Below are positions 1-59,164 of a stretch of DNA of 59,164 bases, piece after piece (the first letter of the stretch is position 1; every line of letters begins with the position of its first letter). The stretch comes from Achromobacter insuavis. Its GTDB lineage: Bacteria > Pseudomonadota > Gammaproteobacteria > Burkholderiales > Burkholderiaceae_B. The position numbers were made by a program, and so were the translations under genes. Location of the stretch: the NCBI RefSeq assembly GCF_902859645.1, contig NZ_CADIJR010000041.1:1-59164 (forward strand), in the 5' to 3' direction. The notes under the pieces were generated by a model. That model searched no databases. It saw only the letters and a program-made list of their open reading frames with translations, and was not told the origin of the DNA.

Positions 1-1
1 C

Positions 2-1351
2 CAGTACATCGCCCCGGCCACGCCCGCCGGCCGCTTCTACGATCCGTTCGAGGACGACGGCCCCGCGCCCGAATTCGCGCCGGAACCCGATTACGACGAC
101 GACGCGCCGATCGACGCCGGCGCGGCCCGCGACGCCGACGCGCCGCGCGACCACGCGCCCGCCGTCGAGATCCGCGAACGCCGCCCGCGCGAGCCGCGCC
201 AGGCCGAGCGTTTCAAGGTCTTCGCCCCCTGCCCGCAGGGCCTGGAGGAAGCCCTGACCGCCGAAATGCAGGCCCTGGGCTACGACGACGCCGAAGCCGG
301 CCGCGCCGGCTGCTCCTTCACCGCCGACTGGGCCGGCGTGCAGCGCGCCAACCTGTATTCGCGCCTGGCCACCCGCATCCTGGTGCAGGTCGCCCACGCC
401 GAGATCTCGCACGAAGACGACATCCTCGACCTGGCCCGCGACACGCCCTGGGAACGCTGGTTCGGCGCCGAGCAGACGCTGCGCGTCGACACCTCGGCGA
501 TCAAGAGCCCGGTGCAGAGCCTGCAGTACTGCAACCTGCGCGCCAAGGACGGCATCTGCGACCGCCTGCGCGAGCTGGAAGGCGAACGCCCCAGCATCGA
601 CACGGTCCGCCCCGACGCGCGCGTGCACCTGTTCCTGACCGGCCACACCGCCACGCTGTACCTGGACACCTCGGGTGAATCGCTGTTCAAGCGCGGCTGG
701 CGCCTGGACAAGGGCGACGCGCCGCTGCGCGAGAACCTGGCCGCCGGCATGCTGGCGCTGGCGGGCTGGGACCCGGCCGCGCCGCTGCTGGACCCGTTCT
801 GCGGTTCGGGCACCATCCTGATCGAGGCCGCCTGGATCGCGCTGGGCGTGCCTCCCGGCATCTCGCGTCCGTTCGGCTTCGAGCGCCTGCGCGGCCACGA
901 CGCCTACCGCTGGCGCGACCTGAAGGACGACGCCCGCTTACGCATCCTGCCGCAGCTGGACGCGCCGCTGGTTGGCTACGACCTGGACCCGCAGGCGGTC
1001 GAATTCGCCCGCAACAACGCCGAGCGCGCCTGGCTCACCGCCGACTCCATCCGTTTCGAGGTGGGCGACGCCCGCGAAGTGCAGGCGCCGGCCGACCATG
1101 GCTGGATCGTCACCAACCCGCCCTACGGCGAGCGCATGGCGACCGAGCAGGACGCCGACCTGTGGCGCGACTGGGCCGCCTGCCTGAAGCGCAATTTCGC
1201 CGGCTGGCAGCTGCATATCATCACCAGCGACCTGACTTTGCCCAACCAGATGCGCCTCAAGCCCAAGCGCCGTGTGCCCCTGCACAACGGCGCCCTGGAC
1301 TGCCGCCTGTTCGGCTTCGAACTGGTCGCCGCCGGCTACCGCGACGCCTGA
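2..1351 (+). CDS. THUMP-domain class I SAM-dependent RNA methyltransferase (RlmL-like), 5' partial
   Basis: The frame is open from base 2, so the true start lies left of the window. The visible part begins with an acidic, Asp/Pro/Arg-rich linker (bases 2-210). A THUMP-type RNA-binding segment follows, from the FKVFAPCPQGLEEAL stretch near base 211. The C-terminal Rossmann methyltransferase domain shows LDPFCGSGTILIEAAW (SAM loop, about base 787) and the catalytic VTNPPYGERM motif (about base 1109). These are the marks of the RlmL/YcbY N-terminal-type 23S rRNA m2G methyltransferases. There is no fused RlmK-like second methyltransferase domain, because the frame stops at 1351. Known family role: guanine-N2 methylation of 23S rRNA in the cytoplasm. 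The exact target base cannot be read from this sequence. Confidence 0.88.
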   Translation, partial: QYIAPATPAGRFYDPFEDDGPAPEFAPEPDYDDDAPIDAGAARDADAPRDHAPAVEIRERRPREPRQAERFKVFAPCPQGLEEALTAEMQALGYDDAEAGRAGCSFTADWAGVQRANLYSRLATRILVQVAHAEISHEDDILDLARDTPWERWFGAEQTLRVDTSAIKSPVQSLQYCNLRAKDGICDRLRELEGERPSIDTVRPDARVHLFLTGHTATLYLDTSGESLFKRGWRLDKGDAPLRENLAAGMLALAGWDPAAPLLDPFCGSGTILIEAAWIALGVPPGISRPFGFERLRGHDAYRWRDLKDDARLRILPQLDAPLVGYDLDPQAVEFARNNAERAWLTADSIRFEVGDAREVQAPADHGWIVTNPPYGERMATEQDADLWRDWAACLKRNFAGWQLHIITSDLTLPNQMRLKPKRRVPLHNGALDCRLFGFELVAAGYRDA

Positions 1352-1535
1352 CGCCCTGCCACCCGCGCCCGGGGCGGTTCTCCCCCGGGCGCCTCCCTCT
1401 TTTCACCCTGCTTCCCCGCTGCCCGCGCGTTGTAAAAGCGCCGCAACATCGCGCCCGTATCTTTGCTTATGGTGCCCCGCAGCGCCGATTTGGGGCATCA
1501 TCAGCACCAAGGTGTTGCCGATACGCACCAGGTGC

Positions 1536-1564
1536 TTGCACAGTTTCAGGGTTAACCCTATAAT
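1536..1564 (+). promoter_or_regulatory. Near-consensus sigma-70 promoter flanked by GGGTTA palindromes
   Basis: TTGCAC (1536-1541) is followed by exactly 17 bp and a perfect TATAAT (1559-1564), which predicts transcription starting near 1571. A perfect 10-bp palindrome GGGTTAACCC (1549-1558) abuts the -10 box. A one-mismatch copy GGGTTATCCC (1567-1576) lies at the predicted start, 18 bp centre to centre. That layout suggests an operator pair, which is inference. Confidence 0.75.
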
Positions 1565-1614
1565 TCGGGTTATCCCTAGTAGCTAAACAACAGTGCAAGC
1601 CCGTGGAGGCTATT

Positions 1615-1803
1615 GTGATCAACCCGAACAACACCATCCGCCTGACCGACGAACTCGAGCGTCAACTGATGCTCCAGGCCATTGAAGAACAGTTCCGCCC
1701 GCACCCGATGCGTGCGTTGGCCGCGGGCCTGCGTAAGCTGGCCCACGGCGTCCGTGCCCTGGCTGGCAAGACGAGCGCCAAGAACGCGCACTCCGCCGCC
1801 TGA
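1615..1803 (+). CDS. Small basic protein of unknown function (62 aa)
   Basis: I do not recognise this family. The GTG at 1615 is preferred because GGAGG (1605-1609) sits 5 nt before it. A longer reading from the GTG at 1603 would place the Shine-Dalgarno sequence inside the gene. The protein opens with a polar segment (NPNNTIRLTDELERQLMLQ), has an amphipathic helix-like middle and ends in a basic, Ala-rich tail (KTSAKNAHSAA). There is no signal peptide or membrane span. The gene is monocistronic, between a near-consensus promoter and a strong terminator, so it is probably abundantly transcribed. The clear Shine-Dalgarno site, the promoter and the terminator argue that the frame is real. Confidence 0.7.
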   Translation: MINPNNTIRLTDELERQLMLQAIEEQFRPHPMRALAAGLRKLAHGVRALAGKTSAKNAHSAA

Positions 1804-1868
1804 AGCAGGACCCAGGCCTTCGGGCCTGAACGATTTCCCCTTGGGGGCTGCATAGCCCCTTTTATAGA

Positions 1869-1894
1869 CCCGCCCTTACCGGCGGGTTTTTTTT
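1869..1894 (+). terminator. Rho-independent terminator of the small-protein gene
   Basis: A CCCGCC stem (1869-1874), a 6-nt loop and GGCGGG (1881-1886) are followed by eight Ts (1887-1894). Confidence 0.85.
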
Positions 1895-1956
1895 ATGGTC
1901 GGCACCGGGAAAGCGTCAACCCAACGGGCGGCGGCTTTGTCGGATAATACCGGCCC

Positions 1957-2472
1957 ATGACCGACGCCTCCCTCGACCAGACCCCCAACCGGCTGCGCCG
2001 GTTCGCCTGCATGATGTACGAAGCCGTGCTGCTGTTCGGCGTGGTTTTCCTGGCGGGCTACCTGATGGACACCCTGACCCAGAGCCGCAACGCGCTGGAA
2101 CTGCGGCCGCTGCGCCAGGCCTGGCTGTTCGTGGCGATCGGCGCCTATTTCGTGCTGTGCTGGCGCCGCCGCGGCCAGACGCTGCCGATGAAGACCTGGA
2201 ACATCCGCCTGGTCGACCGCGATGGCCAGACGCCGTCCACGCCCCGCCTGATCCTGCGTTACGTGCTGGCCTGGCCCCTGGTGCTGGCCGGCGCCGCCCT
2301 GGTGTGGGCCGGCGCCATCGCCACCGGCTGGCCGTCGATGGACATGTTCATCGTCGCCGCGCCCTTCGCGATCTTCCTCTGGTCATGGGTCGACCCGGAC
2401 GGCCAGTTCCTGCACGACCGCCTGCTCGGCACCCGCCTGCGCAATGCGCCGCAGCGCAAGAAGGCGCGTTGA
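1957..2472 (+). CDS. RDD family integral membrane protein
   Basis: A 171-aa hydrophobic protein. It starts after a short polar N-terminus with the typical RDD pattern (RRFACMMYEAVLLFGVVF), in which an Arg precedes the first membrane helix. Further helices lie near residues 25-45, 55-72, 98-120 and 125-145. A conserved-looking loop (GQTLPMKTWNIRLVDRDGQ) and the C-terminal DPDGQFLHDRLLGTRL motif are typical of the family. RDD proteins are small inner-membrane proteins, some linked to ion or osmolyte transport; no specific role can be assigned here. GATAAT at 1943-1948 could be a -10 box, which would leave almost no leader. The gene stands alone after the terminator at 1894. Confidence 0.85.
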   Translation: MTDASLDQTPNRLRRFACMMYEAVLLFGVVFLAGYLMDTLTQSRNALELRPLRQAWLFVAIGAYFVLCWRRRGQTLPMKTWNIRLVDRDGQTPSTPRLILRYVLAWPLVLAGAALVWAGAIATGWPSMDMFIVAAPFAIFLWSWVDPDGQFLHDRLLGTRLRNAPQRKKAR

Positions 2473-2623
2473 ACCGGGCAGTGGCGCACGGCTGACCGCG
2501 CGCTGAACATACCTGCTTACAACTGGCAAAATCGTGCGGCGAATTTGGTGCAGGCTTTCAGAAAGTTGAAAGTCGCGCGCAAAGACAATGGGGCCCCTTT
2601 CATAGACGCTCCAATAACTAATC

Positions 2624-3532
2624 ATGCGCGCACTCCTTTCCCGCCTGTCGCTGGCCGCCGCCAGCGCCCTCCTGTTCCTGCCGTTCGGCGCCTCGGCCCA
2701 GAACGCCGCCGCGCAACAGGAGATCGAAGCCGCGATGAAAGCGGCCTACGCGGCCGCCCAGGAAGGCCCGGCCGACGTGAAGCTGGGCGACCAGGCCGTG
2801 GTGCACCTGCCCGAATCGATGTTCTTCGTGCCGCGCATCCAGGCCGACCGCCTGATGGCCGCCTACGGCAACGGCAAGGACCCGTCGCTGCTGGGCGTGG
2901 TCATGCCCAAGGGCGACGATGACGACTGGGTCATCACCGTCAACTTCGACAAGGCCGGCTACATCAAGGACGACGACGCCAAGAACTGGAACGTCAACGA
3001 ACTGCTGGACAGCCTGCGCGACGGCACCGAAGAGTCCAACGTCGAGCGCAAGAAGCGCGGCTTCCCCGAACTGGTCATGGACGGCTGGGTCGAGGCGCCC
3101 AAGTACGACAGCAACACCCAGCGCCTGGTCTGGTCGGTCGCCGTCAAGCACAAGGGCGAAGCGGCCAACGACAACCCCACAGTCAACTACAACACCTACG
3201 CGCTGGGCCGCGACGGCTACATCACGCTGGACCTGATCACGCAGAAGAACCTGGTGCCGAAGGACAAGACCGCGGTGCTGACCCTGCTGGACAACCTGAA
3301 GTACGTCGAGGGCAAGCGCTACGCCGACTTCAACTCGTCCACCGACAAGGTCGCCGAATACGGCCTGGCCGCGCTGGTCGCGGGCGTCGCCGCCAAGAAG
3401 CTGGGCCTGTTCGCCGTGATCGCCGCGTTCCTGGCCAAGTTCGCCAAGGTCGGCATCCTGGCCGCCGCGGCGCTGGGCGGCGGGCTGTGGAAGCGCTTTC
3501 GCGGCAAGAAGGCCGAACAGCAACAGCCCTGA
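2624..3532 (+). CDS. DUF2167 family membrane-anchored protein
   Basis: A 302-aa protein with a cleavable-looking signal peptide (residues 1-25, ending AQN) and a long soluble domain. The soluble domain contains the DUF2167 hallmark segment LGDQAVVHLPESMFFVP and the following DPSLLGVVMP. The C-terminus (about 235-290) is hydrophobic and Ala/Gly-rich with internal lysines, followed by the basic tail WKRFRGKKAEQQQP. This suggests a periplasmic domain tethered by a C-terminal anchor. No biochemical function is established for the family to my knowledge. The next gene, a site-2-type protease, begins after only 3 nt, so the two are almost certainly co-transcribed and may act together (inference). 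Confidence 0.85.
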   Translation: MRALLSRLSLAAASALLFLPFGASAQNAAAQQEIEAAMKAAYAAAQEGPADVKLGDQAVVHLPESMFFVPRIQADRLMAAYGNGKDPSLLGVVMPKGDDDDWVITVNFDKAGYIKDDDAKNWNVNELLDSLRDGTEESNVERKKRGFPELVMDGWVEAPKYDSNTQRLVWSVAVKHKGEAANDNPTVNYNTYALGRDGYITLDLITQKNLVPKDKTAVLTLLDNLKYVEGKRYADFNSSTDKVAEYGLAALVAGVAAKKLGLFAVIAAFLAKFAKVGILAAAALGGGLWKRFRGKKAEQQQP

Positions 3533-3535
3533 GCG

Positions 3536-4261
3536 ATGAAGCTGCTGCTACTGCTGTTCTCAGGGCTGAAATACCTGAAGTTCGGCAAGCTGTTCGCCAC
3601 CGGCGGCACCATGCTGCTGTCGGTGGCGGTCTATGCCTTCGTCTTCGGCTGGCGCTACGCGGCCGGCTTCGTGCTGTTGCTGCTGGTGCATGAGCTGGGC
3701 CACTACGTGGCCGCGCGCCAGCGCGGCCTGGATGTGGGCGCGCCGGTCTTCATCCCGTTCGTCGGCGCCTGGATCCAGCTCAAGGACATGCCGCACGACG
3801 CCGACACCGAGGCCTACGTGGGCCTGGGCGGCCCGCTGGCGGGCACGGTGGCGTCGCTGGCCTGCTATTTCGCGGCGCGCAGCACCGGCAGCGACCTGCT
3901 GCTGGCGCTGTCCTACGCGGGCTTCTTCATCAACCTGTTCAACCTGATCCCGCTGTCGCCCTTCGACGGCGGCCGCATCACCGCGGTGCTGTCGCCGCGC
4001 ATCTGGCTGGTGGGCGTGCCGGTGCTGGTGGCCCTGTTCTTTTGGCGTCCCAGCCCGATCCTGATCCTGGTGGCCGTGCTGGCCTTTCCCAACGTGCTGC
4101 GGGCCTTCAAGTACGACCCGTCGCTGCCCGAGAACCAGGCCTATTACGGCACCACGCTGGAAAGCAAGCTGACCTATACCTGCGCCTACCTGGGCCTGGT
4201 CTGCGTGCTGGCGATCATGGCGCACGACGTGCACGACATGCTGGGGCACCTGCGCGGCTGA
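3536..4261 (+). CDS. Site-2 protease family zinc metalloprotease (M50)
   Basis: A 241-aa polytopic membrane protein. The zinc-binding HELGH is at residues 52-56 inside a hydrophobic helix. The third ligand motif NLIPLSPFDGGRI has its Asp at 144. This pairing defines intramembrane M50 proteases. There is no PDZ domain, unlike RseP. The order and spacing resemble the compact bacterial S2P-like proteins of unassigned substrate. The ATG at 3536 follows the DUF2167 stop by 3 nt. Known family role: cleavage of membrane-embedded substrates within the bilayer. The neighbouring DUF2167 protein, with a C-terminal anchor, is a natural candidate substrate or partner, but this is inference only. Confidence 0.88.
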   Translation: MKLLLLLFSGLKYLKFGKLFATGGTMLLSVAVYAFVFGWRYAAGFVLLLLVHELGHYVAARQRGLDVGAPVFIPFVGAWIQLKDMPHDADTEAYVGLGGPLAGTVASLACYFAARSTGSDLLLALSYAGFFINLFNLIPLSPFDGGRITAVLSPRIWLVGVPVLVALFFWRPSPILILVAVLAFPNVLRAFKYDPSLPENQAYYGTTLESKLTYTCAYLGLVCVLAIMAHDVHDMLGHLRG

Positions 4262-4349
4262 ACCTCCCCTGTTTGACGGCCGCCAGCGCCGAAGCGGGCG
4301 CGGCCGTCACAACAGCGTCACTTTTTTTTCATGTCACGGTCATCGCGGG

Positions 4350-5240
4350 ATGGTTTCATTCCCAGGCATGACGACAGCCCCCATGGATAGCACCGTGAAC
4401 GAAATCCGCCCCACGCACTGGCGCGCTCTCTGGATTTCCGACATTCACCTGGGCACCGCCGGGTGCAAGGCGGAGTTCCTGCTGGATTTCCTCGAGCACA
4501 ACGATTCCGACACCCTGTACCTGGTCGGCGACATCGTCGACGGCTGGCAACTGCGCAAGCACTGGCACTGGCCGCGGGCCCACAACGACGTGATCCAGCG
4601 CATCCTGCGCAAGGCCCGCAACGGTACCCGGGTGGTGTTCATCCCCGGCAACCATGACGAATTCGCGCGCGAGTTCGCCGGCTACGCCTTCGGCGACATC
4701 GAGATCCTGGACGAAGACGTGCACGTCACCGCCAAGGGCCTGCGCCTGCTGGTGCTGCACGGCGACCAGTTCGACGGCGTGATCCAGCACAGCCGCTGGC
4801 TGGCGCACCTGGGCGATGGCCTCTATCAGCTGGCGCTGTGGATCAACCACCATTTCAACCGCCTGCGCCACCGCATGGGGCTGCATTACTGGTCGCTGTC
4901 GCAGTACCTCAAGCACAAGGTCAAGAACGCGGTGTCGTTCATCACCGACTTCGAGGAAGCGCTGGCCGGCGAGGCTCGCCGCCGCGGCCTGGACGGGGTG
5001 GTCTGCGGCCACATCCACAAGGCCGAGCTGCGCGACGTCGGCGGCATCCTGTACTGCAACGACGGCGACTGGGTGGAAAGCCTGTCGGCCCTGGCCGAGA
5101 CCCATGACGGCCAGCTGCAGTTGCTGGACTGGGCCGCGATCCAGGCCGAGCGCCAGGCCGACCCGGCGCAGCGCAAACCCCGCTCGCTGTCCCTGCCGGC
5201 GCTGCCGTCGGCGCTACGCCGCCAGGGCAAACACCCGTGA
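4350..5240 (+). CDS. UDP-2,3-diacylglucosamine diphosphatase-like metallophosphoesterase
   Basis: A calcineurin-fold phosphoesterase with all the metal-binding blocks in order: SDIHLG, GDIVDGW, PGNHDEF, LHGDQFD and CGHIHKAEL. This subgroup is usually annotated as UDP-2,3-diacylglucosamine hydrolase (lipid A pathway, LpxH/LpxH2-like). The protein is longer than classical LpxH (about 240 aa), so the substrate is uncertain. The start is ambiguous: ATG at 4350, 4368 or 4383 are in frame and none has a good Shine-Dalgarno sequence. The longest is given (296 aa). The gene is single, with no lipid A genes beside it. A CCCCGTT/AACGGGG hairpin (5255-5272) follows the stop codon without a T run. Confidence 0.75.
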   Translation: MVSFPGMTTAPMDSTVNEIRPTHWRALWISDIHLGTAGCKAEFLLDFLEHNDSDTLYLVGDIVDGWQLRKHWHWPRAHNDVIQRILRKARNGTRVVFIPGNHDEFAREFAGYAFGDIEILDEDVHVTAKGLRLLVLHGDQFDGVIQHSRWLAHLGDGLYQLALWINHHFNRLRHRMGLHYWSLSQYLKHKVKNAVSFITDFEEALAGEARRRGLDGVVCGHIHKAELRDVGGILYCNDGDWVESLSALAETHDGQLQLLDWAAIQAERQADPAQRKPRSLSLPALPSALRRQGKHP

Positions 5241-5368
5241 TAACCCTTATACGTCCCCGTTACGCAACGGGGATATTGCAGTTCACGGCCCTCTAGGTCA
5301 TGCTTGCAATTGGGGCAACGGGCAAAAACTGACCCGTTCACGCTGCAACATGCTTACAACATAGGGCC

Positions 5369-7036
5369 ATGAACGACCAATATCAGGTGCTCTACCAAAC
5401 ATTCCGCTGGCTGGTTCCCACCCAGTTCAACATAGCGGAAGCGTGCTGCCACCGCTGGGCATCCAGTAGTCCGGATGCGCGGCGCATCGCCATCTACTAC
5501 GAAGATGAAGCCGGCAACCGCGAGGTCTGGACCTATGCGCGGCTGGCCGAGGCCGCCAATCAGCTGGCCAATGGCCTGGTGAAGATGGGCGTGGGCCGGG
5601 GCGACCGGGTCGGTGTGGTTTTGGGGCAACGCCCGGAGACCGTGGTCGCCCACATGGCCATCTACAGCGTGGGCGCGGTGGTGTTGCCGCTGTCGGCGCT
5701 GTTCGGCCCCGAAGCCCTGCAGAGCCGCCTGTGCGATTCGGAAACCCGCGTCGCCATCGTCGATCATGCCTCCAGCGCCAACCTGCTGGCCGTCAGCGAC
5801 CACTGCCCCAACCTGCAACAGATCATCGGCATCGGCTTCGCCGACGAGCGCGTCCTGCCCTGGCGCAGCCTGCTGGCGCGCCAACCCAGCGAATTCAAGC
5901 CGGTGCCGACGCGTTCGTCGGACCCCGCCATCCTGCTCTATACCTCCGGCACCACCGGCGCGCCCAAGGGCGCCCTGCTGCCGCACAGCGCGCTGATCGG
6001 CAACCTGCCGGGCTTCGTGGCCTCGCAGGACTGGTTCCCGCGGCCCGCCGACGTGTTCTGGTCGCCCGCCGACTGGGCCTGGACCGGCGGCATGATGGAC
6101 GCGCTGCTGCCGACGCTGTATTTCGGCCACCCCATCGTCGGCACCCGCGGCCGCTTCTCGGTCGAGCGCGCCTTCGAGCTGATGGAGCGTTACCAGGTCA
6201 CCAACACCTTCCTGTTCCCGACCGCGCTGAAGATGATGATGAAGGCCGTGCCCGAGCCTCGCAATCAGTACCAGCTGGCCCTGCGGTCGATCATGAGCGC
6301 CGGCGAAAGCGTCGGCGAGACCGTCTTCGAATGGTGCCGCTCGGCGCTGGGCGTGACGCCCAACGAGATGTTCGGCCAGACCGAGATGAACTACGTGGTC
6401 GGCAACAGCCAGAAGCGCTGGCCGGCCAAGGCGGGCAGCATGGGCCGGCCCTACCCCGGCCATCGCGTGGCGGTGCTGGACGACGCCGGCCAGCCGGTGG
6501 CGGCCGGAGAAACCGGCGAGATAGCCGTGAATCGCTATGACATCCACGGATTTCCCGACCCGATCCTGTTCCTGGGCTACTGGCGCAACGACGCCGCCAC
6601 CCAGACCAAGTTCAAGGGCGACTGGTGCCTGACGGGCGACCTGGCCCGGATCGACGCCGACGGCTACCTCTGGTACGCCGGCCGCGCCGACGACGTATTC
6701 AAGTCGTCGGGCTACCGCATCGGCCCCGGCGAGATCGAAAGCTGCCTGATCGGACACCCGGCCGTGGCCAATGCCGCGGTGGTGCCCAAGCCGGACGCCG
6801 AGCGCGGCGCGGTGGTCAAGGCGTATGTCGTGCTGACGCCCGAATTCGCCCAGCGCGACCGCAGCGACATCATCGAGAACCTGCAGGAACACGTGCGCGA
6901 GCGCCTGGCGCCCTATGAGTACCCGAAGGAAATCGAATTCGTCGACGAATTGCCCATGACCACCACCGGTAAAATCCAGCGTCGCATCCTGCGCCAGCGC
7001 GAAGAAGAACGCGCCCAGGCGTCCAGGCCCCAATGA
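5369..7036 (+). CDS. AMP-dependent acyl-CoA synthetase (medium-chain/ACSM-type)
   Basis: A 555-aa adenylate-forming enzyme. The P-loop-like motif LLYTSGTTGAPKGALLPH lies near residues 190-207, the A5-type motif MFGQTEMN near 335, the hinge TGDLARIDADGYLWYAGR near 420, and the C-terminal catalytic Lys motif TTGKIQRRILR near 535. The family converts a carboxylic acid plus ATP and CoA to acyl-CoA. The overall pattern (FWSPADWAWTGGMMDALLP) matches the medium-chain acyl-CoA/benzoate-like ACSM group rather than acetate- or propionate-CoA ligases. The acid used cannot be told from sequence. A gamma carbonic anhydrase gene follows after 46 nt on the same strand. Confidence 0.85.
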   Translation: MNDQYQVLYQTFRWLVPTQFNIAEACCHRWASSSPDARRIAIYYEDEAGNREVWTYARLAEAANQLANGLVKMGVGRGDRVGVVLGQRPETVVAHMAIYSVGAVVLPLSALFGPEALQSRLCDSETRVAIVDHASSANLLAVSDHCPNLQQIIGIGFADERVLPWRSLLARQPSEFKPVPTRSSDPAILLYTSGTTGAPKGALLPHSALIGNLPGFVASQDWFPRPADVFWSPADWAWTGGMMDALLPTLYFGHPIVGTRGRFSVERAFELMERYQVTNTFLFPTALKMMMKAVPEPRNQYQLALRSIMSAGESVGETVFEWCRSALGVTPNEMFGQTEMNYVVGNSQKRWPAKAGSMGRPYPGHRVAVLDDAGQPVAAGETGEIAVNRYDIHGFPDPILFLGYWRNDAATQTKFKGDWCLTGDLARIDADGYLWYAGRADDVFKSSGYRIGPGEIESCLIGHPAVANAAVVPKPDAERGAVVKAYVVLTPEFAQRDRSDIIENLQEHVRERLAPYEYPKEIEFVDELPMTTTGKIQRRILRQREEERAQASRPQ

Positions 7037-7082
7037 CGCGGGCGGGTCCGCAGAGACCCGCCGCCGTACCCGGAGACAGGGC

Positions 7083-7604
7083 ATGCCCATTTACCAGCTC
7101 GACGACCTCATTCCCCGCATCGATCCCGCCGCCTACGTGGCCGACAGCGCCGACATCATCGGCAACGTCACGCTGGAGGCCGGCGTCAGCATCTGGTCGC
7201 ACGTCTCGATCCGCGGCGACAACGACGCCATCCTGATTCGCCACGGCTCCAATATCCAGGAAGGCAGCGTGCTGCACGTGGATACCGGCTGTCCCATGAC
7301 CATCGGCCCGAACGTCACCGTGGGCCACCAGGCCATGCTGCATGGCTGCACCATCCACGAAGGCGCGCTGGTGGGCATGCAGGCGATCGTGCTGAACAAC
7401 GCCGTGATCGGCCGCAACTGCCTGATCGGCGCTGGCGCCATCATCCCGGAAGACCGGGTGATTCCGGACAATTCCCTGGTCATCGGCATCGGCAAGATCG
7501 TGCGCGAGCTGTCGGCCGAGGAAATCGCCAATCTGCACAAGAACACCGCCCATTACGTGGCGCGCGGCCAACACTACAAGACGGCCCTGAAACGGCTGGC
7601 CTGA
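7083..7604 (+). CDS. Gamma carbonic anhydrase family protein (left-handed beta-helix)
   Basis: A 173-aa protein of hexapeptide repeats, with three histidines in the positions of gamma-class carbonic anhydrase zinc ligands (SVLHVD, TVGHQAMLHGC). The N-terminal part has the typical IGNVTLEAGVSIW strand pattern and the C-terminus a helix (SAEEIANLHKNTAHYV). The start ATG at 7083 is preceded by GGAGA at 7071. Related proteins (YrdA/PaaY/CaiE) act as carbonic anhydrases or acyl-CoA thioesterases. The position next to an acyl-CoA ligase fits a PaaY-like role as well as CO2 hydration, and the sequence does not decide between them. Confidence 0.88.
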   Translation: MPIYQLDDLIPRIDPAAYVADSADIIGNVTLEAGVSIWSHVSIRGDNDAILIRHGSNIQEGSVLHVDTGCPMTIGPNVTVGHQAMLHGCTIHEGALVGMQAIVLNNAVIGRNCLIGAGAIIPEDRVIPDNSLVIGIGKIVRELSAEEIANLHKNTAHYVARGQHYKTALKRLA

Positions 7605-7690
7605 GCCTGCCGCCGGGGACACCCCGGCAACCGCCTACACCCCTGCCGCCGGCAGGGGGAATCGGCCGCCCGATCGGCTAACATTCCGCC

Positions 7691-8620
7691 ATGACCGATC
7701 AGCTCAAGAAATACCTCCTCGAAGACCGCAGCGTCCGCGTCCAAGCGGTGCGCCTCACGGATACCTGGAAGGCCGTCCAGGCCAACCACGACTACCCGCC
7801 CGCCATCACCCACCTGCTGGGCGAACTGGTGGCGGCCTCCACCCTGCTGGCCGCCAACATCAAGTTCGACGGCTCGCTGGTGCTGCAGATCCAGGGCGAC
7901 GGCCCGATCGCCCTGCTGGTGGTGGAATGCCGTTCCGACCTCAGCCTGCGCGCCACCGTCAAGGTGCGCGAGGGCCACGACGTGCCGGCCGATGGCGACA
8001 TGCAGAGCCTGCTGAACCCCGGCGGCAACGGCCGTTTCATCGTGGTACTGGATCCCCAGCACAAGGTGCCCGGCCAGCAGGCCTACCAGGGCATCGTGCC
8101 GCTGGAAGGCGAAACCGTCGCCGAGGCCCTGCAGCACTACATGAAGGCCTCCGAACAGCTCGACACCCGCCTGTGGCTGGGCGCCGACGCCGACCATGCC
8201 GCCGGCATGCTGATCCAGCGCCTGCCCCACCACGGCGGCTCGGATGCGACGACGCTCAGTGAGCAGGCCGCCACCGAGACCTGGGACCGCGCCACGGCGC
8301 TGGCCACCACGCTCAAGCGCGATGAACTGCTGACCACCGAGATCGACACCCTGATCCACCGCCTGTTCTGGGAAGAAACGCTGGTGGCGTTCGATCCGCT
8401 GCCGGTGCGCTGGCACTGTCCGTGCACCCGCGAGCGCGTGGCCAACATGCTGCGCTCGCTGGGCCAGGTCGAGGTCGACGACATCCTGGCCGAACGCGGC
8501 CAAGTCGACGTGGCCTGCGACTTCTGCGGCAAGCCCTACGTCTTCGACGCGGTCGATTGCGCCGCGCTGTTCACCGCCAGCCAGCCGGCCAACGACGACG
8601 CGCCGCCTACCGTCCATTGA
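7691..8620 (+). CDS. hslO: Hsp33 redox-regulated chaperone
   Basis: A 309-aa protein of normal Hsp33 length. The C-terminal zinc redox switch is complete: Cys243-x-Cys245 (HCPCTRERV) and Cys276-x-x-Cys279 (CDFCGKPY), separated by about 30 residues. The N-terminal domain shows GSLVLQIQGDGPIALLVVEC, typical of the family. Known role: oxidation releases zinc and turns the protein into a cytosolic holdase that protects against oxidative unfolding. The gene appears monocistronic. Confidence 0.95.
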   Translation: MTDQLKKYLLEDRSVRVQAVRLTDTWKAVQANHDYPPAITHLLGELVAASTLLAANIKFDGSLVLQIQGDGPIALLVVECRSDLSLRATVKVREGHDVPADGDMQSLLNPGGNGRFIVVLDPQHKVPGQQAYQGIVPLEGETVAEALQHYMKASEQLDTRLWLGADADHAAGMLIQRLPHHGGSDATTLSEQAATETWDRATALATTLKRDELLTTEIDTLIHRLFWEETLVAFDPLPVRWHCPCTRERVANMLRSLGQVEVDDILAERGQVDVACDFCGKPYVFDAVDCAALFTASQPANDDAPPTVH

Positions 8621-8669
8621 ACCCGCGCCGGGGGCCCGCCCCTCGGCTTGTACGAATCGACAGGCGGTC

Positions 8670-9443
8670 ATGCCCGCGCCAGACTGGCCGGCCATGACCG
8701 CCTTTTTTGTCGCCTCGCGCTTTTCCGCCACGCGCCCGTCCCAGCGCGGCGCCGCCGCCCTCGAATTCACCCTGGCCGCCGTCCTGGTGCTGCTGCTGGC
8801 GCTGGGCACGGTCGAGGCCGTCCGCTGGCAGCTGACCCGCCAGATCGTCCACCTGGCCCTGTTGCAGGCGGCCCGCGCTGGCGCCACCGCCCACGCCGAT
8901 CCGGTCCGCATCCGCGCGGCGTTCCAGCAGGCCCTGCTGCCGCTGCACGCAGGCGGCGGCGGCCAAGCCGGCGCCCGCCGCCGCCAGGCCAACGCCCAGG
9001 CGCGCATCGCCGCGCGGGTGGGCGCGCCCGCCTGGCGCATCGAGATCCTGCGGCCCGACGCCCAGGCCTTCCGCGATCATGCGCGGCCGGGGCTGCGCAC
9101 CGACGCGCCCGCCGGCCTGCCGGCCATCGACAACGCCTACCAGGCGCTGCAATACGCGCGCCGGCCCGATCTGCCGGACAGCCGCAGCATCTTCCTGGCC
9201 AATACGCTCAGGCTGCGGCTGACCTATCTGTACCGTCCCCTGTTGCCGCCGCTGCGCGCGCTGCTGGCGGGGCTGGCCGGCGCCGACGGCAGCTACGCGA
9301 ACGCAGCCAGGGCGAGCGGCCTGGCGCCGATCGGCATGGAACTCGACATGGAAATGCACAGCCATCCCGTGGACTGGCGCGGCGGCCAACCGTATCCGCC
9401 CGGCATGGTGGCCGGGGCGTGCCGCGGCCTCCACTGCCCGTGA
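8670..9443 (+). CDS. TadE/TadG-like membrane protein
   Basis: A 257-aa protein whose N-terminus carries the TadE signature: a short basic stretch (SQRGAAALEFTLAAVLVLLL) leading into a single membrane helix, with the conserved Glu after it (GTVEAVRW). The rest is extracytoplasmic, Ala/Arg-rich, with no cysteine pair that I can recognise as a fold marker. TadE-type pseudopilins normally sit in a tad/flp locus with a prepilin peptidase and the TadA ATPase. None is nearby. An alternative start is the ATG at 8694. The function is unassigned. It could be a stand-alone pilin-like or secreted-protein partner. Confidence 0.7.
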   Translation: MPAPDWPAMTAFFVASRFSATRPSQRGAAALEFTLAAVLVLLLALGTVEAVRWQLTRQIVHLALLQAARAGATAHADPVRIRAAFQQALLPLHAGGGGQAGARRRQANAQARIAARVGAPAWRIEILRPDAQAFRDHARPGLRTDAPAGLPAIDNAYQALQYARRPDLPDSRSIFLANTLRLRLTYLYRPLLPPLRALLAGLAGADGSYANAARASGLAPIGMELDMEMHSHPVDWRGGQPYPPGMVAGACRGLHCP

Positions 9444-9524
9444 ACGGACGAGGTGGCGCGGACATCAGCGCTGGAATATGACGGGACCGTTGGCGGGTCC
9501 GGGCATGGCCCGGACGCGTGGCGA

Positions 9525-9971
9525 TCAGCGTTGGGGCGTGGCGGCGCCGTTGGCGGGCCGGGCATTGGCCGGCCGCGTGGCGGAAGTCGCGGCCGGAGCC
9601 GGCCTGGCGGGCGTGGCCGGCGCGCTGGCGCGCACCGGGGTGGCCGGACGGGTGGCGGCCTCGGTGGCCAGCGATGCGCCGCCCGCGGGCGGCTGGGTGT
9701 TCTGCGGCAGGATGTGCACGAAGACTTCGCCGTCGCGCATCATGCCCAGTTCGCCGCGGGCCCGTTCCTCGATGGCGCCGGAGCCGTTTTCCAGGTCGCG
9801 GACTTCGGCTTCCAGGGCCGCGTTGCGCGCGCGCAGGCCTTCGTTGGTCTCGCGCTGCGCCGCCACCTGGCGTTGCAGGTCCCAGACCTTGAACCAGCCA
9901 CCCTTACCCAGCCAGAGCGGGTATTGGATCAGCCCTACCAGCACGAACAGCACCAGGAACAACAGGCGCAT
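9525..9971 (-). CDS. ftsB: Divisome protein FtsB with extended C-terminus
   Basis: A 148-aa protein with one N-terminal membrane helix (residues 2-19) and a short linker ending in the aromatic KGGWFKVW. A coiled coil of about residues 31-75 ([20 protein letters not shown]) and the FtsB-type [17 protein letters not shown] end follow. This is the bitopic divisome component that pairs with FtsL and FtsQ. E. coli FtsB is about 103 aa. Here an extra tail of about 57 residues (91-148), almost all Ala, Pro, Thr, Arg and Gly, is appended and is probably disordered in the periplasm. The gene lies directly downstream of eno, as in many proteobacteria. Confidence 0.9.
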
Positions 9972-10005
9972 ACGCAGGAACCCTCAGCAGTCGTGGCGCG
10001 AAGAA

Positions 10006-10027
10006 GGCCGCGGCGCGCGCCGCGGCC
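10006..10027. repeat. Perfect 22-bp GC palindrome between eno and ftsB
   Basis: GGCCGCGGCG followed by CG and its exact reverse complement. It begins 8 bases after the eno stop codon (minus strand) and has no T run, so it is more likely an mRNA-stabilising or attenuating hairpin than a terminator. Confidence 0.6.
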
Positions 10028-10035
10028 CGCTTACA

Positions 10036-11611
<1,576 letters not shown>

Positions 11612-11732
11612 GGGGTTCCTTCAGAGCAGTTGCGTTGATGGGGTCGCGGCGCCGGACCGCATGACTCGGGCAGTGTCTCGCAACACGGCCAGGCCGTGCC
11701 TGTCCGATGCTAAGTGGTTGTATCCGAAAGCA

Positions 11733-11757
11733 GCGCCGTGGCCCGGGGCCACGGCGC
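11733..11757 (-). terminator. GC-rich hairpin downstream of pyrG, possible terminator
   Basis: An 11-bp perfect stem GCGCCGTGGCC/GGCCACGGCGC with a 3-nt loop lies in the gap between pyrG and DUF1330. On the minus strand it is followed by TGCTTTC, a weak T tract, so efficient termination is uncertain. Confidence 0.45.
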
Positions 11758-11838
11758 ATTGTCCGCCAGGAGCGAAGGCGGGAACAAGACCGGCGGCCCG
11801 GGCGGCGCAAAAGCGCGGCTCGGTGCCGCCGACCCCCA

Positions 11839-13536
<1,698 letters not shown>

Positions 13537-13683
13537 TTATAGCCGGGAGGCGGAACTTGTCTGGGTTTTCCCCTAGCGGCCAGGCGTAACATTTGGCTGC
13601 ACTCGCGCGCAAGACCGAAATGCCGTGACGGCGGCCATCATGCTATGGTCGTCCCCGATTTTCTCGTCCCGAGGCCCCTGCCG

Positions 13684-14691
13684 ATGAACCTTCCGACCGC
13701 ACACCCGAACGCGCTGGCCAGGCGCCTGACCACCGCCGCCGTCGGCCTGCAGCTGCTGGGCGCCATCCTGGTTCAGCTCTACCTGGTAAGCGCCGGACCG
13801 CTGGCCGCGCTGACGCGCGAGGCGTTTGCCCGGCCCGACATGGTGGCGAGCACGGTAGTGAACATCGTCGCCGGCTGCATCCTGGTCGGCCTGACCACCT
13901 GGGGCGCCACGCAGCGCTGGCTGCGCCGGCACAACGCGGGCGACGTCGACCGCCCGGGCCGGATGGTGGCCGTGCTGCTGGCGGTCTCGCTGGTGCTGTT
14001 CGTGCTGATCTCGACCGGGCTGGCGTTGCTGCAGCACGGTTTCTACACGCTCATCTTCAAGCACAAGGAATGGGTGAACCAGGCCTTCGGCTATTACGGC
14101 GCCCGCCGCATGCTCCTGATGGCCCTGCCGCCCAAGCTGTGCGCCATCCTGCTCACCATCCTGGGCAGCTGGCTGGCGGTGCGCATCGCGGCCTGGAGCG
14201 TCACGCCCGTCGCCGCCGCGCAGGCGCCGTCCCTGCAGCGGCGCCACGCCGCGTGGATCGCCGCGCTGACGCTGCTGCTGTGGCAATTGCATGTCGCGCT
14301 GGTGATCGGCCTGTACTTCATGACCTATGCGGGATCGGCCGGCATGCTGGAACACGCGATCGGCTACTGGATCGTGCCCGCGTTGCTGCTGGCGCTGGCT
14401 GCATGGGTCTGCCTGCGCAGCCTGCCGCCAGTGCTGGGCGTAGCCGGCATGGGCCGCGCCATCGCCCACGGCACCTTCGCCTTCTGGCTGACCCAGGTGC
14501 TGGGAATCGGCCTGGCGCTTTTGATCATCTGGTCAATGACCTGGAGCCAGCTGATGCGCACGGCCGCGTCGTACACGACCTCGGTGGTGTCGGTGCTGAT
14601 CTACAGCGTGCTGCTGGCGCTGAGCTGCTACCTCGGCGCCCGGCTGCTCTACCACCGTCGCGGGACGCCGCCGGAGAGCGCGTCGGCCTGA
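13684..14691 (+). CDS. Multi-pass membrane protein, unassigned
   Basis: I do not recognise the family. The ATG at 13684 (335 aa) is preferred because GAGG (13671-13674) lies 9 nt upstream. The in-frame ATG at 13645 would add 13 unlikely residues. Hydrophobic segments are near residues 15-38, 55-75, 95-120, 142-165, 195-220, 228-250, 265-290 and 295-320, which suggests seven or eight helices. A polar loop after the fourth helix contains QRRHAAWIAAL. No transporter or enzyme motif is visible. It is transcribed alone and ends at a bidirectional terminator shared with the peptidase operon. Confidence 0.65.
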   Translation: MNLPTAHPNALARRLTTAAVGLQLLGAILVQLYLVSAGPLAALTREAFARPDMVASTVVNIVAGCILVGLTTWGATQRWLRRHNAGDVDRPGRMVAVLLAVSLVLFVLISTGLALLQHGFYTLIFKHKEWVNQAFGYYGARRMLLMALPPKLCAILLTILGSWLAVRIAAWSVTPVAAAQAPSLQRRHAAWIAALTLLLWQLHVALVIGLYFMTYAGSAGMLEHAIGYWIVPALLLALAAWVCLRSLPPVLGVAGMGRAIAHGTFAFWLTQVLGIGLALLIIWSMTWSQLMRTAASYTTSVVSVLIYSVLLALSCYLGARLLYHRRGTPPESASA

Positions 14692-14720
14692 GCGTGAGCG
14701 CCGCGCGATGGCGCGCATGC

Positions 14721-14754
14721 CATGAAAAAAGGCCCCTCGGGGCCTTTTTTCATG
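14721..14754. terminator. Bidirectional terminator
   Basis: A 34-bp near-perfect palindrome: CATGAAAAAAGGCCCC, a 2-nt centre and GGGGCCTTTTTTCATG. It gives a GC stem followed by six Ts on both strands, so it serves both the plus-strand membrane-protein gene and the minus-strand peptidase operon. Confidence 0.92.
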
Positions 14755-14768
14755 GTCGGAAACGACGA

Positions 14769-16559
14769 TCAGATGGCCGCCGTGCGACGCTCCAGCCAGG
14801 CCAGGGCCTCGCCTTCCACCAGCGGCGACAGGCGCTCGAACACGGTCTTGTGATAGTCGTTGAGCCACGCGGTTTCGTCGGCACGCAACAGCGACGGCTC
14901 GATGCAGCGCGTGTCGATCGGGCACAGCGTCAGCGTCTCGAAGCACAGGAACTCGCCCAGCTCGGACGTCAGCCAGGCGCGGTTGGCCACCAGGTTCTCG
15001 ATGCGCACGCCCCAGCGGCCCGGGCGGTAGATGCCCGGTTCGTTGGAGGTGATCATGCCCGGCTCCATCGCCGTGTGCGGGCCGGGAGCCGCGCGATAGG
15101 AGATGACCTGCGGGCCTTCGTGCACGTTCAGGAAATAGCCGACGCCGTGGCCGGTGCCGTGGCCGTATTCCGCGCCGCCTTCCCAGATCGGGGCGCGCGC
15201 GATGGCGTCCAGCATCGGCGACGGCGTGCCGCGCGGGAACGAGGCGCGCGACAGCGCGATCATGCCCTTGAGCACCAGCGTGAAGTCGACCTTCTGGTCG
15301 GCGCTGGGCGTGCCCACCGCGACCACGCGGGTGATGTCGGTGGTGCCGCCCAGGTACTGGCCGCCGGAGTCGATCAGCAGCAGGCCGTCGCCTTCGATGG
15401 TGGCGTGCGACTCGGCCGTGGCGCGGTAGTGCGGCATGGCGCCGTTGGCGTTGAAGCCGGCGATGGTGGCGAAGGTGGGGCAGACGTAGTCCGGGCGGCG
15501 CGCGCGGGCGGCGGTGATCTGCTCGTCGATGGTCAGCTCGGTGATGCGCTCGTTGCCCAGCGCGCCTTCGAACCAGGCGAAGAACTCGCACAGGGCGGCG
15601 CCATCCTGCGCCATCGCGTGGCGCACGTTGGCCAGTTCGGCGTCGGTCTTGCGCGACTTGATCAGGGTGGACGGGTTGATCGCCTCGACGCGCGGCACGG
15701 CCGGATCCATCGCGTGGAACACGCCGCAGGTGACGCGGGCCGGATCGATCAGCAGCTTCTGGTCCAGTTCGAGCGAGGCCAGCGCGTCGGCGGCCTGGGC
15801 GTAATCGGCCACCTCGACGCCATCGGCGGCCAGCGTGTCGCGCAGGGCGGCGTCGATCTTGCCGTCGGCCACGAACAGGGTGGCGTGGTCCGGGCCGATC
15901 AGCGCATGGCCGACGAACACCGGGTTGTAGTCGACGTCGGCGCCGCGCAGGTTGAAGAGCCAGGCGATGTCGTCGAGCGTGCTGACGAAATGCACGTCGG
16001 CGCCGTGGGCGCGCATGGCGGCGCGCACCTGGGCCAGCTTGTCGGCGCGCGCGACACAGGCCTGCGGCGCCACGTGTTCGTAGATCGCGGCCTGCGGCAG
16101 GCCGGCGCGGTCGGTCCAGATATCGTCCAGCAGGTCGGCGCGGATCTCCAGCGTGGCGCCGGACGTGGCGGCGGCCACCGACAGCGCGCGGAACGCGGCC
16201 AGGCCCAGCACCTGTCCATCGACGCTGATGACGTCGCCGGCGCGGGTGTTGGCGGCCAGCCAGTCCACATGGCCCGGCGTGGTGGCGACGGCGATCTTCA
16301 TCAGCTGCACGCCGGTGCCGGCCAGTTGCGCCTCGGCCTGCACCCAGTAGCGGCTGTCGACCCACAGGCCGGCGAAATCAGCGGTCACCACCAGCGTGCC
16401 CACCGAACCCGTGAAGCCCGACAGCCAGCGCCGGCCCTGCCAGCGCGCCGGCAGGTACTCGGACAGGTGCGGATCCGAGGACGGCACGATATAGGCGGAC
16501 AGGCCGCGGCGGCGCATGGCCTGCCGCAGTTGGGCAATACGGGTGTCGGTGCTGGACAT
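14769..16559 (-). CDS. M24B family aminopeptidase P (Xaa-Pro aminopeptidase)
   Basis: A 596-aa protein starting at the ATG at 16559, preceded by AAGGAAA; longer frames upstream are not needed. It has two N-terminal creatinase-like domains (beginning TRIAQLRQAMRRRGL) and a C-terminal pita-bread domain. The dimetal site blocks are LLIDSGGQYLGGTTDITR, GHGTGHGVGYFLNVHEGP and NEPGIYRPGRWGVRIENL. This is the large eukaryotic-APP1-like form, which removes an N-terminal residue preceding proline. It is the last gene of the gsi/peptidase operon, 8 nt after the M55 peptidase stop, and ends at the terminator at 14721-14754. Confidence 0.92.
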   Translation of the reverse strand: MSSTDTRIAQLRQAMRRRGLSAYIVPSSDPHLSEYLPARWQGRRWLSGFTGSVGTLVVTADFAGLWVDSRYWVQAEAQLAGTGVQLMKIAVATTPGHVDWLAANTRAGDVISVDGQVLGLAAFRALSVAAATSGATLEIRADLLDDIWTDRAGLPQAAIYEHVAPQACVARADKLAQVRAAMRAHGADVHFVSTLDDIAWLFNLRGADVDYNPVFVGHALIGPDHATLFVADGKIDAALRDTLAADGVEVADYAQAADALASLELDQKLLIDPARVTCGVFHAMDPAVPRVEAINPSTLIKSRKTDAELANVRHAMAQDGAALCEFFAWFEGALGNERITELTIDEQITAARARRPDYVCPTFATIAGFNANGAMPHYRATAESHATIEGDGLLLIDSGGQYLGGTTDITRVVAVGTPSADQKVDFTLVLKGMIALSRASFPRGTPSPMLDAIARAPIWEGGAEYGHGTGHGVGYFLNVHEGPQVISYRAAPGPHTAMEPGMITSNEPGIYRPGRWGVRIENLVANRAWLTSELGEFLCFETLTLCPIDTRCIEPSLLRADETAWLNDYHKTVFERLSPLVEGEALAWLERRTAAI

Positions 16560-16567
16560 GGGTTTCC

Positions 16568-17470
16568 TTAGCGCAACATGAAGGACATCGCGGCCAGGCT
16601 GTTCAGGGTGCGAACGGCGGCCTGCATGCTGTCGGTGGTGAACCGCAGCGTCACGCCGTCCACGCGCTCCAGCGTGGGCCACATGCAGAACAGGTCGGCG
16701 AGCGCCGCGCTCTGGGTCTGCAACCGGCATTCTATAGGGGCGGGGATGCGGAAAGGAACCGCCTTTCCACCGCTGGGCCGCCCCGAGGTGGAAACGCCCC
16801 CCTGGGGGGCAGCAAGCCCGCCTTGCGGGCGCGGCGTGGGGGTCGTTCCCTTCAGGTTGCGCACGGCGGTCTCCGCGGCGGCGGCGATCGCGCGGCGCGA
16901 GGCCGCCGGCGACAGCGTCACGCCGCTGCCCTGGCCGTGGGCGACCTTGGTCTGCACCCACTGCGCGCCGGGGAACAGGTCGGTGGTCTCGGCGATGAAC
17001 ACGTCGTCGCCGGTGGCCAGGATGACGGGCACGCCCATTTCACCGGCCAGCGCGCCGTACAGGCCGGCCTCGCCCAGCTCCATGCCATTGATGAAGACGC
17101 GCGAGAAGGCGAAGCTGTTGATGGTGTGCGCGAGAATGCCGCGACCCTGCGAGCGCGAGTGATAGCCGATCATGAAGACCGCGTCGCAGCCCTCTTCCAG
17201 GCCGCCCATCATGCCCAGGTAGCGCGGCTTGCCCAGCACCAGGCGGGCGCGTTCGTCCAGGCCGTCCGGCAGCAGGTTGCGGAAACCGCCGTGCGAATCG
17301 TTGACCAGGATCTCTTCGGCGCCGCCGGCGATGGCGCCCTGCACGGCCGCGTTGGCCTCGGCGGTCATCCAGGCGCGGGCGCGTTCGTATTCGCCGTTGC
17401 CTGCGCGCACTTGTTCGGCGTGGAAGACGCCGGCGACGCCTTCGATATCGGTGGAAATCAGGATTTTCAT
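16568..17470 (-). CDS. M55 family D-aminopeptidase (DppA-type) with in-frame repeat insertion
   Basis: A 300-aa protein starting at the ATG at 17470. Residues align by number with the Bacillus DppA active site as I recall it: Asp8 and Glu10 (STDIEGVAGV), His60 (VNDSHGG), His104 (GYHSRSQGRG) and His115 (ILAHTINSF), with Glu134 one off the expected 133. The family makes zinc-dependent decamers that cleave peptides with N-terminal D-amino acids. Residues 208-239 are a Gly/Pro/Ser/Thr-rich insert absent from the normal fold; without it the length is 268, close to the usual 270. The insert is encoded by a repeat-like DNA element (separate entry). The frame is intact and the active-site residues lie outside the insert, so activity may persist. 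Confidence 0.9.
   Translation of the reverse strand: MKILISTDIEGVAGVFHAEQVRAGNGEYERARAWMTAEANAAVQGAIAGGAEEILVNDSHGGFRNLLPDGLDERARLVLGKPRYLGMMGGLEEGCDAVFMIGYHSRSQGRGILAHTINSFAFSRVFINGMELGEAGLYGALAGEMGVPVILATGDDVFIAETTDLFPGAQWVQTKVAHGQGSGVTLSPAASRRAIAAAAETAVRNLKGTTPTPRPQGGLAAPQGGVSTSGRPSGGKAVPFRIPAPIECRLQTQSAALADLFCMWPTLERVDGVTLRFTTDSMQAAVRTLNSLAAMSFMLR
16754..16849. repeat. Dispersed repeat-like element inserted in frame in the M55 peptidase gene
   Basis: A 96-bp stretch (32 codons) between the codons for Lys207 and Phe240 of the peptidase. It contains CCCCCCTGGGGGG, a CCCGCCTTGCGGG hairpin and a CGCGGCGTGGGGG end. I recall this composite pattern, joined to CCGCCCCGAGG, as a common intergenic repeat in Alcaligenaceae and related Burkholderiales. 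That identification is from memory and was not checked by search. The length is an exact multiple of three and adds no stop codon. Confidence 0.65.
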
Positions 17471-17490
17471 GGGGTGTGCCTTGGTGGGAT

Positions 17491-18585
17491 TCAGAATTCG
17501 GTGTCCGCCAGCCATTGGCGCCAGTCGGGAGCGGCGTCGCGGAGGGCGGCGCGGTGATGGCCATCGCGGCCCCGCACGCTTTCGGCCTGCCACAGCGCGG
17601 CGATGATGGCCTGCTCGCAGGCCTCGGCGGCCGCCTCGAACAGCGGATCGATGCGGGTTTCGTGCAGCATGGCCAGCGCCGGCATCGGCTGTTCGGCCTG
17701 TTGCGGCACGGTGTACGCGGTGGAGAACGCCAGCGCGATGTCGCCGCTGCCATGGCCGAACACCGAGCCGGTGCGGGCCAGGCCGGCGCCGGCGCGCAGC
17801 GACAGGCGGCGCAACTGGCGCGCGTCGAGCGGCGCGTCGGTCGCCACCAGCAGGATGATGGAGCCCTTCTCCGGCACGATGGCGGCGTTCTCGCCCGCCT
17901 GCGCCAGGCCGCGGTCCAGTTGATCCGCCAGCCGCCGGCCGAAGGGCCGGCCGGCCACGGTCAGATTGGGCAGGCGGCCGAAATTGGCCAGCACCAGCGC
18001 GCCGACGGTGTAGCGCAGGCCCGGCTGGATCGATGCCAGGCGCGAGGCCGAGCCGATGCCGCCCTTGAAGGAAAAGCACGACATGCCGCGGCCGGCGCCG
18101 ACCGCGCCCTGCGCCATGCGCTTGTCCGCGGCGGCCAGCGCCTGGGCGTAGTGCGACTCCTGCACCGCCATGGCCTGGATGTCGTTCAGGTAGCCGTCGT
18201 TGCACTCGAACACCAGCGGATTGACCGTCGACATGCCGCGGCCGATCTCGGGCGTGGCCGCCACCGCCGAACGGATCTGGGCGTTGGCCACGGTGCCCAC
18301 GCCGAAGGTGTTGGTCAGCGCGATCGGCGTTTCCAGCACGCCCAGTTCCTGCACCTGGACCAGGCCGGTGCTCTTGCCGAAGCCGTTCAGCACCGTGGCG
18401 GCCGCCGGCACCTTGTCCAGGAACAGATTGCCGCCGTGCGGCCGCACCACGGTCACGCCGGTCTGCCGCGCGCCGTCGTCCAGCGTGCAGTGGCCGACGC
18501 TGATGTCGCCCACGTCGCAGATCGAATCGAGCGGGCCGGCCTCCAGCTTGCCGATGCGGGGTTGGTCCAACGCTTGTTTGTCCAT
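17491..18585 (-). CDS. P1/S58 family peptidase (DmpA-like aminopeptidase)
   Basis: A 364-aa protein from the ATG at 18585 (an upstream ATG at 18621 is possible but would add residues outside the family pattern). The N-terminus has SICDVGDISVGHCTL and the middle has FECNDGYLNDIQ and FSFKGGIGSASR, all typical. The self-cleavage site reads EKGSIILLVATDAPL, with the predicted break between Gly241 and Ser242. This makes Ser242 the N-terminal nucleophile of the beta chain. Family members remove N-terminal L-, D- or beta-amino acids or amides. It lies 20 nt before the M55 gene and 169 nt after gsiD, in a dedicated peptide-use operon. Confidence 0.9.
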   Translation of the reverse strand: MDKQALDQPRIGKLEAGPLDSICDVGDISVGHCTLDDGARQTGVTVVRPHGGNLFLDKVPAAATVLNGFGKSTGLVQVQELGVLETPIALTNTFGVGTVANAQIRSAVAATPEIGRGMSTVNPLVFECNDGYLNDIQAMAVQESHYAQALAAADKRMAQGAVGAGRGMSCFSFKGGIGSASRLASIQPGLRYTVGALVLANFGRLPNLTVAGRPFGRRLADQLDRGLAQAGENAAIVPEKGSIILLVATDAPLDARQLRRLSLRAGAGLARTGSVFGHGSGDIALAFSTAYTVPQQAEQPMPALAMLHETRIDPLFEAAAEACEQAIIAALWQAESVRGRDGHHRAALRDAAPDWRQWLADTEF

Positions 18586-18754
18586 GCTTGTCGCTGCGTG
18601 TCGCCACGCTCCAGAATGCAAAATGCCGCCGTCCTGCGTGGCCGTGGCGCGCGCCGCGAGGCGGGCGCCCGGACGCGGGCGGCGGCAAGGGATCCGATGC
18701 CGCGCGCCGAGCCCCGAGGGGCGGCCGGCGCGGTGGCCATCATCCGCTTGGCGG

Positions 18755-19657
18755 TTACTTGCGATCGATCTTGGGATCGAGCGCGTCGCGCAGGCCGTCG
18801 CCCAGCAGGTTGAACGCCAGCACGGTCAGGAAGATCGCCAGCGCCGGGAAGATCGCCACGTGCGGGGCGATCACCATGTCGGCGCGCGCCTCGTTCAGCA
18901 TCGCGCCCCACTCCGGCGTGGGGGGCGAGGCGCCCATGCCCAGGAACGACAGGCTGGCCGCGGTGATGATCGAGGTGCCGATACGCATCGTGCCGTACAC
19001 CACGATCGGCGAGATCGTGCCGGGCAGGATGTGGCGCATGATGATGGTCCAGTCGGACGCGCCCACGCTCTTGACCGCCTCGACGTAGGTCATCTGCTTG
19101 ATCGATAGCGTGTTGCCGCGCACCAGGCGGGCGAACGCCGGCACGCTGAACACGGCCACGGCCACGATCACGTTGACCATGCTCGAGCCCAGGATCGCGA
19201 CCACGCCAATCGCCAGCAGCATGCCGGGGAACGCCAGCAGCACGTCGGAGACGCGCATCGTGATGCGCTCCCACCAGCCTTCGTAGTAGCCCGCCATCAG
19301 GCCCATGAAGGTGCCGACGACGGCGCCCATGGCGACGGACAGGAAGCCGGCGGCCAGCGAGATGCGCGCGCCCATGATGATGCGGCTGAAGATGTCGCGG
19401 CCCAGCGAGTCCACGCCCAGCCAGTGCGTCCACGAGGGACCGGCATTGAGGGCGTCGTAGTCGAAGAAGTTCTCCGGGTCGAACGGCACGATCCAGGGGG
19501 CCAGGATCGCCACCACGACCAGCAGCAGGACGAAGAGGCCGGCGCCCACGGCCAGCTTCTGCTTCTTGAACTTGCGCCAGAACTCGGTGGCGGGCGTGCG
19601 CACGTCGTTCTTGGGCACGGCGGTGGCGACGGTTGCGGCGGGTGTCGTATTGCTCAT
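18755..19657 (-). CDS. gsiD: Peptide/glutathione ABC transporter permease GsiD
   Basis: A 300-aa permease of the DppC/OppC group, starting at the ATG at 19657. A long cytoplasmic N-terminus ([20 protein letters not shown]) precedes the first helix, followed by the NWLGVD-like segment ([16 protein letters not shown]) characteristic of this group. The inner-membrane EAA loop is [22 protein letters not shown]. About six helices are present. It begins 7 nt after the gsiC stop. The order iaaA-gsiA-gsiB-gsiC-gsiD and a length near E. coli GsiD (303 aa) support the gsi name. The peptide actually transported is not known. Confidence 0.85.
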
Positions 19658-19664
19658 GGCCGCC

Positions 19665-20585
19665 TCACTTGTAACGGATGCTGGGATTGATGACGCCGTA
19701 GAGCACGTCGACAATCAGGTTGATCAGGATGAATTCGAACGAGAACAGCAGCACCAGGCCCTGGATCACCGGGTAGTCGCGCTGGGTCACGGCATCGACC
19801 AGCAGGCGGCCGAGGCCGGGCCAGTTGAACACCGTCTCGACCACGATCGAGCCGCCCAGCAGGAAGCCGAACTGCAGGCCCATCATGGTGACGACCGGAA
19901 TCAGCGCGTTGCGCAGCGCGTGCTTGATGACCACGCGGCGCTCGCTCAGGCCCTTGGCGCGGGCGGTGCGCACGAAGTCTTCCTGCACCACTTCGACGAA
20001 GGAAGCGCGGGTGAAGCGCGCCATCACCGCGGCCACGGCCGCGCCCAGCGTGATGGACGGAAGTATGTAGTGTTTCCAGCTGGAGGCGCCCACGGTCGGC
20101 AGCCAGCCCAGGTTCACGGAGAAGATCTGCATCAGCATCATGCCCAGCGCGAACGCGGGGAACGAGATGCCGGACACCGCCAGCGTCATGCCCAGGCGAT
20201 CGGGCCAGCGGTTGCGCCAGACGGCGGACACGATCCCGATGATCATGCCGAAGGTGACGGACCAGGCCATACTGGCGATCGTCAGCCACATGGTGGGCAT
20301 GAAGCGATCGGCGATTTCGGTCGAGACGGGACGCTTGGTACGCAGCGAGGTACCCAGGTCGCCTTGCAGCATGTGGCTGAAGTAGCGCACGAACTGCTGC
20401 GGCAGGGGCAGATCCAGGCCCAGTTCCTTGCGCACCAGTTCGACGGTCTGCTGGTCGGCCTCCTGGCCCGCGGCCAGTCGCGCCGGGTCGCCCGGAAGCA
20501 TGTGCACAAACAGGAACACGACCACGGCCACCAGCAGCAGCGTGGGGATCATGCCCAAAAGACGTTTGACGATGTAGGTCAGCAT
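19665..20585 (-). CDS. gsiC: Peptide/glutathione ABC transporter permease GsiC
   Basis: A 306-aa permease of the DppB type, equal in length to E. coli GsiC. It starts [18 protein letters not shown], the standard DppB opening, and has the ATFVFxxxxLLPGDPA-like block ([17 protein letters not shown]). The EAA coupling loop is [20 protein letters not shown]. The frame extends upstream to 20642, but the ATG at 20585 gives the family N-terminus. It works as a heterodimer with GsiD in the inner membrane. Confidence 0.87.
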
Positions 20586-20673
20586 TGAAATTCCTGCAAC
20601 ATCGGCGGGGACACCGCGTCCCCGCCGTATGTGGCCTTGCAAGGGCCTTGCGGCCCCGAGAGTTACCGCCGGA

Positions 20674-22227
20674 TTACTGCTTCAGTTCGATGTCGCCGAA
20701 CCAGAACGAGGTGTCCGGTTCCACGTACACGCCCGACAGGTTCTTCGACTTGACGTACAGGTTGTTCTGGGTCACCAGGAAGGCCCACGGGGCGTCCTTC
20801 CAGATGGTTTCCTGAACGGTCTTGTAGATCTCGGTCTTCTTGGCGCGGTCGGTCGTCGCCAGGGCTTGCTGGATGCCGTCGTCAACCGACTTGTTCGAGT
20901 AGTACGACACGTTGTTGAGCACCGGCGGGAACGCGGCGGTGGTCAGCAGCGGACGCAGGCCCCAGTCGGCTTCGCCGGTCGAGGACGACCAGCCGGCGTA
21001 GTACATGCGGACCTTGGCGTCTTCAGGCTTCTGCACCTGTTGCACGCGCTGCACGCGCTGGCCCGATTCCAGCACTTCGACCGACACCTTGATGCCGACT
21101 TGCGCCAGTTGCTGCTGCAGGAACTGCACCACCTTCACCGAGGTGCCGTCGTTGTAGGCGGACCAGAGCTGGCTTTCGAAGCCATTGGGGTAGCCGGCTT
21201 CGGCCAGCAGGGCCTTGGCCTTCTTGATGTCGTACGGCCACGGGCCGGTCTTGTGGGCGAAGTCCACGCCGGTCGGCACGACGCCGTCGACGACGGTGGC
21301 GTAGCCCGAGAAAGCGACCTTGGCCAGGGCTTCCTTGTTGATGGCGTAGTTGATGGCTTCACGCACCTTGACGTTGTCGAACGGCTTTTGCTGCACGTTC
21401 ATCGACAGGTAGCGGGCCATGATCGAGTTCTTGTGGTCGACCACGTCCAGCTTGTCGTTCTTGGCCAGCACGGCGGCCTGCTCGAACGGCACCGGGAAAG
21501 CGAACTGCGCTTCGCCCGTCTGCACCACGGCGGCGCGGGTGTTGTTGTCGGTGACGGTGCGGAACGTCAGGGTGTCGACCTTGGGGTAGCCCTTCTTCCA
21601 GTAGCCGTCGAACTTCTTGACCTTCAGGTATTCGGCCGGTTTCCATTCGACGAATTCGAACGGGCCGGTGCCGACCGGGTGGAAGCCGATTTCCTTGCCG
21701 TACTTGGCCAGGGCGGCCGGCGAGATCATCATGGCGGCCGGGTGGGCCAGCGCGTTGATGAAGGCCGAGAACGGCTTCTTCAGCGTGATCTTGACGGTCA
21801 GCGGGTCGATCACTTCGATCTTCTCGATGACGCTGAACTGGATGTAGCGCGACAGGCGGTTTTCCGGGTTGGCCGGACGGTCGAAGTTGATCTTGACGGC
21901 TTCGGCGTTGAACGGGGTGCCGTCATGGAACTTGACGCCATCGCGCAGCTTGAAGGTGTACACCAGGCCGTCTTCGCTGACGGTGTAGTCGGTGGCCAGC
22001 ACCTTCTGGACCTTCAGGTCCTTGTCGAACTCGAACAGGCCTTCGTAGTAGGCCTTGCCGGCCGCCTGGTTCAGCGTGCTGTTGGTGTTGTACGGATCGA
22101 GCGTTTCCAGCGCGATGGAGACGGCAAACGTCACGTCCTTGGCAGCATGCGCCAGCGGCGAGGTGAGCACGCCGAAGGCCACCGCGGCGGCGGCCATCAG
22201 CTTGGTGGGGCGCAGAACTTTCATCAT
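20674..22227 (-). CDS. gsiB: Periplasmic peptide/glutathione-binding protein GsiB
   Basis: A 517-aa family-5 solute-binding protein. It has a signal peptide ([20 protein letters not shown], cleavage after AHA) and the SBP_bac_5 opening [15 protein letters not shown]. Internal blocks are [20 protein letters not shown] and [25 protein letters not shown] lies just before the two adjacent ATGs at 22227 and 22224; the first is given. It is next to E. coli GsiB in length (512 aa). It delivers the ligand to GsiCD; the ligand class is inferred from context (iaaA and three peptidases). Confidence 0.87.
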
Positions 22228-22292
22228 TGCAACTCCTGGTTCCGTGAGGAATTAGGGGGTTTGGTGGAAGAAAAACAAGTACGACAACTGAC

Positions 22293-24179
22293 TCAATACG
22301 CTCCGCCGACCGCATGGCGGGCGACGAAGTGATCGGTTCCTACCTGCACCAGCGGTTGCACCACCGGCTCGTCGCCGAGCTTGCGGATCGGGCTGGGAAT
22401 TTCATCGGACAGCAAGGTGCGCTTCATGTGGCGGCGCGCCGGATCGGCGATCGGCACGGCGGCCATGAGCTTCTTGGTATAGGGGTGCTGCGGGTTCTCG
22501 AAGATGGCCCGGCGCGGACCGATCTCGACAATCTGCCCCAGGTACATGACCGCCACGCGGTGGCTGACGCGCTCGACCACGGCCATGTCGTGCGAAATGA
22601 ACAGGAACGAAATGCCCATGTCGCGCTGCAGGTCGATCAGCAGGTTGACGATCTGCGCCTGGATCGACACGTCCAGCGCCGACACCGATTCGTCCGCGAT
22701 CACGACCTTCGGGTTGAGAGCCAGCGCGCGCGCGATACAGATGCGCTGGCGCTGGCCGCCGGAGAATTCATGCGGATAGCGCTGCGCCATTTCGGGCGGC
22801 AGGCCGACGCGTTCGAGCAGTTCGGCCACGCGCTGCTCGGCTTCCTTACCCTTGGCCACGCCGTGCACCAGCAGCGGCTCCATGATCGAGAAACCGACCG
22901 TGACGCGCGGATCGAGCGAGGCGAACGGATCCTGGAACACGAACTGGATGTCGCGGCGCAGGGCTTGCAGTTCGGAGGTCTTCAGACGCACGATGTCGCG
23001 CCCGCCGAAGCGGATCTCGCCGCCCTGGCTGTCCACCAGGCGCAGCAGCGAGCGGCCGGTGGTGGACTTGCCGCAACCGGATTCGCCCACCAGCGACAGC
23101 GTCTCGCCGGGGTACAGGTCGAAGCTGACCTTTTCCACGGCATGCACGCGGCGCTGCACGCGGCTCATGATGCCGCCGCGCAGGTCGAAACGCGTTACCA
23201 GGTCGCGCACGCTCAGGATCGGCTCGCGGCGCGCGGCCGGCACTTCCTGGGTGCTGGTGGCGCCGGGTTCGGCCACCGGCTGAGCCTTGCCGTCCACCTG
23301 CAGCAGCGGGAAACGCGCCGGCAGGTCGGTGCCCTGCATCGCGCCCAGCTTCGGCACGGCCGACAGCAGCGCCTTGGTATAGGCATGCTGGGGCGTGGCG
23401 AACACCGACGCCGACGGGCCTTCCTCGACCTTGTCGCCGCGGTACATGACCAGCACGCGGTCGGCCACTTCGGCGACCACGCCCATGTCGTGGGTGATGA
23501 ACACCACGCCCATGTGCATTTCTTCCTGCAGCTGGCGGATCAGTTGCAGGATCTGCGCCTGGATCGTGACGTCCAGCGCGGTGGTGGGTTCGTCGGCGAT
23601 CAGCAGCGCCGGCTTGCAGGCCAGCGCCATGGCGATCATGACGCGCTGGCGCATGCCGCCCGACAGCTGGTGCGGGTAGCGGTCCAGCACCGACTTGGCT
23701 TCGGGGATGCGCACCTGCTCCAGCATGCGCAGGGCTTCGGCGCGCGAGGCCGCGGCGTCCATGCCCTGGTGCTCGCGGATCGATTCGGCGATCTGGTCGC
23801 CGGCCGTGAACACCGGGTTCAGGGAGGTCATCGGCTCCTGGAAGATCATGGCCATGTCGGCGCCGCGCACATTGCGCATGGCGCGCTGGTTGGCATTGAC
23901 CAGGTCGATCACGGAACCGTTGCGCCGGCGCAGGGCCATGCTGCCCTGGGCGATGCGGCCGCCGCCATGTTCCACCAGGCGCATCAGCGCCAGCGACGTC
24001 ACCGACTTGCCCGAACCCGATTCGCCCACGATGGCCAGGGTCTCGCCCCGGTCCACATGGAACGACAAGTTGCGCACGGCTTCGACCGTGCGCTCCGAAC
24101 CCACGAAGCGCACCGTCAGGTCGTCGACCTGGACCACGCGGTTATCCGGCAGCGCCAGGCTGTTTGCGCGATCAACCAT
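22293..24179 (-). CDS. gsiA: Dual-ATPase ABC transporter ATP-binding protein GsiA
   Basis: A 628-aa protein with two complete ABC cassettes fused (E. coli GsiA is 623 aa). Cassette 1: Walker A GESGSGKS at 52-59, signature LSGGMRQR, Walker [13 protein letters not shown]. Cassette 2: Walker [10 protein letters not shown], signature FSGGQRQR, Walker [13 protein letters not shown]. Each is followed by an Opp-type C-terminal zone ([24 protein letters not shown]). The start ATG at 24179 is 46 nt after the iaaA stop; the frame extends further but overlaps iaaA. It energises GsiBCD. One polypeptide replaces the usual DppD and DppF pair. Confidence 0.92.
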
Positions 24180-24225
24180 ATCTCTAGTAATCCCCAAAAC
24201 TGACAAAAACGAAGCCCGCCGCCGC

Positions 24226-25206
24226 TCAGCGGTAGATGGCGGTGACCGGCTTCTCGCCGACGCGGGCGTAACCGCGGTACATGCCTTCCGTGTTGAACGG
24301 CAAGGCCACATTGCCCTGGGCGTCGACGGCCACCAGGCCGCCCTTGCCGCCGATGGTGGGCAGTTTTTCCATCACGACGCGGTCCGCCGCCGTTTCCAGC
24401 GAGGCGCCGCAATATTCCATCTGGGCCGCCACGTCATAGGCGGCGACCATGCGGATGAACATCTCGCCCGTGCCCGTGGTGGACACGGCGCAGGTCTTGT
24501 TGCTGGCGTAGGTGCCGGCGCCGATCAGCGGCGCGTCGCCGACGCGGCCGACCTGCTTGTTGGTGATGCCGCCGGTGGAGGTGGCCGCGGCCAGGTTGCC
24601 CTGCGCGTCCACGGCCACGGCGCCCACGGTGCCGAACTTCTTGTCCGAATCCAGCGGATCGGCCGGCGCCGGCTGGCCGCGCGCGACCATGGCCTGGCCG
24701 TCGTGGTCCAGCACCGCCGCTTCCGGCGTTTCGCGCTGCACGCGCAGCAGCTGCTCGCGGCGCGCTTCGGTCGAGAAGTACGACGGGTCGACCAGTTCCA
24801 GGCCGGCGTCCTTGGCGAAGGCTTCGGCGCCCTCGCCCACGAAGAACACGTGCTTGCTGGTTTCCATGACCTTGCGCGCGGCGAACACCGGGTTGCGCAC
24901 GCAGTTGACGTTGGCGATGGCGCCCGAACGCAGCGTGGCGCCGTCCATGATGGCGGCGTCCAGCTCATGGGTGCCGGCGCTGGTGAACACGGCGCCATGG
25001 CCGGCGTTGAACAGCGGGCAGTCTTCCAGCAGGCGCACGGCCTCGGTGACGGCGTCCAGCGCGCTGCCGCCACGGGCCAGCACGGCCTGGCCGGCGGTCA
25101 GGATGGATTCGAGCGCGCTCAGGTATTCCTGCTCTTTCTCGGGCGACATGGCCGCGCGGGACATCGCGCCGGCGCCACCGTGAATCGCGATCACGGGTTG
25201 AATCAT
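24226..25206 (-). CDS. iaaA: Isoaspartyl peptidase/L-asparaginase (Ntn hydrolase)
   Basis: A 326-aa plant-type asparaginase. It begins [19 protein letters not shown], the family opening. The autocleavage nucleophile is Thr193 in [11 protein letters not shown], giving alpha and beta chains. The downstream [19 protein letters not shown] and [14 protein letters not shown] blocks bind substrate. The enzyme hydrolyses isoaspartyl dipeptides and asparagine. Its ATG (25204-25206) overlaps the rpiR stop by 4 nt (ATGA), so the two are translationally coupled. In E. coli iaaA is also followed by gsiABCD, which supports both names. Confidence 0.93.
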
Positions 25207-26078
25207 CGTTTACCTACTCCATGGATGAGCCACGGCATCACGGACTGGGTCACCCCAGCGGCGGCCGCGACGGAATTCTTGGCCCGATAGGCCACCGCCG
25301 CCGACAAGGCCTCGATCAGGCCGAGCGCGGCGGTTTCGGAATTGGGGATCAGCTGGCGCGTGGACACGGCGTACAGCACCACCGACGCGGTCGGCGCCAG
25401 CGGCGAGGTGGGCTTGTCGGTCAGCACCAGCACCGGTACGCCGGCCTGCTTGGCGGCGCCCGCCAGGGTCACGGTGTCGGCCAGGTAGCGCGGAAAGCCG
25501 ATCGCGATCACCAGATCCTTGCTGGTCATGCGCGACATCTGGCGCGCCGCGTGCGACACCCCGCCCGGGCCGGCCAGCGATTCGACCGAATGCAGGTGCA
25601 TGCACAGGCCGCGCTGCAGCATGCCGGCCAGGAAGCCGCTGGCGCCGAAGCCGATGATGAACACGCGGTCGGCGGCCAGGATGGCGTCGACCGCCTGCTC
25701 ACAGGCGGCGGCATCCAGGGTCTGCAGGTTGCGCTGGGCGTTGCGGATGTCTTCTTCGAGGGTCGCGGCGAAGATCTGCACCGCGCTGGCCGAATGCGCC
25801 AGCTCGGTGCGCAGCTTTTCGACCGGCTCCAGCGCCGCCTCGAAGCCGCGCGCCAGCTCGGCGCGGAACTGCGGATAGCCCGGCAGGTCCAGGGCGCGCG
25901 CGAAGCGGTTGGCGGTCGCGACCGACACCCCCGCCGCCGTCGCGAATTCGTCGATGGTCATCGTGGCCACGCGGAACTGGTGCGCCAGGACGTATTCGGC
26001 CATCTTGTGCTGCGTGCGGCTCAGCGCGGGCTGGGCCCGGGCGATCCGATCAGCGATCGTGAGTGCGGCCTTGTTCAT
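25203..26078 (-). CDS. MurR/RpiR family transcriptional regulator
   Basis: A 291-aa regulator from the ATG at 26078. The N-terminal HTH_6 domain (TMTIDEFATAAGVSVATANR, about residues 40-75) is followed by a SIS sugar-phosphate-binding domain (about 115-260; VFIIGFGASGFLAGML and VIAIGFPRYLADTV). A frame running to an ATG at 26129 exists, but it would start inside the inverted repeat at 26109-26128 and has no Shine-Dalgarno sequence. RpiR regulators normally sense a phosphosugar. Here it is the first gene of the peptide-uptake operon and probably its regulator. The identity of the effector is open; a muropeptide or amino-sugar signal would fit. Confidence 0.88.
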   Translation of the reverse strand: MNKAALTIADRIARAQPALSRTQHKMAEYVLAHQFRVATMTIDEFATAAGVSVATANRFARALDLPGYPQFRAELARGFEAALEPVEKLRTELAHSASAVQIFAATLEEDIRNAQRNLQTLDAAACEQAVDAILAADRVFIIGFGASGFLAGMLQRGLCMHLHSVESLAGPGGVSHAARQMSRMTSKDLVIAIGFPRYLADTVTLAGAAKQAGVPVLVLTDKPTSPLAPTASVVLYAVSTRQLIPNSETAALGLIEALSAAVAYRAKNSVAAAAGVTQSVMPWLIHGVGKR

Positions 26079-26108
26079 CGAAAAAAGGGGGGAGACGTAG
26101 CGGAGGTT

Positions 26109-26128
26109 TGTGTAAATCTGTTTACACA
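26109..26128. promoter_or_regulatory. Candidate RpiR operator (perfect inverted repeat)
   Basis: TGTGTAAA, a 4-bp spacer and TTTACACA: an 8-bp perfect inverted repeat. It ends 31 nt upstream of the rpiR start codon, in an AT-rich island within otherwise GC-rich DNA. The position fits autoregulation of the whole operon. Further small palindromes (GAAAATTCATTTTC, GGGTATACCC) lie within the next 45 bp. Confidence 0.55.
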
Positions 26129-26265
26129 TAAATTTTAGATAAGAAAATTCATTTTCATACTAAGGGTATACCCGTGAATTTATGTAACAGTGCTTCAAAA
26201 GAAACGGGGCCGGTTTGAGGTACGCTAAATGCCCCTTCCCGTTTCCCGTTTTCCGGAACCTTCGA

Positions 26266-26724
26266 ATGCCCGCCTGGACCTGCAAACCCCACGCCGAACT
26301 GACCCTGGCCGAGCTCTACGCCATCCTGCGCCTGCGCTCGGAAGTCTTCGTGGTGGAACAGAACTGTGTCTTCCTGGACATGGACGACAAAGACCTGCTG
26401 GGACAGACCGAACACCTGATGGCCTGGGACAACGGCGCGCTGCTGGCCTATTGCCGCCTGCTGGAACCGGCGCTGAACGACGGCCAGGCGGTCATCGGCC
26501 GCGTCATCACGGCGCCGGCGGCGCGCGGCACGGGCCTGGGCCACGACCTGATGCGCCGCGCCAAGGACGAAGTGGCGCGGCTGTGGCCGGGCCAGCCGGT
26601 CTACCTGGGCGCGCAGGCCCGGCTGCGCGGCTATTACGGCGGCCACGGCTTCGTGCCGGTGACCGAGGAGTACATCGAGGACGGCATCCCGCACGTCGGC
26701 ATGCTGCTGCGCGAAGCGGCCTGA
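26266..26724 (+). CDS. elaA: ElaA-like GNAT acetyltransferase
   Basis: A 152-aa protein from the ATG at 26266; the longer frame from 26215 lacks a ribosome site and family residues. The sequence begins with the ElaA pattern (LAELYAILRLRSEVFVVEQN) and carries the acetyl-CoA motif IGRVITAPAARGTGLGHDLM (R-G-x-G-x-G/A type). The C-terminal YLGAQARLRGYYGGHGFVPV is near-diagnostic. The substrate of ElaA is unknown. The gene is alone, convergent with scoAB across a mirrored terminator. Confidence 0.87.
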   Translation: MPAWTCKPHAELTLAELYAILRLRSEVFVVEQNCVFLDMDDKDLLGQTEHLMAWDNGALLAYCRLLEPALNDGQAVIGRVITAPAARGTGLGHDLMRRAKDEVARLWPGQPVYLGAQARLRGYYGGHGFVPVTEEYIEDGIPHVGMLLREAA

Positions 26725-26777
26725 ACGCCACGGCGGCGGGCAGCGCTGCCCCAGGCGCGTTGCCGCCGCCCCAATGA

Positions 26778-26802
26778 AAACGCCCCTTTGCGGGGCGTTT
26801 TG
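26778..26802 (+). terminator. Terminator of the elaA-like gene
   Basis: AAAACGCCCC, a 5-nt loop and GGGGCGTTTT: a strong GC stem with flanking A and T runs, followed by GTGTTTTG. Confidence 0.82.
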
Positions 26803-26820
26803 TGTTTTGCCGACGGCATG

Positions 26821-26847
26821 AAAAACGCCCCGCAAAGGGGCGTTTTT
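26821..26847 (-). terminator. Terminator of scoAB
   Basis: AAAAACGCCCC, GCAAA and GGGGCGTTTTT. Its core 25 bp is the exact reverse complement of the terminator at 26778-26802, so each transcript direction meets equivalent hairpins. Confidence 0.82.
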
Positions 26848-26867
26848 CGTTCCAGCGTCGATCGAGG

Positions 26868-27521
26868 TTACTTGACCGCCGACACGTCCAGCTTGGCGGC
26901 CGTCTTGGACTGGATCTCGTCCACCGTCACGCCCGGCGCCGTTTCCAGCAGCTTCAGGCCGTTGTCGGTGACTTCCATCACGCCCAGATCGGTGATGATC
27001 AGGTCGACCACGCCCACGCCGGTCAGCGGCAGGTTGCATTCGGGCAGCAGCTTGACGTCCTCGGTGCCGTCCTTCTTCTTGGCCACGTGTTCCATCAGCA
27101 CGACCACGCGGCCGACACCGGCCACCAGGTCCATCGCGCCGCCCATGCCCTTGACCATCTTGCCCGGAATCATCCAGTTGGCCAGGTCGCCCTTTTCGGA
27201 CACCTGCATCGCGCCCAGGATGGCCAGGTTGATCTTGCCGCCGCGGATCATCGCGAACGAGTCGGCCGACGAGAAGATCGACGAGCCGGGCAGCGTCGTG
27301 ACCGTCTGCTTGCCGGCGTTGATCAGGTCGGCGTCGACCTCGGCGTCGGTCGGGAACGGGCCGATGCCCAACAGGCCGTTTTCGGATTGCAGCCAGACTT
27401 CGACGCCCTTGGGCACGTGGTTGGCCACCAGGGTCGGCAGGCCGATACCCAGGTTCACGTAAAAACCGTCTTGCAGCTCGCGCGCGGCGCGCGCCGCCAT
27501 TTCATCGCGGGACCATGCCAT
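26868..27521 (-). CDS. scoB: 3-oxoacid (succinyl-CoA:acetoacetate) CoA-transferase subunit B
   Basis: A 217-aa beta subunit of a family I CoA-transferase. It opens [20 protein letters not shown], and the catalytic glutamate sits in [14 protein letters not shown]. Later blocks are [33 protein letters not shown] (split here only for description) and [17 protein letters not shown] precedes the ATG at 27521. With subunit A, it moves CoA from succinyl-CoA to acetoacetate or a similar oxoacid in ketone-body use. The closely related pcaIJ (3-oxoadipate) pair cannot be fully excluded by eye. Confidence 0.92.
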
Positions 27522-27533
27522 GTTGTGTTCTCC

Positions 27534-28232
27534 TTAGGCCGGGCGAGTGGTGCGTTGTTCGATGCGCTTTTCCGGATTGGCGTTCAGCACGATCCGGTGC
27601 ACATAGATGCCGGGCAGGTGGATCTGGTCGGGGTCCAGGCTGCCGGTGTCGACGATCTGCTCGACCTCGACCACCGTGAACTTGCCGGCCATGGCCACGT
27701 TCGGGTTGAAGTTGCGCGCCGTCTTGCGGAACACCAGGTTGCCGCTGCGGTCGGCGATGTGCGCCTTGACCAGCGACACGTCCGGCACCAGCGAACGCTC
27801 CATCACGTATTGCTGGCCGTCGAATTCGCGGATTTCCTTGCCGTCGGCGACGATGGTGCCCACGCCGGTGCGGGTGAAGAACGCCGGGATGCCGGCGCCG
27901 CCGGCGCGCAGCTTCTCGGCCAGCGTGCCCTGCGGCGTGAATTCGAGCTCGAGTTCGCCCGACAGGTACTGGCGTTCGAATTCCTTGTTCTCGCCCACGT
28001 ACGAGGCGATCATCTTGCGGACCTGGCGCGTGTTCAGCAGCTGGCCCAGGCCGAAGCCGTCGACGCCCGCGTTATTGCTGATGCACGTGAGATCCTTGAC
28101 GCCCGAATCGCGCAGCGCGGCGATCAGGGCCTCGGGAATGCCGCAAAGGCCGAAACCGCCGACGGCGATCATCTGGCCGTCCTTGACGATGCCTGCCAGC
28201 GCCTCCTGGGCGCTTGCAAAAACCTTGTCCAT
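27534..28232 (-). CDS. scoA: 3-oxoacid CoA-transferase subunit A
   Basis: A 232-aa alpha subunit. It begins with a short helix, then [17 protein letters not shown], the CoA-binding glycine motif, and continues with [17 protein letters not shown] and [16 protein letters not shown]. Both subunits are needed for activity. It lies 12 nt upstream of scoB with the same direction. The 299-nt region before its start shows no clear promoter that I can name. Confidence 0.92.
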
Positions 28233-28531
28233 CGCTCCAACTCCTAGTTAAGGTCGAACTGAAGAGGATCCGCCCGCCCTGCCGGACCGCATGCCCCGCG
28301 AAGGAGGCCGGCGATCCTGGATGGACCCTGTTTGTACTTGGGGCGCGGCTGCCGGTTTCGCGGCCCGGCGGCATCGCGGCGTGGCCCGATGCCTGCTGGT
28401 TCGCGGCGCCGAGGGTGGCGCGCCCTGTCATTCGTATTGTGGTTCTGTCCTGGATTTTAACGGCATGGCCGGCAAATGCGGGCGCCGTTTCAAACGCCGC
28501 ATTGAAGTCGGACCGCCCGCCGCCGGCGCGC
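28233..28531. other. Intergenic stretch upstream of scoAB
   Basis: No gene, RNA or repeat is recognised in these 299 bases. They should hold the scoAB promoter (minus strand). AGGAG-like sequence (TAGGAG) directly precedes the scoA ATG, but no convincing -35/-10 pair was found. Confidence 0.5.
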
Positions 28532-28981
28532 CTAGGCCGCCGGCTGGAACTGCGTGGCCATTTTCGCCAGCACTTCGGGCGGCCACGGGGCGGACGTATT
28601 GGCCACGTAATCCATCCACACCAGCACGTTGCGGCCGCGGGCGTAAGGGCCGGCGTCGTCGCCCACCTTCTCGAGCAACAATTCGAACTCGGCGCTCGAA
28701 CGGCCGATGCGCGTGACCTTGTGCGTGACCCGCACGGTCGCCGGATAGGTCAGCGGTCGCAGGAAATCGCAGGACGCGTGCGCGAGGATGGCGCCGTCGT
28801 CGGCCGGCAGTTCGAAGCCCGCGTCGTAGAGGATCTGCATCCGCGCCTCTTCCATGAGGCGGAAATACAGCGTGTTATTGAGATGGTTCAAGGCGTCGGA
28901 ATCGCCCCAACGCAAAGGCAAATCCACATGATGGGTATCCCCCACCGTCAGAATCCGCGCAGACAGAGTGTCCGGGTTCAC
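28532..28981 (-). CDS. Hotdog-fold acyl-CoA thioesterase (4HBT type)
   Basis: A 149-aa protein. The start is the GTG at 28981, chosen because AGGAG (28988-28992 on the plus strand as CTCCT) precedes it by 6 nt; the open frame runs on to 29428 through the divergent gene. The 4HBT/YbgC-like motif is LPLRWGDSDALNHLNNTLYFRLMEE (central residues D-x-x-x-H-x-N), followed by ASCDFLRPLTYPATVRV. It hydrolyses acyl-CoA thioesters in the cytoplasm; chain length is unknown. It is divergent from the ETF-QO gene, sharing about 110 bp. Confidence 0.85.
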   Translation of the reverse strand: MNPDTLSARILTVGDTHHVDLPLRWGDSDALNHLNNTLYFRLMEEARMQILYDAGFELPADDGAILAHASCDFLRPLTYPATVRVTHKVTRIGRSSAEFELLLEKVGDDAGPYARGRNVLVWMDYVANTSAPWPPEVLAKMATQFQPAA

Positions 28982-29093
28982 CAATTGCTCCTGATAGCTG
29001 ATGGAAATGCGAAGACGTGCAAGGTCTCCGCCTGCAATACAATCGCCGATAATACTTCCAGCCATATATGGAATACATACGGGGAGCTTTGCA

Positions 29094-30740
29094 ATGTCTG
29101 AACGCGAGTCGATGGAATATGACGTGGTCGTGGTTGGCGGGGGTCCCGCCGGCTTGGCCACCGCTATCCGTCTGAAGCAACTGGCCGCTGAGAAGAACCA
29201 GGAAATCGGCGTCTGCGTCCTGGAAAAAGGCGCGGAGCTGGGCGCGCACATCCTGTCCGGCGCCGTCATGGACCCGCTGGCCCTGACCGAGCTGATCCCC
29301 GACTGGAAGGAAAAGGGCGCGCCGCTGAACGTGCCCGTGACGCAGGACAAGTTCCTGTTCCTGTCCGAAAACGGCGCGCGCGCCACGCCGAACTGGCTGC
29401 TGCCGCCCTGTTTCCACAATGAAGGCAACTACATCGTCCGCCTGGGCGACGTCGTCAAGTGGCTGGGCGAACAGGCCGAGGCGCTGGGCGTCGAGATCTT
29501 CCCGGGCTTTGCCGCGGTCGAAGTGCTGTACGACGAGAACGGCGCGGTGCGCGGCGTGGCCACCGGCGACATGGGCGTGGCCCGCGACGGCAGCCACACC
29601 GACCACTACCAGCCCGGCATGGAACTGCATGCGCGCTATACGGTGTTCGCCGAAGGCGCGCGCGGCCAGCTCGGCCGCCAGCTGATCGAGCGCTACAAGC
29701 TCGACGACGGCCGCGATCCGCAGGCCTACGGCATCGGCATCAAGGAAATGTGGGAAGTCGACCCGGCCCAGTCCAAGCCCGGCCTGGTGATCCACACCGC
29801 CGGCTGGCCGCTGGATTCGGACACCTACGGCGGTTCGTTCCTCTACCACCTGGACAACAACCTGGTGGCCGTCGGCATGATCGTCGGGCTGGACTACGCC
29901 AACCCGTGGCTGTCGCCGTTCGATGAATTCCAGCGCTACAAGACCCACCCCGCGATCCGCGGCACTTTCGAAGGCGGCAAGCGCATCGCCTACGGCGCCC
30001 GCGCCATCACCGCCGGCGGCCTGCTGTCTCTGCCCAAGCTGACATTCCCGGGCGGCGTGCTGGTCGGCTGTGAGGCCGGCTTCCTGAACGCCTCGCGCAT
30101 CAAGGGCAGCCACGCCGCCATCAAGTCCGGCAAGCTGGCCGCCGAGGCCGCGTTCGACGCGCTGGTGGCCGACCGCCGCCAGGACGAACTGGCCGCCTAC
30201 CCGGAAGCCTTCAAGAATTCGTGGCTGCATGCCGAGCTGAACAAGGCGCGCAACTTCAAGCAGTGGTTCAAGAAGGGCCGCACCGTGGCCACGCTGATGA
30301 CCGGCATCGAGCAGCTGGTGTTCAAGGGCAAGATGCCCTGGACCCTGCGCCACAGCAAGCCCGACCACGCCTGCCTGCAGCCGGCCTCGCAGTGCGCCCG
30401 CATCGACTATCCCAAGCCCGATGGCAAGCTGACCTTCGACAAGCTCAGCTCGGTGTTCATCTCCAACACCAACCACGACGAGAACGAACCCATCCACCTG
30501 ACGCTGAAGGATGCGTCGGTGCCGGTGAAGGTCAACCTGGCCAAGTACGGCGGTCCGGAATCGCGCTACTGTCCGGCCGGAGTGTATGAGTTCGTCAAGG
30601 ACGACCACGGCGAGGACCGCCTGCAGATCAACGCGCAGAACTGCGTGCACTGCAAGACCTGCGACATCAAGGACCCGACCCAGAACATCGTCTGGGTGGC
30701 GCCGCAGGGCGGCGAGGGCCCGGTCTACAGCGGCATGTAG
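29094..30740 (+). CDS. Electron transfer flavoprotein-ubiquinone oxidoreductase
   Basis: A 548-aa protein from the ATG at 29094, with GGGGAG 7 nt upstream. The N-terminal FAD-binding motif is YDVVVVGGGPAGLATAIRL. The C-terminal 4Fe-4S ferredoxin domain has Cys493 (YCPAGVYE) and Cys517, Cys520, Cys523 (NCVHCKTCDIKDPTQNI). The membrane-contacting middle region is intact. It passes electrons from ETF, reduced by acyl-CoA and amino-acid dehydrogenases, to ubiquinone at the inner membrane. Nearby scoAB, the thioesterase, prpE and mmsA fit fatty-acid and branched-chain catabolism. Confidence 0.95.
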   Translation: MSERESMEYDVVVVGGGPAGLATAIRLKQLAAEKNQEIGVCVLEKGAELGAHILSGAVMDPLALTELIPDWKEKGAPLNVPVTQDKFLFLSENGARATPNWLLPPCFHNEGNYIVRLGDVVKWLGEQAEALGVEIFPGFAAVEVLYDENGAVRGVATGDMGVARDGSHTDHYQPGMELHARYTVFAEGARGQLGRQLIERYKLDDGRDPQAYGIGIKEMWEVDPAQSKPGLVIHTAGWPLDSDTYGGSFLYHLDNNLVAVGMIVGLDYANPWLSPFDEFQRYKTHPAIRGTFEGGKRIAYGARAITAGGLLSLPKLTFPGGVLVGCEAGFLNASRIKGSHAAIKSGKLAAEAAFDALVADRRQDELAAYPEAFKNSWLHAELNKARNFKQWFKKGRTVATLMTGIEQLVFKGKMPWTLRHSKPDHACLQPASQCARIDYPKPDGKLTFDKLSSVFISNTNHDENEPIHLTLKDASVPVKVNLAKYGGPESRYCPAGVYEFVKDDHGEDRLQINAQNCVHCKTCDIKDPTQNIVWVAPQGGEGPVYSGM

Positions 30741-30754
30741 CAGGCTCGCGGGCA

Positions 30755-31603
30755 ATGGCTGAACGGGTGCTCTTCATCGGCTGCGGCGATCTCGGCCAGC
30801 GCGCCGCGCGCCTTTTCCTGGCCCGCGGCGACGAGGTCCACGCGCTGCGCCGCCATCCGCCCGCCGGCGACGCCAGCGGCATCCGCTGGCTGCAAGGCGA
30901 CATCACCCGGCCCGACGGCCTGCCCGCCCTGCCGGCCGGCGTCACCCGTGTCGTCCACGTCGCCACCGCCGGCGCGCGCGATCCCGCGGCCTACCGCGGC
31001 GTCTTCGTCGACGGCCTGAAACACGCGCTGGACGCGCTCGACACGTCCCGCGTCGAACGCATCGTGTTCGTCTCCTCCAGCGCGGTGTATGGCGAGCATC
31101 ATGGCGACTGGGTCACCGAAGACACCCCCACCGCGCCGCAAGGCTTCAATGGCCGCATCCTGCTGGAAGCCGAAGCGCTGCTGGCCGCGCAGGCGCTGCC
31201 CCACACCACCCTGCGTTTCGCCGGCCTGTATGGCCCCGGCCGCCTGCAACTGATCGAACGGCTGCGCGCCGGCGACGCGCGCGCGCCGAGCCAGCCGCCG
31301 CACTGGGCCAACCGCATCCACATCGACGACGCCGCCGCCGCCATCGCGCACGTGGCGTTGCTGCCCGAGGCGCAGCCGGTCTACATCGGCTGCGACGACA
31401 CCCCGCTGCCGCTGCATGAACTGTATGCGGACCTGGCGCGCCTGATCGGCGCGCCGGCCCCGGCCGAAGGCCCCGCGCCTGCCGGCATCGGCAGCAAGAA
31501 GCTCAGCAACGCCCGGCTGCGCGCCAGCGGACTGACGCTGCAATGGCCCGACTCGCGCGCCGGCTACGCCGCGCTGCTGGCGGACGCGGCCTCGCCGGCA
31601 TAG
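30755..31603 (+). CDS. YeeZ-like NAD(P)-binding epimerase/reductase
   Basis: A 282-aa Rossmann protein beginning RVLFIGCGDLGQRAARLFLA (GxGxxG). The extended-SDR pattern is modified: VFVSSSAVYGEHHGDWVTED contains the Ser and Tyr, but the usual YxxxK lysine is absent (YGEHH). That loss is typical of the YeeZ/atypical SDR group. The second block RFAGLYGPGR is family-standard. Function is unknown. It follows ETF-QO by 14 nt and may be co-transcribed. Confidence 0.82.
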   Translation: MAERVLFIGCGDLGQRAARLFLARGDEVHALRRHPPAGDASGIRWLQGDITRPDGLPALPAGVTRVVHVATAGARDPAAYRGVFVDGLKHALDALDTSRVERIVFVSSSAVYGEHHGDWVTEDTPTAPQGFNGRILLEAEALLAAQALPHTTLRFAGLYGPGRLQLIERLRAGDARAPSQPPHWANRIHIDDAAAAIAHVALLPEAQPVYIGCDDTPLPLHELYADLARLIGAPAPAEGPAPAGIGSKKLSNARLRASGLTLQWPDSRAGYAALLADAASPA

Positions 31604-31674
31604 TTCGACCCACACCGAATCGTCGACGGCGTGACGCGGCGATACTGGCTTGTCCAGACCCGTCCCGCGCCGCC

Positions 31675-32808
31675 ATGTCCATCCCTGCCCCGCTCGATCC
31701 GCTCCAGGCGGTGACGCACGCCAATCCCTACCCCTATTACGCCGCGCTGGCCAGGGAGCGTCCGCTGTATCACGACACGCGGCTGGGCCTGTGGGTCGCC
31801 AGCGGGCCGCAGGCGATCCTGGCGCTCATGCGCCATCCCGCCGCCCGCGTGCGCCCCGTCGCCGAGCCGGTGCCGCAAGGCATCGCGGCGGGTCCGGCCG
31901 GCCAGTTGTTCGGCCGCTTCCTGCGGATGCGCGACGGGCCTTCGCAAGCCCTGCTCAAACCCTTGCTGAGCGACTTCCTCGCGCAACAGGCGCGGCACGC
32001 GCGCGATCCGGCGTGGCCGCGGCTGGATGCGGGGCAGGATACGAAGCGCGGCCCCGACGCGGCCGCCATCGACCGCTTCCTGTCCGCCGCGCCGGTGCTG
32101 GCGCAGGCCTGTTTCATCGGCCTGCCCGATACCCTCGCGGCTGACTGCGCGCGCGATATCGGCGACCTCCTGGCGGCGTTGCCGCCCGCCGCGCCAGGCG
32201 ACCGGATCGCGGCCGGGCACGCGGCCGCCGAACGGCTGGCCGCGCGGCTGCGCGCCCACCAGGACGATCCCGACGCCGCCCCGGCGCTGCGCGAATTGCG
32301 GCGCCAGGGCATCGACGCGGGCCTGGATCCCGCGCTGCTGGCCGCCAACCTGGCGGGGCTGCTGTTCCAGTCCTGTGACGCTGGCGCCGGGCTGCTCGGC
32401 AACGCGCTGCTGCGAGCCGGCCGCCATGCCATCGCGACGGACCTGGCTTTCGCGGATGCGCTGGCGCTGGTTGACGCGACGCTGCGCGACGATCCGCCCA
32501 TCCACAACACCCGCCGCTTCCTGGCCGAGGCCATCGACGTCGACGGCCAACACCTCGAGGCTGGCGCCACGGTGCTGCTAGTGCTGGCCGCCGCGGCCAC
32601 GGCGCAACCCGACGCGCACTGGACCTTCGGCGCCCTGGGCCACGCCTGCCCCGGTCGGGAGCTGGCGCGGCGGCACGCGGCGGGCGCGCTGGTCCACCTG
32701 CTGCGCGCCGGCGTCGATGGCCGCGCCCTGGCGGCGCGCCCGCGCTATCGCCCGCTGCCCAACGCCCGCATTCCCCAATTTGATTTCACCGAGGAGCCCA
32801 CCCCATGA
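31675..32808 (+). CDS. Degenerate cytochrome P450-like protein
   Basis: A 377-aa protein starting at the ATG at 31675. The heme-thiolate loop is clear: FGALGHACPGRELAR, with Cys325 as the predicted ligand. The K-helix ExxR motif is broken: the position reads A268-T-L-R271 (DATLRDDPP), so the invariant Glu is missing. The I-helix, normally with an acid-alcohol pair, reads FQSCDAGAGLL around residues 231-240 and lacks the Thr. The N-terminal HANPYPYYAALARERPLYHD is typical of bacterial class I P450s. It overlaps the ABM-like gene by 4 nt. It may be a heme protein with altered chemistry, or a decaying gene with an intact frame. Confidence 0.8.
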   Translation: MSIPAPLDPLQAVTHANPYPYYAALARERPLYHDTRLGLWVASGPQAILALMRHPAARVRPVAEPVPQGIAAGPAGQLFGRFLRMRDGPSQALLKPLLSDFLAQQARHARDPAWPRLDAGQDTKRGPDAAAIDRFLSAAPVLAQACFIGLPDTLAADCARDIGDLLAALPPAAPGDRIAAGHAAAERLAARLRAHQDDPDAAPALRELRRQGIDAGLDPALLAANLAGLLFQSCDAGAGLLGNALLRAGRHAIATDLAFADALALVDATLRDDPPIHNTRRFLAEAIDVDGQHLEAGATVLLVLAAAATAQPDAHWTFGALGHACPGRELARRHAAGALVHLLRAGVDGRALAARPRYRPLPNARIPQFDFTEEPTP

Positions 32809-33149
32809 TCGCCGTGATATTCGAAGTCGAGCCCACCGACGGCAACCCCGCGCCCTATCTGCACATCGCCGCGGGGCTGATCGACGAACTCAAGACCATC
32901 GACGGCTTCATCTCCGTCGAACGCTTCCAGAGCCTGAGCACGCCGGACAAGCTGCTGTCCTTGTCGTTCTGGCGCGACGAGGACGCGGTGCGGCGCTGGC
33001 GCACGCTGGATTCGCACCGCCGCGCCCAGGAGGCGGGACGGGGAGGCGTGTTCGCCAACTACCGCCTGCGCGTCGCCCAGGTGCTGCGCGACTACGGCAT
33101 GCAGGCGCGCGACGAGGCGCCGCAAGACAGCCGCGCGCGCCACGGCTGA
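32805..33149 (+). CDS. Antibiotic biosynthesis monooxygenase (ABM) fold protein
   Basis: A 114-aa dimeric ferredoxin-like-fold protein: MIAVIFEVEPTDGNPAPYL opening, the central TIDGFISVERFQSLS and LLSLSFWRDEDAVRRWR, as in the ABM/heme-degrading-like superfamily. The ATGA overlap with the P450-like gene implies coupling. Members include cofactor-free oxygenases and heme-degrading enzymes. A partnership with the P450-like protein is inference. The C-terminus (ARDEAPQDSRARHG) is unstructured. Confidence 0.82.
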   Translation: MIAVIFEVEPTDGNPAPYLHIAAGLIDELKTIDGFISVERFQSLSTPDKLLSLSFWRDEDAVRRWRTLDSHRRAQEAGRGGVFANYRLRVAQVLRDYGMQARDEAPQDSRARHG

Positions 33150-33277
33150 GCGGGCGCCGGTCCCGCCCGGACCGGTCTCGCGGCGACCGCGGGCAGGCGC
33201 GCCGCGTTACAGTTGGGCCGATTACGGCGGCCCGGCTGTCCGTTACCATTGCTCCACCGCCGCTTTCGCGCCCATTC

Positions 33278-34159
33278 ATGCCCACCGCCGCCCACGCCCG
33301 CCCCACCCCGCTGCAAGTCGATCTGGCGCGCCTGATTGCGCAGGACATCGTGGCCCGGCGCTACGCCCCCGGCGCCCACCTGTCCGAGGAAGCGCTGGCC
33401 GCGGGCTACGAGGTCTCGCGCACGCCGGTGCGAGGCGCCCTGCGGCTGCTGGCGACGCAGGGCCTGATTACGCATCGGCCCAACAGCGGCTACACCGTGG
33501 CCGAGAACGCCGCCCTGGCCACGCCGGCCATCGCCGGCGCCGGGCCGACCCAGAACGAACTCTATCGGCGCCTGATCGACGACCGCGCCACGCGCGCGCT
33601 GCCCGACCAGTTCACCGAGCGCGAACTGCTGCAACGCTATCCCGCGCCGCGCAGCGTGCTGGCCAAGACCCTGCTGCAACTGTCGGCCGACGGCCTGATC
33701 GAGAAGCGCAAGGGCCACGGCTGGCAGTTCGCGCCGTCGCTGGAGAACCGCGAGGCGCTCAACGAGAGCTACCGGTTCCGCATGACGATCGAGTGCGCCG
33801 GCCTGCTGGAGCCCTCCTTCAAGCTCGACCGCGACGCCCTGGCGCGCATGCGCGCCGCGCATGAAACGCTGATCCAGCGCGACGACGCCGACATCTCCGC
33901 CACCGAGTTCTTCAGCCTGAACGCCTCGTTCCATGAAATGCTGGCGCGATTCTCGGGCAACCGCTACATCCTGCAGGCGGTGCAGCAGCAGAACCAGTTG
34001 CGCCGCCTGGAAGAACACGCCGCGTTCTACCGCGATGCCCGCTTCGTCAATTCCAGCAACGAGCACCTGCGGATCATCGAGGCCCTTGAAGCCGGCGACC
34101 AGGAATGGGCCTCGCAGCTCATGCGCCGCCACCTGAAGACCTCGCAGCAGCAATCCTGA
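33278..34159 (+). CDS. GntR/FadR-type regulator with two winged-helix domains
   Basis: A 293-aa protein from the ATG at 33278. The first winged helix (about residues 14-75) contains LSEEALAAGYEVSRTPVRGA and GLITHRPNSGYTV. A second winged-helix-like unit (about 92-152) follows, with FTERELLQRYPAPRSVLAKT and GLIEKRKGHGWQF. An FCD-type helical effector domain occupies residues 155-290 (NESYRFRMTIECAGLLEPSF). Ordinary FCD regulators have one DNA-binding domain. The gene lies just upstream of the aminotransferase, whose leader carries a TTGTATT/AATACAA inverted repeat, a GntR-like site. Confidence 0.85.
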   Translation: MPTAAHARPTPLQVDLARLIAQDIVARRYAPGAHLSEEALAAGYEVSRTPVRGALRLLATQGLITHRPNSGYTVAENAALATPAIAGAGPTQNELYRRLIDDRATRALPDQFTERELLQRYPAPRSVLAKTLLQLSADGLIEKRKGHGWQFAPSLENREALNESYRFRMTIECAGLLEPSFKLDRDALARMRAAHETLIQRDDADISATEFFSLNASFHEMLARFSGNRYILQAVQQQNQLRRLEEHAAFYRDARFVNSSNEHLRIIEALEAGDQEWASQLMRRHLKTSQQQS

Positions 34160-34264
34160 TCCGCGCCGCCGCCACGCGGCGACTTTCCCTGCCTTTGCCT
34201 CGGCATGCCCGTTGATTGGGGTCGCTTTCACGCGCCCATCGGTCTGGGCGGGTTTCGCCTCAAA

Positions 34265-34290
34265 TTGTATTTTTCTTTTTATTAATACAA
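34265..34290. promoter_or_regulatory. GntR-like inverted repeat before the aminotransferase gene
   Basis: TTGTATT and AATACAA are separated by 12 bp in an AT-rich island 37 nt upstream of the start codon. The half sites resemble the TTGT/ACAA halves of FCD-type GntR operators. The adjacent gntR product is the obvious candidate binder (inference). Confidence 0.5.
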
Positions 34291-34326
34291 AATAGGCAAA
34301 CCCCAACTCCTCCCGACAGGACGCCC

Positions 34327-35655
34327 ATGACTTCGCCCGCCCCCGCCACGCCGATCAACGCCGATGCCTTCTGGATGCCGTTCACCGCCAACCGGCGCTA
34401 CAAGCGCGACCCGGTGCTGTTCAGCGCGGCCGAGGGCATGCACTACATCCGCCCGGACGGCCGCCGCGTGCTCGATGGCATCGCCGGCCTGTGGTGCGTC
34501 AACGCCGGCCATCGCCGGCCCGAAATCGTCGAGGCCATCGCGCGCACCGCCTACGAGCTGGACTACGCGCCGTCGTTCCAGATGAGCCATCCGCTGGCGT
34601 TCGAGCTGGCCGAAAAGCTGTGTGAGGAGGCGCCCGCCGGGTTTTCCAATGTATTTTTCTCCAACTCCGGATCCGAGGCCGTCGATACCGCCCTCAAGAT
34701 CGCATTGGGTTATCACCGCGCGCGCGGCGAGGGCCAGCGCGTGCGCCTGATCGGCCGCGAGCGTTCGTATCATGGCGTGGGGTTCGGCGGCCTGTCGGTC
34801 TCGGGCATCGGCGGCCACCGCAAGCCGTTCGGCAACCTGCTGCCCTATGTCGACCACCTGCCGCATACCTATGACCGCGAGCAGATGGCCTACACCCGCG
34901 GCCAACCCGACTGGGGCGCGCACCTGGCCGACGTGCTCGAACGCATCGTCGCGCTGCACGACGCCTCCACCATCGCCGCCGTCATCGTCGAACCGGTGGC
35001 CGGCTCGACCGGCCTGCTGGTGCCGCCGCGCGGCTACCTGCAGAAGCTGCGGCAGATCTGCGATGCGCACGGCATCCTGCTGATCTTCGACGAAGTGATC
35101 TGCGCCTTCGGCCGCATCGACGGCGCCTTCGCCTCGGCGCATTTCGGCGTCACGCCCGATCTCATCACCAGCGCCAAGGGGCTGACCAACGGCGCCATCC
35201 CGATGGGCGCGACGCTGGTGCGCCAGCACGTCTACGATGCCTTCATGCAGGGCCCGGACAGCGCCATCGAACTGGCGCACGGCTACACCTACTCGGGCCA
35301 CCCGGTGGCCTGCGCGGCCGGGCTGGCGATGCTGGACATCTGCCGCCGCGACGGCCTGTTCCAGCGCAGCCGCGACCTGTGGCGCTATTGGGAAGACGCG
35401 GCCCACGGCCTCAAGGGCCTGCCGCACGTGGTGGACATCCGCAACATCGGCCTGCTGGCCGCGATCGAACTGGCGCCGCTGGCGGGCAAGCCGGGGCAGC
35501 GCGGCTATGCCGTGCACCAGGCCTGCCTGGAACGCGGCTGCCTGATCCGTTCGGCGGGCGACACCATGCTGCTGTCGCCCCCGCTCATCATCGAACCCGC
35601 GCAGATCGACGAACTGTTCGCCGTGCTGGCGCAGGTGCTGCGCGCCGGCGACTGA
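34327..35655 (+). CDS. Class III omega-aminotransferase (beta-alanine:pyruvate type)
   Basis: A 442-aa PLP enzyme from the ATG at 34327. The opening WMPFTANRRYKRDPVL is typical of omega-amino-acid:pyruvate transaminases. FSNSGSEAVDTALKIAL binds the cofactor phosphate, IFDEVICAFGRIDG contains the Asp that contacts the PLP pyridine nitrogen, and SAKGLTNGAIPMGA holds the Schiff-base Lys284. It moves the amino group from an omega-amino acid to pyruvate. It may feed the malonate/methylmalonate-semialdehyde dehydrogenase encoded at 46.4 kb. Control by the adjacent GntR protein is likely. Confidence 0.88.
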   Translation: MTSPAPATPINADAFWMPFTANRRYKRDPVLFSAAEGMHYIRPDGRRVLDGIAGLWCVNAGHRRPEIVEAIARTAYELDYAPSFQMSHPLAFELAEKLCEEAPAGFSNVFFSNSGSEAVDTALKIALGYHRARGEGQRVRLIGRERSYHGVGFGGLSVSGIGGHRKPFGNLLPYVDHLPHTYDREQMAYTRGQPDWGAHLADVLERIVALHDASTIAAVIVEPVAGSTGLLVPPRGYLQKLRQICDAHGILLIFDEVICAFGRIDGAFASAHFGVTPDLITSAKGLTNGAIPMGATLVRQHVYDAFMQGPDSAIELAHGYTYSGHPVACAAGLAMLDICRRDGLFQRSRDLWRYWEDAAHGLKGLPHVVDIRNIGLLAAIELAPLAGKPGQRGYAVHQACLERGCLIRSAGDTMLLSPPLIIEPAQIDELFAVLAQVLRAGD

Positions 35656-35718
35656 CGCGGCGCTGCGGGGTCAGGGCGGCATGGGCTGCCCCTTGCGGAC
35701 CCGCGGCCCCGCTGCCGG

Positions 35719-36729
35719 TCAACCCAGGTGGCGCGCCACGGCCTCGACCACCCGGCGCACGTCGGCCGCCGACACGTCCAGGTGCGTCACCAGGCGCGTC
35801 GGACCGCCGTAGACCGCGCGCATCAGGATGCCGTCGGCCGCCAGCGCGGCGGTCAGGGCCTCGCACCGCGCCGGCTCGAATTCCGCGAACACCATGTTGG
35901 TGTCCTGGCTCAGGACCCGCACGCCGGCGATGCCGCGCAGGCCGTCGGCCAGCAGGCGCGCGTTGGCGTGATCTTCCGCCAGGCGCTCGACGTTATGTTC
36001 CAGCGCGTACAGGCAGGCCGCGGCCAGCACGCCCGACTGACGCAGGCCGCCACCCAGCACCTTGCGCCAGCGGCGCGCGCGGGCGATCAGCTCGGCGCTG
36101 CCCACCAGCACGGAACCGACCGGCGCGCCCAGGCCCTTGGAAAAGCAGATCGACACCGAATCGAACGGCGCGCACATCTCGGCCAGCGGCTTGCCGCTGG
36201 CGACGGCGGCGTTGAACACGCGCGCGCCGTCCAGGTGCGTGGCCAGGCCATGGCCGCGGGCCCAGTCAGTCGCCGCGCGCACGTAATCCGCCGGAATCAG
36301 TTTGCCGTGGAAGGTGTTCTCCAGCGCCAGCAAACGGGTGCGGGCGAAGTGCGGGTCGCCTTCGGGCTTGAGCGCCGCCGCCAGCTTGTCCAGCGGCAGC
36401 GAGCCATCCTCGGCGTGTTCGATGGGCTGGGGCTGGATGCTGGCCAACACCGCGGCGCCGCCGCCCTCGTATTTATAGGTGTGGGCCTGCTGGCCCACCA
36501 GGTACTCGTCGCCGCGTTCGCAATGGGCCATCAAGCCGGCCAGATTGCTCTGCGTGCCAGACGGGAAGAACAGGCCCGCGGCCTTGCCCGCGCGCTCGGC
36601 AACCGCCTGCTGCAGCTGGATGACGGTGGGGTCGTCGCCCATCACGTCATCGCCCAGCGGCGCGCTGACCATGGCCTGCAACATGGCCGGGGACGGCCGG
36701 GTGACGGTATCACTGCGCAAATCGATCAT
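35719..36729 (-). CDS. ltaE: Low-specificity L-threonine aldolase
   Basis: A 336-aa fold-type I PLP enzyme: MIDLRSDTVTRPSPAML opening, FPSGTQSNLAGLMAH, THLDGARVFNAAV with Asp167, and the Schiff-base Lys198 in CFSKGLGAPVGS. It splits threonine or allo-threonine to glycine and acetaldehyde. AAGGAAG precedes the ATG. The EamA-type exporter gene lies 42 nt upstream on the same strand, which suggests co-transcription. Confidence 0.93.
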   Translation of the reverse strand: MIDLRSDTVTRPSPAMLQAMVSAPLGDDVMGDDPTVIQLQQAVAERAGKAAGLFFPSGTQSNLAGLMAHCERGDEYLVGQQAHTYKYEGGGAAVLASIQPQPIEHAEDGSLPLDKLAAALKPEGDPHFARTRLLALENTFHGKLIPADYVRAATDWARGHGLATHLDGARVFNAAVASGKPLAEMCAPFDSVSICFSKGLGAPVGSVLVGSAELIARARRWRKVLGGGLRQSGVLAAACLYALEHNVERLAEDHANARLLADGLRGIAGVRVLSQDTNMVFAEFEPARCEALTAALAADGILMRAVYGGPTRLVTHLDVSAADVRRVVEAVARHLG

Positions 36730-36771
36730 GAAGCTTCCTTGAAGGAAAACGGAATCCGGTAAACGGGCCGG

Positions 36772-37659
36772 TCAGCCCGCGCGCGCGGTGGGCGCCGCGC
36801 GGCTCACGACAAAAATGCCGGCGAGGATCAGGGCCATGCCGCCCAGCTCGACCGGCGACGGACGTTCGGACAGCACCGCCCAGGCCATCAGCATCGCCAC
36901 CACCGGCACGCCCAGGCTCGACAGGCCCGCGATGGAGGCCGGCACGCGCCGCACCACCTGCAGCCACAGCAGCCAGCCGGCGGCGGTGGCGATCAGCACG
37001 ATGTAGGTCATGCCGGTCCACAGCTGCCAGCCCCATTGCGGCGCGATCTGCGGCACCAGCCAGGCCACCGGCGTCATCACCAGCCCGCCGAACAGCATCT
37101 GCCAGGCGGTGAACGTCATCACGTCGGGCGCGTGGCGCTCGAACATGCGCTTGGACAGCACCGTGCCCACGCCCCAGCACAGGCCGCTGCCCAGCCCCAG
37201 CAGCACCGGCCGCATTTCGCCCACGCCATGCCAGGGTTCGATGAACAGCACCAGGCCGATCGCGGCCAGGCCGATGCCGATGCCATGGCGCGCCGTCGGC
37301 CGCTCGCCCAGCAGGCCCCAGGCGAACAGCACCACCCAGAACGGCATGGTGTAGGCCATCAATGACACCTTGCCGACGCCGCCCGACACCAGCGCCGTCT
37401 GCACGAAGCCCTGGAAACCCGCGGTCTGGGTCAGGCCGATCAGCAGGGTCAGCTTCCAGGGCGGCAGGGCCAGCGGCCGCCGGGTCGCGGCCGCCAGCGC
37501 GAACAGCACCAGCGCGCCGGTCACGTAGCGCAGCGCCACGAAATCGAAGGGGCCGATGTAGGGCACGATCAGCTTCATCGCGATCCAGCTGCCCGCCCAC
37601 ACGAGGATGGTGCTGAACATCAGGGCTAGCCCTGCGCGATCGAAACTGCTGCGGCTCAC
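36772..37659 (-). CDS. EamA/DMT family exporter
   Basis: A 295-aa protein with ten predicted membrane helices in two EamA repeats (first repeat from LALMFSTILVWAGSWIAMKL; second from GVGTVLSKRMFERHAPDVMT). The start is a GTG at 37659, since GGAG lies 8 nt upstream and a longer in-frame ATG (37728) would run into the acs terminator. The family exports amino acids or metabolites. Its place before ltaE makes threonine or a related amino acid a reasonable but unproven substrate. Confidence 0.85.
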   Translation of the reverse strand: MSRSSFDRAGLALMFSTILVWAGSWIAMKLIVPYIGPFDFVALRYVTGALVLFALAAATRRPLALPPWKLTLLIGLTQTAGFQGFVQTALVSGGVGKVSLMAYTMPFWVVLFAWGLLGERPTARHGIGIGLAAIGLVLFIEPWHGVGEMRPVLLGLGSGLCWGVGTVLSKRMFERHAPDVMTFTAWQMLFGGLVMTPVAWLVPQIAPQWGWQLWTGMTYIVLIATAAGWLLWLQVVRRVPASIAGLSSLGVPVVAMLMAWAVLSERPSPVELGGMALILAGIFVVSRAAPTARAG

Positions 37660-37684
37660 GGCGGCGTCTCCAGTGGAAGTGGGA

Positions 37685-37729
37685 AAGAAAAAACGACGAT
37701 GCCCATGCCGGCAAACCGGCATGGGCATC
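37685..37729 (-). terminator. Rho-independent terminator of acs
   Basis: A 14-bp stem GATGCCCATGCCGG/CCGGCATGGGCATC with a 4-nt loop. On the minus strand it is followed by GTCGTTTTTTC. Confidence 0.88.
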
Positions 37730-37796
37730 TCGCATTATGCTCCCGTCGGGCCGGGAACCGTCCACGCCGTCCGCATGACGGACGGCGCGCGCCGCA

Positions 37797-39776
<1,980 letters not shown>

Positions 39777-39832
39777 GATCTTGTCTCCAATCTGTGATTC
39801 TGTTGTTGATGCCGCTTTATCTGACTGCCACT

Positions 39833-39848
39833 CGCAACCGTATCGCCA
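39833..39848 (-). promoter_or_regulatory. Possible sigma-54 (-24/-12) promoter for acs
   Basis: On the minus strand TGGCGATACGGTTGCG fits TGGC-N7-TTGC with correct GG-to-GC spacing. It would start transcription about 47 nt before the acs ATG. No good sigma-70 pair was found in the same gap. This is a pattern match only. Confidence 0.35.
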
Positions 39849-40040
39849 CGCTCTTACGGGCACCTTACGCAAAATACGGGCCACAGGCCCGTATCACCGC
39901 AACAGCGCGCACCGGCCACGGCGGGCAACGGCACCGACAACCTGACAGCGCAATACGCAAACGGCCCGACGCCGCGCTCCGCCTGGCGGCGCGGCGGCGT
40001 CCGGGACTTCATAAGAATATCAGTTGGCACGACGGCCCCG

Positions 40041-41381
40041 CTACGCCGTGCGGCGCGCCAGGCCGCGCGCCATGTCCACGCGCGACAGCAGGATCAGGCC
40101 GCCGACGAAGAACAGCCCGGTCACCAGGATCGCCAGGCGATGGTTGCCATGCGTGGCCCAGGTCACCAGGCCGTAGGTCAGCGGGCCGATGACCGCCGCC
40201 AGTTGCACCGCGAAGGTCCAGAGCGAAAAGAATTCCGCCAGGCGTCCGGCCGGCGCCAGCGCGCCGGTCATGGCGCGGCCCGCGCTCTGGGTCGTGCCCA
40301 TGCACAGTCCGGCCAGCGTCGCGGCCACCCAGAACACCGGCGCGGTCACGGCCGCATAGGCCACCAGCACCATCAGGATCCAGCCGCACAGCGTGATTGT
40401 CAGCGCCGGCTTGTGGCCGATGCGGTCCTGCACGTAGCCGAACGAGAACGCGCCCGCCGCCGCGCCGATGTTCACGGTGAACACCAGCAGCATGATCTGC
40501 GGCGTGGTGAAGCCCATGACCTCGGAGGCGTACACCGCCGCCAGCGTGATCACGACCGAGATGCCCGCCTGGTAGCAGGCGATGCACATCAGCAGCCGGC
40601 GGAACTCGGGGAAATGCTGGCCGGTCTCGCGCCAGGCGTAGGCCAGCCGCTTGAGCATGGCCAGCGTTTCCTGCCCCTGGCCGGAAGGCCGGGCGCGCTC
40701 GCGCAGCAGGAAGAACGACGGCAGCGCCGCCAGCGCGAACACCGCGCAGGTCACCAGGATGACGCGCGGCACGAAATGCTCGGCATCGAGCCCGTCGGCC
40801 TCGGCCAGCTTCACCACCACCAGCGACAGGCCCAACGTCAGCATGCCGCCGCAATAACCGAAGCTCCAGCCCCAGCCCGACACCCGGCCCAGCGCCGCCG
40901 GCTTGGCCAGTTCGGGCAGGAACGCCGCCACCACGGACTCGCCGACGCAATAGCAATAGTTGGACACGACGATGGCGGCCAGCGCCAGCCACACGTCGCC
41001 CGGCCCGGCCTGGGTCAGGACCAGGGTGGCGGCCACGCAGCCGGTGGTGCTGGCGTAGAGCAGCCGCCGCTTGCCGGCGCGGGCGTCGGCGCGCGCGCCC
41101 AGCGTGGGCATCGTCAACATGATGAGCAGATAGGACAGCGACAGCGCCGCGGTCCAGGCCAGCGTGGCCCAGGGCGCGCGGCCGCCGACCACGCCGACGA
41201 AATAGGTGCTGAACACCGCCGTGAGGATCACGGTGGTGTAGCCGGAATTGGCGAAGTCGTACATGGCCCAGGCCCAGACTTCGCGCTTGGCCACGCCGGG
41301 GTTCAGCGGACTCCTGTCCGCCTCCCCGCCGGCGGACGCGGCGGCGCCGGCAGGCGCCTGCCGCGGCGTTTCCTGGCTCAC
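40041..41381 (-). CDS. UMF1/Atg22-like MFS transporter
   Basis: A 446-aa major facilitator of the UMF1 branch. It carries the diagnostic KREVWAWAMYDFANSGYTTVI start and about twelve helices. The start is a GTG at 41381 whose first bases overlap the TGA of the upstream HbpS-like gene (GTGA), which forces translational coupling. In eukaryotes the Atg22 group exports amino acids from the vacuole; the bacterial substrates are unknown. It is the third gene of the prpE-HbpS-UMF1 unit. Confidence 0.88.
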   Translation of the reverse strand: MSQETPRQAPAGAAASAGGEADRSPLNPGVAKREVWAWAMYDFANSGYTTVILTAVFSTYFVGVVGGRAPWATLAWTAALSLSYLLIMLTMPTLGARADARAGKRRLLYASTTGCVAATLVLTQAGPGDVWLALAAIVVSNYCYCVGESVVAAFLPELAKPAALGRVSGWGWSFGYCGGMLTLGLSLVVVKLAEADGLDAEHFVPRVILVTCAVFALAALPSFFLLRERARPSGQGQETLAMLKRLAYAWRETGQHFPEFRRLLMCIACYQAGISVVITLAAVYASEVMGFTTPQIMLLVFTVNIGAAAGAFSFGYVQDRIGHKPALTITLCGWILMVLVAYAAVTAPVFWVAATLAGLCMGTTQSAGRAMTGALAPAGRLAEFFSLWTFAVQLAAVIGPLTYGLVTWATHGNHRLAILVTGLFFVGGLILLSRVDMARGLARRTA

Positions 41382-41785
41382 AGGCCCAGCGCGGCGATGC
41401 CAGCCTGGGCGATCTGGGCGTCCTCGGTGGACTTCACGCCCGACACGCCGACCGCGCCGACCACCTGGCCGTTGACCGTGATCGGCACGCCGCCTTCCAG
41501 CATGCCTTCGATCAGCGGCGCCGACAGGAAGGAATAGCGGCCGTTGTTGATGATTTCCTCGTAGACGCGCGATTCACGGCGGCCCAGGGCCGCGGTCTTG
41601 GCCTTGGCCGGCGCGATGTGCGAGGAAATGGGCGCCGCGTCGTCCAGGCGCAGCATGCCCAGCAGGTGGCCGCCATCGTCCGACACGGCGATGGTCACGG
41701 CCCACTTGTTCTGCAGGGCGTGTGCTTCGGCCGCGGCCAGGATTTTCTTGACGTCTTCGGCGTTCAGCACGGGTTTGGTGTTCAT
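41378..41785 (-). CDS. GlcG/HbpS family heme-binding protein
   Basis: A 135-aa protein of the GlcG/PduO-C/HbpS fold: VLNAEDVKKILAAAEAHA opening, WAVTIAVSDDGGHLLGMLRL, and EGGVPITVNGQVVGAVGVSG. There is no signal peptide. It overlaps prpE by ATGA on its 5' side and the UMF1 gene by GTGA on its 3' side, so all three are translated as a coupled unit. Family members bind heme or cobalamin-like ligands; no iron ligand can be proven here. Confidence 0.88.
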   Translation of the reverse strand: MNTKPVLNAEDVKKILAAAEAHALQNKWAVTIAVSDDGGHLLGMLRLDDAAPISSHIAPAKAKTAALGRRESRVYEEIINNGRYSFLSAPLIEGMLEGGVPITVNGQVVGAVGVSGVKSTEDAQIAQAGIAALGL

Positions 41786-43671
41786 TGCAGCGACTCCTTG
41801 ATCTGTTCCAGGGCGATGGGGTCTTCGATGGTGGTCAGGTCGCCGGGATCACGGCCTTCGCATACCGCGACAATGGCGCGGCGCAACACCTTGCCCGATC
41901 GGGTCTTGGGCAGCGCGCCCACGAACCGGATCCGGGCCGGTCGCGCCACCGCGCCCAGCTGATCTTCCACCAGCCGCATGATATCCGCTTCCAGCTGCTT
42001 TGCGCCCTCCGCCGTTTCGGCCGCCGCCGGATTCTTCAGCACCGCGAAGGCCATCGCCACCTGGCCCTTGAGCGCATCGGCCACGCCCACCACCGCGCAC
42101 TCGGCGATGCCGCTGTGGCTGTTGACGGATTCCTCGATCTCGCGCGTGCCCAGGCGGTGGCCGGCGACGTTGATGACGTCGTCGGTGCGCCCCAGGATGA
42201 ACCAGTACCCGTCCGCGTCGACCAGCCCCCAGTCGAAGGTGGAATACACCTGGCGGCCGGGAATCGAGGTGAAGTAGGTCTGCACGAAGCGCTCGTCGTC
42301 GCCCCAGATGGTGGACATGGCGCCCGGCGGCAGCGGCGGCACGATGGCCACCACGCCCTTCTGGTCCGGCCCCAGATCCTCGCCGCTGGACTCGCTGACG
42401 ATGCGCGCGTCAAAACCGTAGACCGGGAACGACGGACTGCCGAAACGGGTCGGCACGTTTTCGACGCCAGGCTGGGCCGACAGGATCGGCCAGCCGGACT
42501 CGGTCTGCCAGTAGTTGTCGATGATGGGCTTGCCCAGCCCTTCCGAGATCCAGTGCGCGGTCGGCTCGTCCAGCGGCTCGCCGGCCAGATACACCGCCCG
42601 CAGCGTGGACAGATCATGCTTCCTGAGCAGGGCCGGATCCTGGCGCTTGAGCACCCGCACCGCCGTCGGCGCCGAAAACAGCGTGTTGACGCCGAACTGC
42701 TCCACCAGCTTCCACAGGATGGCGCCGTCCGGGCGCACCGGCGTGCCCTCGTACAGCACCGTGGCCTGCCCGCCGATCAGCGGGCCATACACAATATAGG
42801 AGTGCCCCACCACCCAGCCGATGTCGCTGGTGCAGAAGAACGTGTCGCCGGCCTTGCCGTTGAACAGGTATTCCATCGACGAGGCCAGCGCCACCGCGTA
42901 GCCGCCGGTGTCGCGCTGCACGCCCTTGGGCTTGCCGGTGGTGCCGGACGTGTACAGGATGTAGCTGGGCTCGGACGACTCCAGCCACGTCACCGGCACG
43001 TGGACGCCGCGCTGCGCCGCGCGCAGGGTGGCGTAGTCCAGGTCGCGGCCGGCCACCGGCTCGAAGGGCGCCAGGCCGCGGTCGAACACCACCACCGAGG
43101 CCGGCGGCGTCTTGCACAGCGCCAGCGCCCGGTCCAGCAGCGGCTTGTAGGGCACCACCTTGCCGCCACGCGAACCGCCGTCGGTGCACACCACCACCTT
43201 GGGCGCGGCATCGTCGATGCGCTGCGCCAGGTTGACCGAGGCGAAGCCGCCGAACACCACCGAATGCACCGCGCCGATGCGGGCGCAGGCCAGCATGGTG
43301 AAGACCGCCTCGGGCACCATCGGCATGTACAGCAGCACCCGGTCACCGCGCCCCACACCCAGGTCCTGCAGCATGGCGGCGGCCGCGTTCACCTCGTCAT
43401 AGACGTCCTGGCGGGTGTAGACGCGTTCGCGTTCGACTTCGGTCGATACCCAGATCAGGGCCGGCTTGTCGGCCTGGGTCGGCAACCAGCGGTCCACGGC
43501 GTTGTAACAGAGGTTGGTCCTGCCGCCCACGAACCACTTGGCGAAGGGCGGCCGGGAAAAATCCAGGACCGATTCGAACGGCGTCTCCCAGTGCACCCGG
43601 CCGGCCTGCTCGCGCCAGAAGGCATCGCGGTCATGCACCGAGCGGTAATGGAAATCCCTGGTTTTTTGCAT
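41782..43671 (-). CDS. prpE: Propionyl-CoA synthetase
   Basis: A 629-aa ligase with the PrpE opening (DFHYRSVHDRDAFWREQAGR), the AMP motif [20 protein letters not shown] (RDTGG is typical of PrpE rather than Acs), YWQTESGWPI and the C-terminal lysine motif KTRSGKVLRRAI. AGGAGA precedes the ATG. It activates propionate for the methylcitrate route. No other prp gene is adjacent; instead it leads an unusual operon with an HbpS protein and a UMF1 transporter. A perfect 10-bp palindrome GCCTTAAGGC lies at 43697-43706. Confidence 0.93.
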   Translation of the reverse strand: MQKTRDFHYRSVHDRDAFWREQAGRVHWETPFESVLDFSRPPFAKWFVGGRTNLCYNAVDRWLPTQADKPALIWVSTEVERERVYTRQDVYDEVNAAAAMLQDLGVGRGDRVLLYMPMVPEAVFTMLACARIGAVHSVVFGGFASVNLAQRIDDAAPKVVVCTDGGSRGGKVVPYKPLLDRALALCKTPPASVVVFDRGLAPFEPVAGRDLDYATLRAAQRGVHVPVTWLESSEPSYILYTSGTTGKPKGVQRDTGGYAVALASSMEYLFNGKAGDTFFCTSDIGWVVGHSYIVYGPLIGGQATVLYEGTPVRPDGAILWKLVEQFGVNTLFSAPTAVRVLKRQDPALLRKHDLSTLRAVYLAGEPLDEPTAHWISEGLGKPIIDNYWQTESGWPILSAQPGVENVPTRFGSPSFPVYGFDARIVSESSGEDLGPDQKGVVAIVPPLPPGAMSTIWGDDERFVQTYFTSIPGRQVYSTFDWGLVDADGYWFILGRTDDVINVAGHRLGTREIEESVNSHSGIAECAVVGVADALKGQVAMAFAVLKNPAAAETAEGAKQLEADIMRLVEDQLGAVARPARIRFVGALPKTRSGKVLRRAIVAVCEGRDPGDLTTIEDPIALEQIKESLQ

Positions 43672-43984
43672 TTTTGTCTCCTGTTATTGTGCATACGCCT
43701 TAAGGCTGATTGCTTTCTTTTTGAATCCTTCGGTCATTCTGGTGGGCAAACCTTGCACGAGGCTTGCCGCAGGTCAAAAAATTCTGCCACGCGTCTACGC
43801 CGCACGGGCGCCGGGCTGGTTACAGTAACGAACCAGTCTTAAAAGTTTGGTAGAATCCCCGCGAAGTTGTAGACAACATATCTGTTGGTTCGCTGCTTGA
43901 TTTCCGCTATTCAGGTGTTTTTTAGCGTTTTTGACGCTTTATTACGCCAAATGCGCGAAACAGGACGCAACCATCCCCAGGCGA
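43672..43984. other. Divergent intergenic region between prpE and the NlpC/P60 gene
   Basis: 313 bases with no gene recognised. The palindrome GCCTTAAGGC (43697-43706) lies 26-35 nt upstream of the prpE ATG and could be an operator. A TAGAAT (43851-43856) could be a -10 box for the plus-strand gene, without a matching -35. Confidence 0.5.
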
Positions 43985-44644
43985 ATGCATCGACACTCCA
44001 AAAGCGCGCGACTGAATTCATCCTCTGGCCAGGCAAACCGCGGTCTGCGTTTGCTGGCGCTGGCGGCGTGCGTCGCGGGTCTGGCGGGTTGTGCCAACAC
44101 CTCTCAAAAGTCCACCGCCTATACGTCCGAGATCGATCCCTACGAGACGGAATGGGTCGCCACCGCCGATGATCCCATCGGCATGCTGGTGGTGCAGAAA
44201 TTCAAGCGCGAACGCCAGCGCAACCACAGCGAAGTCAGCAGCGACAACGCCATGGTCAGCGAAGCCCTGAACTACCTGGGCATCCGCTACCGCTTCGGCG
44301 GCAACTCCCCCGACACCGGTTTCGATTGCAGCGGCCTGGTGGCCTACACCGCCGAACGTTCGCTGGGCCTGAAGCTGCCCCGTAACGCCGCCGAAATCGC
44401 GCAGCAAGGCATTTCCGTCGCCAAGAACGAACTCAAGGCCGGCGACCTGGTCTTCTTCAACACCCTGGGCCGCCGCTATTCCCACGTCGGCATCTACCTG
44501 GGCGACGACCGCTTCGTGCACTCGCCCAGCGCCGGCGGCGTGGTGCGCGTCGAAAACATGACCATGGCCTACTGGAGCAAGCGCTACAACGGCGCCCGCC
44601 GCCTGGACAACGGCCTGGTGGCCAGCGCCCGCGCGGCCAACTGA
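43985..44644 (+). CDS. NlpC/P60 (C40) lipoprotein endopeptidase
   Basis: A 219-aa protein from the ATG at 43985; the frame opens at 43931, but the signal sequence fits the later start. The lipoprotein signal ends AGLAGC, with lipidation on that Cys. The catalytic domain has the Cys in TGFDCSGLVAYTAERSL, the His in YSHVGIYLGDDRFVHSPS (SHVGIY) and a further polar residue. Such enzymes cut the gamma-D-Glu-diaminopimelate bond of peptidoglycan and are anchored in the outer or inner membrane. The gene is monocistronic with a strong terminator. Confidence 0.9.
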   Translation: MHRHSKSARLNSSSGQANRGLRLLALAACVAGLAGCANTSQKSTAYTSEIDPYETEWVATADDPIGMLVVQKFKRERQRNHSEVSSDNAMVSEALNYLGIRYRFGGNSPDTGFDCSGLVAYTAERSLGLKLPRNAAEIAQQGISVAKNELKAGDLVFFNTLGRRYSHVGIYLGDDRFVHSPSAGGVVRVENMTMAYWSKRYNGARRLDNGLVASARAAN

Positions 44645-44726
44645 TACCTCGCAGTGTGACGCGCCGGCCGCGGCGCGGCCATCCTCCAAACGGCGCGACA
44701 GGCGCGCGCCATTCGGCACAGACAGC

Positions 44727-44763
44727 AAAACGCCGCCGGACTTTCCAGTCCGGCGGCGTTTTT
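44727..44763 (+). terminator. Terminator of the NlpC/P60 gene
   Basis: AAAACGCCGCCGGACT, a 4-nt loop and AGTCCGGCGGCGTTTTT: a 14-bp or longer GC-rich stem with a 5-T tail. Confidence 0.9.
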
Positions 44764-44844
44764 CATTCCTCTTCGCGGCCTTGGGCCGCAGGCCTTTTCG
44801 GCCTCCCCAGTTGTCAGTGTTGGTGGCGGCGTGGCACGGCGGTG

Positions 44845-45168
44845 TCAGTGGACCGCGGCGCCCCGGCTGCACAGGCCGCATTGCTGCAGGGCCTGCTGCA
44901 TGCTGCACACCGAACGGCGACAAGCCACGACACGGATGCCACCGCGCTGCGCCGCGTTGCGGAAGGTCTTCATGACGTTGTGGCCCAGGAAATCGGTCAG
45001 CAGGATGACCAGCTGGGTGCCCGAGGGCAGTTGCAACGTCTTCTTCTGATGCGAGGGATCGCGGCCACTGATGTGGTGCGTGATCGAAATGTTGTGTCCT
45101 TTAAGCAGATCCGGAATGTTGCCGAGCCTGTCGGCGCCCACTACCACTGCACTCAATCCTGCCGTCAT
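44845..45168 (-). CDS. DUF2325 family protein, probable Fur target
   Basis: A 107-aa protein from the ATG at 45168 (GAGG 6 nt upstream); the ATG at 45180 is less likely. It has a Rossmann-like start (SAVVVGADRLGNIPDLLKGH) and the DUF2325 middle (LVILLTDFLGHNVMKTFRNA). A Cys-rich end (VACRRSVCSMQQALQQCGLC) has four cysteines that could bind metal or a cofactor. Function is not established. The promoter region has a sequence closely resembling a Fur box over its -10 element, which predicts induction under iron limitation. Confidence 0.85.
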   Translation of the reverse strand: MTAGLSAVVVGADRLGNIPDLLKGHNISITHHISGRDPSHQKKTLQLPSGTQLVILLTDFLGHNVMKTFRNAAQRGGIRVVACRRSVCSMQQALQQCGLCSRGAAVH

Positions 45169-45198
45169 GTTTAACCTCACTGGGTCGTTGAGACTGGA

Positions 45199-45230
45199 TG
45201 TAATGATAATGATTCCTATTTTTTAGTCAA
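45199..45230 (-). promoter_or_regulatory. Promoter with overlapping Fur-like box
   Basis: On the minus strand TTGACT (45225-45230) and TATCAT (45203-45208) are 16 bp apart. The -10 lies inside a sequence matching the 19-bp Fur consensus at 13 of 19 positions in two overlapping registers (45199-45217 and 45205-45223), the usual arrangement for a Fur-repressed promoter. Confidence 0.65.
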
Positions 45231-45328
45231 CTCAAATGAGATCAGTTCTTATTTAATATTTTTTATGAGCTTATGGAAAGGGATAGCGAGACCCGCTGTC
45301 CACGCCCTTCCCCGCCCCCGCGCTTTCC

Positions 45329-45361
45329 AAAAAAAAGCGGCTCCCCGCCAGGGGAACCGCT
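45329..45361 (-). terminator. Terminator of the cysB-like gene
   Basis: On the minus strand: AGCGGTTCCCC, a 4-nt loop and GGGGAGCCGCT, followed by eight Ts. Confidence 0.88.
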
Positions 45362-45400
45362 ACTTTTCATCCGACTTGGGCGGCGCTCATCATGGCCGGC

Positions 45401-46345
45401 CTACTTCGGCGTTCCCTGCACGGCCTCGGTCACGACCGCGCGCGTCAGGGACGGCGCCAGCATTTCCAGGAACGTGTAGACATAGTCGCGCAGGAACACC
45501 CCGGCCTTCACGCCGACGCGGGTGGTGTGCGTGCCGAACAGGTGTCCCACCGGCAGGCCCACCAGGCTCGAATCGCGCCGCGGGTCATAGGCCACGCCGG
45601 CGATGATGCCGATGCCCAGGCCGACGTCGACGTAGGTCTTGATCACGTCGGCGTCGATGGCTTCCAGGACGATGTCCGGATGGATGCCCTGGTTGGCGAA
45701 GACCTCGTCGATCGTGCTGCGGCCGGTGAAGGCGCGGTCATAGGTGACGATAGGGTATTCCGCCAATTGCGCCAGCGACAGGCGCTTGGCGGCGCTGGAG
45801 GTCAGCTCGGCCAGAGGATGATCGGGCCGCACCACCACGGTGTGTTCCCAGGCATACACGGGCAGCGTCGCCAGGCCAGGCGTCAGGGCCAGCGACTCGG
45901 TCGCCAGCGCCAGGTCGGCCTGCTCGTGCAGCACCATTTCGGCCAGCTGCGCGGGGCTGCCTTCGGCCAGCGACAGGTGCACCTTGGGGAATTGCTTGCG
46001 GAACGCCGGAATCACGCGCGGCAGCAGGTAGCGCGCCTGGGTGTGGGTGCAAGCGATCACCAGGCCGCCTTCGTCGCGGCGGGCGAATTCGTCGCTGACC
46101 TTCTTGAGGTTGTCGACTTCGCGCATGATGCGGTCGATCACCTGCGACACGGCCAGGCCGGGCTTGGTCAGGCCCTTGATGCGTTTGCCATGGCGTTCGA
46201 AGATCTTGATCCCGAGTTCGTCCTCGAACTCGATGATGGCCTTGGACACGCCCGGCTGGGAGGTATAGAGCATCCGGGCGGCTTCGGTCAGGTTGAAGTC
46301 GCGCCGGATGGTTTCGCGCACGAAACGAAATTGCTGCAGGTTCAT
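45401..46345 (-). CDS. cysB: CysB-type LysR regulator
   Basis: A 314-aa protein of the CysB/Cbl subfamily: MNLQQFRFVRETIRRDFNL opening, the helix-turn-helix TEAARMLYTSQPGVSKAIIE, and EFEDELGIKIFERHGKRI. The C-terminal effector domain has CTHTQARYLLP and the WEHTVVVRPDHPL block. It is expected to control sulfate/cysteine assimilation with acetylserine as effector; no cys gene is in the window. The start codon is preceded by a perfect hairpin that contains its Shine-Dalgarno sequence (separate entry). Confidence 0.9.
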   Translation of the reverse strand: MNLQQFRFVRETIRRDFNLTEAARMLYTSQPGVSKAIIEFEDELGIKIFERHGKRIKGLTKPGLAVSQVIDRIMREVDNLKKVSDEFARRDEGGLVIACTHTQARYLLPRVIPAFRKQFPKVHLSLAEGSPAQLAEMVLHEQADLALATESLALTPGLATLPVYAWEHTVVVRPDHPLAELTSSAAKRLSLAQLAEYPIVTYDRAFTGRSTIDEVFANQGIHPDIVLEAIDADVIKTYVDVGLGIGIIAGVAYDPRRDSSLVGLPVGHLFGTHTTRVGVKAGVFLRDYVYTFLEMLAPSLTRAVVTEAVQGTPK

Positions 46346-46346
46346 G

Positions 46347-46373
46347 AATTGGCCCCTGATAGACGGGCCAATT
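46347..46373 (-). promoter_or_regulatory. Inverted repeat sequestering the cysB Shine-Dalgarno sequence
   Basis: AATTGGCCC and GGGCCAATT with a 9-nt loop, ending one base before the ATG. In the mRNA the AGGGG 7 nt upstream of the start is partly within the 3' arm, so the hairpin would block ribosome entry. It could alternatively be a DNA operator. Confidence 0.5.
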
Positions 46374-46384
46374 ATAAGTAATAA

Positions 46385-46433
46385 GGACGCCTTGTTATAT
46401 GACTTATTTGTATAAGCTTAGGACAAGGCGTCC
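46385..46433 (-). repeat. Nested inverted repeats between mmsA and cysB
   Basis: An 11-bp perfect inverted repeat GGACGCCTTGT/ACAAGGCGTCC separated by 27 bp encloses TTATA-N11-TATAA (46395-46415), the T-N11-A form of a LysR binding site. The outer repeat may act as the mmsA terminator (followed by TTATTACTT) and the inner one as a CysB autoregulatory site. Both roles are inference. Confidence 0.5.
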
Positions 46434-46438
46434 CTCTT

Positions 46439-47932
46439 TCAGCGCATCGAGATCGTGGTGTTCACGGTCTTGGCATGGGCCGACCAGCGCGCCGTGACGG
46501 TCTTGGTCTGCGTCCAGAACTGCACCGCCTGCTTGCCGTTGGGGCCCAGGTCGCCCAGCTTGGAGCCGCGCGAACCGGTGAAGCTGAACCACGCCACCGG
46601 CACCGGGATCGGCACGTTGATGCCGACCTGGCCGACGTCGATGTTGTTCTGGAAGTAGCGCGCCGCGCCGCCGTCCTGCGTGAACAGGGCGACGCCGTTG
46701 CCGTTGGGGTTGCGATTGATGAACGCCACCGCCTCTTCCAGCGTTTCCGCGCCCACCACGCACAGCACCGGGCCGAAGATTTCCTCGGTGTAGATGGTCA
46801 TGTTCTCGGTCACGCCGTCGAACACGGTCGGGCCGACGAAGTTGCCCTGCTCGAAGCCGGAGACCTTCAGGTTGCGGCCGTCCAGCAGCAGCTTGGCGCC
46901 TTCGTCCACGCCCTTCTGGATCAGGCTTTCGACGCGCTTCTTGGCGTTCGGCGAGACCAGCGGGCCCAGGTCGGCGGCGCGGTCCATGCCCGAGTTGACC
47001 TTGAGCTTCTTGGCGCGCTCGACGAAGTCGGGCAGCCAGTTGCGGGCCTCGCCCACCAGCACGGCCACCGACGAGGCCATGCAGCGCTGGCCGGCGGCGC
47101 CAAAGGCGGCGCCCAGCAGCTGGTTCAGCGCGACTTCCGGATCGGCATCCGGCAGGATCACGCAGTGGTTCTTGGCGCCCATCATCGACTGGCAGCGCTT
47201 GCCGGCGGCCGAAGCGCGGTTGTAGATCTCGGTGCCGACGCGGGTCGAACCGATGAACGACACCGCCTTGATGTCGGGATGCTCGCACAGGCCATTGGCC
47301 GTGTCCGGGCCGCCATGCACCACGTTCAGCACGCCCGGCGGCAGGCCGGCTTCCAGCGCCAGCTGGGCCAGGAACAGCGACGAGGTCGGATCCTGCTCGG
47401 ACGGCTTGAGCACGAAGGTATTGCCGCAGGCCACCGCGATCGGGAACATGAAGCACGGCAGCATCACCGGGAAGTTGAACGCGGTGATGCCCGCGCACAC
47501 GCCCAGCGGCTGGATCAGGGTGTAGACGTCGATGCCGGAGGCGGCGTTCTCGGCGTATTCGCCCAGCTGCAGGTTGGCGATCGAGCAGGCGTGCTCGACC
47601 ACTTCCAGGCCGCGGCCGACTTCGCCCTCGGCATCCGGCAGGGTCTTGCCATGCTCGCGGGTGATCATCTCGGCCAGCTTGCCGGTGTTGGCGCGCAGCA
47701 GTTCCTGGAACTTCAGCATGACGCGCATGCGCGCGCCCTGGCCGCTGTTGCGCCAGGTCTTGAAGGCTTCCTTGGAATTGGCGATGGCCTCGTCCAGTTC
47801 GTCGCGCGTGGCGAACGGCACCTTGGCCACGACCTCCTGGGTGGCGGGGTTGATCACGTCGCGCCATTCGGTGGTCTTGGACTGCACGAGCTTGCCGCCG
47901 ATCAATAGCGGAACGCGGGGGACTTCACTCAT
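46439..47932 (-). CDS. mmsA: CoA-acylating methylmalonate-semialdehyde dehydrogenase
   Basis: A 497-aa aldehyde dehydrogenase from the ATG at 47932, which has AGGAG 6 nt upstream; the ATG at 47953 is not needed. The catalytic Cys284 lies in [13 protein letters not shown], and the NAD-binding [14 protein letters not shown] and [18 protein letters not shown] are family-typical. The [11 protein letters not shown] and [20 protein letters not shown] blocks are those of MmsA/IolA. It converts methylmalonate or malonate semialdehyde to propionyl- or acetyl-CoA in valine, beta-alanine and inositol breakdown. It lies 96 nt after the LivK-type gene. Confidence 0.93.
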
Positions 47933-48028
47933 TTGATGCTCCTCACACTGCATAGTCGATGCGGATGGAATCCGCGTTCTTGGATCTCGCGCGCACGCCG
48001 CCGGACTGGCCCGGCGGCGCGCCGCGCC

Positions 48029-49246
48029 TTACTTCTGCACCAGCGGGCAGGCCGAATCGGCCAGCGGCTGGAAGGCCTCGGCCGCCGGGATGGTGGCCAC
48101 CAGCTTGGAATAGTCCCAGCCGCCCTTGGACTCGGCCGGCTTCTTCACTTCGTACAGGTACATGTCGTGGATCACGCGGCCATCGGGCCGGATCGAGGCG
48201 TTGCGCATGATCGGATCCTTGATCGGCAGCGCGCGCATCTTGTCGGCCACCACCTTGCCGTCGGTGCTGCCCGAGGCCGCCACCGAGCGCAGGTAGTGCA
48301 GCACGCTCGAATACACGCCGGCCTGCGTCATGGTCGGTTTCAGGCCGCGGAAGGCCTTCTCGAAGCGCGTCGACCACTGGCGCGTGGCGTCGTCGTAATC
48401 CCAGTAGAAGCCGTCCACGTACGACAGGCCCTGGGCGCTTTCCAGCCCCAGCGCGCGCAGGTCGGACAGGAAGATCAGCAGCGACACCAGGCGCTGGCCG
48501 CCGGCCACGATGCCGAACTCGCGCGCCTGCTTGACCGCATTGACCGTGTCCTGGCCGCCGTTGGCCAGCGCCACCACCTGGGCCTTGGAGCTTTGCGCCT
48601 GCAGCAGGTACGAGGCGAAGTCCGGCGCGTTGAGCGGATGACGCACGCTGCCGGCGACGGTGCCGCCCAGCGCCTTGACCGCCTTGGCCGTGTCGGCCTC
48701 GAGCGAGTGGCCGAAGGCGTAGTCGACGGTGATGAAGTACCAGGACTTGCCGCCCGCCTTGACCGTGGCCTTGGCGCCGCCGGCGGACTGCGAATAGGTG
48801 TCGAACATCCAGTGGAAGCCAACTGGCGAGCATTCCTTGTTGGTCAGCGCCGTGGTGGCCGGGCCCGAGAACATCACGACCTTGTTCTTTTCGCGCGCGA
48901 TGCCCTGCACCGCCAGCGCCACCGCGGAATTGGTCAGGTCGGCGATGGCGGTGACGCCGTCGCGGTCGAACCATTCGCGCGCCTTGGCCGCGCCCACGTC
49001 GGCCTTGTTCTGGTTGTCGGCCGACACCAGCTCGATCTTCATGCCCTTGCACTCGGCCGCCAGGCAATCGTCGATGGCCAATTGCGCCGCCGCCACCGAA
49101 CCGGGTCCGCCCATGCCGGCATAGGTGCCCGACATGTCCGTCAGGATGCCGATCTTCACTGGCGGTTTATCCGCCGCGTACGCCTGACCCAACAGTGCTG
49201 CGCCCAGACACAAGCCTGCGGCCAGCCCGCGTGCGTGCAATTCCAT
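48029..49246 (-). CDS. LivK-type ABC transporter periplasmic binding protein
   Basis: A 405-aa protein with a signal peptide (GLAAGLCLGAALLGQAYA) and a type I periplasmic-binding fold (VKIGILTDMSGTYAGMGGPG; SSKAQVVALANGGQDTVNAV). AGGAG precedes the ATG. The family brings amino acids or aromatic acids to Liv-type transporters, but no permease or ATPase is adjacent, so it is an orphan component. It is divergent from a LysR regulator and may be co-transcribed with mmsA. Confidence 0.87.
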   Translation of the reverse strand: MELHARGLAAGLCLGAALLGQAYAADKPPVKIGILTDMSGTYAGMGGPGSVAAAQLAIDDCLAAECKGMKIELVSADNQNKADVGAAKAREWFDRDGVTAIADLTNSAVALAVQGIAREKNKVVMFSGPATTALTNKECSPVGFHWMFDTYSQSAGGAKATVKAGGKSWYFITVDYAFGHSLEADTAKAVKALGGTVAGSVRHPLNAPDFASYLLQAQSSKAQVVALANGGQDTVNAVKQAREFGIVAGGQRLVSLLIFLSDLRALGLESAQGLSYVDGFYWDYDDATRQWSTRFEKAFRGLKPTMTQAGVYSSVLHYLRSVAASGSTDGKVVADKMRALPIKDPIMRNASIRPDGRVIHDMYLYEVKKPAESKGGWDYSKLVATIPAAEAFQPLADSACPLVQK

Positions 49247-49368
49247 GGATTTGTCTCCTGAGTGTTATGCGTTATGGCGCCGTCTTCGCGGCCCGCGGCT
49301 CCCGGAGCATTCCCCCCAGGGCTGCCGACCCAGTGTAGATGTGTGAAAATCAACAAGCAACACCAGAA

Positions 49369-49396
49369 ATGCACATTCCTTGTGCATCAATGCACA
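49369..49396. promoter_or_regulatory. Three half-site LysR operator candidate
   Basis: ATGCACA (49369), a 5-bp spacer, TGTGCAT (49381), 2 bp, ATGCACA (49390): two overlapping perfect inverted repeats in the leader of the LysR gene and between it and the divergent binding-protein gene. Confidence 0.55.
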
Positions 49397-49417
49397 AGCC
49401 TGTCAGGAGCGAAAAAC

Positions 49418-50338
49418 GTGCTGGATTGGGACAGTCTGCGGTATTTCCTGGAGGTCGCGCGGACCCAGCGGGTCAGCGCCGCGGCGCGCAAGCTCGGGGT
49501 CGAGCACACCACCGTGTCGCGCCGCATCCGCGCGCTGGAAAGCGAGCTGGACACCCTGCTGTTCGAGAAATCGCGCAGCGCCGGCTTCGTCCTGACCGAA
49601 GACGGCCAGCGCCTGTTCGTGCACGCGGAGCAGATGGAGAGCACGGTGCACAGCGCCCGCGAGACGCTGTCCGGGATCGGCCAGGCCCTGTCCGGCCACC
49701 TGCGCATCGGCGCCACCGAGGGCTTCGGCAGCTACGTGCTGACGCCGCTGGCGGCCGACTTCCAGCGGCGCTATCCGCACATCACGCTGGACATCCTGCC
49801 GGTGCCGCGCTTCGTCAGCCTGTCCAAGCGCGAGGCCGATCTGGCCATCACGATCGAACGCCCCCAGCGCGGGCCCTACGTGTGCAGCAAGCTGTGCGAC
49901 TACACGCTGCGCCTGTACGGCACGCCCGAGTACCTGGCGCGCCATCCGCCGATCCGCGGCCGCGCCGACCTGGCCGGCCACAGCTTCATCGGCTATGTCG
50001 ACGAATTGCTGTTCAGCGAGCGCCTGCGCTACCTGGAAGACCTGCTGCCGGCCAGCCGGGTGGTGTTGCGCAGCACCAGCGTGGTGGCGCAATACCATGC
50101 CGCGCTGCAGGGCCAGTCGCTGGCCATCCTGCCCTGCTTCATCGCGGCGCAGGACCCTCGGCTCAAGCCGGTGCTGGAAAAGGAAGTGGAGATCACGCGC
50201 TCGTTCTGGATGTATTGCCACGAGGACCTGCGCAAGCTCAAGCGCGTGACGGTGCTGTGGGAGTTCATCCGCAAGTCGGTGCTGAAGAATGCCGACCTGC
50301 TGGCCGGCAAGCGCGGGACGATGAAATACCTGCCCTGA
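49418..50338 (+). CDS. LysR family transcriptional regulator
   Basis: A 306-aa regulator starting at the GTG at 49418, with AGGAG 8 nt upstream; the frame opens earlier but lacks a ribosome site and would run through the operator. The helix-turn-helix reads RVSAAARKLGVEHTTVSRRI, of the short-form type seen in regulators such as those starting DWDSLRYFLEVAR. The effector domain follows (LRIGATEGFGSYVLTPLAAD). It probably controls the divergent LivK-type gene and mmsA. Confidence 0.88.
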   Translation: MLDWDSLRYFLEVARTQRVSAAARKLGVEHTTVSRRIRALESELDTLLFEKSRSAGFVLTEDGQRLFVHAEQMESTVHSARETLSGIGQALSGHLRIGATEGFGSYVLTPLAADFQRRYPHITLDILPVPRFVSLSKREADLAITIERPQRGPYVCSKLCDYTLRLYGTPEYLARHPPIRGRADLAGHSFIGYVDELLFSERLRYLEDLLPASRVVLRSTSVVAQYHAALQGQSLAILPCFIAAQDPRLKPVLEKEVEITRSFWMYCHEDLRKLKRVTVLWEFIRKSVLKNADLLAGKRGTMKYLP

Positions 50339-50443
50339 AGCCGGCGGCGGCGGCGCGGATCAGGCGCGCCGACTGCCGCGCCCCGCAGCGGGCGCCGGGG
50401 CTGGCGCCCGCCCGGCATGCCGCCGCGCCCCCGGGTCGGGGCG

Positions 50444-51544
50444 CTAGCTGTTCTTGGGCGCCTTGACGCGCAAGCGGCGCATCAACAGGAAGGCCGTGAA
50501 GGCGGCCACCACGAGGTGGATCGCCACGGTGCCCACGCCGAAACTGAGCTTGCCGTTGGAAATCCAGGCGCGCGACAGGTTGATCAGGTTCATGTACAGC
50601 AGGCCCACCAGGCCGGCGATCAGCAGGTCGCCGGAACGGCCCAGGCGCGGGTTCACGGCGCCCAGCGGGATCGCCAGCAACGCCAGGTTCAGCGCGGCCA
50701 GCGGCAGCGAAATGCGCCACATCACCTGCGACCAGCTGCTGGTGGTGTTGTCGGCCATCAGCTGCGGCGTGGTGCGCGCCTTGGCCGAGCGTTCGGCGGC
50801 GGCGCGCGCGGAGGCGACCGGGTCGTCGCCGCCCTTGCTTTCCAGGCGCAGGCCGTATTTCTCGAAGTGCACCAGGCGGATCTCGGGCGTGCCCGGCTTC
50901 AGGTCGTAGCGATGGCCCTCGCCCAGCACCAGGAAGCGGTCGCCGTTGGGCAGGGTTTCGCTGTGGGCGCTGCTGGCGGTCAGGACGCTGAGCCATTCCG
51001 GGCCGGTTTCGCGCGCGAACACGTTGCCCAGTTCATCGGTCGGCTTGGCCGGATCCTCGGCGAAGAACACGCGGTTGCCGCCCGCCGATTCCGCGAACTG
51101 GCCCGCCGTGACCTTGGACAGGTCCGAGCGCTGCTCGAAGCGTTCGTGGTATTCGCCGATCTGGCGATAGGCCCAGGGCGCGGCCACCAGCGTCAGGCCG
51201 GCCACCGCGATGGCCACCGGAATGGCGACGCGCAGCACCGGCTTGAGCCAGTCCGCCAGCGACAGGCCGCTGGCGAACCAGACCACCATCTCGGATTCCC
51301 GGTAGTTGCGCGTGACCGTGGTGAGCACCGCGATGAAGACCGAGACGGCCAGGATGGTCGGCAGCGCCGTGATGGTGGACAGCGCGGCCAGCACGAGCAC
51401 GACGTCCGCCCCGATGTTGCCGCCCGCCGCCTCACCGAGCAGGCGCACCAGCAGCACGCTGAGCCATACGATGAGCAACGTGGAAAAGACAACGCCAGCG
51501 TGACTGGTGATCTCGCTGACGACAGAGCGTTTGAATAGAGACAT
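50444..51544 (-). CDS. lptF: LPS export ABC permease LptF
   Basis: A 366-aa YjgP/YjgQ-family permease from the ATG at 51544 (the frame runs on through pepA). It has the N-terminal LFKRSVVSEITSHAGVVFSTL, helices near residues 15-35, 55-80 and 95-120, a periplasmic beta-jellyroll domain (about 125-270) and three C-terminal helices (MWRISLPLAALNLALLAIPL). LptF and LptG form the permease that pulls LPS from the inner membrane. Usually lptG follows, but here a LysR gene on the opposite strand follows. lptF is divergent from pepA with 55 bp between. Confidence 0.92.
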   Translation of the reverse strand: MSLFKRSVVSEITSHAGVVFSTLLIVWLSVLLVRLLGEAAGGNIGADVVLVLAALSTITALPTILAVSVFIAVLTTVTRNYRESEMVVWFASGLSLADWLKPVLRVAIPVAIAVAGLTLVAAPWAYRQIGEYHERFEQRSDLSKVTAGQFAESAGGNRVFFAEDPAKPTDELGNVFARETGPEWLSVLTASSAHSETLPNGDRFLVLGEGHRYDLKPGTPEIRLVHFEKYGLRLESKGGDDPVASARAAAERSAKARTTPQLMADNTTSSWSQVMWRISLPLAALNLALLAIPLGAVNPRLGRSGDLLIAGLVGLLYMNLINLSRAWISNGKLSFGVGTVAIHLVVAAFTAFLLMRRLRVKAPKNS

Positions 51545-51599
51545 GGGAGAATATGCGGGATAATCGACCGCATCATACAGACGCACACGGGAAACCCTC

Positions 51600-53105
51600 A
51601 TGGAATTTAGCACACAGACCACTGCTTCCCTGCACCAGATCAAGACCGCCGCCCTGGCGGTCGGGGTCTTCGCCGACGGCGTGTTGAGCCCCGCCGCCGA
51701 CCTGATCGACCGCGCCGCCAACGGCGCCGTGCGCGCCGTCACCAAAACCGAATTCCGCGGCCGCGCCGGCAGCACCCTGGTGCTGCGCTCGCTGCCGGGC
51801 GTGTCGGCCCAGCGCGTGGTCCTGGTGGGCCTGGGCAAGCAGGACGAATACTCGGCCCGCGCCCACGCCTCGGCCGAACAGGCCTTCGCCGCCGCCTGCG
51901 TCTCGGCCCAGCTGACAGAAGGGGTCTCGACCCTGGCCGCCAACCCGATCGCCGACGTGGCCCTGATCGCCCGCGCCCGCAGCGCCGCCATCGCGGCCGG
52001 CAGCGCCACCTATCACTACGACGCCAGCTTCGGCAAACCCGACCGCGACGCCCGCCCCAAGCTCAAGAAGATCGTCCAGATCGTCGAGCGCGCCGACGCC
52101 GCCCAGGCCCAGAAAGGCCTGCGCGAAGGCGCCGCCATCGCCAACGGCATGGAACTGACCCGCACCCTGGGCAACCTGCCGGGCAACATCTGCACCCCGA
52201 CCTACCTGGGCGACACCGCCAAGCGCCTGGCGCGCGAATATAAGTCGCTCAAGGTCGAAGTCATGGACCGCAAGCAGGTCGAGGCCCTCGGCATGGGCTC
52301 GTTCCTGTCGGTGGCGCGCGGCTCCGAGGAAGCGCTGCGCTTCATCGTCCTGCGCCATGCCGGCAAGCCCGCCAAGAAGGGCGCCAAGGCGTCCGACGGC
52401 CCCATCGTGCTGGTCGGCAAGGGCATCACCTTCGACGCCGGCGGCATCTCGCTCAAGCCCGCCGCCACCATGGACGAAATGAAGTACGACATGTGCGGCG
52501 CCGCCAGCGTGCTCGGTTCGTTCCGCGCCCTGGCCGAACTGGAACTGCCGCTGGACGTGATCGGCCTGATCCCGGCCTGCGAAAACCTGCCGAGCGGCAA
52601 GGCCAACAAGCCGGGCGACGTGGTCACCAGCATGGCCGGCCTGACCATCGAGATCCTCAACACCGACGCCGAAGGCCGCCTGGTGCTGTGCGACGCGCTG
52701 ACCTACGCCGAACGCTTCAAGCCCTCCGCCGTCATCGACATCGCCACCCTGACCGGCGCCTGCGTGGTGGCCCTGGGCCACGTCAACACCGGCCTGTTCA
52801 GCAAGGACGACGCGCTCGCCGAGGCCCTGTCGGCCGCCGGCCGCCAGGCCCTGGACACCGCCTGGCGCATGCCGATGGACGACGCCTACCAGGACCAGCT
52901 CAAGTCCAACTTCGCCGACCTGGCCAACATCGGCGGCCCCCCGGCCGGCGCCGTCACGGCCGCCTGCTTCCTGTCGCGTTTCACCAAGTCGTACCGCTGG
53001 GCCCACCTGGACATCGCCGGCACCGCCTGGAAGAGCGGCAAGGACAAGGGCGCCACCGGCCGTCCCGTGCCGCTGCTGATGCAGTTCCTGCTGGACCAGG
53101 CTTGA
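51600..53105 (+). CDS. pepA: Leucyl aminopeptidase
   Basis: A 501-aa M17 peptidase. The metal and catalytic blocks are GKGITFDAGGISLKPAATM, KYDMCGAASVLG and the signature NTDAEGRLVLCDALTYAE. The N-terminal domain (1-170) is typical. It makes hexamers with two metal ions per monomer and releases N-terminal residues from peptides in the cytosol. The pepA-holC order is common in proteobacteria. Confidence 0.97.
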   Translation: MEFSTQTTASLHQIKTAALAVGVFADGVLSPAADLIDRAANGAVRAVTKTEFRGRAGSTLVLRSLPGVSAQRVVLVGLGKQDEYSARAHASAEQAFAAACVSAQLTEGVSTLAANPIADVALIARARSAAIAAGSATYHYDASFGKPDRDARPKLKKIVQIVERADAAQAQKGLREGAAIANGMELTRTLGNLPGNICTPTYLGDTAKRLAREYKSLKVEVMDRKQVEALGMGSFLSVARGSEEALRFIVLRHAGKPAKKGAKASDGPIVLVGKGITFDAGGISLKPAATMDEMKYDMCGAASVLGSFRALAELELPLDVIGLIPACENLPSGKANKPGDVVTSMAGLTIEILNTDAEGRLVLCDALTYAERFKPSAVIDIATLTGACVVALGHVNTGLFSKDDALAEALSAAGRQALDTAWRMPMDDAYQDQLKSNFADLANIGGPPAGAVTAACFLSRFTKSYRWAHLDIAGTAWKSGKDKGATGRPVPLLMQFLLDQA

Positions 53106-53127
53106 GCGGCCGTCCACGGATCCCGGC

Positions 53128-53583
53128 ATGACCCGCATCGACTTCGCCTTTGGCGCGCCCGACCGCTTGCGCATGGCCTGCCAGGTCGTGCGCAAGCGCT
53201 ATCTGGCGGGCCAGCGGCTGGTGGTGTATTGCCGCGAGGGCTCGCGCCTGGCGCAGTTCGACCGCATGCTGTGGGCCTTCGACGACACCTCGTTCGTGCC
53301 GCATGTGCTGGCCAATGATCCGCTGGCGGCCGAGACGCCCGTCGTCCTGACCGCCGGCGATCCGCAGCAGGCGGCGCAAGCCGCCGGCGACGGCCCTTCG
53401 CCCTGGCTGCTCAATCTCGACGACGACTGCCCGCCGGGCTTCGAGGCCTTCGAGCGGCTGCTCGAGATCGTCTCGGACGATCCCGACGACAAGCAGGCCG
53501 CGCGCCAGCGCTGGCGCGTCTATCAGGGCGCCGGCCACACGCCGCAAAGCCACGACCTGAGCCAACGGCAGCCGGGCGCCTGA
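53128..53583 (+). CDS. holC: DNA polymerase III chi subunit
   Basis: A 151-aa protein starting 22 nt after pepA. It begins TRIDFAFGAPDRLRMACQVV, and has the RLVVYCREGSRLAQFDRMLW block and the CPPGFEAFERLLEIVSDD helix, all HolC features. It links the clamp loader to SSB during replication. Confidence 0.92.
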   Translation: MTRIDFAFGAPDRLRMACQVVRKRYLAGQRLVVYCREGSRLAQFDRMLWAFDDTSFVPHVLANDPLAAETPVVLTAGDPQQAAQAAGDGPSPWLLNLDDDCPPGFEAFERLLEIVSDDPDDKQAARQRWRVYQGAGHTPQSHDLSQRQPGA

Positions 53584-53643
53584 CCGCCCTCCCCGCCTCC
53601 CGCGCCGCCCCAGGCGGCGCCATCTCGACCCTCGGGAGCCCCC

Positions 53644-54264
53644 ATGCCCCACCGCCCCTCCGACCCCGGCATCCCCACCCTGACCCAGCGGGCCGAACCC
53701 ACCCTGTCGCCGTCCACGCCGCCGCCGGACGCCCCGCTGCTGACCGAGGTGGCGCCCGAGCGCGCATCCGCCCATGACGGCGACGCCTTCCCGCTGCTGA
53801 CCGACGTGGCCCGGCATGACGACGCCTTTCCGTTGCTGACGGATGTCGCCCGGGATGACGACGCCTTCCCGTTACTGACCGACGTCGCCCGGGATGACGA
53901 TGCCCTCCCGCTGCTGACCGACGTCGCCCGGGATGACGATGCCCTCCCGCTGCTGACCGACGTCGCCCGGGATGACGATGCCTTCCCGTTGCTGACGGAT
54001 GTCGCCCAGGACGGCGCCGACGCGTCGCGTTCGGCTGAAGCGGCCGATACGCCCGCCCTGCCGCCCCCCGCCGCGGTGGTCGCGCCCGCCGCCCCGGCCA
54101 CGGCATCGCCAGAGGCCTCGGTGCTGGCCGCCCGCCTGCAGGCGGAAGTCGAACAGGTCATGCGCCAGGCCCTGGCCGACGCCATCGAACAGATCCAGGC
54201 CCGCATGGACGAGGAACTGCCGCGTATCGTGGCGCGGGTGATGCAGGACGTCAGGCCCGGTTGA
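53644..54264 (+). CDS. Acidic protein with six 13-residue repeats (DUF2486-like)
   Basis: A 206-aa protein. Residues 47-124 are six tandem copies of D-A-F/L-P-L-L-T-D-V-A-R-D-D, with looser copies before (IPTLTQ, APLLTEVA). A Pro/Ala-rich linker (128-155) leads to a predicted amphipathic helix (EASVLAARLQAEVEQVMRQA onward). No signal or membrane helix is seen. Proteins downstream of holC in Burkholderiales with an LPVLTEVV-type motif are called DUF2486; the match is by context and motif from memory. Function is unknown. The repeat unit is very uniform at DNA level. Confidence 0.75.
   Translation: MPHRPSDPGIPTLTQRAEPTLSPSTPPPDAPLLTEVAPERASAHDGDAFPLLTDVARHDDAFPLLTDVARDDDAFPLLTDVARDDDALPLLTDVARDDDALPLLTDVARDDDAFPLLTDVAQDGADASRSAEAADTPALPPPAAVVAPAAPATASPEASVLAARLQAEVEQVMRQALADAIEQIQARMDEELPRIVARVMQDVRPG
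53782..54015 (+). repeat. Six tandem 39-bp coding repeats
   Basis: Units start at 53782, 53821, 53860, 53899, 53938 and 53977. Each is exactly 39 bp, so gain or loss of a unit keeps the frame. Units 4 and 5 are almost identical, which suggests recent duplication. Confidence 0.95.
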
Positions 54265-54268
54265 AATC

Positions 54269-54299
54269 GGCATGACCATCCCCATAATGGGGTCATGCC
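54269..54299 (+). terminator. Hairpin after the repeat-protein gene
   Basis: GGCATGACC and GGTCATGCC with an inner CCCCAT/ATGGGG element: a compound hairpin 5 nt after the stop codon. It lacks a T run, so it may be a processing or rho-linked end. Confidence 0.4.
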
Positions 54300-54414
54300 T
54301 GCCCACCCTGCGCGCTAATTCTTCCGAAAACTGGATTCTTCAGGGAACTGTAAGGTATCCTTGGCATCTAAGCCTTCTAGGCAAATCAATTTCTGCCGTA
54401 CACAGGAGTCCTCC

Positions 54415-55125
54415 ATGAACGAATATCGTCCGTCCCCCTTTAACCGTTCCGGCACCCTCGCCGGCGCGCCGGGCGAGGTCGTGCGCAACAAAGTCCTGCG
54501 CAACACCTATTGGCTCCTGGCCCTCTCGCTGATCCCGACCGTGCTGGGCGCGGCCGTCGGCCTGTACACCGGCATCAACCGCGTCATGGGCGCCAGCCCG
54601 GGCCTGTCCGCCATCGTGTTCCTGGTGGGCGCCTTCGGCATGATGTTCGCCATCGAGAAGAACAAGAACAACTCGCTGGGCGTGGTCCTGCTGCTCGCCT
54701 TCACGTTCTTCATGGGCGTGATGCTGTCGCGCCTGCTCGGCTTCGTGATGGGCTTCAGCAACGGCTCGCAACTGGTCATGACGGCCTTCGGCGGCACGGC
54801 GATCGTGTTCGGCACCATGGCCACGCTGGCCACCACCATCAAGCGCGACCTGTCCGGCCTGCAGAAATTCCTGTTCATCGGCGCGGTCGTGATCCTGGTG
54901 GCGGCCCTGGCCAACATCTTCCTGCAGCTGCCCGCGCTGATGCTCACCATCTCGGTGCTGGCCATCGTGATCTTCTCGGCGTTCATGCTGGTCGACCTGC
55001 AGCGCGTCGTGAACGGCGGCGAGACCAACTACGTGTCCGCCACGCTGGCCATCTACCTGGACGTCTACAACGTCTTCTCGAACCTGCTGATGCTGCTGGG
55101 CATCTTCGGCGGCAACCGCGAGTAA
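54415..55125 (+). CDS. Bax inhibitor-1/YccA family membrane protein
   Basis: A 236-aa protein from the ATG at 54415, with AGGAG 6 nt upstream. Seven membrane helices begin near LRNTYWLLALSLIPTVLGAA. The C-terminal helix ends YVSATLAIYLDVYNVFSNLL, the typical BI-1 pattern with an Asp in the pore region. Bacterial members (YccA, YetJ) act as pH-sensitive calcium leaks or FtsH modulators; which applies here is unknown. It ends at a strong terminator. Confidence 0.93.
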   Translation: MNEYRPSPFNRSGTLAGAPGEVVRNKVLRNTYWLLALSLIPTVLGAAVGLYTGINRVMGASPGLSAIVFLVGAFGMMFAIEKNKNNSLGVVLLLAFTFFMGVMLSRLLGFVMGFSNGSQLVMTAFGGTAIVFGTMATLATTIKRDLSGLQKFLFIGAVVILVAALANIFLQLPALMLTISVLAIVIFSAFMLVDLQRVVNGGETNYVSATLAIYLDVYNVFSNLLMLLGIFGGNRE

Positions 55126-55147
55126 ACGCGCTGCCGTGACAGTCGCA

Positions 55148-55178
55148 AGGGCCTGCATGAACAATGCAGGCCCTTTTT
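55148..55178 (+). terminator. Terminator of the BI-1 gene
   Basis: AGGGCCTGCAT, a 5-nt loop and ATGCAGGCCCT with five Ts. Confidence 0.88.
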
Positions 55179-55192
55179 CATTGGAGCGAGCC

Positions 55193-56110
55193 ATGCCTGA
55201 TCGCCGTCGATTCCTGCAGGCCGCCGCCTGCGCGCCGCTGCTGGCCCAGTCGTGGACGGCAAGCGCCCTGAGCCCCCGGCAGCCGATGCTGGCCCGCCCG
55301 ATCGGGTCCACCGGCGACATGCTGCCGGTGATCGGCCTGGGCACCGCCGACACCTTCAATGTGTCGCCCTCGGACGCGGCCGCCATGGCACCGCTGGCGC
55401 AGGTCGTGGACGCCCTGCTGGAGGCGCGCGGCTCGCTCATCGACACCGCCCCCAGCTACGGACAGGCCGAGGCCGTCACCGGCGCGCTGCTGGCGCGCGA
55501 GCCGGACCGGCGTCCGCTGGTGTTCCTGGCCACCAAGATCAACACCCAGGGCCACGACGCGGCCCGGCGCCAGATCGAGAACTCGCTGCGCGCGCTGCGC
55601 ACGCAGAAGCTCGATCTGATCCAGGTCCACAACCTGATCGACACCCGCAACCAGCTGGCGCTGCTGCGCGAACTCAAGCAGCAGGGCGTGACGCGCTACC
55701 TCGGCATCACGCACTACACCGACGCCGCCCATGACGAACTGACCGAGCTGGTCGAAAAGGAAAAGCCCGACTTCCTGCAGATCAATCTGTCGGTAGGCGC
55801 GCGCAATGCCGAAAAGCGCCTGCTGCCGGCCTGCCAGGCCAATGGCGTCGCGGTGCTGATCAACCGCCCGTTCCAGGACGGCGCGCTGTTCCGCCAGGTC
55901 CGGGACCGGCCGCTGCCGGACCTGGCCGGTGAAATCGGCTGCACCTCGTGGGCACAGTTGTTCCTGAAATTCATCATCGGCCATCCGGCCGTGACCGCCG
56001 TCATCCCCGCCACCTCCAAGCCGGCCAACATGGCGGACAACGCGCGGGCCGGCTTCGGGCCGCAACCGGACGCGGCGCTGCGCGAACGCATCGCGGCCCT
56101 GCTGGGCTGA
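55193..56110 (+). CDS. Tat-exported aldo/keto reductase
   Basis: A 305-aa protein from the ATG at 55193 (GGAG upstream); the earlier start at 55136 falls inside the terminator hairpin. The N-terminus DRRRFLQAAACAPLLAQSWTA is a twin-arginine signal. The AKR tetrad is visible: Asp in IDTAPSYGQAE, Tyr in the same block, Lys in FLATKIN and His in DLIQVHNLID. The C-terminal block (PAVTAVIPATSKPANMADN) is usual for cofactor binding. NADPH-dependent AKRs are normally cytosolic, so export is unusual; the Tat system could carry a folded, cofactor-loaded enzyme. Confidence 0.85.
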   Translation: MPDRRRFLQAAACAPLLAQSWTASALSPRQPMLARPIGSTGDMLPVIGLGTADTFNVSPSDAAAMAPLAQVVDALLEARGSLIDTAPSYGQAEAVTGALLAREPDRRPLVFLATKINTQGHDAARRQIENSLRALRTQKLDLIQVHNLIDTRNQLALLRELKQQGVTRYLGITHYTDAAHDELTELVEKEKPDFLQINLSVGARNAEKRLLPACQANGVAVLINRPFQDGALFRQVRDRPLPDLAGEIGCTSWAQLFLKFIIGHPAVTAVIPATSKPANMADNARAGFGPQPDAALRERIAALLG

Positions 56111-56114
56111 CGCC

Positions 56115-57401
56115 ATGCGCGCCGCCGGCTCCTGGCGCCAGCGGGCGGCGCAAGCGCTGGGGATCCAGCCCGGCGAGGTGGCGGCGGGCGCCTGCGGCTT
56201 CGCCTTCTTCTTTTTCCTGTTCTGCGGCTATTTCATGCTGCGGCCGATCCGTGAGACCCTGGGCATCCAGGCCGGCGTCGACCAGCTGCAATGGCTGTTC
56301 ACGGCCACCTTCCTGGCCATGCTGGCGGTGGTGCCGCTGTTCGGCTGGCTGTCGGCCCGGGTGCCGCGCGCCACGCTGGTGACCTGGGCCTACGCGGTGT
56401 TCGCCATCACCATGGCCGGCTACGCGGCGCTGTTCCACTGGCAACCCGATGGCGTCTGGGCCGCGCGCAGCTTCTACGTGTGGCTGTCGGTCTTCAACCT
56501 GTTCGTGGTCTCGCTCGGCTGGAGCCTGATGGCCGACGTCTTCCGCATGGAGTCGGCCAAGCGCCTGTTCGCCTTCATCGCCGCCGGCGCCAGCGCCGGG
56601 GGACTGTGCGGTCCCCTGCTGGGCGGCCTGCTGGCGGGCACGCTCGGCGCGGCGGGCCTGCTGCTGTTGTCGGCGCTGCTGCTGACGGCGACGCTGCCGC
56701 TCAAGCGCTGGCTGCTGCGCTGGCGCGCCGCGACCCGCCCCGAGGCCGAGACCGCCGAACTGGCGCGCCCGATCCCGGGCGCCATGCTGGCGGGACTGTC
56801 ACGGGTGTTCCAGTCGCCCTACCTGCTGGGCATCGCCGTGCTGGTGCTGCTGCTGGCCACGCTCAGCACCTTCCTGTACATGGAGCAGGCGCGGCTGGTG
56901 GCCGAGACCTTCCCGGACAGGGCGCAGCGCATCCGCGTCTTCGCCACGCTGGACTTCATCGTGCAGGCCCTGGCGTTGCTGTCGCAGCTGTTCCTCACCG
57001 GCCGCGTCGCCGCCTGGCTGGGCGTGCGCTTCCTGATGGCGGCGGTGCCGCTGGCGATGGCGCTGGCGTTCCTGGCGCTGGCGGCCTACCCGGTGTTCGC
57101 GGTGCTGGCCGTGGCCATGATCCTGCGGCGCGCCGGCGAGTACGCCCTGGTCAAGCCGGGACGCGAGATGCTGTTCACCGCGGTCCCGGCCGAAGACAAG
57201 TACAAGACCAAGAACGTCATCGACACGGTGGTCTATCGCGCCGGCGACGCGGCCAGCGGCTGGGTCAAGGCCGGGGTCGATGCGCTGGGCCACGGCGTGG
57301 CGCTGATCGCCCTGCTGGGCGCGCTGTGCGCGCTGGCCGCAGCGGCGCTCGGCTACGGCCTGGGACGCAAGGCCGACCGGCAGCCGCCGTCCCAACCTTA
57401 G
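56115..57401 (+). CDS. NTP/NDP exchange transporter-like MFS protein
   Basis: A 428-aa protein with about twelve membrane helices, starting 4 nt after the aldo/keto reductase stop. FLFCGYFMLRPIRETLGIQ and AEDKYKTKNVIDTVVYRAGD are the family signature blocks shared with the ATP:ADP antiporter group. True nucleotide exchangers belong to obligate intracellular bacteria and plastids; free-living relatives have unknown substrates. The near-contact with the reductase suggests an operon. Confidence 0.82.
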   Translation: MRAAGSWRQRAAQALGIQPGEVAAGACGFAFFFFLFCGYFMLRPIRETLGIQAGVDQLQWLFTATFLAMLAVVPLFGWLSARVPRATLVTWAYAVFAITMAGYAALFHWQPDGVWAARSFYVWLSVFNLFVVSLGWSLMADVFRMESAKRLFAFIAAGASAGGLCGPLLGGLLAGTLGAAGLLLLSALLLTATLPLKRWLLRWRAATRPEAETAELARPIPGAMLAGLSRVFQSPYLLGIAVLVLLLATLSTFLYMEQARLVAETFPDRAQRIRVFATLDFIVQALALLSQLFLTGRVAAWLGVRFLMAAVPLAMALAFLALAAYPVFAVLAVAMILRRAGEYALVKPGREMLFTAVPAEDKYKTKNVIDTVVYRAGDAASGWVKAGVDALGHGVALIALLGALCALAAAALGYGLGRKADRQPPSQP

Positions 57402-57491
57402 ATTTCACCGAACAACCATCTTAGAAAGCCAAACGGATTCCCGGCGCGGCCGCCGCACAATAGCGCAGCCCTCAACGTTCCGGGAACCGTC

Positions 57492-58454
57492 ATGAAACGC
57501 GCCGCCAGCCTTGCCGCCCTGTTGCTTTGCCTGACCGCGCAGCCCGCGCTGGCCGAATACCCGGAACGGCCGATCACGATGATCGTGCCGGCCGCCGCCG
57601 GCGGCAACGCCGACATCACCGCCCGTCTCGTCGGCCAGGAAATGAGCCGCGTGCTGGGCCAGCCGGTGGTGATCGAAAACCGCGTCGGCGCCGGCGGCCG
57701 CATCGGCACCCAGGCGCTGGTGCGCGCCGCGGCCGACGGCTACACCATCGGCTATGCCCACGTCGGCACGCTGGTGCTGCATCGCTACCTCTTCAAGCAG
57801 CAGCTCTATGACCTGGACCGCGACATCACGCCGATCGGGCTGGTGGCCGAAACGCCCAACGTCATCGTCGTCAACGCCGCCTCGCCGTATCGCGATCTCA
57901 AGAGCTTCATCGACGCCAGCCGCGCCCAGCCCGACCGCCTGACCATGACGTCGGCCGATCCCGGCACCACCAGCGAAGTCGGCGTCAAGCTGTTCATCGC
58001 CCAGACCGGCGCGGCGGTGCGGCAGATTCCCTACAAAGCCACGGCCGCGCAACTGGCCGACCTGCTGGGCGGCCACGTCGATTCGATGATGGAGAACCTG
58101 CCGCCCCTGATCGGCAACCTGAAGGATGGCCGCCTGCGTGCGCTGGCGGTCACCACCAAGGCCCGCGCGGCCTCCAACCCCGACGTGCCGACGGTGGCCG
58201 AGCAAGGCTACCCCGACTACGAACAATCGGCCTGGAGCGCATTGGTGGCGCCGGCCGGCACGCCGCCCGCCGTCATCGCGCGACTGAACGCGGCGATGAA
58301 TGCCGCGCTGCGCGCGGAGCCCGTCGCCCGCGAACTGCGCAGCCGCTCCCAGGAGCCGCTCGGCGGCACGCCCGCCGACGTCAAGACCCAGATTCAGAAG
58401 GAACTGCCCAAATGGGAACACCTCATCAAGGCCGCCGGCACCACGCTGGATTGA
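57492..58454 (+). CDS. Bug-type tripartite tricarboxylate transporter binding protein
   Basis: A 320-aa periplasmic protein: signal peptide (AASLAALLLCLTAQPALA), YPERPITMIVPAAAGGNADI, and GYTIGYAHVGTLVLH. These mark the Bug/TctC family. Bordetella-group genomes hold very many orphan copies. Ligands are carboxylates or amides. No tctAB is adjacent, but a zinc amidohydrolase-like gene follows, 31 nt downstream, which could act on the ligand. Confidence 0.93.
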   Translation: MKRAASLAALLLCLTAQPALAEYPERPITMIVPAAAGGNADITARLVGQEMSRVLGQPVVIENRVGAGGRIGTQALVRAAADGYTIGYAHVGTLVLHRYLFKQQLYDLDRDITPIGLVAETPNVIVVNAASPYRDLKSFIDASRAQPDRLTMTSADPGTTSEVGVKLFIAQTGAAVRQIPYKATAAQLADLLGGHVDSMMENLPPLIGNLKDGRLRALAVTTKARAASNPDVPTVAEQGYPDYEQSAWSALVAPAGTPPAVIARLNAAMNAALRAEPVARELRSRSQEPLGGTPADVKTQIQKELPKWEHLIKAAGTTLD

Positions 58455-58485
58455 CGCCCCATCGCCCGCAACCGGAAGGCACGCC

Positions 58486-59164
58486 ATGATCAAGGTGAGC
58501 CGCGAAGACTTCACCTGCGCCGCGGCGACCAACGCCTCGGCCTACCGGCGCGTCACCATCCCGGTATTGAAGATCGAGGCCGGCCCCGGGCCGGCCGTGG
58601 CACTGATGGCCGGCGTGCATGGCGACGAATGGGAAGGCCAGGCGGCCATCCTGCAGCTCTGGCAACTGCTGCCGGGCGTCCTGCAGCGCGGCACGGTCTA
58701 CCTGCTGCCCGCCGCCAACGCCGAGGCCTCGCTGGCCGGCACGCGCCTGTCGCCTTCCGACGGCGGCAACCTGAACCGCGCCTTCCTCGGCGCGCCGGCG
58801 CGCGGCTATACCGAGAGCGTGGCCGCCGCCCTGGAGGTCCGGCTGCTGCCGCGCATCCAGGCGCTGGTGGACGTCCACAGCGGCGGCGCGTCGCTGCGCT
58901 ACCTGCCGTCCTCGGTCATCACCCGCTATGGCGACGACGCCTATGATGCACGGCTGCCGGCCCTGGCCCGCGCCTTCGGCATGCCGCATTGCGTGTTCTT
59001 CCGCGGCGGCGAATCCGGCTCGATGCCGGCCGCCGCCAGCCGCCTGGGCGTGTTGCGCCTGAGCGCGGAAATCGGCGGCGGCGGCGAGACCTCGCGCGCG
59101 CTGGTGGAACGCTGCCGCGACGGCCTGCTCGGCTGCCTCGCCGAGCTGGGCCTGCTGGCCGCCG
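58486..59164 (+). CDS. Succinylglutamate desuccinylase/aspartoacylase family protein, 3' partial
   Basis: Starts at the ATG at 58486 and is open to the window end (226 codons seen). Zinc ligands are His and Glu in MAGVHGDEWEG and His in VDVHSGG; SPSDGGNLNRAF holds the substrate-binding Arg. The catalytic Glu block may be RLSAEIGGGG. The family deacylates N-acyl amino acids. Its stop codon is outside the window. Likely co-transcribed with the Bug gene. Confidence 0.88.
   Translation, partial: MIKVSREDFTCAAATNASAYRRVTIPVLKIEAGPGPAVALMAGVHGDEWEGQAAILQLWQLLPGVLQRGTVYLLPAANAEASLAGTRLSPSDGGNLNRAFLGAPARGYTESVAAALEVRLLPRIQALVDVHSGGASLRYLPSSVITRYGDDAYDARLPALARAFGMPHCVFFRGGESGSMPAAASRLGVLRLSAEIGGGGETSRALVERCRDGLLGCLAELGLLAA

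Follow-up and report, generated by a model that had tools for sequence, protein, structure and literature searches.

Among the closest described systems, E. coli carries an iaaA-gsiABCD cluster, whose product IaaA cuts beta-aspartyl, not gamma-glutamyl, bonds, and B. subtilis a dppABCDE-ykfABCD operon, to which the solved DppA (1hi9) presumably belongs. P1 and M55 enzymes cut off N-terminal D-, Gly- or beta-residues, both families accepting L-residues or Gly too. Peptides containing D-residues or isopeptide linkages resist common peptidases and, to our knowledge, the way in which proteobacteria reclaim them is poorly mapped. Glutathione disulfide (GSSG), a gamma-linked and two-armed compound, is taken up by E. 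coli Gsi according to the part of PMC11719327 used here.

The locus studied here lies in a window of 59,164 nucleotides, the whole stretch of Achromobacter insuavis DNA that was analyzed. Pfam and the ORF coordinates agree with the initial annotation in placing nine genes on one strand: all were present on the minus strand at 14769-26129 with catalytic residues intact, and Pfam confirmed the family of each. NCBIfam gave matches of varying strength for the regulator, IaaA, the transporter and M55, and none for P1. The features are the following:

26142..26157, minus strand: second operator site, upstream, TGAAAATGAATTTTCT, with one mismatch to the degenerate form (genus leaders)
26111..26126, minus strand: main operator, TGTAAACAGATTTACA, in the rpiR leader (strict form, genus leaders)
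25203..26078, minus strand: rpiR regulator, HTH_6 plus SIS domains (Pfam; the longest ORF begins at 26129)
24226..25206, minus strand: iaaA, isoaspartyl peptidase / plant-type asparaginase, nucleophile Thr193 (Pfam PF01112)
22293..24179, minus strand: gsiA, fused double ATPase (NCBIfam GsiA)
20674..22227, minus strand: gsiB, periplasmic binding protein of family 5 (NCBIfam GsiB)
19665..20585, minus strand: gsiC, permease (NCBIfam)
18755..19657, minus strand: gsiD, permease (NCBIfam)
17491..18585, minus strand: P1/S58 aminopeptidase of the DmpA/BapA family, nucleophile Ser242 (Pfam PF03576, solved relatives)
16568..17470, minus strand: M55 D-aminopeptidase of the DppA family (Pfam PF04951, 1hi9)
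16763..16837, minus strand: in-frame copy of a dispersed repeat within the M55 linker (split profile match, repeat family, loop alignment)
14769..16559, minus strand: M24 aminopeptidase P-like protein, lineage-specific and outside the core (Pfam)
14720..14755, no strand assigned: terminator-like hairpin with convergent genes on either side (fold z -6.1)

As first annotated, rpiR and iaaA overlap by ATGA, and three later gaps measure 7, 20 and 8 nt; four further gaps (46, 65, 88 and 169 nt) were unlisted at that time. The 169-nt gap, between GsiD and P1, could leave room for an internal promoter; the same junction overlaps or spans at most 4 nt in 7/8 operon loci of other genera, and measures 43 nt in the remaining one (L105). 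A consensus scan of 13 kb detected no sigma-70-like promoter on the operon strand, its sole site being on the plus strand (26121-26148). As for the terminator claimed behind the operon, a hairpin of 16 pairs (-28.7 kcal/mol, z -6.1) does lie 3' of M24 at 14720-14755, but it is absent from the list of the terminator consensus scan, and the region's 10 terminator-like sites are in no clear excess over shuffled sequence (mean 7.9, sd 3.0).

Gene order is conserved well beyond a single strain. All nine genes were found in 39/40 fetched genus loci, and the eight-gene core RpiR-IaaA-GsiABCD-P1-M55 was complete and in the same order in 67 of 80 named loci (the best 80 of 450 by M55 similarity, which partly overlap the genomes surveyed separately and are not an independent sample). 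IaaA-GsiABCD-P1-M55 was present in eight of the ten loci of an order sample, seven of these with an RpiR match, and among 250 Burkholderiales genomes M55, S58 and IaaA adjoin GsiB in 11 of the 12 where GsiB exceeds its cut-off. Genes downstream of M55 vary by genus in other Burkholderiales, and in Alphaproteobacteria similar sets are reordered (Paracoccus, Azospirillum, and A. vitis without P1). Moreover, the part of an expression table used here (PMC5357869) gives four genes of the Ralstonia solanacearum cluster RSc1377-1384 reduced levels in roots relative to rich medium (log2 -2.2 to -3.4), a co-expression that we counted for the operon reading. These comparisons support the proposal of a dedicated operon that is far from confined to one strain.

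The initial annotation had joined four peptidases and one importer in a single unit; the dedicated operon stands, but M24 appears to be only a lineage-specific neighbor. M24 was present in 26/80 named loci (again the best 80 of 450), 23 of them from Achromobacter or Bordetella and 3 from otherwise-labelled metagenome-assembled genomes. In the eight operon-bearing genomes searched outside the genus, a homologue (E 1e-60 or better) was located away from the operon in four (G049, G217, G245, G248), beside it in one (G140) and nowhere in three (G199, G212, G219); of two genomes without M55, G095 has a homologue and G045 does not. M24 was thus rejected as a core member, being elsewhere or absent in most of the genomes searched in other genera, and is better read as a lineage-specific addition, as far as these gene contents indicate.

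The remaining enzymes are well preserved; for the residue counts that follow, L103, L106 and proteins shorter than 60% of the window protein were excluded. IaaA, whose best solved relative is 2zak, keeps its nucleophile Thr in 48/48 sequences, with an NCBIfam score of 438.7 bits, below the equivalog cut-off of 567. P1 has the S58 domain with the nucleophile Ser and the SGD/E motif in 48/48, and M55 has its Pfam domain with D8, E10, H60, H104, H115 and E133/134 in 49/49, two distant M55 sequences having been removed beforehand; we take the conserved positions of both proteins to be catalytic or metal residues. The only solved match of the window M55 was DppA (1hi9). Its profile match is split at 16763..16837 by the repeat copy, from a family of which 40 of 93 candidates were scored; the repeat-in-ORF test is a crude one, and it flagged an antisense ORF for the window copy. 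No signal peptide was seen by eye in IaaA, P1 or M55. From their families, P1/S58 and M55 are predicted to act on peptides with D- or beta-residues.

Regarding the regulator, 26078 is likely the true start of rpiR rather than 26129, since the 17 preceding codons contain a stop in 27/39 genus loci (register examined) and RpiR of the relative L098 starts at the matching position. A candidate operator had been noted in front of the operon; it is there, as a pair. In 40/40 genus leaders, window included, two sites resembling TGWAAA-N4-TTTWCA stand 31 bp from each other, the best second site being at the same place in every one. The strict form is exact in the window and in 39/39 genus loci; the operator form was counted on the very leaders that had served to define it, with shuffled leaders as control. 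A good pair was missing in 1/22 leaders named Achromobacter or Bordetella and in 23/62 outside those genera. The 6.8-Mb genome has a single copy of the strict form, which rules out a regulon for that strict site; by this count of the strict form the operator would be private to the operon.

SxSG is the usual phosphosugar motif of SIS domains, and none was found in the SIS domain of RpiR, which carries [FY]PRY..DT at the place of the SQSG of the relative 8ju9; the P, R, Y, D and T of this motif are invariant in 9/9 sequences. The solved RpiR-family protein 3sho likewise carries RY..DT, so this RpiR sub-type is already known in structure. Because of the missing motif phosphosugar control was rejected, and it looks unlikely for the operon as judged from the domain; the amino-sugar control first proposed was not supported.

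What the transporter carries was approached through the neighbors of related systems. At the second-type loci of gammaproteobacteria (Klebsiella, Pantoea plasmids) DgcA was present in 5/5 and DgcN in 3/5; the NCBIfam models of DgcN, DgcA and the epimerase were all above cut-off in L195 and L199, and the epimerase model also in L197. An Azospirillum locus has an annotated D-amino-acid aminotransferase, scoring below the NCBIfam cut-offs, and in Sinorhizobium one lies beside a P1 gene. No DgcN, DgcA or D-amino-acid transaminase was detected in the stretches around the operon of any fetched Burkholderiales locus (tblastn 1e-20); the clue therefore comes from relatives, whose GsiB proteins are 41-50% identical. 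By analogy, the DgcN/DgcA neighbors favor D-residue peptides as possible substrates. The import of D-residue or isopeptide substrates, as initially suggested, is in this way backed by relatives but not at Burkholderiales loci, and glutathione is a plausible ligand beside other peptides.

These neighbors also bear on a fairly unlikely alternative, namely that the operon salvages murein peptides, taking up stem-peptide pieces such as L-Ala-gamma-D-Glu(-mDap) as the proteobacterial counterpart of B. subtilis dpp-ykf. The DgcA/epimerase-type proteins of L195, L197 and L199 would fit, that of L199 having the L-Ala-D/L-Glu epimerase 1jpd as its top solved match, but DgcN equally points to free D-glutamate, IaaA has the wrong bond preference for gamma-glutamyl links, and Pfam found no NlpC/P60, LD-carboxypeptidase, MpaA or amidase family in 25 chosen neighbor sequences (one an arbitrary stretch).

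The transporter itself resembles its E. coli namesake. GsiB (737.7 bits, cut-off 594), GsiC (606.5, cut-off 463) and GsiD (574.6, cut-off 484) scored above their NCBIfam glutathione-transporter cut-offs, and GsiA (1041.3) just below its cut-off of 1077, so that GsiA, like IaaA, falls short of equivalog level. GsiB, whose N-terminus resembles a Sec signal, is 58.1% identical to that of E. coli; just five columns are fixed and different between the window and E. coli types, for which reason glutathione-type ligands remain likely for GsiB on the strength of this comparison. Taken with the uptake of GSSG by E. coli Gsi (PMC11719327, in part), this could mean that the operon is the GSSG/glutathione importer of its annotation, the peptidases serving released Cys-Gly or being passengers. 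We hold this to be unlikely. In its favor, the first branch of the wider tree is a locus that has GsiABCD and IaaA but neither P1 nor M55. Against it, no gamma-glutamyl hydrolase family is represented among the nine genes, D-residue enzymes adjoin the relatives and, in 398 genomes of the phylum, M55 lies within about 5 kb of 16/17 GsiB rows of non-E. coli type and of 0/13 of E. coli type, the reverse of what would be predicted if M55 had a role with glutathione.

Transporter trees place E. coli Gsi among peptidase-linked systems, some nodes being weakly supported, and for this reason it may be a stripped-down branch. The first tree left out L191, L194, L245 and L246; in the wider tree, which took them in, the group of E. 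coli, L246 and Burkholderiales has 100/100, the place of E. coli inside it is weak (58.3/72, 92.5/89), and L245 (G446), whose GsiB is outside the E. coli type and which has IaaA and neither P1 nor M55, branches first (77.3/70), so the transporter may be the older part and P1 and M55 may have joined it afterwards. Both rest on a root given by a single long-branched outgroup, E. coli Dpp, and a tree of GsiB alone did not settle where E. coli belongs. As a tentative proposal, with the odds against it, the E. coli glutathione importer would descend by loss from a more ancient system that salvaged branched, D-residue or isopeptide-linked peptides, and would import GSSG because its binding site had been shaped for substrates of this kind; many systems not of the E. 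coli type that are annotated as "glutathione transporter" would then be named after the wrong main substrate.

An importer of di- and tripeptides in general, accompanied by broad peptidases and under nitrogen- or peptide-supply control, would agree with the higher levels of the listed Ralstonia genes in rich medium than in roots (PMC5357869, in part). It is nonetheless very improbable: IaaA, P1 and M55 are specifically paired, and we take all three to be enzymes for unusual peptides. Among the positions described as clamping peptide ends in DppA, Asp408 is Ser in every aligned GsiB group and Arg355 falls in a gap, in an alignment that is loose there.

We prefer, with a probability of about 0.55, an autoregulated operon for the uptake and digestion of peptides that resist ordinary peptidases. 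Its basis in the DNA is the gene set, the order, the intact active sites, the conserved double operator and the terminator-like hairpin. The peptide would be captured by GsiB in the periplasm and brought inside by GsiACD, and IaaA, P1 and M55 would then digest it in the cytoplasm, at beta-aspartyl bonds and N-terminal D-, Gly- or beta-residues, with M24 contributing Xaa-Pro cleavage in the lineage of the window. RpiR would act as a repressor from its two sites, spaced by about three helical turns, and would be released by a ligand, probably a peptide-derived one and not a classical phosphosugar. Likely substrates would be peptides with D-residues or isopeptide bonds, for example cell-wall fragments or aged proteins. 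The cluster labelled a glutathione importer in databases is accompanied in many bacteria by enzymes for D-residues and side-chain linkages, a pairing that suggests dedicated salvage of peptides indigestible to ordinary enzymes. In open-licence PMC papers we found no description of the operon as a system and no paper on the gene combination; its genes appear as rows of the expression table in the part of PMC5357869 used here. A conserved and privately regulated importer with its enzymes opens the salvage question to direct tests, might allow a widespread annotation to be corrected and offers a possible evolutionary history for E. coli Gsi.

Compared with known systems, the window has IaaA and the four transporter genes in the same order as E. 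coli iaaA-gsiABCD, the glutathione-import arrangement recognized from the start, and adds RpiR, P1, M55 and M24, all missing from the 9-kb E. coli stretch. With B. subtilis dppABCDE-ykfABCD it shares M55 and a peptide ABC importer, and its relatives an epimerase-type gene; it differs in its extra P1 and IaaA, in an M55 score of 163.6 against the Bacillus DppA NCBIfam cut-off of 430, and in that Pfam found no NlpC/P60 or LD-carboxypeptidase in the nine genes or in the 25 sequences of relatives. RpiR/MurR-family regulators share the HTH_6 plus SIS domains of the window RpiR, with [FY]PRY..DT in the latter and SQSG in 8ju9. Finally, the dgcN-dgcA-gsiABCD-P1-M55 clusters have the GsiABCD-P1-M55 order of the window and GsiB proteins 40-44% identical to its own, whereas D-Glu genes stand in front, IaaA is present in just 2/5 loci, and a LysR-type regulator lies nearby, with no RpiR match, in place of the RpiR of the window.

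The nine genes of the operon (rpiR, iaaA, gsiABCD and the genes of the P1/S58, M55 and M24 peptidases) occupy positions 14769-26129 on the minus strand of the window, and the family which the initial annotation had named for each of them was borne out by Pfam. Four of the eight junctions measure 20 nt or less, the remaining ones being of 46, 65, 88 and 169 nt. In the window the M55 catalytic residues, the IaaA catalytic Thr, the P1 Ser and SGD and the M24 ligands are all intact, and they show no variation in 49/49, 48/48, 48/48 and 42/42 aligned sequences, respectively (L103, L106 and short proteins excluded). The longest reading of rpiR starts at 26129, its first codons overlapping the operator; a predicted start at 26078 is preferred, because a stop is found among the 17 codons ahead of that position, in the register examined, in 27/39 Achromobacter loci, and because the RpiR protein of locus L098 begins at the matching residue. 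An ATG stands exactly there in 28/39 genus loci, the anchor being off in the remainder.

In a variable linker of the M55 gene, positions 16763-16837 are an in-frame copy of a dispersed repeat. The repeat had 18 matches in the genome, this copy included (40 of 93 candidates scored); a crude test places most of the others outside any clear ORF. Of the 41 genus genomes whose M55 exceeds the cut-off, 5 have the M55 profile match split at the repeat. The convergent gene adjoining the operon (13645-14691), which had no NCBIfam match, is 32-93% identical within the genus where matched and is unmatched in some loci, pyrG beyond it being 96-100% identical. Elsewhere in the window, a 39-bp tandem repeat gives the ORF at 53644-54264 roughly six consecutive 13-residue units of the DDDAFPLLTDVAR type.

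M55 was over the cut-off in 41/43 Achromobacter genomes (the two without it are 78% and 57% complete), and all nine genes were found in the same order in 39 of the 40 loci fetched from the genus, the 40th being interrupted by a contig end. The initial annotation had proposed a search for the gene order across Burkholderiales, and the core order does recur in other genera: IaaA-GsiABCD-P1-M55 are in order in 8/10 of their M55 loci in the order sample, 7 with an RpiR match, while 2/10 hold a distant M55 alone. Among the named loci, the best 80 of 450 by M55 similarity, from genera including Achromobacter, Bordetella, Cupriavidus, Ralstonia, Pandoraea, Variovorax, Polaromonas and Candidimonas, the eight-gene core (the operon without M24) is present in 45, the core plus M24 in 22 and a partial operon in 13, 7 of these being stretches under 17 kb with the 3' end only. 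Of the other six partial loci, four (L129, L147, L153 and L183) had no RpiR match, and L136 had neither IaaA nor P1. The sixth, a Paraburkholderia sacchari locus (L156), showed rpiR, iaaA, P1 and M55 with short gsiA and gsiD matches and none for gsiB or gsiC. In Cupriavidus pinatubonensis (L130, 11762-12844) M55 is followed, on its own strand, by the gene of a DUF2817 protein; this belongs to a group of similar ORFs from 8 loci, L130 being the one scanned.

Across 250 Burkholderiales genomes, M55 was found in 13, S58 in 27, Asparaginase_2 in 57 and GsiB over the cut-off in 12; M55, S58 and IaaA adjoin GsiB in 11 of these 12, and the twelfth (G227) has S58, an IaaA in opposite orientation and no M55. 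A sample of 398 genomes of the phylum gave 30 GsiB rows at E 1e-110 or better. Thirteen, scoring 982.8-1117.5 bits, are of the E. coli type, belong to family f58, probably Enterobacteriaceae, and have no M55 nearby (0/13), whereas 16/17 of the rows outside this type have M55 at a distance of about 5 kb or less. In the remaining one, G446, GsiB comes with IaaA, and neither P1 nor M55 was matched in the 19 kb read. M55 without GsiB was seen in five genomes of this sample (G297, G458, G470, G477 and G652).

The enzymes adjoining GsiB in the operon are not known as enzymes of glutathione breakdown, and D-glutamate genes are added in its relatives; the best reading, from sequence, is that the operon would serve the salvage of D-residue and isopeptide substrates. 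Fixed differences between E. coli-type and Burkholderiales-like GsiB (14 and 27 sequences) were seen at only 5 columns, so ligands common to both are plausible, and the operon's importer may possibly also accept glutathione disulfide. GSSG is imported by E. coli Gsi (PMC11719327).

Related clusters outside Burkholderiales

Paracoccus yeei: P1-RpiR-GsiABCD-M55-IaaA
Agrobacterium vitis: RpiR-GsiABCD-M55-IaaA
Azospirillum lipoferum: RpiR-D-amino-acid aminotransferase-GsiABCD-P1-M55-IaaA

The Azospirillum aminotransferase is under the NCBIfam D-transaminase cut-offs. In the second-type loci (L195-L199, family f58) a DgcA-like gene precedes GsiABCD-P1-M55 in 5/5, with DgcN in 3/5 and IaaA in 2/5; DgcN and DgcA of L195 and L199 exceed their NCBIfam cut-offs, whereas the protein of L197 is narrowly under (DgcA score 390.2, cut-off 400), and the L-Ala-D/L-Glu epimerase model is passed in each of the three loci. 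DgcN, DgcA and D-transaminase had no match in the Burkholderiales locus stretches searched. The order dgcN-dgcA-gsiABCD-P1-M55 was also seen on two plasmids (L247, L248), one from Klebsiella, typed as conjugative, and one from Pantoea, thus the D-glutamate version can be plasmid-borne. In L204 (8203-13715), where GsiB had no match, a P1-M55 pair adjoins amino-acid-type ABC transporter parts and a D-amino-acid transaminase that scores above the cut-off for its subfamily. In a Bosea locus, M55 is followed by an asparaginase-II-family protein, and neither IaaA nor P1 was matched.

The window's GsiB and that of E. coli share 58.1% identity; between the E. coli protein and the three second-type proteins compared, the value is 39.6-42.3%. 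A 28-row GsiB+C+D tree, with E. coli Dpp as the root, put E. coli Gsi into one group (100/100) with the systems of Burkholderiales and those related to them, standing outside these within it (97.6/76); the P1- and M55-bearing Azospirillum and second-type systems fell outside the group. When L191, L194, L245 and L246 were added (32 rows), the group plus L246, which has P1 and no M55 match, was still recovered at 100/100, the place of E. coli inside it being weak, and L245 (IaaA, no P1 or M55) was the first branch (77.3/70). The simplest reading, not proven, would be that P1 and M55 were gained once, after L245 had split off, and were later lost in the lineage of E. coli Gsi. That E. coli Gsi could be a stripped-down branch of an older system for salvage of unusual peptides seems to us rather unlikely, an estimate that the added L245 branch left unchanged although it makes the loss slightly less likely.

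The genes RSc1377-RSc1384 of R. solanacearum agree with the eight-gene order of the named Ralstonia loci (L162, L175, L177). For RSc1377, 1378, 1381 and 1384, log2 changes of -2.7, -3.4, -2.2 and -3.1 are listed for roots versus rich medium (PMC5357869), which is co-regulation of these four, not proof of a single transcript.

The palindrome TGTAAA-N4-TTTACA occurs once in the 6.8-Mb genome and is exact in 39/39 genus leaders; it was exact in 24 and had one mismatch in 25 of 69 named-locus leaders, the same counts being 1 and 2 of 7 in other order-sample leaders and 1 and 4 of 8 in further ones, with no exact copy in first-order Markov control leaders. A second site, which departs from TGWAAA-N4-TTTWCA at one position and is centred 31 bp upstream of the centre of the first, is present in 40/40 genus leaders including the window. 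The pair, counted where the distance was 30-32 bp and where the first site had no more than one mismatch and the second no more than three, was found in 40/40 genus, 21/22 Achromobacter or Bordetella named and 39/62 other leaders, and in 0/4960 controls; its spacing suggests that RpiR may bind the two predicted sites cooperatively. A divergent GNAT-family gene (26215-26724) shares the leader with the double operator; it was matched in 39/39 full-length genus loci and two named Bordetella loci, and in 0/10 order-sample loci outside the genus. In the SIS domain of the regulator, the P, R, Y, D and T of the motif [FY]PRY..DT are invariant in 9/9. The relative 8ju9 has SQSG at this place, whereas 3sho, a solved RpiR-family protein, has RY..DT, as in the operon's SIS domain.
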